Part shown: positions 1 to 40,126 of the stretch, piece by piece
How the letters are laid out: every line of letters begins with the position of its first letter
Position numbering within the stretch: position 1 is the stretch's first letter
Source: Candidatus Roizmanbacteria bacterium CG_4_10_14_0_2_um_filter_36_35
GTDB lineage: Bacteria; Patescibacteriota; Microgenomatia; UBA1406; GWC2-37-13
Reading direction: 5' to 3'
Assembly (NCBI GenBank): GCA_002792355.1
Contig: PFOE01000081.1
Location: forward strand, 1 to 40,126
Length of the DNA stretch: 40,126 bases
Program-made: the position numbers and the translations under genes
Notes under the pieces: generated by a model
The model's input: the letters and a program-made list of their open reading frames with translations, nothing else
What the model was told of the DNA's origin: nothing
Database searches by the model: none

Positions 1-74
1 AACGGTATTTTACTAAAACCGTTGCACTTAATGGTTGAACTTAGTAACCTTACACCCGGAGTGAGGGTTAGATT

Positions 75-752
75 TCACCAACGCTCCATGTGTTTAATAT
101 GTTCTAATGATCTTTGATAATCGGCGTTGTCGAAAACGAATCTCTTATATCGAGATTTATCATTATTAAAAAGACCTAATATGAAATCTGGAGAACTTAA
201 TTTTCTAGTGTTGTTTGAAAGATATTCTTTAAAAGATGACCATGGATAGTTTTCTAACTTATTAATATCTTTAACTAGTCCGTCCGAATAAGGATTGAGA
301 TGAATATAACGAGATACATGTTTTAACTGTTCTTCGCTTTTTATTAACACGGCTTTAAATCTAGGAAGAAATATGGGTCCTTTTCTTTCAAATTTTATAT
401 TGAAATATCTCGTAAAGGAATTTAAAGTATTACCAATAAATTTACTAATACCATTTTCACTTAACTGTTTTAAGAGAAAATGAAAATGCGTTGGCATTAA
501 GCAGTAACTTAAAATTTCTACTTTGAAATAAATTGGATTTAGAATTTCTTTTAGAATAAGATTTTGTATCTCAGCTGAAAGTATTTTATATTGAGAAAAT
601 CTGGATCTTACTTTAGAAGAACGATAATACAGAATTGTCTCTAAAAATTCTCGGCATAAATAATTATCGTCAAATATTTTTTTTGATTCTATTGTTTTAT
701 TAAATACGTGATAAATCTGACCGTTAATAAAATTTATTTTTCTAGCAGGCAT
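75..752 (-). CDS. REP-associated tyrosine transposase-like protein (Y1_Tnp / IS200-like fold)
   Basis: ORF 225 aa; contains 'YCLMPTHFHFLL' (HxH motif of Y1 transposases), 'RYIHLNPY' and 'YPWSSFKEYL' typical of RAYT proteins. Confidence 0.9.
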   Translation of the reverse strand: MPARKINFINGQIYHVFNKTIESKKIFDDNYLCREFLETILYYRSSKVRSRFSQYKILSAEIQNLILKEILNPIYFKVEILSYCLMPTHFHFLLKQLSENGISKFIGNTLNSFTRYFNIKFERKGPIFLPRFKAVLIKSEEQLKHVSRYIHLNPYSDGLVKDINKLENYPWSSFKEYLSNNTRKLSSPDFILGLFNNDKSRYKRFVFDNADYQRSLEHIKHMERW

Positions 753-856
753 ATATAATATTTTGGAGACTCTTCTTGTTTTTGTCTATAGACTATATTA
801 CACATATTAAGTGTTTTGGCCTATTAAGACAGTATTTTTTCGTCGATATATACCTT

Positions 857-883
857 CACACCGGGAGTGACACTCCGGGGGTG
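857..883. repeat. Imperfect palindrome adjacent to the transposase (REP-like)
   Basis: CACACCGGGAGTG-A-CACTCCGGGGGTG; CCTTCACACCGGGAGTGA (853-870) closely matches CCTTACACCCGGAGTGA (48-64) on the other side of the transposase. Confidence 0.65.
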
Positions 884-891
884 GAATTGGG

Positions 892-3795
892 TTACTGCCA
901 GGCTTCGCAGATCATGCGGAAAGGACAGAAGTCGCACCAACGGCCGGCATGGGGTTCGAATTGACTGGCTCTTATTTCAATGACCTTTTCTATAATATCT
1001 TTTTTAACATTAACAATATCTTCTTTGGTTTTTTTTAGAGAGACCTTATCCATATCTTGCAGATAATAGAAAGACAAATGAACTTCGTCTATTTTTTTCT
1101 TATATAGTCCGATGTCGGTTGCCGCTAGAGCATAGATTGAGAGTTGAAAGTTTTTTCTCAGCAACTTATCATCAGGTTTTTTCCCGGTTTTGTAATCAAT
1201 AATTTCAATTTCACCTTTGTCAAGATTGTCTATCCTGTCTATTTTTCCCAGAATTGATACATCATCGGTAATTTTTATCTTGAAAAATTTTTCCAGACCA
1301 GTGATGTTGACGTTTGGATTGTGAAATTTACCCAGGAATTTTTTTAACATCGCTTCACCTTCTTTTTTCATCCGCGCTTCATGAGCTGTCGAAGTATATC
1401 CCAAAGGACTCCAGTTTTTGCGATAAACCTCCAATATTTCTTTTTCTCCGACAGTCTTATCTTTGAGAAATTGTTGATAGAACTGCTGCAAGGTTTTATG
1501 AATGGTGTCGCCGAACGATAGAGCGGCGGCAGGTGCGGTTGGGACTTTCAAGACGAACTGATATTTATATTGTAAGGGACAACGCTCGTAGGACTCGAGT
1601 TGAGTATAGGAAAAAAAATTGGATTTTAGTGTGGTTTTGGGAGTTGCTTCCGGATTTTTTTTAAAGTCGAAAATTGACAGTTGCTGTTTCTCGTCTTTCT
1701 TAATAGTTTGATATTTTTTAATAAATTCTTTGCCCATTGTTTCTATAACAAAGGGGGAAAGTTTTTGTTGGCGGATGCCTTCTCCGTAAAAACGGGAAGC
1801 GGTCAAAATTACTTTGTTTTTGGCCCGGGTCAATCCGACGTAAAAAAGTCGACGTTCCTCTTCAAGGTGATAGTCACCTTCGGGCAGAATTTCTTTTATT
1901 AATTCGGTCGGTATCGGAATCGCTTCCCTCTTTTCGTAGGTAGGGAAACGGCCTCGGGTGAGGTTAACTAAAAAGACTACCGGAAATTCCAGTCCTTTGG
2001 CCGAATGAGCCGTCAAGATATTGACGGCGTTATAGGAGCTAATATCGGTTTTGGTAATAATCGGTGATTCTCCGAGTTCCATGCTCATTTCCAAGTATTC
2101 AACGACAGCAAAAACAGAAGCGTCTTCGTGCTCGGCTTCAAAATTTTTTAACCGACTGAAAAACTTAGAGACATTGAGAACGACTTTTTCTTCCTTTTCT
2201 GATTTATAACTGACTAATTTATTGAGATATTTTGTTTCTTCCAAAAAATAATAAAGAATCTGACCGGCAGTTTCTTTTTTAATAAGCGAAAAATGTTTAT
2301 TAATCATTTTATAAATAGATAAGAGTTGGTTTCGAGTTTCTTGGCTCAAGAAGGGAAGATATTTTTTATAGATTTCAAAATCAGTTTTATAAAGATCTTT
2401 CTCAAAAAAAGATAGATAAACTTCAATGGCTTGGAAAAGAAACAAATTGGTTTTTTTGGAAAAAGCGAGTAGGAAGTTTAAATCTTTTGGGTCCTGATTA
2501 AAGATGTTCATCGCTAATACCCGGTATAAAGAAACAGAGTCCTCGATGTTATAAAGAATTTTGAGATAAGCGATCAGATCTTTGACTTCTGGTTGTTTCA
2601 AAAGCATTCCAGGACCTAAAAATTGATAGGGGATGGCGGATCGAGCGAAGGTGCGGATAAAGGGTTCGGAGTGGTTGTTGGCCCGGCAAAGGATGGCAAA
2701 GTCAGAGTATTGATAATTTTTCTTCAAAGCCAAGATTTGCTTGACGACAAAGTCAGTTTCTTCTTCGACATTTTCCGCTAGGTAAAAATTCACGGCGTTT
2801 TTATCATTAGTTTTTTGACCAAGCAGGTTCTTTGAGATGCCTAACTTTACTTCAAGAGTATCCGGGTCATTGTGTTTTATCAGTTGATAGCTTCTGTCGA
2901 GGATTACTTGGTTGGATCGGTAGTTATTTCTTAAAGTAATTTGTTTTGCCTGTGGATAGTCTTTCATAAAATTCAAGATATTGGAAACAGAAGCGCCGCG
3001 AAATTTGTAGATTGCCTGTGAATCGTCACCAACGACTGTAAGTTTAGGATTTATTTCTGAAGGGCAAAGCAACTTTATCAGGTCGTATTGAGCGATATTG
3101 GTATCTTGAAATTCGTCTATCAAAACATATTTAAATTTTTCCCGATATTTTTTAAGTATATTTTTCCTTTCTCGAAAAAGTTTTAAGAGATAAAAGATTA
3201 AATCGGAGAAATCAAAAAGGCCTTCTTTTGTTTTTAGCGCCTGATAAGTTTTATAGGCGTTTGCCAGTTCTAAATATTTTTCTTTTTCAACGTTAGACGT
3301 CGTTTGTTTATCGACCCATTTTAGATATTGTTCTGAAGAAATATCTTCGTCCCTTAATCTGGAAAAGTGATCTAAGAGAGCGTCTAAGAATTTATTGGGA
3401 TTGCCTAAAGGACGAAAGTATTTTAAGTTAAATAAAAATAAATTTTTTCTAAGGAAGATGATTGTTTCCGCTTCAGTCATCAGACGAAATCCAGGTGTTA
3501 AACCGATATGCGTCGCCTCTTCTTTTAATACTTGATCGGCAAAAGCATGGAAGGTGGAGATCCACATCTGAAAATATCCGTAGGGGATTTCTTTATCAAC
3601 TCGTTCTTCCATTTCATAGGCAGCTTTTTCGGTAAAGGTGAGAGCAAGGATTTCTTCCGGCTTGGCAAGTTTTTGTTTCAGCAAGTATTTTATTTTTTCG
3701 ACGATGACAGTTGTCTTTCCAGTCCCAGCTCCGGCAACAATCAACAGCCGTCCTTTATTATATTCAACTGCCTTTTTTTGCTCTTCATTCAACAT
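892..3795 (-). CDS. UvrD/PcrA-family superfamily 1 helicase with C-terminal PD-(D/E)XK (RecB/AddB-like) nuclease domain
   Basis: Walker A 'VAGAGTGKTT', 'VLIDEFQDTN', 'VVGDDSQAIYKFRGA', 'LRNNYRS', 'LTAHSAKGLEFPVVFLV', 'EERRLFYVGLTRAK'; C-terminal 'SYTQLESYERCPLQYKY', 'IEIIDYKTGKK', 'CDFCPFRMIC'. Confidence 0.93.
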   Translation of the reverse strand: MLNEEQKKAVEYNKGRLLIVAGAGTGKTTVIVEKIKYLLKQKLAKPEEILALTFTEKAAYEMEERVDKEIPYGYFQMWISTFHAFADQVLKEEATHIGLTPGFRLMTEAETIIFLRKNLFLFNLKYFRPLGNPNKFLDALLDHFSRLRDEDISSEQYLKWVDKQTTSNVEKEKYLELANAYKTYQALKTKEGLFDFSDLIFYLLKLFRERKNILKKYREKFKYVLIDEFQDTNIAQYDLIKLLCPSEINPKLTVVGDDSQAIYKFRGASVSNILNFMKDYPQAKQITLRNNYRSNQVILDRSYQLIKHNDPDTLEVKLGISKNLLGQKTNDKNAVNFYLAENVEEETDFVVKQILALKKNYQYSDFAILCRANNHSEPFIRTFARSAIPYQFLGPGMLLKQPEVKDLIAYLKILYNIEDSVSLYRVLAMNIFNQDPKDLNFLLAFSKKTNLFLFQAIEVYLSFFEKDLYKTDFEIYKKYLPFLSQETRNQLLSIYKMINKHFSLIKKETAGQILYYFLEETKYLNKLVSYKSEKEEKVVLNVSKFFSRLKNFEAEHEDASVFAVVEYLEMSMELGESPIITKTDISSYNAVNILTAHSAKGLEFPVVFLVNLTRGRFPTYEKREAIPIPTELIKEILPEGDYHLEEERRLFYVGLTRAKNKVILTASRFYGEGIRQQKLSPFVIETMGKEFIKKYQTIKKDEKQQLSIFDFKKNPEATPKTTLKSNFFSYTQLESYERCPLQYKYQFVLKVPTAPAAALSFGDTIHKTLQQFYQQFLKDKTVGEKEILEVYRKNWSPLGYTSTAHEARMKKEGEAMLKKFLGKFHNPNVNITGLEKFFKIKITDDVSILGKIDRIDNLDKGEIEIIDYKTGKKPDDKLLRKNFQLSIYALAATDIGLYKKKIDEVHLSFYYLQDMDKVSLKKTKEDIVNVKKDIIEKVIEIRASQFEPHAGRWCDFCPFRMICEAWQ

Positions 3796-3821
3796 TTTTA
3801 TATTTTATCATAAAATTGTTC

Positions 3822-3850
3822 TTGACTTTTTGCCGACTTACCTTTATTAT
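3822..3850 (+). promoter_or_regulatory. Putative sigma70-type promoter of tuf
   Basis: TTGACT (3822-3827), 17-nt spacer, TATTAT (3845-3850). Confidence 0.65.
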
Positions 3851-3930
3851 AAAAACAAATAAATTGTTTAAAGCCTTCGTTATTTTTAGGCTTTCTTTTA
3901 TTTGTTATTAATTATTTTTTTTAATTTAAT

Positions 3931-5115
3931 ATGGCAGAAGGTAAATTTCAGAGAAACAAGCCTCATTTGAATATCGGAACCATCGGTCACGTCGATCATG
4001 GTAAAACTACTCTTACATCAGCAATTCACTATGTCTTGTCAAAAAAAGGCAAAGCAAAGTTTTTAAAATATGAAGATATTGATAAAGCTCCTGAAGAAAG
4101 AGCTCGTGGAGTCACCATCAATCTTCATCACAGCGAATACGAAACCGACAAAAGGCACTACGCCCATATTGATGCTCCAGGCCATGCCGACTACATCAAA
4201 AACATGATTACCGGAGCTGCTCAGATGGATGGAGCCATTCTCGTTGTCTCAGCTCCAGACGGCCCAATGCCCCAAACCAGAGAACATATTCTTCTTGCCC
4301 GTCAAGTTAACGTCCCGGCCATCGTTGTTTTCTTGAATAAAGTTGATATGGTCGCCGATAAAGAAATTCTTGATTTAGTAGAAATGGAAGTAAGAGATCT
4401 TTTGAAGAAATATAAATTCGACGGAGACAAAATTCCAATAATCAGAGGATCAGCTCTTAAAGCTTTGTCTGATGATCCAGAAGCAATTAAGGCGATTGAA
4501 GAATTAATTGCTAAGGTAGACGAATACATTCCCGAACCTGTCCGACCAGTTGATAAACCATTCTTGATGCCGGTTGAGGACGTCTTCACGATTTCCGGTC
4601 GCGGCACCGTTGTTACCGGAAGAGTCGAAAGAGGCATTGCCAAAGTTAATGAAGAAGTAGAAATAGTTGGCATCAAAGAAACCAAAAAAACAGTTATCAC
4701 CGGAGTCGAAATGTTCAGAAAAACACTGGATGAGGCTCGGGCTGGTGACAATGTCGGACTGCTTCTTCGCGGAATTGAAAAAGACGATGTTTTACGAGGA
4801 CAGGTTATAGCAAAACCGGGATCAATTACTCCTCATACCGAATTTGAAGCAGAAGTATATGTTCTCACCAAAGAAGAGGGTGGACGTCATACGCCTTTTT
4901 TCAAAGGTTACCGACCGCAGTTCTATATCAAAACCACTGACATTACTGGTGAAGTAACCCCTCCAGCTGGAGTAGAAATGGTTATGCCAGGTGACAATGT
5001 TAAGGTCACCGCTAAGTTGATTTATCCAGTAGCAATGGAAGAAGGATTGAAGTTTGCCATTAGAGAGGGTGGTCATACAGTGGGAGCGGGAGTTGTCACA
5101 AAGATTATTAAGTAA
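3931..5115 (+). CDS. tuf: Elongation factor Tu
   Basis: [24 protein letters not shown]; full-length 394 aa EF-Tu. Confidence 0.99.
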
Positions 5116-5236
5116 ATTTCTAATTTCTAATTGACCTAATTTCTAAAAAAGACCCAATTATCAAAATCCCAATTTGAAAATTGGTGATTGGTTATTGTTT
5201 AGATCAATTAGATCAATTAGGTTAATTAGGTAATTT
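5116..5236. repeat. AT-rich tandem/inverted repeat in the tuf-rpsJ spacer
   Basis: AATTTCTAATTTCTAATTGACCTAATTTCTAA ... CCAATTT-GA-AAATTGG ... AGATCAATTAGATCAATTAGGTTAATTAGGTAATT; the two ends are roughly complementary. Confidence 0.6.
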
Positions 5237-5251
5237 TTTTCGCACTTTAAT

Positions 5252-5560
5252 ATGCCGAAAGGAAGAATCAGAATTAAGCTAAAATCGTACGATCATAGGT
5301 TGATCGATGAGACCTGTCAAAAGATTGTTGATACGACAATCAGGACAGGCGCTTCGATTATTGGCCCGATTCCTCTGCCGACTAAAAAAGAGGTTTATAT
5401 TGTTAATAAAGCCTCATTCATTGATAAAAACGCCCGCGAACATTTCGGCTTAAAAATCCACAAAAGGTTGATTGATATTATTAATCCCACTAATCAGACG
5501 ATTGATTCTCTGATGCATCTCGAACTGCCTGCCGGTGTTGAGGTTGAAGTGAAGATGTAA
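5252..5560 (+). CDS. rpsJ: 30S ribosomal protein S10
   Basis: 'RIRIKLKSYDHRLID...GPIPLPTKKEVYIV', 102 aa. Confidence 0.98.
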   Translation: MPKGRIRIKLKSYDHRLIDETCQKIVDTTIRTGASIIGPIPLPTKKEVYIVNKASFIDKNAREHFGLKIHKRLIDIINPTNQTIDSLMHLELPAGVEVEVKM

Positions 5561-5567
5561 AATTCAT

Positions 5568-5596
5568 TTGACCCTCACAAATTGATAGTATATAAT
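5568..5596 (+). promoter_or_regulatory. Putative sigma70-type promoter upstream of rplC
   Basis: TTGACC (5568-5573), exactly 17 nt, TATAAT (5591-5596). Confidence 0.75.
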
Positions 5597-5647
5597 TTAT
5601 GCACATGTTAATTATTCTTTGTTCGGGAGCAAAGGATTAATATTTTT

Positions 5648-5687
5648 CCGGATTGGATTTTGGCCCCAATCTGGGGCTATTTTTTTT
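5648..5687 (+). terminator. Intrinsic terminator overlapping a candidate antiterminator stem (leader attenuator of rplC operon)
   Basis: Terminator TGGCCCC-AATCT-GGGGCTA (5661-5679) followed by T8 (5680-5687); alternative stem CCGGATTGG (5648-5656) / CCAATCTGG (5666-5674). Confidence 0.7.
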
Positions 5688-5762
5688 GGCATGAACTAGA
5701 ACAAAGTTCAGTTCATGCCAACCCTGAACCGTTTTGCCGGAGGCAAATCTGGTTCATGGGTT
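5688..5762 (+). repeat. Two back-to-back long inverted repeats in the rplC leader
   Basis: GGCATGAAC...GTTCATGCC (5688-5719) and AACCCTGAACC...GGTTCATGGGTT (5720-5762). Confidence 0.8.
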
Positions 5763-5790
5763 GGGATGTTGTTATTTTAGAGTCACATAT

Positions 5791-6489
5791 ATGCCAGCTT
5801 TTATTTTAGGTGCAAAATCAACACAATCACAGAGATTTGATGACAAGGGAGAAAGAATCCCGACTACTTTTATAAAAACCGACTCTTGTTGGCTTACCGA
5901 TGTTAAGATGCCATCCAAGCATGGATATTTTAGCGTCAAGCTCGGATTCGGTCAAATCAAAAACATCAAAAGGCCAGTCCAAAAAGAATTAGAAAAAGCG
6001 GGGATAAAAACCCCGCTTCGTTTTTTAAGAGAGTTCAGACTTGAAGATTATGGAGATAAGGTAAAGTTTATTGAAGAGCCCGCCTCCGCCGAGGCTTCAG
6101 CGGGCAAAGGTAAAAAAGGAATCGCAATTGGAGAGACAAAAATATACGTTGGCGAAGTCGTAAAGCCAACGGTTTTTTTAAAAAAAGGAGATAAAGTATC
6201 TGTTTCTGGAATTTCCAAAGGAAAAGGATTTCAGGGAGTAGTCAAGAGACATCACTTTAAAGGCGGTCTGAGAACTCACGGACAGTCCCACGGAGAAAGA
6301 GCTCCAGGGTCAATCGGAATGACAACCACCCCAGGACGGGTTTTTAAAGGAAAAAGAATGGCCGGAAGAATGGGCAATGACAGAGTGACGGTAAAAGGTT
6401 TGGAAGTCGTTGAGGTTAAAGACGATGGAATTGTCGTCAGAGGATTAGTGCCAGGACACAAAGGAGGACTATTGGAAGTTAGGAGTTAG
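5791..6489 (+). CDS. rplC: 50S ribosomal protein L3
   Basis: MPAFILGAKSTQSQRF start, 'SKGKGFQGVVKRHHFKGGLRTHGQSHGERAPGSIG'; start revised from the 5734 ORF start because the upstream residues come from hairpin leader DNA. Confidence 0.96.
   Translation: MPAFILGAKSTQSQRFDDKGERIPTTFIKTDSCWLTDVKMPSKHGYFSVKLGFGQIKNIKRPVQKELEKAGIKTPLRFLREFRLEDYGDKVKFIEEPASAEASAGKGKKGIAIGETKIYVGEVVKPTVFLKKGDKVSVSGISKGKGFQGVVKRHHFKGGLRTHGQSHGERAPGSIGMTTTPGRVFKGKRMAGRMGNDRVTVKGLEVVEVKDDGIVVRGLVPGHKGGLLEVRS
6078..6105. repeat. In-frame palindromic element inside rplC
   Basis: GCCCGCCTCCGCCGAGGCTTCAGCGGGC, encodes PASAEASAGK; same reading frame as the copy in rplV. Confidence 0.75.
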
Positions 6490-6504
6490 TATTGAGAAGT
6501 TATT

Positions 6505-7215
6505 ATGCCAAAAACTAAAACCGAAAAGAAATCAGAAACGAAGAAAATTACCGTTAAGAAAACAGACGGTTTAACGGTTCCGGTTTATGATATCGACGGC
6601 AAAGAAAAAAAAACTCTGGTTTTACCAAAAGAAGTTTTTTCTATTGTTGTCAAACCGCAGTTATTAGCTCAAGCAGTCAGAGTCTATCAGTTTAATCAAA
6701 GACAAGGAACCGCCTCGACCAAAACCCGTGGCGAAGTAGTTGGCTCGACGAGAAAGATTTATAGACAAAAAGGAACAGGAAAAGCTCGCCACGGAGATAT
6801 AAAAGCCCCGATTTTTGTCGGAGGAGGAATCGTCGGCGGGCCAAAACCAAAAGATTATTCTTTAGATATAAATAAAAAACAGAAAAGGAAGGCCTTTTTT
6901 GGAGCTTTGACATTAAAATTCAAAGAAAAAAGTATTTTCGGAATCGCTGATTCAGCTTTAAAAATAGAGCCAAAGACAAAAATTGTCGCTAATTTTTTAA
7001 AGACTCTTAAGCTGGCAGGAAAAAAAATCACCTTTGTTTTACCCAAGATGGAAAAAAATAATTTTGTTCTAGCAACTAGAAATTTGTCAGGAGTAGATTT
7101 AATTGATTGTCAATCTTTGAATACGTATCAGATTTTAAATAGTACAAAATTGATTTTTTTTGAAAGCTCAATAGATGTTTTTAAAAACCATTTTTTGAAA
7201 AAACATGAAAATTAA
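6505..7215 (+). CDS. rplD: 50S ribosomal protein L4 (N-terminally extended)
   Basis: '[43 protein letters not shown]'. Confidence 0.97.
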
Positions 7216-7492
7216 TGATGTAATTATTGCACCGGTATTGACTGAAAAAGCCACTAATCTGGTAAAAGACCAGGTCTATATGTTTAAAGTTAATTCTAAG
7301 GCGAATAAATATCAAATTAAAGAAATCTTGGAAAAAATTTATAAAGTCAAGGTTAGCGATGTTAGAGTAATGGTAAGAAAAGGGAAAACGAGAAAGTTTG
7401 GCCGCAAAATGACAGCTAAAAAATTAGCAGACAGGAAAATCGCTTTTGTTAAATTAAAAGAGGGAAAGATTGATTTATTTCCCCAGACATAA
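7205..7492 (+). CDS. rplW: 50S ribosomal protein L23
   Basis: 'IIAPVLTEKATNL...YMFKVNSKANKYQIKEILEKIYKVKVSDVR'. Confidence 0.97.
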   Translation: MKINDVIIAPVLTEKATNLVKDQVYMFKVNSKANKYQIKEILEKIYKVKVSDVRVMVRKGKTRKFGRKMTAKKLADRKIAFVKLKEGKIDLFPQT

Positions 7493-7495
7493 GAT

Positions 7496-8242
7496 ATGGA
7501 AGAAAAAAATCTAAAAGTAATTTTGAAGAAACATTCTGGAAGGGATAATACCGGTTCAATTTCAGTCCGTCACCAGGGTGGAAGACAAAAAAGATACTAT
7601 CGATTGATTGACTTTAAAAGAGACAAAAGAGACGTCGAAGGTGAAGTGACCAGAATTGAGAGAGATCCTAACAGGAATGCTTTGATTGCTTTAGTCAAAT
7701 ATAAAGACAACGAGTTAAGATACATCATTCAACCAGCTGGTTTGAAAGATGGAGACAAGGTAATCGCCAGCGTTAAAGCCGATATTAAGATTGGCAATGC
7801 TTTACCTCTGAAAAATATTCCGATTGGTGTCTCTGTTCATGATGTTGAGATTTATCCCGGACGTGGCGGTCAGATGGCGAGAAGCGCTGGTACAACAGCT
7901 GTCGTTGTTGCTAAGGAAGACTTATATACCCAGCTAAAACTTCAATCTGGAGAAATAAGAAGATTTTTAAATGACTGCTGGGCCACTATCGGTCAGGTAG
8001 GTAATATCGAACATAAAGACGAAGTGATTGGGCGGGCTGGAAGGAATATTTTGATGGGAATTAGGCCAACGGTTCGAGGCACAGCTCAAGACCCTCGCAG
8101 TCATCCTCACGGAGGTGGAGAAGGAAAAAGCGGTGAAGGGATGCACCCAAAAACACCGTGGGGAAAGCCAGCTCGGGGTAAACGAACCAGAGATAAAAAT
8201 CGATGGAATAAACATTTAATTATTAAAAGGAGAAAACCCTAA
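7496..8242 (+). CDS. rplB: 50S ribosomal protein L2 (short N-terminus)
   Basis: 'GRDNTGSISVRHQGGRQKRYYRLIDFKR', 'HPHGGGEGKSGEGMHPKTPWGKPARGKRTR'. Confidence 0.98.
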   Translation: MEEKNLKVILKKHSGRDNTGSISVRHQGGRQKRYYRLIDFKRDKRDVEGEVTRIERDPNRNALIALVKYKDNELRYIIQPAGLKDGDKVIASVKADIKIGNALPLKNIPIGVSVHDVEIYPGRGGQMARSAGTTAVVVAKEDLYTQLKLQSGEIRRFLNDCWATIGQVGNIEHKDEVIGRAGRNILMGIRPTVRGTAQDPRSHPHGGGEGKSGEGMHPKTPWGKPARGKRTRDKNRWNKHLIIKRRKP

Positions 8243-8245
8243 ACC

Positions 8246-8683
8246 ATGGAAGAGTCAATAACATATCTAAAAAACATTGCTATTCCGTCGAAGAAGTTGA
8301 GATTTTATCTTTCGGCGGTCAAAAAAATGAGTCCGGTTACGGCTCTTGACCACCTTTTTTACGGAAGGCAAAAAGCGACCAAGGTGCTTTATCAAGCGAT
8401 AAAATCAGCTGTAAGCAATGCTAAACAGTCTTTAAAAGTTAATGACGATTTGTTAAAATTTAGACTTTTTACCATTGAAGAAGGGCAAAAATTAAAAAGA
8501 TATCGACCAGGAGGAAGAAGAACACCTAAGCCTATTATTAAAAGAAAAAGTCATATTAAGATAATTCTTGTTAAAACAGAAAATAACAAATTACAAATAA
8601 CAAATGACAAATCAATAACAAAATCCAAATTACAAGTTAAGAAACCCGCCTTCGCTAAAGCTTCGGCGGGCAAAGAAAAATAA
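8246..8683 (+). CDS. rplV: 50S ribosomal protein L22 with repeat-derived C-terminal tail
   Basis: 'IAIPSKKLRFYLSAVKKMSPVTALDHL...RPGGRRTPKPIIKRKSHIKIIL'; located between L2 and S3. Confidence 0.93.
   Translation: MEESITYLKNIAIPSKKLRFYLSAVKKMSPVTALDHLFYGRQKATKVLYQAIKSAVSNAKQSLKVNDDLLKFRLFTIEEGQKLKRYRPGGRRTPKPIIKRKSHIKIILVKTENNKLQITNDKSITKSKLQVKKPAFAKASAGKEK
8645..8671. repeat. In-frame palindromic element at the 3' end of rplV
   Basis: CCCGCCTTCGCTAAAGCTTCGGCGGGC encoding PAFAKASAGK; homologous in sequence and frame to 6078-6105. Confidence 0.75.
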
Positions 8684-9322
8684 ATGGGACAAAAGGTTCA
8701 TCCGAAAGGATTGAGACTCGGAATTATTTATAACTGGAATTCTCGCTGGTTCTTTTCTAACAAAAGAACTTATCGGAACAATCTAGAATCTGATATTAAT
8801 ATCAGAAAAAGCCTGATGGAGAAGCTGGCTTTTGCTTCTGTGACACAGATTGATATAGAAAGAGCTATTAATAAAATTACTTTGATTATTTTTTCCGTCA
8901 AACCAGGAATGATAATTGGTCGGGGTGGAAAAGGATTAGAAGATATTAAAAAATTTATCGTTAAGTTTCTTAAAAGAGCAGACAGGAATGAGGAGTTGAA
9001 GCTTGATATCAAAATTGAACCGGTTAAAAAACCATACCTTAACGCCTATTTTGTTTCTCAGTCAATTGCGGAAAAATTAGTGAGAAATTTTCCTCATAGG
9101 TCAGTTGTTCATAACACAATGAATCGAGTCATTGAAGCCGGAGGAAAAGGAGTGAAGATTCAACTCGGAGGCAGAATCGCCGGCGCGGAAATTTCCCGCC
9201 GGGAAAAATATTTCCAAGGAACAGTTCCGACATCAACCATAAGAGAGGAAGTTGATTTTGCTCGTTATCCAGCCCTGACAAAATCAGGATACATAGGAGT
9301 TAAGGTATGGATATGTAAATAA
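8684..9322 (+). CDS. rpsC: 30S ribosomal protein S3
   Basis: 'MGQKVHPKGLRLG', KH-type 'GMIIGRGGKGLEDIKK', 'GVKIQLGGRIAGAEISRREKY'. Confidence 0.98.
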   Translation: MGQKVHPKGLRLGIIYNWNSRWFFSNKRTYRNNLESDINIRKSLMEKLAFASVTQIDIERAINKITLIIFSVKPGMIIGRGGKGLEDIKKFIVKFLKRADRNEELKLDIKIEPVKKPYLNAYFVSQSIAEKLVRNFPHRSVVHNTMNRVIEAGGKGVKIQLGGRIAGAEISRREKYFQGTVPTSTIREEVDFARYPALTKSGYIGVKVWICK

Positions 9323-9324
9323 AT

Positions 9325-9735
9325 ATGTTAGCACCAAAAAGACAAAAATACAGAAAACAGTTTCGAGGAATTTGGCGGAGATTGGCGACCAAAGGAGATA
9401 AATTAAATTTCGGTAATTATGGTTTAAAAACTGTCGTTACCGGTTGGATCAAGGACAGAGAAATAGAAGCGGTCAGGGTGGTTTTCGCTCGCGCGACGAG
9501 AAAGTATGGTAAATTTTGGATAAGAATATTTCCCGATAAACCATATACTAAAAAACCACCAGAGGTAACTATGGGATCAGGTAAAGGAGATGTTGATCAT
9601 TTTGTTGCTTCAGTTACACCAGGCAGGGTTTTGTTTGAGATTGATGGATTAAGCCGGGATGAAAGTTTAGAAGTATTAAGAACTGTGGCTTCTAAACTTT
9701 CTGTTAAAACTAAAGTGGTATCGAAAACAGTATGA
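9325..9735 (+). CDS. rplP: 50S ribosomal protein L16
   Basis: 'MLAPKRQKYRKQFRG', 'RIFPDKPYTKKPPEVTMGSGKGDVDHFVA'. Confidence 0.98.
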   Translation: MLAPKRQKYRKQFRGIWRRLATKGDKLNFGNYGLKTVVTGWIKDREIEAVRVVFARATRKYGKFWIRIFPDKPYTKKPPEVTMGSGKGDVDHFVASVTPGRVLFEIDGLSRDESLEVLRTVASKLSVKTKVVSKTV

Positions 9736-9953
9736 AAAAATTAACTAAACAATATCGAGACAAGACTGTAAAAGAATTAACTCAAGAGACGATGATACTA
9801 ATAGAAGAAATTGCTAAGCTAAGGCTTTCGCAAAAAAGCGCCCCGGCAAAAGACACCAATTTACTGATGAAAAAAAGAAAACAGTTAGCGGTTTTATTGA
9901 CAGTTTTAACGGAAAAAAAAGAGATTGAAAGTTTAAAAAACAAAAAAATATGA
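9732..9953 (+). CDS. rpmC: 50S ribosomal protein L29
   Basis: Position L16-L29-S17; small helical protein with 'LTVLTEKKE'. Confidence 0.9.
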   Translation: MKKLTKQYRDKTVKELTQETMILIEEIAKLRLSQKSAPAKDTNLLMKKRKQLAVLLTVLTEKKEIESLKNKKI

Positions 9954-10219
9954 AGAAAACTTTAGTTGGAGAGGTGGTTTCTACAAAAATGCAAAAAACC
10001 GCCGTTGTTAAGGTCGAGCGTAAATTTACTTACCCAAGATATAGAAAAGTAATCATTCGCCATAAGAAATATAAGGCACACAATGAGGATTTAGATTTGA
10101 AAATAGGAGATAAGGTAAAAATTGAAGAAACGAAACCAATATCAAAAGATAAACATTTTAAAGTTATAGAAAAGTTAGAAGTTAAAAGTAAAAATTCAAA
10201 AGTTAAAGTAAAAAGTTAA
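9950..10219 (+). CDS. rpsQ: 30S ribosomal protein S17
   Basis: 'LVGEVVSTKMQKTAVVKVERKFTYPRYRKVIIRHKKYKAHNED'. Confidence 0.96.
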   Translation: MKKTLVGEVVSTKMQKTAVVKVERKFTYPRYRKVIIRHKKYKAHNEDLDLKIGDKVKIEETKPISKDKHFKVIEKLEVKSKNSKVKVKS

Positions 10220-10223
10220 AAGT

Positions 10224-10598
10224 ATGTTGCAACTAAGAACAATTTTAAACGTCGCTGATAATACCGGAGCTAAAAAAGTTTCGATGATCGGGATGGCAAA
10301 AAAAGGCAATCGGCATTACGCATATTTAGGGGAAACTATCACTGTTACCGTAAAGAAAGCAATTCCTTATGCCGCAGTGAAACAAGGTGATATTTTACAG
10401 GCGGTGATAGTCCGGACACGAAAAGAAAAAAGAAGAAAAGACGGCAGCTATATCAGATTCGACAACAATGCCTGCGTGATTTTGGCCGGACCGGATATCA
10501 AAGACCCAAAAGGGACGAGAATTTTTGGTCCGATTGCCAAGGAAGTCAAAGACAAAGGATTTAATAAAATTGTCAGTTTGGCAGAAGAAATATATTAG
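10224..10598 (+). CDS. rplN: 50S ribosomal protein L14
   Basis: 'MLQLRTILNVADNTGAKKV', 'VRTRKEKRRKDGSYIRFDNNACVI'. Confidence 0.98.
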   Translation: MLQLRTILNVADNTGAKKVSMIGMAKKGNRHYAYLGETITVTVKKAIPYAAVKQGDILQAVIVRTRKEKRRKDGSYIRFDNNACVILAGPDIKDPKGTRIFGPIAKEVKDKGFNKIVSLAEEIY

Positions 10599-10606
10599 AA
10601 ATTTTT

Positions 10607-10673
10607 GTCATTCCGAGCGAAGTCGAGGAATCTTGAAATAGATCCCTCGGTCGCTTCACTCCCTCGGGATGAC
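10607..10673. repeat. GTCATTCCGAGCGAAG-type interspersed palindromic repeat (MITE-like), copy 1
   Basis: gtcattccgagcgaagtcgaggaatcttgaaatagatccctcggtcgcttcactccctcgggatgac, between rplN and rplX. Confidence 0.85.
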
Positions 10674-10683
10674 ACGATGGCGT

Positions 10684-10989
10684 ATGAAGATCAAAAAAGG
10701 AGACAAAGTCAGAGTCATGGCGGGAAAAGACAAAGGAAGAGAAGGAAAAGTCGAAAAAGTTTATAAAAAGTCTAACAAGATTTTGATTCCCAATATTAAT
10801 ATCTATAAACGTCATGTTAAAAAAAGTGACAAAATGCCTCAAGGCGGCATCGTTGATGTTCCTCGTCCGCTTGACGTTGCCAAAATAATGTTGATTTGTC
10901 CTAAGTGTGGAAAAATGACGAGAATAGGGTTTAAAGTAGAGAAAGACAAAAAACTTAGAGTTTGTAAGAAATGCGAAAGCAAAATATAA
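10684..10989 (+). CDS. rplX: 50S ribosomal protein L24
   Basis: 'MKIKKGDKVRVMAGKDKGREGKVEKVYKKSNKILI'; alternative in-frame ATG at 10669 lies inside the repeat. Confidence 0.96.
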   Translation: MKIKKGDKVRVMAGKDKGREGKVEKVYKKSNKILIPNINIYKRHVKKSDKMPQGGIVDVPRPLDVAKIMLICPKCGKMTRIGFKVEKDKKLRVCKKCESKI

Positions 10990-10991
10990 CT

Positions 10992-11531
10992 ATGACGCTT
11001 AAAGATTATTACAATCAGGAGGTTAAGAAGAAATTGATGTCCGATCTTAAAATAGGAAATATAATGGCTGTTCCCAAGGTTGTTAAAATCGTCGTCAATG
11101 TCGGCGCCGGAGAAGCGATAACTAGTAAAGGAGTCTTAGATAAGATAAAAGAACAGATAGCGATAATTACCGGCCAGAATCCGGTTATAACCCGGGCCCG
11201 TATTTCTGTGTCGGCTTTTAAATTAAGAAAAGGAACCCCAATCGGTGTTAAAGTGACCCTGAGAGGTAAAAAAATGGATAGTTTTTTAGAGAAACTTATA
11301 AAAGTCATTATTCCAAGATTGAGAGATTTCCGAGGAATTGCGGAAAAAACTATCGATCAACACGGCAATCTAAACATCGGTTTTAGTGAGCAGATAATTT
11401 TTCCTGAGATAGAGTTTGATAAAATTGATAAAATAAGAGGCTTGGAAGTAACAGTGGTTACAAATGCTAGAAGTTACGAGAACGGAAAAAAGCTATTCGA
11501 ATTATTGGGGATACCGTTTAAAAAATCATAA
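10992..11531 (+). CDS. rplE: 50S ribosomal protein L5
   Basis: 'MTLKDYYNQEVKKKLM', 'VVKIVVNVGAGEA', 'GLEVTVVTNARSYENGKKLFELLGIPF'. Confidence 0.97.
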   Translation: MTLKDYYNQEVKKKLMSDLKIGNIMAVPKVVKIVVNVGAGEAITSKGVLDKIKEQIAIITGQNPVITRARISVSAFKLRKGTPIGVKVTLRGKKMDSFLEKLIKVIIPRLRDFRGIAEKTIDQHGNLNIGFSEQIIFPEIEFDKIDKIRGLEVTVVTNARSYENGKKLFELLGIPFKKS

Positions 11532-11553
11532 ATTATAAATAACAAATCACAAA

Positions 11554-11739
11554 ATGGCCAAGACATCAGACGAAGTAAAATTTAGAAAAAAACAAAAGTA
11601 CAAGGTTAGATATCGCAACCGTTGTCCTTTTTGCGGTCGAGCTAGAGGCTATATGCGTCGATTTGGAATGTGTAGGATTTGTTTTAGAGAAAAAGCATTA
11701 AACGGAGAAATTCCCGGAGTTAGAAAAATTTCTTGGTAA
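11554..11739 (+). CDS. rpsN: 30S ribosomal protein S14, zinc-binding type (type Z)
   Basis: '[23 protein letters not shown]'. Confidence 0.97.
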
Positions 11740-11743
11740 AAAT

Positions 11744-12028
11744 ATGAGCAGATCACTAAAAAAAGGTCCATATGTGGATGAAAAGCTTTTAAAGAAAATT
11801 ATGAAGCAGAAAGAATCAAGAGATAATAAGCCAATTCGGACTTGGTCTCGAGACTCTCAAATTTCTCCTGAGTTTGTTGGTCATAATCTGGCTGTCCACA
11901 ACGGGAGAAAGTTTACTGAAATCTTTATTTCTGAAGCGATGGTTGGTCATCGATTAGGAGAGTTTTCTCCGACAAGAACTTTTAGAAGTCATGGAAAGGT
12001 AACCAAGAAAGTTATTGAAGCGACTTAA
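11744..12028 (+). CDS. rpsS: 30S ribosomal protein S19
   Basis: '[18 protein letters not shown]', '[37 protein letters not shown]'. Confidence 0.98.
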
Positions 12029-12033
12029 AAATT

Positions 12034-12420
12034 ATGGAAAACCCAGCAATTGATCTTATAATCAGGATTAAAAACGGCTATATGGCCAGGAAAGAAGTAA
12101 TAGAATCTCCTTATAGTCGGATGAGAGAAGAAATTCTTAAAAAGCTGACCGAGATTAAGTTTATCAAAAGTTATAAGATTACGGGAGACAAACCTAAAAA
12201 AATCACCATAGAACTTTTATATGAGAATACAGTTCCAGTTTTTTCCGACGTCAAAGTTTATTCTCGACCCGGTAGCCGCTATTATGTCTCTTACCGCAAT
12301 TTGAAACCGGTTTTGTCTGGTTATGGTTTTTCTTTTATTTCGACCTCAAAAGGAATTTTGACCAATAAAGAAGCTAAAAAACAGAAATTGGGTGGAGAAT
12401 TACTATTTAGTATTTGGTAG
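12034..12420 (+). CDS. rpsH: 30S ribosomal protein S8
   Basis: 'DLIIRIKNGYMARKEVIESPYSRMREEILKKL', 'GILTNKEAKKQKLGGELLFSIW'. Confidence 0.97.
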   Translation: MENPAIDLIIRIKNGYMARKEVIESPYSRMREEILKKLTEIKFIKSYKITGDKPKKITIELLYENTVPVFSDVKVYSRPGSRYYVSYRNLKPVLSGYGFSFISTSKGILTNKEAKKQKLGGELLFSIW

Positions 12421-12435
12421 TCAGCTTGTCGAATT

Positions 12436-12993
12436 ATGTCAAAAATAGGCGAAAAAACAATCGAAATTTCCCAAGGCGTAAGTGTAAGTATTGATAAAAA
12501 GAAGATCAACGTGAAAGGACCACATGGAGAGTTAACAATAGAACTTCCTGATAAATTAGAGATTTTGACTCGGGAAAATAACTTATTGGTTAAAAGAAAT
12601 GATGATGAAAAAAAGACCAAATCAATTCATGGTCTCTATCGACAGCTCATTAATAACGCTATTTTGGGCGTGCAAAAATTATGGGAGAAAAAGTTGAAAG
12701 TAGTCGGCACTGGTTATACGGTCAAACTCGATAAGGAAGATTTGGTCTTTAAGATCGGTTACTCACATCCGGTAGTTTTTAAAAAAACATCAGGAGTAAA
12801 ATTTCAGGTAGAAGGTAACAATAAGGTCGTTGTCTTAGGTTGTGATAAACAGTTGGTAGGAGAAATTGCTTATCAGATAAAGATATTGAAAAAACCAGAC
12901 GTTTATAAAGGCAAAGGCATACAATACGAAGGTGAAAAATTAAGAATTAAACCAGGCAAGAAAGCCAAAGTTGCCGGAGGAACCGTCGCTTAA
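12436..12993 (+). CDS. rplF: 50S ribosomal protein L6
   Basis: 'MSKIGEKTIEI...VKGPHGEL', 'KKPDVYKGKGIQYEGEKLRIKPGKKA'. Confidence 0.98.
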   Translation: MSKIGEKTIEISQGVSVSIDKKKINVKGPHGELTIELPDKLEILTRENNLLVKRNDDEKKTKSIHGLYRQLINNAILGVQKLWEKKLKVVGTGYTVKLDKEDLVFKIGYSHPVVFKKTSGVKFQVEGNNKVVVLGCDKQLVGEIAYQIKILKKPDVYKGKGIQYEGEKLRIKPGKKAKVAGGTVA

Positions 12994-12994
12994 T

Positions 12995-13339
12995 ATGGGA
13001 AAAATAAATTTTAATAAAAAAACAAGAAAAAAAAGAAGAATAGGTACCAGTATTGAGGGAAGAGAAAAAAGACCAAGAATCTCGGTGTATCGATCTAATC
13101 GTTATATTTATGCTCAAGCTATAGACGACGAAAAACGAACAACACTAGTCTCTTTTTCCAGTCAAAAACTGCCTAAGAGTAAAAAAGTTAATCAAGCTAA
13201 AGAAGTAGGTTTACAGTTGGCCAAAGTTCTTAAAGAAAAAAAAATCAGTACGGTGGTTTTTGATAGAAATATTTATATTTATAAAGGTAGAGTTAAGGCT
13301 CTCTGTGATGGGCTTAGGGAAGGAGGAATAAAAGTATGA
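12995..13339 (+). CDS. rplR: 50S ribosomal protein L18
   Basis: 'RPRISVYRSNRYIYAQAIDDEKRTTLVSFSS', '[28 protein letters not shown]'. Confidence 0.96.
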   Translation: MGKINFNKKTRKKRRIGTSIEGREKRPRISVYRSNRYIYAQAIDDEKRTTLVSFSSQKLPKSKKVNQAKEVGLQLAKVLKEKKISTVVFDRNIYIYKGRVKALCDGLREGGIKV

Positions 13340-13794
13340 GACAGGACATAAGAAATCCAGAAGAAAAAAAATTTGAAGAAAAAGTTCTTTTGATTAAACG
13401 AGTTTCTAAAAAGATACCCGGCGGTAATTATGTGACGTTTTCCGCACTGGTAGTCGTCGGCGATAAAAAAGGAAAAGTGGGAATTGGTTTAGGTAGGGGT
13501 CAAGAAGTGCCTCCGGCTATTCAAAAAGCAATCACTTATGCGAAAAAACATTTGATTACTGTTCCAATCAAAAACAAAACAATTCCCCATGAGATTAGAT
13601 TGAAATATAAAGCATCAAAGATTCTCCTCAAACCGGCACCAGAAGGAACCGGTCTTAAGGTCGGTAGCGTGGCTCGTGTTTTATTGGATTTAGCCGGTGT
13701 AGAAAACGCATCGGGTAAAATAATCCGATCTCGAAACCAAATAGTTAATACCTATGCGATAATGAAAGCGTTACAAATGTTCAGACACATATGA
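13336..13794 (+). CDS. rpsE: 30S ribosomal protein S5
   Basis: '[41 protein letters not shown]'. Confidence 0.98.
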
Positions 13795-14063
13795 TAGATT
13801 TTTTATCAAATTTACCAAAAACAGTTCATTCTAAAAAAAAGAGACTGGGTCGCGGTTTGGGAAGCGGTAAAGGTTCCAAGTCAGGTCGGGGAACTACACG
13901 TCATCAAAAAGCACGAGAAAGCATTCCTCTTCATTTTGAAGGAGGACAGGGAAGAATGGTTAAGCGCTTTCCTCTCCTTCGCGGTAAAGGAAAAAACAAA
14001 TCCATAATGAGCGGTAAATTTAAAAAAAGTAAATTTTATGAAAAAAATCTTAGAAAAAATTAG
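13791..14063 (+). CDS. rplO: 50S ribosomal protein L15, C-terminally truncated
   Basis: '[54 protein letters not shown]'; only 90 aa, overlaps secY start. Confidence 0.93.
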
Positions 14064-15324
14064 TCTTCTTTTTAAAGATCCAGAGTTAAAAAGAAAAGTT
14101 TTTTTTACTTTGTTTATTTTTTTGGTCTTTCGGCTGTTTGCTTTTATGCCCGTGCCAACGATTGACCTAACACGTCTTAGAGCCCTTTTTGCTTCCAATC
14201 AGTTCTTATCGCTTTTAGACATTTTTTCCGGAGGAACATTGATTAATTTTTCAGTGATGGCTTTAGGCCTAAATCCTTATATCAATGCTTCCATTATTCT
14301 TCAGCTTTTGACAGTAATGTTTCCAGCTCTTGAGCAATTATCTAAAGAAGGCGAATACGGCCGTCACAAAATCAACCAATATACTAGAATTTTAACTTTA
14401 CCCTTGACGATTGTTCAGTCAGTCGGTATTTTTATGCTTTTAAAAAATCAAAAAATTATCGGTAACCTGTCTCCTTTAGAGTTTTTTTCCTTTGTCTTTA
14501 CCATGGTTGTCGGTACATTTATTCTCGTTTGGTTTGGCGAATTAATTTCTGAATTTGGAGTCGGTAACGGCGTTTCTTTATTAATTTTTGCCGGTATCGT
14601 CGGTCGATTGCCAGTAATACTGACAAAAACGGCTGCAGTTTTAACTTCGGAAATGATTTTTAATATAATGATTTTTATAGTTTTAGCAATATTTGTCATT
14701 GCTTCGATTGTATTTATTAACGAAGCAGTAAGGAAGATACCGGTTTATTATGCCAAGAGAATTAAAGGTAACCGTCTCTATCAAGGTGCCTCTAATTTCT
14801 TGCCTTTAAAATTGAACCAAGCAGGAGTAATTCCGATTATTTTTGCCGTTTCTTTCGTTCTTTTTCCTCAGTTGATCGGTAACTTTTTTGCTAATGTACA
14901 TAACGTCACTCTAGCCCCAATTGGCAAATTTTTAGTCAGTTTTTTCTCTCCAGCAGGATTTTTTTATAATTTTTTCTATTTTATTTTAGTTATCGGTTTT
15001 ACTTATTTTTATACTGTGGTCGTTTTTAACCCGCAAAAGATCGCCGATGAAATCCAAAAACACGGAGGGTTTATTCCCGGAATTCGGCCAGGTCTGGCAA
15101 CAAAACAATATTTGGAAAAAATCCTTTATAAAATAACCAGCGTTGGAGCGGTTTTCTTAGGTTTAATCGCCGTCATGCCGGTCTTGGTATCGAAGTTTAC
15201 CGGTTTAACTAACTTAGTAATAGGAGGAACCGGTATTCTCATCGTCGTTTCGGTGATTTTGGAAACTTTTAAGACGGTAGAAGCGCAGCTTGTGATGAGA
15301 AGTTATGATAAGTTTGTACAATAA
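14038..15324 (+). CDS. secY: Preprotein translocase subunit SecY
   Basis: 428 aa multi-pass; '[41 protein letters not shown]'. Confidence 0.98.
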
Positions 15325-15329
15325 ATAAT

Positions 15330-15503
15330 ATGGCTAAAAAAGGTTCAAGATTATTGGTTGGTTTGATTTGCGAAGTCTGCAAATCATTTAATTATGTGGT
15401 TGAAAAAAATAAAGTCAACACCGTCTCGGCTCTAAAATTAAAAAAATATTGCCGAAAATGCAAAAAGCACACGCCGCATAAAGAAACTAAAAAATTAGAT
15501 TAA
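15330..15503 (+). CDS. rpmG: 50S ribosomal protein L33
   Basis: Hand-translated small ORF: MAKKGSRLLVGLICEVCKSFNYVVEKNKVNTVSALKLKKYCRKCKKHTPHKETKKLD (57 aa, CxxC...CxxC); absent from supplied ORF track. Confidence 0.92.
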   Translation: MAKKGSRLLVGLICEVCKSFNYVVEKNKVNTVSALKLKKYCRKCKKHTPHKETKKLD

Positions 15504-15508
15504 ACAAT

Positions 15509-16636
15509 ATGAAATTGGTTTTAATCGGCATTCAAGGATCAGGGAAATCAACTCAAGGAAACCTATTATCCAAGCAATTGGGTATTCCTTATTTGTCAAC
15601 CGGCCACATATTCAGACGGCTGGCAAAAGAAAAAACCAAGCTTGGTCACTATATAAAGACAGTCATGAATACTGGTTTGTTGATCCCCGATGATAAAACA
15701 ATAGAAATTGTCAATTCCTATCTTTCGCGTCCAGAATATAAAAAAGGCTATATCTTAGATGGTTTTCCAAGAACCATCAAGCAGGCAGAAAAGTTCTCCA
15801 ACAATGTTGATAAGGTCATTTATCTGGAAGTTCCTGATAAAGAAGCAATATATCGTCTTGTTTACAGAAATAGTCAGCTTAGAGGGGACGAAACCATCCC
15901 GGCGACAAAAAAAAGAATTGAGTTGTTTAAGAAATTTACTCTGCCTGTTTTGGAATATTACAGAAAACTAAAAAAATTGATAGAAATTGACGGCCTTCAA
16001 AGCATAGAAATAGTCAATAGAGAAATCTTAAAAAGCTTAGGAAAACAGTTGGTCAAAAATAAAATAGAAAATTGGGCCGCCAAGGATAAAAAAATCATCG
16101 CTATTATTGGTTTACCCGGAGTAGGTAAAACGGACGCCAACGATTTTTTTAAAAAACAAGGTCTTCCTTCAATCTCTTTTGGAAAAGCTATCAATGAATA
16201 TATTGACGACAATCATTTGCCTCACGTTGAAAAAACCCATAAAAAAGTCCGCTTAGAATTAAGGCAAAAATACGGAATGCCAGCGCTCGCTATTATGAAT
16301 GAAGGAAAAATTAAGGAGATGTTAAAAGACAACATGACCATTGTCATTGATGGAATGAGAAGCTGGCAAGAATATCTATATTTAAGAAAGGCCTTTCCCA
16401 AGATAAAAATTTATTTATTGGCTATTTACGCCGACAAACATTTAAGGTGGGCCCGCTCTATTAAAAGATCACATCGAAATAAACTTTATGGAGAAGAACG
16501 AGATTTAGACGAGCTTATCGGAATTAATATGGCTCCTACCATTGCCTACGCTGATTTTTTAGTCAAAAACAATTTTTCCATCGAAGATTTCCATGACAAA
16601 TTAGAAGAGGTTTATCGAACGATCTGTTACTCATGA
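15509..16636 (+). CDS. adk: Adenylate kinase fused to a second P-loop nucleotide kinase-like domain (UPF0200-like)
   Basis: N-term 'GIQGSGKSTQGNLLSKQLGIPYLSTGHIFR...GYILDGFPRT'; C-term second Walker A 'IAIIGLPGVGKTDANDFFKKQGLPSISFG' and 'VIDGMRSWQEYLYLRKAF'. Confidence 0.88.
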   Translation: MKLVLIGIQGSGKSTQGNLLSKQLGIPYLSTGHIFRRLAKEKTKLGHYIKTVMNTGLLIPDDKTIEIVNSYLSRPEYKKGYILDGFPRTIKQAEKFSNNVDKVIYLEVPDKEAIYRLVYRNSQLRGDETIPATKKRIELFKKFTLPVLEYYRKLKKLIEIDGLQSIEIVNREILKSLGKQLVKNKIENWAAKDKKIIAIIGLPGVGKTDANDFFKKQGLPSISFGKAINEYIDDNHLPHVEKTHKKVRLELRQKYGMPALAIMNEGKIKEMLKDNMTIVIDGMRSWQEYLYLRKAFPKIKIYLLAIYADKHLRWARSIKRSHRNKLYGEERDLDELIGINMAPTIAYADFLVKNNFSIEDFHDKLEEVYRTICYS

Positions 16637-17388
16637 ATATTGATTTAAAAACGAAAGAAGAGATAAGGATAATGCAAGAGGGAGGTCTTCGATTGAAACG
16701 AGTAGTGGCGGCACTTTTAAAAAAGATCGACGTTGGTAATACTACCAAAGAGATTGATAATCTAGCCTCCGAGTTGATAAAAAAACAACGAGGAGAGCCT
16801 TCTTTCAAAAAGGTCAAGGATTATTTTTGGACGACTTGTTTACCTATTAATAACCAGGTAGTGCACACTCCCCCCTCTGATAGAAAATTAAAACAGGGAG
16901 ACGTGCTGACTTTGGATATTGGTATGTATTTCAAAGGTTATCACACTGATTTTGCCACAACTCTTTTTATAGGCGGAAATCCAGATGACAAAATCAATCA
17001 TTTTTTAGAAACAGGAAAAAGGGCTTTAAATAAGGCAATCGTTGCTGCAAAGTCAGGTAATCGACTGGGTCAAATATCTGCGGCAATTGAAAAAGAGATT
17101 TATGGTCAGGGATTTTTTATTCTCAAAGAACTAACAGGACATGGAATTGGAAAAACTCTTCATGAAGACCCATACATATTCGGATACAAGGAGAAACCAA
17201 TAAATAAGACTTTATTGATCAGGTCAGGTTTGACCATAGCGATTGAAGTGATTTATTCGATGGGAACAGAAGAAATCGTCTATGAAAAAGAAAACGATTG
17301 GTCAATAATGACCCAAGATGGAAGTTTATCGGCCTGTTTTGAACACACAGTGGCGATAACAGAGGATAAAACATTAATATTGACATAA
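16633..17388 (+). CDS. map: Methionine aminopeptidase type I
   Basis: 'LTLDIGMYFKGYHTDFATT', 'GHGIGKTLHEDPYI', 'SACFEHTVAIT'. Confidence 0.96.
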   Translation: MNIDLKTKEEIRIMQEGGLRLKRVVAALLKKIDVGNTTKEIDNLASELIKKQRGEPSFKKVKDYFWTTCLPINNQVVHTPPSDRKLKQGDVLTLDIGMYFKGYHTDFATTLFIGGNPDDKINHFLETGKRALNKAIVAAKSGNRLGQISAAIEKEIYGQGFFILKELTGHGIGKTLHEDPYIFGYKEKPINKTLLIRSGLTIAIEVIYSMGTEEIVYEKENDWSIMTQDGSLSACFEHTVAITEDKTLILT

Positions 17389-17430
17389 AATTGTAAGCGA
17401 GATCCTGGAATAAATCCAGGATGACAATTT
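17388..17430. repeat. Short palindromic repeat between map and infA
   Basis: AAATTGT-aagcgag-ATCCTGGA-ataaa-TCCAGGAT-g-ACAATTT. Confidence 0.75.
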
Positions 17431-17472
17431 TCAATAGTATTATATTGTCAGTTGTGATAAAATATTAGGTTT

Positions 17473-17688
17473 ATGAAAGATAATGTGATTGTAGTTGAAG
17501 GAGAGGTAGTCGAGAACCTTCCCAACACGCTTTTTAAAGTCAAGCTTTTTAATTCCGAAAAAGTAATTTTATGTTATTTATCAGGTAAAATGAGAAAAAA
17601 TTATATTAAAATTCTTCCGGGTGATAAAATCAGAGCAGAGATTACTCCTTATGATTTAAACCGAGGAAGGATAGTTTACCGAATATGA
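17473..17688 (+). CDS. infA: Translation initiation factor IF-1
   Basis: '[47 protein letters not shown]'. Confidence 0.97.
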
Positions 17689-17798
17689 AAATAGCCTCGT
17701 CAGTAAAAAAAATTTGTCCCAAGTGTAAAATGGTCAAAAGAAAAGGGAGATTATACGTTATATGCAGCAACGTTAAGCATAAGCAAAAACAAGGATAA
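17685..17798 (+). CDS. rpmJ: 50S ribosomal protein L36
   Basis: Hand-translated [41 protein letters not shown] overlap with infA; absent from supplied ORF track. Confidence 0.95.
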
Positions 17799-17803
17799 AC
17801 AAT

Positions 17804-18244
17804 ATGGCTAGATTTTTAGGAATTACATTGCCGGACGATAAAAGGATTGACTATGCTCTTACTTTACTCTATGGTATTGGCTGGAACAATGTTGGTAGTG
17901 TTCTTGAACAAGCTAAAGTTGATCCTCACAAAAGGGTCAAAGAAACAAGCGAAGAAGAATTTAAAAAGATCAACGAAGTAATTGAAAAAAGCTATAAAGT
18001 AGAAGGAGATCTGAGAGAAGCCTTGACAGAAAACATAAAAAGATTGAAAGAGATCGGCAGCTATCGAGGGCTTAGACACCTGAGAGGTTTACCAGTCAGG
18101 GGTCAAAGGACCAAATCAAATGCCCGTACTAAACGAGGTAAAAGAAAGACCGTTGGCGCTTTGAGAAAAGAAGTTTGGGCTAAGATGGAGCAGGGTAAGA
18201 CTGGTGAAGAGGCTCCTAAGGAAGCAGTACCAGAAAAAAAATAA
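17804..18244 (+). CDS. rpsM: 30S ribosomal protein S13
   Basis: 'GSYRGLRHLRGLPVRGQRTKSNARTKRGKRKTV'. Confidence 0.98.
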   Translation: MARFLGITLPDDKRIDYALTLLYGIGWNNVGSVLEQAKVDPHKRVKETSEEEFKKINEVIEKSYKVEGDLREALTENIKRLKEIGSYRGLRHLRGLPVRGQRTKSNARTKRGKRKTVGALRKEVWAKMEQGKTGEEAPKEAVPEKK

Positions 18245-18250
18245 AAATTT

Positions 18251-18625
18251 ATGGCAAACAAACAAATAAAAAAAATCGTAGAAAGAGGAAGAATTTATAT
18301 CACCGCCACTTTTAATAATACAATAGTGACGATAACGACGGAGAAAGGCGACCCAATTGTCACCGGAAGTTGCGGGATGCACGGCTTCTCTGGAACGAGA
18401 AAGTCTACTCCTTACGCGGCGACGACAACTACCGAAGCCGCTTTGAAAAAAGCCATCGACAACTTTAATTTTCAATCGGCAGACATTTTTATTAAGGGTA
18501 TTGGCCCAGGCCGAGAAGCCTCACTTCGTGCAGTTAAATCGTCAAAGATAGAAATCAACAGAATTATCGACATTACACCAATACCACATAATGGTGTCAG
18601 GCCACCGAAGGTGAGAAGAGTTTAA
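18251..18625 (+). CDS. rpsK: 30S ribosomal protein S11
   Basis: 'ITATFNNTIVTITTEKG', 'GPGREASLRAVKSS', 'IPHNGVRPPKVRRV'. Confidence 0.98.
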   Translation: MANKQIKKIVERGRIYITATFNNTIVTITTEKGDPIVTGSCGMHGFSGTRKSTPYAATTTTEAALKKAIDNFNFQSADIFIKGIGPGREASLRAVKSSKIEINRIIDITPIPHNGVRPPKVRRV

Positions 18626-18628
18626 AAT

Positions 18629-19249
18629 ATGAGATACACAGGACCAAAAAATAGAATTGCCCGGAGGGAAGGAACTGATCTGGGTTTAAAAACGCCAGGG
18701 AGTAAGTCCCATACTCGTCTTTTGAATAAACTCAACGTTTTACCTGGTCAGCACGGAGTAAGAACTAGAAGAAAAATTTCTGAGCGGGGTTTACAGTTGA
18801 GGGAGAAACAAAAGTTAAGGTTTATCTTTGGATTGAGCGAAAAACAGCTGAAAAATTATTTTAAAAAAGCTGTGATAAAAAAAGGGAATACGGCTTTATA
18901 TTTATCTCAATTTTTAGAAAGCAGGTTAGACAATATTGTTTATCGATTAGGTCTTGCTCCGACTCGCGCTTCGGCGCGTCAACTGGTAACTCACGGGCAT
19001 ATCGCTATTAACGACGGTAAAATGAATATTCCATCTTATCAGGTTAAAACAGGCAATAAAATCTCTTTCTTAAAAGAAAAAACCGCAAAAATCCCTTATA
19101 TTGAAAAAGTGCTTACCAATAAAGATGCTCTTATTCCTGGTTGGCTAGAAAAAAAAGCCATTGCTGGTAAGTTAATATCAGCGCCGACAGCCGATGAAAT
19201 ATTAAAACAATGCAATTTAAGATTAATAATTGAATATTATTCTAGGTAA
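18629..19249 (+). CDS. rpsD: 30S ribosomal protein S4
   Basis: 'ESRLDNIVYRLGLAPTRASARQLVTHGHIAIND'. Confidence 0.98.
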   Translation: MRYTGPKNRIARREGTDLGLKTPGSKSHTRLLNKLNVLPGQHGVRTRRKISERGLQLREKQKLRFIFGLSEKQLKNYFKKAVIKKGNTALYLSQFLESRLDNIVYRLGLAPTRASARQLVTHGHIAINDGKMNIPSYQVKTGNKISFLKEKTAKIPYIEKVLTNKDALIPGWLEKKAIAGKLISAPTADEILKQCNLRLIIEYYSR

Positions 19250-19285
19250 TATAACAGTTATAAAAATTATAAATTTTATATAAAT

Positions 19286-20209
19286 ATGCTCAAACCCAAT
19301 TTTTTTACCCAAAAGCTTGAAGAGGGTAATTACGGAAAATTTATTTTTGAACCTCTGCCTTTAAGCTTTGGTCAGAGTTTAGCTCATGCCTTGAGAAGGA
19401 CGATTTTGTCTTCTTTGAAAGGAGCGACTATCACTCAAGTTAAAGTTGATGGTGCTCCGCACCTTTTTACGACGATTCCTGGAATTAAAGAATCAGTTTT
19501 AGAAATCGTTTTGAATTTAAAAAAACTTAAATTTGATGTCAAAGAAGGAGGGCCTTTTAAAATATCTCTTTCGGCCAAGGGATCTAAAAAACTCTACGGT
19601 AAAGATATTGAAGGAGAAATCAAACCGGTTAATAAAGATTTATATTTGGGTGAAATAAGTGATGATAAAGGCAAACTGTCTTTGGAAGCAATTGTTGAAG
19701 TAGGAATTGGTTATTCGACAGTCGAAGAAAGAGAAAACAAAGAATACGGGTTTGTTCACGTTGACGCCTTTTTTTCTCCTATTAAAAAAGTTAATATTAA
19801 AGTTGAAGAAACGCGTGTTGGCCGAAAAGCCAATTATGAAAAATTAACGCTTGAACTGTGGACTGATGGAGGTATTAGTCCGACAGAAGCTGTTAAACAA
19901 GCCTCTAATCTATTGAGCGAATATTTCGCCCACATTCTATCGGGCAAAGATACGCCAACCGTCAAAAAAGAAAAAACCGCCGAAGAGGTCAGGCAAGAAG
20001 AAATTGACAAAAAACTATTTGAAGTCATTATCGATGAACTTAATCTTCCATCACGAGTTATTAATGCCCTGCTTCGAGAAAAGATTGAGACGGTCGCCGA
20101 TTTAATTAAAGCTGGCAAAGAGAAATTAATTGAAATGAAAGGAGTAGGTAAGAAGTCAATTCAATTAATTGAAGAAGAATTAAAGAAAATGGGTATAGGA
20201 TTAGAGTAA
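19286..20209 (+). CDS. rpoA: DNA-directed RNA polymerase subunit alpha
   Basis: 'GQSLAHALRRTILSSLKGATITQVKVDG', C-terminal alpha-CTD 'INALLREKIETVADLIKAGKEKLIEMKGVGKKSIQLIEEEL'. Confidence 0.98.
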   Translation: MLKPNFFTQKLEEGNYGKFIFEPLPLSFGQSLAHALRRTILSSLKGATITQVKVDGAPHLFTTIPGIKESVLEIVLNLKKLKFDVKEGGPFKISLSAKGSKKLYGKDIEGEIKPVNKDLYLGEISDDKGKLSLEAIVEVGIGYSTVEERENKEYGFVHVDAFFSPIKKVNIKVEETRVGRKANYEKLTLELWTDGGISPTEAVKQASNLLSEYFAHILSGKDTPTVKKEKTAEEVRQEEIDKKLFEVIIDELNLPSRVINALLREKIETVADLIKAGKEKLIEMKGVGKKSIQLIEEELKKMGIGLE

Positions 20210-20213
20210 ATAT

Positions 20214-20624
20214 ATGAGACATGGAGTAAAAAAAATAAAATTTAATTGGGGAAAAGATGCCAATAAAATGTTAATGAGAAAATTGGCTATTAATTTTTTG
20301 TCCAATGGTCATTTGCAGACGACTTTAACCAAAGCAAAAGCCCTAAAACCATATTTGGAGAAATTAGTTTCCAAGATGAAACTTAAATCAGAGGCCAATA
20401 AAAATTATTTGCTACGTTACTTAGGAGAGGAAAAAATTATTAATAACGGTTTTAAAGTTGTTGGTCCAGCCTTATCCAAAATTAATGGCGGCTATGTCAG
20501 AATCGTTAAAATGAATATGAGAAGCACAGACGGAGCCACGATGGCAAGAATAATCTGGGTGTATCCAGTAGTTTCAGAAGAAATTAAAAATGAAAAACTT
20601 AACCGAACAAACAAAACCAGTTAA
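20214..20624 (+). CDS. rplQ: 50S ribosomal protein L17
   Basis: 'MRHGVKKIKFNWGKDANKMLMRKLAINFLSNGHLQTTLTKAKALKPYLEKLV'. Confidence 0.97.
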   Translation: MRHGVKKIKFNWGKDANKMLMRKLAINFLSNGHLQTTLTKAKALKPYLEKLVSKMKLKSEANKNYLLRYLGEEKIINNGFKVVGPALSKINGGYVRIVKMNMRSTDGATMARIIWVYPVVSEEIKNEKLNRTNKTS

Positions 20625-21021
20625 ATTAAAAGAAATAATAAGAGGTTGGCATTTAGTTGACGTCTCAGGACGGGTTCTAGGGAGAGTAGCTCCGGAAATT
20701 TCCCGTTTTCTCCAAGGTAAAAATAAGACTAATTATGTATTCTATCTTGATACTGGTGATTATGTTGTCGTTATTAACGCAAAAAAAATAGTGATAACCG
20801 GTAGAAAAAGTCAGACAAAAATCTATACCCGTTATTCTGGCTACCCCGGAGGATTAAAGACAATTAACTTTAGCAGTCTTTTGGAAAAGAATCCAGGAAT
20901 TATAATAAAAAACGCCGTATCAGGAATGTTGCCGAAAAATAAATTTAGAGATGAAAGATTAAAAAGATTATTTGTATTTTCGGATGAAAATCATCCATAC
21001 AAAGACAAGTTTGTAAAATAA
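20590..21021 (+). CDS. rplM: 50S ribosomal protein L13
   Basis: 'WHLVDVSGRVLGRVAPEISRFLQGKNKTNY', 'VSGMLPKNKFRDERLKRL'. Confidence 0.97.
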   Translation: MKNLTEQTKPVKLKEIIRGWHLVDVSGRVLGRVAPEISRFLQGKNKTNYVFYLDTGDYVVVINAKKIVITGRKSQTKIYTRYSGYPGGLKTINFSSLLEKNPGIIIKNAVSGMLPKNKFRDERLKRLFVFSDENHPYKDKFVK

Positions 21022-21022
21022 T

Positions 21023-21448
21023 ATGGCTAAAAAAACAAAAAATCTTGAATATTACGAAGGGGTGGGACGAAGAAAACAAGCGGTAGCCCGAGTGAGACTA
21101 TACATAAAAAGTCATCAGAAAATTAAAAAGGGTGAAATTTATATAAATGATAAACCTTTTGAACAAGTATATTCTGATTATCAGCGCGAATTCGCTTTAT
21201 CGCCTTTAAAATTGACAAATAACGAAAATAGGTTTGCTATTTCGATAAGAACTGCCGGTGGAGGAAAGAATGGCCAGCTTGAAGCGATCATTCACGGAAT
21301 TTCCAGGAGTTTATCCAAAGTAGACGAAAGCTATCGACCAATTCTGAAAAAAAATGGATTATTAACACGAGATCCACGAAAAAAAGAGAGAAGAAAAGTA
21401 GGAACCGGCGGAAAGGCTCGACGCGCCAAGCAATCGCCAAAGAGGTAA
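21023..21448 (+). CDS. rpsI: 30S ribosomal protein S9
   Basis: 'EGVGRRKQAVARVRLY', C-term 'RKVGTGGKARRAKQSPKR'. Confidence 0.98.
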   Translation: MAKKTKNLEYYEGVGRRKQAVARVRLYIKSHQKIKKGEIYINDKPFEQVYSDYQREFALSPLKLTNNENRFAISIRTAGGGKNGQLEAIIHGISRSLSKVDESYRPILKKNGLLTRDPRKKERRKVGTGGKARRAKQSPKR

Positions 21449-21460
21449 GTTTATTTATTT

Positions 21461-22345
21461 ATGATCGATCTTTCTATAATAATTGTCTCCTTTAATACGG
21501 AAAAAATAACCAATAAATGTCTTGTTAATTTAAGAAGAAATCTAAAAAAATATCCTCTCAATTATCAAGTGGTGGTAGTTGATAATGGATCAAAAGATGG
21601 TAGCATTCCGATGCTTAAAAAAATAGCAGTTGATTGGAAAAATCTAAAAGTAGTTTTGTCTAATAAAAATCTCGGTTTTGGCAAAGGAAATAATTTGGGA
21701 GTAACCAATTCAAAAGGAAAATATATTTTATATCTCAATTCCGATGCGATAATAACAGATATTGACTTTTTCGACCTTATTAATGTTTTTAAAACTAAAC
21801 CGGATCTTGGCGCTTTAACGGTCAAAGTAGTTTTATCGACCGGCGAGATTGATCCGGCCTCCCATCGCGGTTTTCCGACCATCTGGCGGTCTTTCACTTA
21901 TTTTCTTGGGCTGGAGAAAATATTTAAAAACACTTTCCTTTTAAATAAGATATTTGGCGGTTACCACCTGGTCAATCTAAATTTGAAAGAAATTCATGAG
22001 ATAGATGTACCGACAGGTGCCTTTTTATTTACAAGACGGGATATTATTGATAAAATCGGCGGTTTTGACGAAGATTATTTTTCTTACGGTGAAGATATTG
22101 AAATGGCTTTTCAGATAAAGAAACTAGGCTATAAAATAATCTACTATCCTTTATGGCAAATGCTTCATTTGAAATCGGTATCAGGTTTAAAGAAAACAGA
22201 TCAAAAAATAAGAAAAAAAACCAGTTTTTACTTTTACGATTCGATGAAAATTTTTTATCGAAAGCATTATGCCAAGAGTCATAATTGGTTAACTAATAAA
22301 TTAATTTATTTAGCGGTTGATTTAAAACGTAAACTAATCTCATGA
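21461..22345 (+). CDS. Glycosyltransferase family 2
   Basis: 'LSIIIVSFNTEKIT...VVVVDNGSKDGS...NKNLGFGKGNNLG...LNSDA...GAFLFTRRDII'. Confidence 0.93.
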   Translation: MIDLSIIIVSFNTEKITNKCLVNLRRNLKKYPLNYQVVVVDNGSKDGSIPMLKKIAVDWKNLKVVLSNKNLGFGKGNNLGVTNSKGKYILYLNSDAIITDIDFFDLINVFKTKPDLGALTVKVVLSTGEIDPASHRGFPTIWRSFTYFLGLEKIFKNTFLLNKIFGGYHLVNLNLKEIHEIDVPTGAFLFTRRDIIDKIGGFDEDYFSYGEDIEMAFQIKKLGYKIIYYPLWQMLHLKSVSGLKKTDQKIRKKTSFYFYDSMKIFYRKHYAKSHNWLTNKLIYLAVDLKRKLIS

Positions 22346-23442
22346 AAAAAATCGGCATTGATGCTAGGTTCTATTTTCAAACGGGTGTCGGTACTTATAT
22401 ACGAAACCTCTTGTTTTATTTAGATAAAAAAAACCCTAAAAAAGAGATTTTTTATGTTTACCTACGGAGACAAGATGCGGCAAAGATTAAATTTAAAAAC
22501 AAAAATATTATTAAAAGAATTGCTGATCAAAAGTGGCACAGTTTTTCAGAACAGCTAAGTTTTTTAGCCTTACTTGTCAAGGATAATCTCGACTTAATGC
22601 ATTTTACCTATTTTAGCTACCCGGTTTTTTATTGGAAAAAGTTTATTGCCACCATTCACGATACAACCCCTTTATTTTTTAAAACCGGAAAAGCTTCAAC
22701 TAAAAATACGCTTATTTATCAAATAAAACATTTTTTCTTTAAAATTGTGGTTTATCTTCAAGTTAAAAGAGCAATAAAAATTATTACTCCTACCTACGCT
22801 GTAAAAAAGCAACTAACAGATATATATGGATCGGAAATCTCAAAGAAGCTATATCCTATTTATGAAGGAGTTAGTTATGAAATATTTACCGCAAAAGAGA
22901 ATAAAAGTTTTGGTATAAAATTTAAAGACTTTTTTATCTATGTGGGAAATTTTTACCCGCATAAAAATGTTGAGAGATTAATTGATGCTTTTGCAAAAAT
23001 TTCCGATAAATATCATTTAATTCTTATCGGACCAAACGATTATTTCACCGATCGTATAATTAAATATATCGGGACATCGAAGTCTAAAAATAAAATAATC
23101 TTAATAAAGAATCCGCCGATGTCGGATTTAATTTTTTTTTATAAAAACGCTTTAGCCATTATTCACCCGTCTTTATCTGAGGGTTTTGGTTTACCATTAG
23201 TTGAGGCCGCTTATTTTGATACACCGATAATGGCTTCAAATATTGAAATTTTCAAAGAATTATGGGGTGATCAATATTTGTCTTTTGACGCTAGAGACTC
23301 TTCTGATATTTACAAAAAAATTCAATATTTTATTGATAAAAAACCTAGATTTGAATACAATAAAATTATAAAAAAATATTCTTTCGAAAAAATGTCACAG
23401 GAAACTTTGAAAATTTACCACAGCGTCACCCAGAATTCCTGA
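22342..23442 (+). CDS. Glycosyltransferase family 4/group 1
   Basis: 'IGIDARFYFQTGVGTYIRNLL', 'FFIYVGNFYPHKNVERLIDAF', 'HPSLSEGFGLPLVEAA'. Confidence 0.93.
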   Translation: MKKIGIDARFYFQTGVGTYIRNLLFYLDKKNPKKEIFYVYLRRQDAAKIKFKNKNIIKRIADQKWHSFSEQLSFLALLVKDNLDLMHFTYFSYPVFYWKKFIATIHDTTPLFFKTGKASTKNTLIYQIKHFFFKIVVYLQVKRAIKIITPTYAVKKQLTDIYGSEISKKLYPIYEGVSYEIFTAKENKSFGIKFKDFFIYVGNFYPHKNVERLIDAFAKISDKYHLILIGPNDYFTDRIIKYIGTSKSKNKIILIKNPPMSDLIFFYKNALAIIHPSLSEGFGLPLVEAAYFDTPIMASNIEIFKELWGDQYLSFDARDSSDIYKKIQYFIDKKPRFEYNKIIKKYSFEKMSQETLKIYHSVTQNS

Positions 23443-24791
23443 ATAAGAAGTATTTCCGCTGCCTGAATAAACAAAATAACTAGGAAGTTCATTGTTGATA
23501 GTTTAATTTTGTTTGACAAAAAATTACTGACAGTTAATACAAGGAAAAACATTAGAGGCAACCAGATTCTTCCGACTTCTCCTCTTACTGCTCCGGAAAA
23601 ATTTAACAATAGAAACATTAAAGTAAAAGAAACAAATAGAGGTTCTTTTATTTTTTTAAAAAACATTGTAAGATAGACCGTTATTGTCGGAATTCCGATA
23701 AAAATAGAAAAATCATATAGGTTATAGAATAGCCAAATTAAATAAGACCGGTTTTTTGGCAGTCCGGTCATTAAAATGTAGGAGACTAGAACGACGTTGT
23801 ATCTAAACAAAAATAACAACAAATAGAAAGATAATAAACCTGCTAAAAAAGGAATGAGCAATTTTTTGTTTTTTATCAAATAATAAAAGTAAATGAAAAT
23901 TAATGGTAACAAAGACAGGCTGAAAAATAATCCGAGAGAAAATATCAAGCCCGAAAAAGAAATCAATAAACCATTCTTTTCTTTTAATCCTTTAATAAAG
24001 AGGAAAAAACTACATAAGAAAAACAAAGGAAATAAAACATCAGAAAGAGGGGTAAAAAGAGTTAGTCCCGGGATGAAAATTGCCAGTAAGACAGATCTTA
24101 AAGCTGTCTTGAAATTGAAAAGTTTTTTAGCAATATAAAATAGAGGAACAATGTTTAAGGAACCGAGAGAAGGAATAAAGAAGGCAGAAAAAACTGCGGT
24201 TGATTTTTGAGATAAAGTTAGACTGTTCCAAACAGATAAAACATCTTGATGCTTAGGAATAAGATTAACGATAAGGGTTTGAAATAGTGGAATAACGTTT
24301 ATCATTTTTTCTATAAGCCAGAAAAATATTATTGATCCTGGCGGGTGTCCGGTGGCGTGCATAGAAAAACTCAAAACATTTTTCTGATAATTAGCCAAAA
24401 ATTCTCCTAGATTTTTGATTTTTATAGCTTCGGTAAAGTAACCGTTCAAATCAGGATTAATGATTCTGTGTATTAAAACAGAAATACCGCTTCTACTAAA
24501 GTAGAGAATTGAGAGTTGAAAAAAGTATGACAAAACCACCAATAAGACTAGTGAGATTAGTGAATTCAATTTCTTTTTTTCTAAAAAATAGAATAAAGAT
24601 AATATAAGAGTAATAACAATTAAAGGAAACCAAATTCGGTTTAGAGTATTAACGAATAAATAGGGCCATCTCCAGTCTGGCGGCCACTCTCCCGGTCCGC
24701 GAAGAAAAGGCGAAACATTAAAGCCAACAAAAAGAAAAAATATTGTTGAAACTATAAAAATAATAAATAGCAATTTTTTACTGAAGCTCAT
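23415..24791 (-). CDS. Multi-pass membrane protein, possible GT-C-type glycosyltransferase
   Basis: ~459 aa, many hydrophobic segments, 'MHATGHPPGSIIFFWLIEKM'; start set at MSFSKKLL. Confidence 0.7.
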   Translation of the reverse strand: MSFSKKLLFIIFIVSTIFFLFVGFNVSPFLRGPGEWPPDWRWPYLFVNTLNRIWFPLIVITLILSLFYFLEKKKLNSLISLVLLVVLSYFFQLSILYFSRSGISVLIHRIINPDLNGYFTEAIKIKNLGEFLANYQKNVLSFSMHATGHPPGSIIFFWLIEKMINVIPLFQTLIVNLIPKHQDVLSVWNSLTLSQKSTAVFSAFFIPSLGSLNIVPLFYIAKKLFNFKTALRSVLLAIFIPGLTLFTPLSDVLFPLFFLCSFFLFIKGLKEKNGLLISFSGLIFSLGLFFSLSLLPLIFIYFYYLIKNKKLLIPFLAGLLSFYLLLFLFRYNVVLVSYILMTGLPKNRSYLIWLFYNLYDFSIFIGIPTITVYLTMFFKKIKEPLFVSFTLMFLLLNFSGAVRGEVGRIWLPLMFFLVLTVSNFLSNKIKLSTMNFLVILFIQAAEILLIQEFWVTLW

Positions 24792-24825
24792 TTTGTTTCT
24801 TATTTTATCAGATATAATAATTAGC

Positions 24826-27144
24826 ATGTTAGATAAGAAAATAGCAATAGTTTATGACTGGCTGGATAAGTGGGGAGGAGTGGAGAGAGTGCTTTTAACA
24901 TTTTATGAAATGTTTCCAGAGGCGACATTTTTTACTTCTTATTTTGATCCAAAAAAAGCCGGTTGGGCTAAAGATTTAAAAATAAAAACTTCATTTATTC
25001 AGTACCTTCCAAAAATAATAAGAGAGAACAGAATTGCATCCTTCCCTTTTTATCCTTATGCTTTTGAGTCTTTTAATTTCAATGATTATGAGTTAGTAAT
25101 TTCAGTTACTTCTTCTTTTGCCAAATCAATTATTACGCAACCTAAAACAAAACATATTTGTTATCTTTTGACTCCGACCCGATTTTTATGGAGTCATCAG
25201 AAGGATTATTTTAAAGAAAATATTTTTAATAAAAATTATTTAGAGTATTTAAAACAATGGGATCTAGCAGCTGCTCAAAGACCTGATAAAATTTTTTCAA
25301 TTTCAGAAACTGCAAAAAATCGGTGTAAAAAATATTATCATCGTGACTCTGAAGTCATTTATCCACCGTTTGATACCGAGTATTGGCGAAGTTTGTCATC
25401 CCGACCGAAATGGAGGGATCTAATAAAAAAGATTCCTCGACTCGCTTCGCTCGCTCGGAATGACAGAGGAGTGCGTAAAAAATATTTTCTCATAGTTTCC
25501 CGATTAGAACCTTACAAGAAAATTGATTTGGCAATAAATGTTTTTAATAAGTTAAATGATAATTTAGTTATTGTTGGAGAAGGGAGTGAAGAAAATAATC
25601 TAAGGAGAATTTCAGGAGGAAATATTACTTTTTTCAAAAAAATAACTGATGAAGAATTAGGTTATTTATATTCAAACGCGCAGGCGTTAATCATGCCTCA
25701 GGAAGAGGATTTTGGTTATATATCTCTGGAAGCGCAATTTTTCGGCTGCCCGGCAATTTCTTATAAAAAAGGAGGAGCTTTAGAAACTGTAATAGAGGGA
25801 AAGACGGGGATTTTTTTTGATAAGCAGTCGGAAAATTCATTGAGGAAGGCGGTTGAAAGATTCGCTAAAATCAAGTACAATTTGAGAACGAATACAAGAA
25901 AACACGGAGAAGAAAACGTCAAAAGATTTAGCAAAGAAACATTTATTAATAATTTTCGAAATGTCATTTCGAGCGAAGTCGACCTGCCTACCGACAGGCA
26001 GGGAAATCTTAAAAAGATCCCTCGTCGCTTCGCTCCTCGGGATGACGGGGGATGCGTTATGAAAGCAATAATATTTGCCGGAGGAACAGGAACAAGGCTT
26101 TGGCCTTTGTCAAGGAAAAAATCTCCGAAGCAGTTCGAAAAATTGATCGGTAACAAATCTACTTTACAATTGGCAGTAGAGCGTCTTTTGCCTGATTTTC
26201 AATATGAAGACATCTATATTTCCTCAAACTCTCTTTATAAAGAGAGTATTAAAGAACAACTTCCTCAAATTCCCGAAAAAAACTTAATCTTAGAGCCGGA
26301 AAAAAAAGACGTAGCTCCGGCGATTGCTTTGTCTGTCGGCATTATTGCTAAAACTGATCCTAATGAGCCAATCGCAATTCTTTGGAGCGATCACTTAGTT
26401 AAAGAAGTTCATGTTTTTAGAAAAATTCTAAAGGTAGCCGCCGAAGAAATTAAAAAAAATCCTAATAAAATTATTTTTATCACCCATAAACCAAGATTTG
26501 CCAGTATCAATTTAGGTTATATTCATTTTGGTAAAAAAATTAGGGAAGTGAACGGCATTTCCTTTCATGAATTTAAAAATATCAAATATCGCCCTGATGA
26601 AAAAACCGCTAAAACTTTTTTTAATTCTGGTGAGTATGCATGGAATTTAGGTTATTTTGTTACTACACCCCAGTTCATCTTAAAGGCTTTTAGAAAGTTA
26701 GCGCCAGAAATATATGCCAATACCGAAAAAATTTTAGCTTGTTATGGAAAAAAGATTTTTCCTGATATTTTAAAAACTAAATATGGACAGGTCAAAAATA
26801 TTAGTTTCGACAATGCTATTCTAGAAAAACTAGCAAAAGAAGAAGCTATGGTTATTGTCGAGGATATTGGTTGGAGCGATGTTGGCAGCTGGGAAGCTTT
26901 GAAAGAAGCTTTAGAATCTCATAGTTATGAAAACGTGATTAGAGGAAAAGTTTATCTTGAACACGTTCGCGATAGCCTAATTTATAACTATCAAGATGAC
27001 AAATTAATCGTTGGTGTTGATCTTGACGAAAATATCATTGTCAACACAAATGACGTAATTTTGATTGCCAAAAAAAACTCCATGCCCAAAGTAAAGAATT
27101 TGGTGGAGAATTTTACCGGGACAAAACACGAAAAGCACATTTAA
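24826..27144 (+). CDS. Fused ORF: glycosyltransferase family 4 (N-term) + mannose-1-phosphate guanylyltransferase (C-term)
   Basis: N-term 'IAIVYDWLDKWGGVERVLLTFYEMFPEA...FLIVSRLEPYKKIDLAINVF'; C-term 'MKAIIFAGGTGTRLWPLSRKKSPKQF'; no stop between domains. Confidence 0.85.
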   Translation: MLDKKIAIVYDWLDKWGGVERVLLTFYEMFPEATFFTSYFDPKKAGWAKDLKIKTSFIQYLPKIIRENRIASFPFYPYAFESFNFNDYELVISVTSSFAKSIITQPKTKHICYLLTPTRFLWSHQKDYFKENIFNKNYLEYLKQWDLAAAQRPDKIFSISETAKNRCKKYYHRDSEVIYPPFDTEYWRSLSSRPKWRDLIKKIPRLASLARNDRGVRKKYFLIVSRLEPYKKIDLAINVFNKLNDNLVIVGEGSEENNLRRISGGNITFFKKITDEELGYLYSNAQALIMPQEEDFGYISLEAQFFGCPAISYKKGGALETVIEGKTGIFFDKQSENSLRKAVERFAKIKYNLRTNTRKHGEENVKRFSKETFINNFRNVISSEVDLPTDRQGNLKKIPRRFAPRDDGGCVMKAIIFAGGTGTRLWPLSRKKSPKQFEKLIGNKSTLQLAVERLLPDFQYEDIYISSNSLYKESIKEQLPQIPEKNLILEPEKKDVAPAIALSVGIIAKTDPNEPIAILWSDHLVKEVHVFRKILKVAAEEIKKNPNKIIFITHKPRFASINLGYIHFGKKIREVNGISFHEFKNIKYRPDEKTAKTFFNSGEYAWNLGYFVTTPQFILKAFRKLAPEIYANTEKILACYGKKIFPDILKTKYGQVKNISFDNAILEKLAKEEAMVIVEDIGWSDVGSWEALKEALESHSYENVIRGKVYLEHVRDSLIYNYQDDKLIVGVDLDENIIVNTNDVILIAKKNSMPKVKNLVENFTGTKHEKHI
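25395..25464. repeat. GTCATTCCGAGCGAAG-type interspersed repeat, copy 2, in frame within the glycosyltransferase
   Basis: gtcatcccgaccgaaatggagggatctaataaaaaagattcctcgactcgcttcgctcgctcggaatgac; encodes SSRPKWRDLIKKIPRLASLARND. Confidence 0.85.
25963..26046. repeat. GTCATTCCGAGCGAAG-type interspersed repeat, copy 3, at the GT4/ManC junction, with nested palindrome
   Basis: gtcatttcgagcgaagtcga...gatccctcgtcgcttcgctcctcgggatgac with CCTGCCTACCGACAGGCAGG (25983-26002) inside. Confidence 0.85.
26059..27144 (+). other. manC: ManC domain (mannose-1-phosphate guanylyltransferase), possible independent start
   Basis: Internal ATG 26059 begins canonical 'MKAIIFAGGTGTRLWPLSRKK'; 'GWSDVGSWEAL'; TATG start context. 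Confidence 0.8.
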
Positions 27145-27156
27145 AATAAATTTTAT

Positions 27157-27819
27157 ATGACTAATTTTTTCAAAGGAATAAATTATCAAAAAAAAATAAA
27201 AAGAATTTTTGATATCATAAACAGTCTGTTTCTTCTTATTTTATTTAGCCCGATTTCACTTATTACTGCTTTAGCGATCATAATCGATTCCGATGGACCG
27301 ATTTTGGCAGATGTGCCGGAGAGAATTGGCGAGAAGGGAAAAAAATTCAAAATGTATAAATTCAGATCAATGATAACCAATGCCCACTTCCTTTTACGAA
27401 AGGACCAAAGATTTAAAAAACTCTTTAACGAATACAAAAAAAGTAGTTATAAGCTTAAAAATGATCCTAGGATTACTAAAGTAGGGAAATTTATCAGAAA
27501 ACATTCTTTTGACGAGATTCCTCAACTGATCAATGTTCTTAAAGGAGAAATGAGCATTGTTGGACCAAGGGCTTATTACCCAGATGAGTTGGAAAATCAA
27601 TTAGCAGAGTATCCCAAGACGAAAAAATTAGTCAATAAAGTTTTGTCAGTAAAACCAGGCGTCACTGGACTCTGGCAGGTTTCAGGAAGATCCGAAGTAA
27701 ATTTTGACAAAAGAATTGCCATTGACGCCGATTATGTAAATAATATATCCTTATGGAAAGATTTACAAATTATATTTAAAACACCATTTATTATGGTGAG
27801 CGGAAAAGGAGCGATATGA
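27157..27819 (+). CDS. Bacterial sugar transferase (initiating glycosyl-phosphate transferase, WcaJ-like)
   Basis: 'KRIFDIINSLFLLILFSP', 'GKKFKMYKFRSM', 'SFDEIPQLINVLKGEMSIVGPRAY', 'VKPGVTGLWQVSGR'. Confidence 0.95.
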   Translation: MTNFFKGINYQKKIKRIFDIINSLFLLILFSPISLITALAIIIDSDGPILADVPERIGEKGKKFKMYKFRSMITNAHFLLRKDQRFKKLFNEYKKSSYKLKNDPRITKVGKFIRKHSFDEIPQLINVLKGEMSIVGPRAYYPDELENQLAEYPKTKKLVNKVLSVKPGVTGLWQVSGRSEVNFDKRIAIDADYVNNISLWKDLQIIFKTPFIMVSGKGAI

Positions 27820-29624
27820 AAAAACAAAAAAAGTTATTTTTACCATTATTAATAGTTTTAATTTTGGGCTATTTTTTTATTGTTGGACCGATTTTGAGGA
27901 TAACGGTGAAGGCGAAAGCTTTAGTCAGTTCAGCTAAAGAGCTAAAGTCTGTCTTTGCCAAAAATGATATTGCTCTTTTGAAGACTAAAATGGCGGATTT
28001 TTCCAATCAATATCAAAATTTTGAAAAAACCGCCAAATCAGCCTATTGGGCTTCTTTTATACCTTATGTTTCCGATTTTAAGAACGGAGTTGAAGCCGGT
28101 AGTTATATGGTTAAAGCCGGAGTGGAAACGGTTGTCGCCATTGAACCTTATGCTGATTTAATTGGTTTCAAGAAAGGCGGAGTTTCATTTATAGAGAAAT
28201 CAGCTGAGGACAGACTTCAGACCGCTGTCCTGACTTTAGATAAATTAGTACAAAAAATTGACCCTATTGCAGCTGATATTGAAATGGCCAATTCAAAGAT
28301 TGCCAAAATTAACTCAAACCGGTATCCAAAAAAATTAGGAAAAACAGTTGTTAGAGAAAACGTCGCTAATATTAAAGATCAGTTTGAAGGAACCGCCTCT
28401 CTGTTTGTTAATGCAAAACCATTGATAAAAAAGTTACCGGAAATTCTGGGCAGTACCGAGGAAAAAACTTACTTAATTCTTTATCAAAACGATAAAGAAA
28501 GAAGAGCTACAGGTGGTTTCCTGACTTTTTATGCTGTTTTCAAAATAAAAAAAGGCAAAATGAAAATCGACAGGTCTAATGATATTTATTCTTTGGATGA
28601 GACGATTGCTGATCATCCAAAAGCGCCGCGAGAAATTCTTACTTATCATAAAGACGTTAGCGTATTTAATATTCGTGACAGCAATCTGTCTCCGGACTTT
28701 GTTGAATCAATCAAACTATTTGAAAGTCTTTACCAAAGAAGTGGGGCTAGAGTCAAATATGATGGCATTATTGCTATGGATTCAGAAATTTTAGTTGATA
28801 TGTTGACGATTTTTGGCGACACTAAGGTTGATGGCGTAAATTTTTCCGCCAAAGAAGATAAAAGGTGTGATTGCCCACAGGCGATTTACACCCTATTTGA
28901 CGTTGTTGATAGGCCGGTTAACTATTTCAAAGAAAATAGAAAAGGCATATTAGGTAATTTAATGTACGTTCTTTTTTATAAAGCCATCGGATATTCGCCT
29001 TCAAAGTATTGGGGGACTCTAATGCAGACGATGTACAAAAATATGGAAGAAAAACACATTCTTTTATATTTTGTCAACTCAGAATTACAAAAATCAGTGG
29101 AACAAATTAACTTTGCTGGTAGGATAAATGATTATAAAGGTGACTATCTGCATATTAATAGTGTCAACTTTGCCGGAGCCAAAGCCAACTTATTTGTCAG
29201 TGAAGAAATAGAGTCGGTGACAAAAGGTAAAAACCGAGAAGTAACAGTCAATTTTAGAAATCCTTATCCACACTCTGATTGTAATCTGGAGCGGGGTGGT
29301 TTATGTCTTAATGCTACGCTTCGAAACTGGATAAGAATATATGTTCCCAAAGGTTCAACTTTAGATAGTTTCCAAGGTTCGCAGAAAAAAGTCCAGACCT
29401 ACGACGACTTGGGAAAAACTGTTTTTGAAGGCTATCTTGAGGTACCAACCCAAGGAAAAGCGACTGTCATTATCAAATACAGTTTGCCTTCAGGCGTTTC
29501 CCAAGACTCTTTGCTTATCCAAAAACAGCCCGGCGTCACAGGCCAAAAATGGACAGTTAAGATTGACAACAAAAAAGTCTTTGAAGGAATTTTGGAGAAA
29601 GATAAAGAGATTAAGGTAAAATAA
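27816..29624 (+). CDS. DUF4012 domain-containing protein
   Basis: N-terminal TM; 'YLILYQNDKERRATGGFLTFYAVFKIKKGK' characteristic of DUF4012. Confidence 0.85.
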   Translation: MKKQKKLFLPLLIVLILGYFFIVGPILRITVKAKALVSSAKELKSVFAKNDIALLKTKMADFSNQYQNFEKTAKSAYWASFIPYVSDFKNGVEAGSYMVKAGVETVVAIEPYADLIGFKKGGVSFIEKSAEDRLQTAVLTLDKLVQKIDPIAADIEMANSKIAKINSNRYPKKLGKTVVRENVANIKDQFEGTASLFVNAKPLIKKLPEILGSTEEKTYLILYQNDKERRATGGFLTFYAVFKIKKGKMKIDRSNDIYSLDETIADHPKAPREILTYHKDVSVFNIRDSNLSPDFVESIKLFESLYQRSGARVKYDGIIAMDSEILVDMLTIFGDTKVDGVNFSAKEDKRCDCPQAIYTLFDVVDRPVNYFKENRKGILGNLMYVLFYKAIGYSPSKYWGTLMQTMYKNMEEKHILLYFVNSELQKSVEQINFAGRINDYKGDYLHINSVNFAGAKANLFVSEEIESVTKGKNREVTVNFRNPYPHSDCNLERGGLCLNATLRNWIRIYVPKGSTLDSFQGSQKKVQTYDDLGKTVFEGYLEVPTQGKATVIIKYSLPSGVSQDSLLIQKQPGVTGQKWTVKIDNKKVFEGILEKDKEIKVK

Positions 29625-29628
29625 GAGC

Positions 29629-30153
29629 ATGATGAGGAGTTTTAAAACCGAGGCTCTGGTGTTGAGAAAAAAAAGCCTTTTGCATAAAGATATTTTAATC
29701 AGTTTATTTTCAGAAACCGACGGGAAAGTAAATGTTTTCGCCAAAGGAGTAAAAAAACTGACGAGCCGACGCTCACCCCATCTTCAGACTGGTAATTTAA
29801 TTAACGTTCAACTGCATAAAAAAAACGACCGGATTTACCTGGAAGAGAGCAGCCTTATTTCCGGGTTCTCCGAATTAAAAAAAGACCGAGAAAAAATTAA
29901 TATCCTCTATCAATTTTTCTTTGTTTTAGAGCGATTACTGCCGGAACATCAAAAAGAAGAAGTTGTTTATAATCTTACTAAATCATTCTTAATCAAACTA
30001 TCTAAATCAGTATCAAATTACGACATTTTAGCAGTTTATTTTAATAAGTTGCTCAAACTTCTTGGCTATACTAAACAGAGCCATGAAATAATAGAATTAG
30101 GAGCGATTATCTCCGAATTAATTAATGAAAAACTACCCTCGTTTAGTATATAA
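29629..30153 (+). CDS. recO: RecO-like DNA repair protein (short)
   Basis: 'KTEALVLRKKSLLHKDILISLFSETDGKVNVFAKGVKKLTSRRSPHLQTGNLINVQL' RecO OB-fold N-terminus. Confidence 0.85.
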   Translation: MMRSFKTEALVLRKKSLLHKDILISLFSETDGKVNVFAKGVKKLTSRRSPHLQTGNLINVQLHKKNDRIYLEESSLISGFSELKKDREKINILYQFFFVLERLLPEHQKEEVVYNLTKSFLIKLSKSVSNYDILAVYFNKLLKLLGYTKQSHEIIELGAIISELINEKLPSFSI

Positions 30154-30166
30154 TGAAGAAACAACT

Positions 30167-30268
30167 GTCATTCCGAGCAAAGCGAAGAATCTAGCGAAGC
30201 GTCCCGATTAAATCGGGACTAGATCCTTCGGTCTCCCGAGACGTTACGTCGGGATCCCTCAGGATGAC
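30167..30268. repeat. GTCATTCCGAGCGAAG-type interspersed repeat, copy 4, composite with nested palindromes
   Basis: GTCATTCCGAGCAAAGCGAAGAATCT...AGATCCTTCGG...GGATCCCTCAGGATGAC with GTCCCGATTAAATCGGGAC (30201-30219) and TCCCGAGACGTTACGTCGGGA (30234-30254) inside. Confidence 0.85.
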
Positions 30269-30280
30269 AAGGGGTCGTAT

Positions 30281-31639
30281 ATGGATAAAATAATTGCACT
30301 AGCTAAAAGACGAGGCTTTTTTTATCCTTCGAGCGAAATCTACGGAGGATTGGCCAACACTTGGGATTTTGGCCACTATGGTGTTTTATTGAAGAATAAC
30401 CTGCGCGATTGGTGGATAAAGAAGGTTGTTGAAGATCGAAATGACATTGTTTTAGTTGATAGTTCGGTCATTTTAAATCCCAAGGTTTGGCAAGCTTCCG
30501 GGCACGTGACTGGTTTTAACGACGCTTTAGTTGAATGTAAGCAATGTCATAATCGGACCCGCGCCGATCATCTAATAGAGGATAAGATAAAGAAGAAAGT
30601 AGAAGGACTACCGGTTGAAGAACTGTCAAAGATCATTAAAGACAACAAATTAAACTGTCCAAAATGCGGTTCAACAGATTTGACTGATGCCAGGCGTTTT
30701 AATCTTCTTTTTGAAACTCATATCGGTATTTTAGAAGAAAACAAATCTTCAGCTTATCTAAGGGGAGAATTAGCCCAAGGAATATTCATGAACTTTAAAC
30801 AGGTGATCGATTCGATGAGGGTGAAGGTTCCCTTTGGAATTGCTTCTCAAGGAGTTTGCTTCCGAAACGAAATTACATTAGGACAAGGCGTTTTCCGGAC
30901 TTTACAATTTGATTTAATGGAGTTTGAATATTTTATTCGTAAAGATGATTGGGAAAAAACTTTTGACTTTTGGAAAGAAACAATGTGGAAAATGGCATTA
31001 GAGCTAGGATTAACTGAAAATAAGATGCGTTGGCGGGAACACGAAGAGTTTGAACGGTCGCATTACTCAAAAAGGACTATGGACATAGAATATAATTATC
31101 CTTTTGGTTGGAAAGAAATGTGGGGATTGGCCTACCGAACTGATTTTGACCTTAAAAATCATATGAAATCTTCTACTGTTGATTTAAACTATCAAGATGC
31201 TAAAACCGGAGAAAAGTTTATTCCTCATGTGGTTGAACCCACTTTTGGTTTATCACGGCTTTTGCTTACTTTGATTGTCAACGCTTATCATGAAGAAGAG
31301 ATTAAAGGAAAAATACGGACGGTTTTAAAAATCAAACCATTCTTGGCTCCTATCAAGGCAGCGATTTTTCCTTTGCAAAAAGACGAAAAGCTAAAAACCA
31401 TAGCCTATAAAGTTTATGAGAAACTCAAAAAAAAATATTTAGTCGAATTTGATGATTCAGGAAATATCGGCCAAATGTATCGTCGCCAGGATGAAATCGG
31501 CACACCTTATTGTGTTACAATTGATTATCAGACGGGAGAAGAAGATACGGTAACAGTAAGAGATAGGGACAGCATGAAACAGGAGAGAGTTAGCATAGGG
31601 AAGTTAGAAGAATATATTAAGGAAAAATTAAAAGTTTAA
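30281..31639 (+). CDS. glyQS: Glycyl-tRNA synthetase (single-chain type)
   Basis: 'RRGFFYPSSEIYGGLANTWDFGHYGVLLKNNL', 'WQASGHVTGFND', 'VVEPTFGLSRLLL'. Confidence 0.96.
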   Translation: MDKIIALAKRRGFFYPSSEIYGGLANTWDFGHYGVLLKNNLRDWWIKKVVEDRNDIVLVDSSVILNPKVWQASGHVTGFNDALVECKQCHNRTRADHLIEDKIKKKVEGLPVEELSKIIKDNKLNCPKCGSTDLTDARRFNLLFETHIGILEENKSSAYLRGELAQGIFMNFKQVIDSMRVKVPFGIASQGVCFRNEITLGQGVFRTLQFDLMEFEYFIRKDDWEKTFDFWKETMWKMALELGLTENKMRWREHEEFERSHYSKRTMDIEYNYPFGWKEMWGLAYRTDFDLKNHMKSSTVDLNYQDAKTGEKFIPHVVEPTFGLSRLLLTLIVNAYHEEEIKGKIRTVLKIKPFLAPIKAAIFPLQKDEKLKTIAYKVYEKLKKKYLVEFDDSGNIGQMYRRQDEIGTPYCVTIDYQTGEEDTVTVRDRDSMKQERVSIGKLEEYIKEKLKV

Positions 31640-31644
31640 AACTG

Positions 31645-32118
31645 ATGACGGAGAGGGAAAATATGAAATCCGAATATAAAAAATATTTTATGATTGGGGG
31701 GTTGATTGTTTTGTTGTTAATTGTTGGTTATTGGCTCTTTTCCAGAACCAAATCAAGTCAACAGAAGACAAATAATGTTGAACCGACCGAAGAGGTTTTA
31801 CCGACTGTCGATAGTTCTGTCAAAGTAAATTTAAGTTCGTTGATGGGAGCAAAAGAGGTGCTGCTTTCAATCAAAAACATACCCACAGGAACAACCAATA
31901 TTGAATATGTCTTGTCTTATGAAACTGTTGAAGGCGGATTACAAGGAGTTAATAGTACAGCTGAAATAAAAGGTAGCGATTTTGAGAAGAAGATCACCTT
32001 AGGGACTTGTTCTTCTGGTACCTGTGTTTATCATAATGTTAAAGGAAAAATAAAAGTAGAGCTTATTTTTAAAGGGGATTATGGTGACAAGTTATTCGTA
32101 AAAGAATACGAATTATAA
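31645..32118 (+). CDS. Hypothetical membrane-anchored protein
   Basis: Single N-terminal TM 'YFMIGGLIVLLLIVGYWLF' then extracytoplasmic region; start may be M at 31663. Confidence 0.7.
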   Translation: MTERENMKSEYKKYFMIGGLIVLLLIVGYWLFSRTKSSQQKTNNVEPTEEVLPTVDSSVKVNLSSLMGAKEVLLSIKNIPTGTTNIEYVLSYETVEGGLQGVNSTAEIKGSDFEKKITLGTCSSGTCVYHNVKGKIKVELIFKGDYGDKLFVKEYEL

Positions 32119-32156
32119 AATATTTAATATTTCTAGAGGAGGTGCATTAGCACACT

Positions 32157-32402
32157 ATGCCTATCATAAAATCAGCCAAGAAAAAAATGAGAAAAGACAA
32201 GAAAAAAACGTTGAAAAATCTTGTTTACATCAAAGCCTATAAAGAAACATTAAAAAAGCTTAAAAAGGGCGGTAAAAATACCAAAGAACTAATTAGTCGT
32301 TTTTATTCACAGGTAGATAAAGCGGTTAAGAGTAGAATAATTCATAAAAACAAAGGCAGTAGATTAAAATCGAAAATTAGAAAATTGAAAAATTCTAAAT
32401 GA
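32157..32402 (+). CDS. rpsT: 30S ribosomal protein S20
   Basis: 'MPIIKSAKKKMRKDKKKTLKN...VDKAVKSRIIHKNKGSRLKSKIRKL'; SD AGAGGAGGTG at 32135-32144. Confidence 0.93.
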   Translation: MPIIKSAKKKMRKDKKKTLKNLVYIKAYKETLKKLKKGGKNTKELISRFYSQVDKAVKSRIIHKNKGSRLKSKIRKLKNSK

Positions 32403-32926
32403 AATACAAGATCAATCTTTTACCGCAAAAAGAAACAACGGTCGGTGAAAAGATGATGTTTTTTTTACTGAATTATTTAAGGTACATAATTGTTATTACC
32501 CAATTGGTGGTGATTGGAGTTTTTTTTTACCGATTTCAGATAGACCAAAGAATTATTGACCTGAAAGAATCAGTCATGCAAAAAAAAGAGATTATTGAAA
32601 TTGTTTTTCCTCTTCTTCAAGAGGCTGAAAATATTGACAAAAAGGGCGGAGAAATTAATACGGTAATTAAAAAACAGCAGAACTTTGACGCGATGATAAA
32701 ATATCTTCTATCAGTTTTTCCAGAAACAGTTACTTTAATAAATCTCGAGTCGTCTGAAGATACTTTGAAAATTAACGGTAATGCTACGGATGCTCGACAG
32801 TTCCAAGCCTTTTTTGCTCTTTTGAAAAAAGAAAACCATTTTTCCAGCATTGAACTTAAGAGTATTAAAAAAACAGAAACAGGTTATAGTTTCATTATGT
32901 CGTTAAACAAATTTAGAGGATCTTAA
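32399..32926 (+). CDS. PilN-like type IV pilus inner-membrane assembly protein
   Basis: 'INLLPQKE' N-terminus, single TM, coiled coil, 'LLSVFPETVTLINLESSEDTLKINGNATDARQFQAF'. Confidence 0.78.
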   Translation: MKYKINLLPQKETTVGEKMMFFLLNYLRYIIVITQLVVIGVFFYRFQIDQRIIDLKESVMQKKEIIEIVFPLLQEAENIDKKGGEINTVIKKQQNFDAMIKYLLSVFPETVTLINLESSEDTLKINGNATDARQFQAFFALLKKENHFSSIELKSIKKTETGYSFIMSLNKFRGS

Positions 32927-32929
32927 ATT

Positions 32930-33499
32930 ATGAATCTGACGTCCATTTCAAAATCAATTTTTAACAAAAAAACAACTGACTATACTTTTTTGGTTCTATT
33001 CCTTTTTATTTTTTCTGTGTTTATAATCTTTGCCATTAATCCGTCTTTAAAGACGGCATTTTCTTTAAAAAAAGAAGAGAAAGACTTAACAAAAATCGAT
33101 TCTTTATACGAAAAAAAAATTATGGATATCTCGTTAATCCAGTCCCAAATCGAAGACAATCGGGAAAATCTTTTTCTTTTTAATGAGGCCATCTCAAAAT
33201 ATCCTGAAGTTAATAAAATGTTTAATGATGTTAAGACAATTGCTGATAAAAATCTATTGGCGATAAAAAAAGCCAGTATTGCCGACGTCAATCTCACCCA
33301 GAGCAAAAAAAAGATAGATAAGGTGCGGTTGATTATTGAGGGAAAGACAGACTTTGATAATCTTTTAGCGTTTATTAACGACTTATTTGAACAACGTAGA
33401 CTAAAAGTCGTCAATAATTTAGTAGTCAATCAAGATAGAGAAAGCACTGCCTCCGGACAGTTGGATGTAATCTTGACCATTGATGGTTTTTATCTATGA
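32930..33499 (+). CDS. PilO-like protein
   Basis: Single N-terminal TM, coiled coil and C-terminal 'LIIEGKTDFDNLLAFINDLFEQRRLKVVNNLVV'; directly follows PilN-like gene. Confidence 0.65.
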   Translation: MNLTSISKSIFNKKTTDYTFLVLFLFIFSVFIIFAINPSLKTAFSLKKEEKDLTKIDSLYEKKIMDISLIQSQIEDNRENLFLFNEAISKYPEVNKMFNDVKTIADKNLLAIKKASIADVNLTQSKKKIDKVRLIIEGKTDFDNLLAFINDLFEQRRLKVVNNLVVNQDRESTASGQLDVILTIDGFYL

Positions 33500-33681
33500 A
33501 CAAAAAAGAAGTACTATTTTTGTCTATTGGCATTTTCCTGACGGTGACCGCTTGGCTTATTGCCGATGTTTATCACGCGGCAACCGAAGAAAAAATTAAA
33601 ACTAAGATTAACATTCCTACTCTAAACAATTATAAAATAAACACAGAGCTTTTGGAGACATTAAAAAATAAACAAAAATAA
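33496..33681 (+). CDS. Small membrane protein in pilus-like operon
   Basis: 61 aa, one TM, ATGA overlap with upstream gene. Confidence 0.6.
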   Translation: MNKKEVLFLSIGIFLTVTAWLIADVYHAATEEKIKTKINIPTLNNYKINTELLETLKNKQK

Positions 33682-33683
33682 AA

Positions 33684-34970
33684 ATGATCTATTCGAATCT
33701 TTTTACAGGGGAAAGCAATAAAAAAATTCCTACTTTGTTAGGGATCTCTTTAATTGTTTTTATTGTGGTTTTCTTTTTTGGTCTGATGAACAAATCAGCC
33801 CTGCCTTCAAGAGCAAGTAAGATCAATATCAAAAGAACAGAAGTGACCAATCTTAGCCCAATCCAAGTCACTATCTATTGGCAGACCGATTCCAAGGAAA
33901 CCGGCTGGATTGTCTACGGAGAAAAAAAAGACGAACTGACTGGAATTGTCTTTGACGACAGGGATGTCAGTGAAAAAAAAGGCGTTTATCAGAATCACTA
34001 TGTCACTATTCGTAATTTAAAACCAGGGAACCATTATTACTATGCGGTGATATCGCGGAATCAAAAAATAATCAAGCCCGATGGCAGTTTTTTTGAGTTT
34101 GCAACGCCTAAAAATTCTTCGGCGAAAACCAAGATCGACCCGGCCACAGGCAAAGTATTGGAAGCTAATTTAAATCCACTTATCAATGTGATTGTTTTGC
34201 TTTACGTTGACGAAAATACTGTTCCTTTATCGACAGTTACAAAAGATTCAGGCGAATGGCTCATACCTTTAAACTCCTTTTACGATAAATCAACTTTAGA
34301 TGAAAAGAGCTTTTCCGGAGGAGAAAGAGCGAGAGTGGAAATTATAAGCGAAAACAGCGGAATATCAACAATCACTAGTAAATTAAGCGATCTGGCTCTA
34401 AATGCCGAAACGGTTATCATCGGAAAAAATTATAATTTTATCGAAACAAACGATGTCTTGTCAGCTTCGACTGGCTTTAAAAACAGTAGTGACATCGATG
34501 TAGATATAATTTATCCTCAAGAAAGATCTCTAATACCTGGAAGAAAACCATTGATAAAAGGGATATCATTACCTGGAATAGAGATTCTCATCACTATTAA
34601 TTCTCCAAAAACCTATTCTGCCAAAATTACCAGCGATAAGAACGGCAATTGGAGCTATCTCATTCCTGACGATCTAAATTTAGGACAGCATACGATTACG
34701 ATTAAAACTAAGGATAGACAGGGAAAAGAAATCATTATCTCGAGAAACTTTACCATCGTTGCCAATGAAGGGCCGGAAGGAAAGGTTTTGGGAACAGCTA
34801 GCGGAGAACCAACGATTACTTCAAATCCTTCGTCGAGTCCGACTGTTTACGTTTATCCGACGCTGACACCGACGGCGGCACCTCCCGTTTCGGGATTTTT
34901 TAATCTGTCGCCCATTATTGGAGGTTTGTCCTTAATAATTTTAGGAGGAGGGATTCTCCTTGTTTTCTGA
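33684..34970 (+). CDS. Surface protein with fibronectin III-like and bacterial Ig-like domains, N- and C-terminal TM segments
   Basis: 'NLSPIQVTIYWQTDSKETGWIVYGEK...YVTIRNLKPGNHYYYAVIS', 'SDKNGNWSYLIPDDLNLGQHTITIKTKDRQGKE', C-terminal hydrophobic helix. Confidence 0.75.
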   Translation: MIYSNLFTGESNKKIPTLLGISLIVFIVVFFFGLMNKSALPSRASKINIKRTEVTNLSPIQVTIYWQTDSKETGWIVYGEKKDELTGIVFDDRDVSEKKGVYQNHYVTIRNLKPGNHYYYAVISRNQKIIKPDGSFFEFATPKNSSAKTKIDPATGKVLEANLNPLINVIVLLYVDENTVPLSTVTKDSGEWLIPLNSFYDKSTLDEKSFSGGERARVEIISENSGISTITSKLSDLALNAETVIIGKNYNFIETNDVLSASTGFKNSSDIDVDIIYPQERSLIPGRKPLIKGISLPGIEILITINSPKTYSAKITSDKNGNWSYLIPDDLNLGQHTITIKTKDRQGKEIIISRNFTIVANEGPEGKVLGTASGEPTITSNPSSSPTVYVYPTLTPTAAPPVSGFFNLSPIIGGLSLIILGGGILLVF

Positions 34971-34995
34971 TAATAGTTTTTAATAGAATAATATT

Positions 34996-35649
34996 ATGAA
35001 TGTTTTTTCAATACTGTCTTATATTAACAAGATAAGTTTATTCGTTTTCTTTATTACGGCTGGATTTTTATTTTATCAAGTCTATCTTTTTCGGAAAGAA
35101 TCATCGTCAGAACGAAACAAACCAAATATTCCTGATTTTAACAAAAATATTAAGATTGACGTACTGAACTATACTAAGTTACCGATGTCTTTGACTAATA
35201 CCTCTGTTCCTATAAAAAAAGAAAACAAGACTTTATTAATAAGTGTTTCTGCTTTGGCGTTTTTGACGCTAGTTTTATTCTTTATTATTAGTATGCGGTC
35301 GTTTTCGCAGCCTTCACCAGATAACATTACTGTTAATATTACCAAGCCGACCAATAAACCGACCAGTTCGCCAACGCCGGTCGATGAAATAAATCTATCT
35401 CCTACAGTTAAACCAACAACGACTTTAACTCCAAGTCCAACACCAACGATATTATCCAAAGCATCGCCTTCTCCAACAGAAGTAATTTTAGCCGTTATCA
35501 GTCCTTCATCAGAGCCGGAAGTAACATCGTCATCAGTTACGGTTTCTCCTACGAAAATAACCAGCTTACCGACGACAGGAATAATTGATAGAGGATTAGT
35601 GATTTTTGCCGTGGCTTCGCTTTTAATCCTGTTTTCCTTTGTCTTTTAA
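34996..35649 (+). CDS. Surface protein with Ser/Thr/Pro-rich linker and LPTTG-like C-terminal signal
   Basis: 'TSSPTPVDEINLSPTVKPTTTLTPSPTPT' and 'SLPTTGIIDRGLVIFAVASLLILFSFVF'. Confidence 0.65.
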   Translation: MNVFSILSYINKISLFVFFITAGFLFYQVYLFRKESSSERNKPNIPDFNKNIKIDVLNYTKLPMSLTNTSVPIKKENKTLLISVSALAFLTLVLFFIISMRSFSQPSPDNITVNITKPTNKPTSSPTPVDEINLSPTVKPTTTLTPSPTPTILSKASPSPTEVILAVISPSSEPEVTSSSVTVSPTKITSLPTTGIIDRGLVIFAVASLLILFSFVF

Positions 35650-36666
35650 CCTTTCACAGTTCTGTTGGGATTTTAGATAGCAGCTTATGTATTGGCGTAT
35701 AAGAGAATAGTCGTTTTGATTAGGAATCAATACCCAGAGACCGTTGTAGTCGTTGGATGATAAGGAAGGGTTGGTAAAAAAGTCTTCGTTTAAGGTAATC
35801 TTATCTTGTTTAAAGTTTCCCTTAAAAACAACATTTTTAGCAATAATGGCGGCTTGTTGATTGGTGATATCGCGTTTCACTAATTTATCGATAATGCCAT
35901 ATAACTGTTGATAAGTTTTTAAGTTTAATTTTTTAACCAAACCTAAAAGTTTATTTTTAGCCGCTTCAATTATTTTTTGCTGGCGATTTTCGCGGGCAAA
36001 GTCAGTTCCTTCTTTGCCTTCGGCATTACGGGATCGGACGAACTTCAAAGCAGTTTCTCCACTCATGTGAGCTTTTCCTTTGCTAAAAGAAATCGTTTCG
36101 TAACGGCAGGCGTAGGTTTTATCGTCGCCACAATCATCATTTTCACGGCCTACAATTGGGAATTTTTTATCTATAAAAGAATTGTCCACTTCAACATCGA
36201 CACCGCCTACAAAGTCGACCAATTCTTTGAATTGATTAAAGTCGATTACAGCTGAATATTGAATAGGCAAGCCAACAATTGCTTCGATTTCCGCCTTAGA
36301 CAAAATAAACCCGCCGCCTCCGGGTTTTTTTGCCTCGCCATAAGCATAGGCAGAATTAATTTTGTCATTCAGAGTTTCGCTCCAGATGTCGCGTGGGATA
36401 GAGATAGTAATTAATTTGTTTATTTTGAAGTTATAATTGGCAACGACGATGGAATCAGAAAGATTTGGTCCGTCGTGGTTACCACCAGCAATACCCAAAA
36501 GAAGAATGTTGACTTGATCATCATAAATCTTAAGCGAATCTTTTGAAAAAAGAGCTTTAATAATGGAGATTTTTAAAGTTTTGTTGATAAAAACTAGGTA
36601 AGGACGAATAATAAGAATAAAGATTAACAAAACTAAGGCACAGGCAATAATAATTTTCAATTTCAT
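35623..36666 (-). CDS. LytR-CpsA-Psr (LCP) family protein
   Basis: 'NILLLGIAGGNHDGPNLSDSIVVANYNFKINKLITISIPRDIW', 'INSAYAYG', 'ALKFVRSRNAEG..TDFARENRQQKII'. Confidence 0.93.
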   Translation of the reverse strand: MKLKIIIACALVLLIFILIIRPYLVFINKTLKISIIKALFSKDSLKIYDDQVNILLLGIAGGNHDGPNLSDSIVVANYNFKINKLITISIPRDIWSETLNDKINSAYAYGEAKKPGGGGFILSKAEIEAIVGLPIQYSAVIDFNQFKELVDFVGGVDVEVDNSFIDKKFPIVGRENDDCGDDKTYACRYETISFSKGKAHMSGETALKFVRSRNAEGKEGTDFARENRQQKIIEAAKNKLLGLVKKLNLKTYQQLYGIIDKLVKRDITNQQAAIIAKNVVFKGNFKQDKITLNEDFFTNPSLSSNDYNGLWVLIPNQNDYSLIRQYISCYLKSQQNCERLKDKGKQD

Positions 36667-36697
36667 AAGATTTAATTTTCAAATATAATTATACTTT

Positions 36698-38449
36698 ATG
36701 TCGACTGATATTCTTGTCCATTTAAATACCCAGCAAAAAGAGGCGGTGTTTTATCGTCAAGGCAGTTCGATCATTTTGGCAGGAGCTGGTAGTGGCAAAA
36801 CCCGAGTACTTGTTGCCAAGGTGATTAACTTAATAAAGAACCACCGGGCCAATCCCAAATCAATTCTAATGATTACATTTACTAATAAAGCCGCCAGTGA
36901 AATGAAGGCGAGAATCGGTCTCAGTTATTCATTAGGATATGTCGGTACTTTTCACTCTTTTTGCGCCAGAGTGCTTCGCATCGATGGCCAGTTTTCCGGG
37001 TTAAAAAAAAACTTTCTTATTTATGACGAAGAAGACCAGATTGCTTTAATTAAGTCAGTTTTAAAAAAAACCCAGTTGAATAAAAAATACACGCCGTCTT
37101 ATTTTTTAAATAGAATCTCATCGGCAAAGAATCAATTGATAGGTCCGGAAAAATATCTGGAAGTTTTTTCCGATCATGCTTCAGCCGATACGGCAACAGT
37201 GTATCAAGGTTACCAGAAAGAGCTAAAAGAAAATAATGCCTTGGATTTTGACGACTTAATTAATATGACAATAAAATTGTTTACCAAAAATAAGCAAATA
37301 TTAGATAAATATCAGGAAAAATACCGCCATATCTTGGTCGATGAATTTCAAGATACCAATTATGTTCAATATCTTCTTACTAAACTATTAGGAGAGAAAT
37401 ATAAAAACATTACTGTCGTTGGTGATTTTTCCCAAAGCATTTATTCCTGGCGGGGAGCAGAGATAAAAAACCTGGAAAAATTTAAGAAAGATTTTCCCAA
37501 GACAAAAGTTTTTTATCTGGAGAAAAATTACCGATCTAGCCAGACGATTCTTGATTTTGCTTACCAGGTAATTTCGAAAAACCAGACTCACCCGATTCTT
37601 TCTCTTTATACCGACAAAAAAGGCGGCGAAGAAGTGACTTTTTATGAAGCAGTGACCGAGGAAGACGAAGGGATTTATATTGCCAATTCAATCAACGATT
37701 TGAAAAAAAAATACCGTCTAGACGAAATGGCGGTTCTTTACAGGATTAATGCCCAGTCGCGGGCGATCGAGGAAGTCTTTTTGCACTTTGGTATTCATTA
37801 TGTTTTAATCGGAGGAACGAGGTTTTATGAAAGAAAAGAGATTAAAGACATCTTGAGTTATTTGCGGTTGTTGATTAATCCGGTTGACAGGTTATCAAAG
37901 GAAAGAATTATTAAACTAGGCAAAAGTCGGTGGGAAAAGTTTAAGAAATATTATGAGGAAAATAAAGAGTCGGTTGTCAATAAAAATACCGATAAAATGA
38001 TTGAGGAAATTTTTCAGGTGACTGATTATCTAAAAATGTATGATCCAGAACAAGAAGAGGATTATTCCTGCTTGGAAAATATCAAAGAATTGAAGTCGGT
38101 GGCGATTGCTTTTCCATCTCTCGGCGAGTTTTTGGAGCAGGTAGCACTCGTTGAGTCGGAATATTTTGAAGGAGAAAAAAATTCTAATAATAAAAACGGT
38201 GTCAGACTAATGACTTTACATCAAGCTAAGGGATTGGAGTTCCCGATTGTTTTTGTCGTTGGCGTCGAAGATGGGATACTGCCTCATTCGCGGTCGATTG
38301 ATGATATCTATTCTTTAGAAGAAGAACGAAGGCTATTTTATGTTGGAATAACCAGAGCAAAAGAAAGACTTTATATTACATATACTCGTCAGCGTTTTAT
38401 TTTCGGTCAGCGTAACTATTCTGTCAAGTCAAGATTTTTAGAGGAATGA
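36698..38449 (+). CDS. UvrD/PcrA-type ATP-dependent DNA helicase (short)
   Basis: 'ILAGAGSGKTRVLVAKV', 'ILVDEFQDTNYVQY', 'VVGDFSQSIYSWRGAEI', 'LMTLHQAKGLEFPIVFVVGVEDGILPHSRS', 'EERRLFYVGITRAKERLY'. Confidence 0.95.
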   Translation: MSTDILVHLNTQQKEAVFYRQGSSIILAGAGSGKTRVLVAKVINLIKNHRANPKSILMITFTNKAASEMKARIGLSYSLGYVGTFHSFCARVLRIDGQFSGLKKNFLIYDEEDQIALIKSVLKKTQLNKKYTPSYFLNRISSAKNQLIGPEKYLEVFSDHASADTATVYQGYQKELKENNALDFDDLINMTIKLFTKNKQILDKYQEKYRHILVDEFQDTNYVQYLLTKLLGEKYKNITVVGDFSQSIYSWRGAEIKNLEKFKKDFPKTKVFYLEKNYRSSQTILDFAYQVISKNQTHPILSLYTDKKGGEEVTFYEAVTEEDEGIYIANSINDLKKKYRLDEMAVLYRINAQSRAIEEVFLHFGIHYVLIGGTRFYERKEIKDILSYLRLLINPVDRLSKERIIKLGKSRWEKFKKYYEENKESVVNKNTDKMIEEIFQVTDYLKMYDPEQEEDYSCLENIKELKSVAIAFPSLGEFLEQVALVESEYFEGEKNSNNKNGVRLMTLHQAKGLEFPIVFVVGVEDGILPHSRSIDDIYSLEEERRLFYVGITRAKERLYITYTRQRFIFGQRNYSVKSRFLEE

Positions 38450-38500
38450 AGGTTTGTGTTGCTTCTCTTGATAGGTGTAAATTTACTTTTTGTTCTTAAA

Positions 38501-38896
38501 TTAATTTCCAAATAACCATTGCCAAAAAGTTCTCTTTTTTATCACTGATTTTTGGATTTTTTTTGTCCTTGATACAATTTTTGTTAGTTGAGGTGTAAGC
38601 ATAGCCGTTGGTGAAAGAGTGATTGTTGGGATTGGTGTCTTAGTTGGAATCGGCGTCCAAGTTGGCCAAGGAATTGGAGTATTGATTGGTGGATTATAAA
38701 CAGGTGCTGATTCTTGAATTCCTTGAACAGTCCCTCCATTATGACAATGTCTTTCATTCCAAGGAACTCCCCAAGAATCGCAATTAGTTCTACAATAATG
38801 ACATCCGTCTGCCGCGGTTCTTCCAGGATGAGCGAAAACAGAATTACTAAAAATAAGCGGAACTGTAAGAATTAAAAGGAAAAATAATTTCCTCAT
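38501..38896 (-). CDS. Secreted YHYH-domain-like Cys/His-rich protein
   Basis: Signal peptide 'MRKLFFLLILTVPLIFSNSVFA', 'HPGRTAADGCHYCRTNCDSWGVPWNERHCHNGG', Pro/Thr-rich linker. Confidence 0.7.
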   Translation of the reverse strand: MRKLFFLLILTVPLIFSNSVFAHPGRTAADGCHYCRTNCDSWGVPWNERHCHNGGTVQGIQESAPVYNPPINTPIPWPTWTPIPTKTPIPTITLSPTAMLTPQLTKIVSRTKKIQKSVIKKRTFWQWLFGN

Positions 38897-39024
38897 GGAG
38901 CAATTATACTACTCTTGTAGTTTATAGTCTACAAAAGATAGCTAATAATGGGTTTATTTATTGTCGTTTATAAACAACAAATTATAATTATTTTTCTTTT
39001 TATTTTTTAATTTTACAAAATTGC

Positions 39025-39030
39025 TATAAT
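39025..39030 (+). promoter_or_regulatory. Extended -10 promoter element (TGCTATAAT)
   Basis: TG (39022-39023) + C + TATAAT (39025-39030); no good -35. Confidence 0.45.
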
Positions 39031-39036
39031 TGATTC

Positions 39037-39113
39037 AGAATTGATCTTCCTAAACTCAATAAAAGTTGAGCATGGGAAAAACGGTCATAAATCGAAAGGT
39101 TTATGGATTTTTT
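39037..39113 (+). ncRNA. Candidate intergenic small structured RNA with intrinsic terminator
   Basis: Hairpins CTCAA-TAAAAG-TTGAG and CATAAATC-GAAA-GGTTTATG (39086-39105) followed by GA-T6; no coding ORF. Confidence 0.4.
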
Positions 39114-39189
39114 CGAACCGAAAAGATATTGTCAAGTTTTATAAGTAAATGCTTTGAATTAGTAAAATCAATTTCTGGTGTTTTCCTTG

Positions 39190-39465
39190 TTAGAATTTAT
39201 TTTTAGGACACGAGGCAAAAGAACAAGAAGGAGCTACTCTGCCAACATATGAACCATCTGGGCATCTTTTGACATCCATAGTACATCTGACATTATTTTT
39301 ATTTGAGGGTTTTTTAAACCATAGTGTAGGAATTGCAGGAGAAATTTTATCTAAATTTTTAGGAATTTTATTTGATACACCTTTTTTGAAATAGAAAGTT
39401 ATTGATAGAATAATTATTGCAAGTCCAAGAATAACTAAAAAAGCAAGTTTTATGTTAATTTTCAT
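39190..39465 (-). CDS. Small membrane-anchored protein with Cys-rich C-terminal domain
   Basis: N-terminal TM, C-terminal 'CTMDVKRCPDGSYVGRVAPSCSFASCP'. Confidence 0.65.
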   Translation of the reverse strand: MKINIKLAFLVILGLAIIILSITFYFKKGVSNKIPKNLDKISPAIPTLWFKKPSNKNNVRCTMDVKRCPDGSYVGRVAPSCSFASCPKNKF

Positions 39466-39527
39466 ACTTCAATGTAATCACTTGATGTTAATTACATACT
39501 ACTACAATATACTATATAAGCAATTGA

Positions 39528-39556
39528 TTGATTTTTAAAAAGTTGGAGAGTATAAT
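39528..39556 (+). promoter_or_regulatory. Putative promoter of the 3'-terminal secreted protein gene
   Basis: TTGATT (39528-39533), 17-nt spacer, TATAAT (39551-39556). Confidence 0.55.
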
Positions 39557-39586
39557 AATGAAATCTTGTTTTATAAGATTACAACA

Positions 39587-40126
39587 ATGAAGATTAAAAA
39601 GAAAGTTCTTCAAAAAATAATTTCTGTTTTTGCCAGTGTTCTTCTCTTAGTAAATTCTTTCACACCTTATTTGTTAATCACCCCGGCTTTCAGTCAAGTA
39701 AGGGCTCAGACGGAAACTGTTTCTCCGACTCAAGAGCCAACTGCAACGTCAACAGAAGCCAATACCCCTACACCAACCAGCGAAGTTACACCAACAGTTG
39801 AAGTGCCCACTCCAACCCCAACAGTTGAAGTCACGCCAACTGTTGAGGTGACACCGACTCCTACAGTAACTCCAGAACTTACGGCTACTCCTACTCCAAC
39901 GGCTACACCATCGGCAACACTCGTAGTTTCCCCACAGTCCAGCACGGAATCTGCAGGTATGAACCAAGACAAGATTCCGCTTAGAAAAGCTGGAAATTTA
40001 TTAAAAGAAATAAAAAAACAATCAAAAAAAAATTATGTTGAAGGAGAAGTGATCGTTAAGTTTAAACAAAGCAAGCTAGACGTTAAAAGTCTCTTTGGTA
40101 AAGCACAGGCATTTGTATTTGAGAAA
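39587..40126 (+). CDS. Secreted protein, partial (runs off window); signal peptide, Thr-Pro repeat linker, start of a possible S8-protease propeptide-like region
   Basis: Hand translation: MKIKKKVLQKIISVFASVLLLVNSFTPYLLITPAFSQVRAQ...TPTPTVEVTPTVEVTPTPTV...KKNYVEGEVIVKFKQSKLDVKSLFGKAQAFVFEK; 180 codons without stop, missed by ORF track because no stop is in the window. Confidence 0.8.
   Translation, partial: MKIKKKVLQKIISVFASVLLLVNSFTPYLLITPAFSQVRAQTETVSPTQEPTATSTEANTPTPTSEVTPTVEVPTPTPTVEVTPTVEVTPTPTVTPELTATPTPTATPSATLVVSPQSSTESAGMNQDKIPLRKAGNLLKEIKKQSKKNYVEGEVIVKFKQSKLDVKSLFGKAQAFVFEK

Follow-up and report, generated by a model that had tools for sequence, protein, structure and literature searches.

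A predicted transcription attenuator with a leaderless open reading frame in front of rplC of Candidatus Roizmanbacteria

Organization of the rpsJ-rplC region

The window, i.e. the whole stretch of DNA that was analysed (40,126 nucleotides), is one contig (G000:C48) of an 850-kb genome; the relatives of its L3 protein that carry a name belong to Candidatus Roizmanbacteria. The genes and features around the rpsJ-rplC spacer are the following (+, forward strand):

3931-5115, tuf, upstream of rpsJ
5252-5560, rpsJ, upstream of the putative switch
5568-5596, +, promoter: TTGACC (5568-5573), 17-nt spacer, TATAAT (5591-5596)
5602-5605, +, predicted transcription start, 0-3 nt before AUG, inferred from the distance to the -10 box
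5605-5640, +, leader ORF ATGTTAATTATTCTTTGTTCGGGAGCAAAGGATTAA, encoding MLIILCSGAKD*, 11 codons and stop (5638-5640)
5614-5637, +, stem 1 (H1), ATTCTTTG/CAAAGGAT, from folding, inside the leader ORF
5648-5656, +, antiterminator 5' arm CCGGATTGG
5661-5687, +, intrinsic terminator TGGCCCC-AATCT-GGGGCTA-T8: stem-loop 5661-5679, T8 5680-5687
5666-5674, +, antiterminator 3' arm CCAATCTGG, common to the terminator
5686-5768, +, hairpin-rich dispersed repeat with inverted repeats, in the gap between terminator and rplC
5791-6489, +, rplC (L3; PF00297), first gene of the controlled operon

Genes for L4, L23, L2, L22, S3 and L16 follow 3' of rplC in this order. The rpsS gene (S19) is not found between those for L2 and L22 and lies far downstream in the operon, at 11750-11992 (window 11744-12028); similar distances in relatives suggest that this relocation is conserved.

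The dispersed repeat in front of rplC is missing from the nearest relatives and is outside the conserved switch; its segment 5711-5763 matches another contig of the same genome at 92%. Within rplC, a GC-rich stretch of CCCGCC...GCGGGC type (6078-6110, encoding PASAEASAGK) looks like a palindromic repeat inserted into the L3 gene, and locus L007 carries a CCTGCCTGCCGGCAGGCAGG stretch near the same place. The tuf-rpsJ spacer (5116-5251) contains repeats of AATTAG/CTAATT type and a T-run at its end and may represent a terminator or another site of regulation.

Promoter and predicted leaderless start

A near-consensus promoter in the gap between rpsJ and rplC had been noted in a preliminary description of this DNA. 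Its coordinates are correct, and its score of 11/12 against the consensus is equalled but not surpassed among the promoter-like sites of the first 20 kb. Since 70 such sites were found there and 55 are expected by chance, the match by itself is weak proof. It recurs in relatives: TTGAC/TTGAA-17-TATAAT is present at the same spot in nearly all of them.

Nearly all relatives also have an ATG 7-10 nt past the -10 box (8 nt in the window), that is, within about three bases of the expected transcription start. The leader transcript is thus inferred to be leaderless, without a mapped start site. TATAAT-N6-10-ATG occurs 152 times in the genome, compared with 64 for the reversed control, and many of the inspected sites open long ORFs; judged by this signal, leaderless genes look common in this genome. 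A typical 16S 3'-end sequence that includes a normal anti-Shine-Dalgarno also occurs in the genome, and both modes of initiation are therefore probably in use. According to a review (PMC9031893), it is mostly whole 70S ribosomes that bind leaderless AUGs, and leaderless translation is plausible here.

Antiterminator and terminator

The antiterminator stem consists of 9 bp with one G-U pair (5648-5656/5666-5674), and the terminator is among the best terminator-like sites of the region. Both structures use 5666-5674 and are hence mutually exclusive. The preliminary description had located the two stems and their overlap correctly, and the antiterminator stem recurs in 49 family instances.

Folding of the 89-nt leader is better than that of shuffled sequences (z -2.4). 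In stepwise folding of the window RNA, the antiterminator is present once the RNA reaches 5674 and the terminator is optimal only from about 5680 (-23.1 versus -23.9 kcal/mol). Because the gain is only 0.8 kcal/mol, the resting state of the window cannot be deduced from energies. When RNA up to 5649 is masked, the terminator alone remains. Mean energies in the family are -11.3 kcal/mol for the antiterminator and -11.7 kcal/mol for the terminator; the two are nearly equal, a balance required of a switch.

The 5' arm of the antiterminator is almost invariant in 43 aligned relatives, where 95.3% of cells are paired with the 3' arm. No covariation of the arms above shuffles was detected in the family alignment, because the arms hardly vary. 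The terminator is kept in relatives, where its two arms have changed in concert, for example to GACCCC/GGGGTC and GGCTCC/GGAGCC. Of the check in relatives that had been proposed for these stems, conservation was therefore borne out for both antiterminator and terminator, and covariation within the family was not obtained for the antiterminator. In several species the T-run directly abuts the rplC ATG, so that rplC can be reached only by read-through. Comparative data thus support the earlier claim that an antiterminator/terminator switch precedes the rplC superoperon; start and termination of transcription have not been shown experimentally.

A reading frame ending in front of the antiterminator

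The leaderless ORF situated between promoter and antiterminator, the best evidence on the working of the switch, was not part of the preliminary description. In the window its stop codon lies 7 nt before the antiterminator 5' arm. With the AUG as fixed starting point, the stop of frame 0 falls 0-15 nt before the antiterminator in 36/42 leaders (6/42 and 11/42 in the other frames) and lies before codon 7 in none of the 42, whereas the other frames stop that early in 17 and 9 leaders. With dinucleotide-shuffled leaders as the null for stop position, an ORF ending 0-13 nt before the antiterminator is found in 38/44 family members versus 5.5 expected, and among dissimilar representatives only an ORF ending before it is found in 22/25 versus 2.8. 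The hold-out families f2 and f3 give 6/6 versus 0.8 (P about 1e-5). The species are not independent in these comparisons.

The length of leader peptides has a sharp peak at 11 codons. Other members of the family encode, among many more, MKIKFCSGTK*, MLLFLVRETGS*, MFFSLFGITGE* and MSIFRLSEKLQLKA. The peptides of f2 and f3 (MTKVVSAGKEGV, MPIIGFVIGIHT, MTKLMFSALDIF, MLNKTALNSFI*, MTKIFVVPSVV* and MELSKLSHKQV*), when read side by side with these, have no evident likeness to them. Among 63 leader peptides there is no universal residue, the most frequent ones being Ile and Leu (73%), and neither a common codon run nor a Cys run was seen. As the peptide sequence varies and its length and position are kept, it is the frame that is conserved, not the peptide.

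Exceptions exist. L120, L136 and L137 are without an AUG at the usual place, L138 has later ones only, and in L035 and L116 the leader stop is behind the antiterminator arm. Five members of the genus (L009, L012, L015, L018 and L021) have lost the terminator and retained the leader ORF, which there has 34-41 codons, is in a frame other than that of rplC and extends over the start of this gene with an overlap of 50 nt. That the ORF outlived the terminator in these five suggests that its translation matters.

Distribution in the order and class

The rpsJ-rplC spacers were collected from the genus and family. Promoter, antiterminator and terminator occur in the same order before rplC in the 49 family instances and in two more families of the order. 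GATTG-N5-24-CCCCAATCTGGGG was found in 45/83 genomes from the order, each time at a single place (two overlapping matches made one genome count twice), and not once in the reversed control. Wherever examined, the element adjoins rplC. These comparisons are the strongest evidence for the predicted switch and show that it is a real element, present as a single copy before this gene.

Among 380 sampled genomes of the phylum, only that of the window matched the exact antiterminator/terminator sequence, which is therefore mostly confined to the order. Different antiterminator/terminator pairs occupy the same spacer in other orders of the class, e.g. CGGATTTTGGG with GCCCCTATCCGGGGC and CTCGGATGAG with CGACCTCAACCGAGGTCG. 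Complementarity between leader and terminator exceeds that of shuffles in these orders (combined p about 5e-5, 34 spacers, kinship uncorrected), and an ORF of 7-20 codons ends at the antiterminator in 15/22 cases versus 3.7 expected, the permitted range being partly post hoc. The same pairing logic with different sequences can be taken as independent support for the predicted antiterminator/terminator.

Two kinds of leaders were observed besides. A strongly conserved GATACTTTGGTATACT...CCAAAAGTCTCGGATGAG leader occupies the same spacer in L292, L293, L299, L303, L305, L307, L311, L316, L318 and L320, mostly from one family. In L242, L243, L246, L248, L252 and L260, belonging to other orders, GGAGGT(GATC) is located at or right behind the start codon of the leader ORF; it is a near-perfect complement of the 16S 3' end and perhaps offers an alternative ribosome-binding route to the leader.

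Proposed mechanism

We think it probable that the rpsJ-rplC spacer acts as a transcription attenuator controlled by the leader ORF and serving ribosomal-protein feedback. Its architecture (promoter, exclusion between antiterminator and terminator, ORF, stop placement) is well supported at the level of sequence. What is inferred, without RNA-seq, ribosome profiling or genetics, is that initiation here is leaderless, in which direction control works and what the signal is.

RNA polymerase would start at the promoter, with AUG as the first or nearly first codon of the RNA, and ribosomes would load on this leaderless AUG and translate about 11 codons. Whenever translation fails to reach the end of the leader, CCGGATTGG would pair with CCAATCTGG once the latter is made. 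Formation of the antiterminator would exclude the terminator, and transcription would proceed into rplC, rplD, rplW, rplB and beyond. The leading edge of a ribosome covers about the first 9-10 nt past the stop codon. A ribosome positioned at the stop codon 5638-5640 would accordingly cover the start of the antiterminator 5' arm, 7 nt away; with the antiterminator blocked, the terminator would form and transcription would end after about 85 nt. It is this geometry that gives the direction from translation to termination.

As the leader peptides have no amino acid in common, leader translation in general is the most likely signal. Initiation on the leader and transit through it would serve as a proxy for available ribosomes, resulting in negative feedback. 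The spare-ribosome signal is inferred from the lack of a common codon together with the ribosomal-protein target operon.

Stem 1 and alternative explanations

Stem 1, which the preliminary description had placed after the promoter, is present (5614-5621/5630-5637, 8 bp, one G-U); it is less important than had been suggested, since it is variable in sequence across relatives and mostly inside the leader ORF. Within the family, folding of the ORF segments is better than in shuffled controls (mean z -1.46, with 29/44 below -1). In sister families the hairpin is absent or different, and ORF and antiterminator/terminator are kept. In the window, the antiterminator arm is no part of stem 1, and there is no hairpin of the 1:2 type that would sequester the antiterminator in the absence of a ribosome; in one genus only does it extend two bases into the arm. 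It is possible that stem 1 is a pause hairpin for RNA polymerase, which is a reasonable guess only. Stem 1 as a conserved sensor was dropped, being variable and not common to sister families. Likewise rejected was a pseudoknot that would join the loop of stem 1 to the antiterminator arm through UUCGG/CCGGA; it was recognized by eye in the genus and is not kept elsewhere.

This variability bears on the possibility of an autogenous leader, in which a protein encoded by the operon, such as L3 or L4, binds either stem 1 or the antiterminator region and shifts the balance between antiterminator and terminator, in the manner of L10(L12)4 at rplJL of Bacillus subtilis. Autogenous control is the rule for ribosomal-protein operons in model bacteria, the E. 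coli S10 operon being controlled by L4 partly via termination (PMC10931766), and stem 1 does recur in the family with better folding than shuffled sequences. Autogenous control of this kind is nevertheless unlikely here, as the stem changes in sequence and is not the same hairpin in sister families that keep the ORF and antiterminator/terminator, and as the conserved reading frame and stop position would be left unexplained. Rfam covariance models gave no match to the window at gathering score, in accordance with the earlier statement that the leader is not one of the named r-protein leader families; the best sub-threshold match was the unrelated CncR1 (22.6 versus 76 bits), and families retrieved at relaxed E-values were rejected as chance-like.

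An attenuator in which the leader ORF senses one charged tRNA, as in trpL, hisL and mycobacterial poly-Cys leaders, would have the same geometry, and the commonest residues of the peptides are Leu, Ile and Phe. It appears quite improbable because no residue or codon run is shared by all 63 peptides; U-rich leader codons are accounted for by base composition and by the stem, which is rich in U. In its favour was counted that argG of the same genome is preceded by a possible Arg leader ORF. This locus (L167; G000:C12, about 12900-13003, minus strand) has a leaderless 23-codon ORF MKILLSTNLISRRTFGEGRIFMT* with Arg codons, separated from argG by a CCCGCC...GGCGGG-T6 terminator, and possibly is an arginine leader-peptide attenuator. 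Its downstream gene had been taken by eye for infC; this was rejected, the gene being argG.

It might also be that the terminator is a weak internal one fixing the rpsJ:rplC transcript ratio by constitutive trimming, and the ORF a by-product. The energies of terminator and antiterminator are close, and internal terminators that fix r-protein ratios are reported from an archaeon (PMC10450193, abstract). We consider such trimming very doubtful, given that the promoter precedes the terminator and that antiterminator complementarity and ORF stop placement would be superfluous. Finally, promoter, ORF and terminator make up a complete small gene, but a stand-alone small RNA or micro-protein gene of about 85 nt, with rplC transcribed from elsewhere, can hardly be maintained: in several species the T-run directly abuts the rplC ATG and another promoter has no room, the peptide sequence is unconserved, and the element always stands beside rplC where examined.

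The main tuning of ribosomal-protein operons is thought to come from r-proteins that bind their own mRNA. Under control by the leader ORF, a whole order of minimal-genome bacteria, and apparently much of its class, seems to rely on the translation of a tiny leaderless ORF in place of this. If so, ribosome capacity would feed back directly on ribosome synthesis, and a laboratory strain with a short reporter construct would allow the mechanism to be tested. For the hard-to-culture Patescibacteria, a concrete conserved mechanism of gene regulation would be gained. A wider proposal is tentative and rather less than probable: a class-wide ribosome-availability sensor of Microgenomates, in which a sequence-indifferent leaderless ORF of about 11 codons, not an r-protein repressor, would set the S10/spc-type superoperon, spare 70S ribosomes would directly terminate the transcription of genes for their own proteins, and the ORF of some lineages would be re-wired to overlap the rplC start.

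Comparison with known systems

The literature that was searched contained no paper on such a leader in Patescibacteria. The survey of Eckert and Weinberg 2020 lists 20 r-leader candidates, which are predicted cis elements of r-protein genes (PMC7247131); the only rplC entry found in it is archaeal (L4, Archaeoglobi), and none is from Patescibacteria.

The E. coli S10 leader (L4 leader) resembles the window in that rplC-rplD-rplW-rplB are controlled by termination at an intrinsic terminator. It differs in being located before rpsJ, long, structured and L4/NusA-dependent, and the review describes no leader ORF (PMC10931766). The rplJL attenuator of Bacillus subtilis is likewise an r-protein operon under antiterminator/terminator control with a leader peptide involved. 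There, an anti-antiterminator is the binding site of L10(L12)4, and the peptide of the leader is encoded at and behind the terminator and counteracts Rho (PMC4538822), whereas the ORF of the window precedes the antiterminator.

Mycobacterial attenuators with leaderless poly-cysteine short ORFs (Canestrari et al. 2020, cited in PMC9031893) are similar in having a leaderless short ORF that acts in cis on the downstream operon. The window differs by the absence of a Cys run, by target and by taxon, and the two are, as far as known, not homologous.

In its working the predicted switch parallels attenuators of the trp/his type, which have a short 5' ORF, mutually exclusive antiterminator and terminator, a stop codon placed to block the antiterminator 5' arm and, possibly also in the window, a pause hairpin first. 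The short 5' ORF is matched in silico only, by the conserved ORF and stop position; exclusion is matched by the common segment 5666-5674, conserved in the family; masking of the 5' arm by a ribosome at the stop is matched by geometry only. Codons for the regulated amino acid are not found among the leader peptides examined. The window further departs from this type in lacking a regulatory codon run and an antiterminator-sequestering hairpin, in its leaderless start and in having a ribosomal-protein superoperon as target. Without the amino-acid codons that define the type, the predicted switch would, among known attenuators, combine a trp-type working with a leaderless start.
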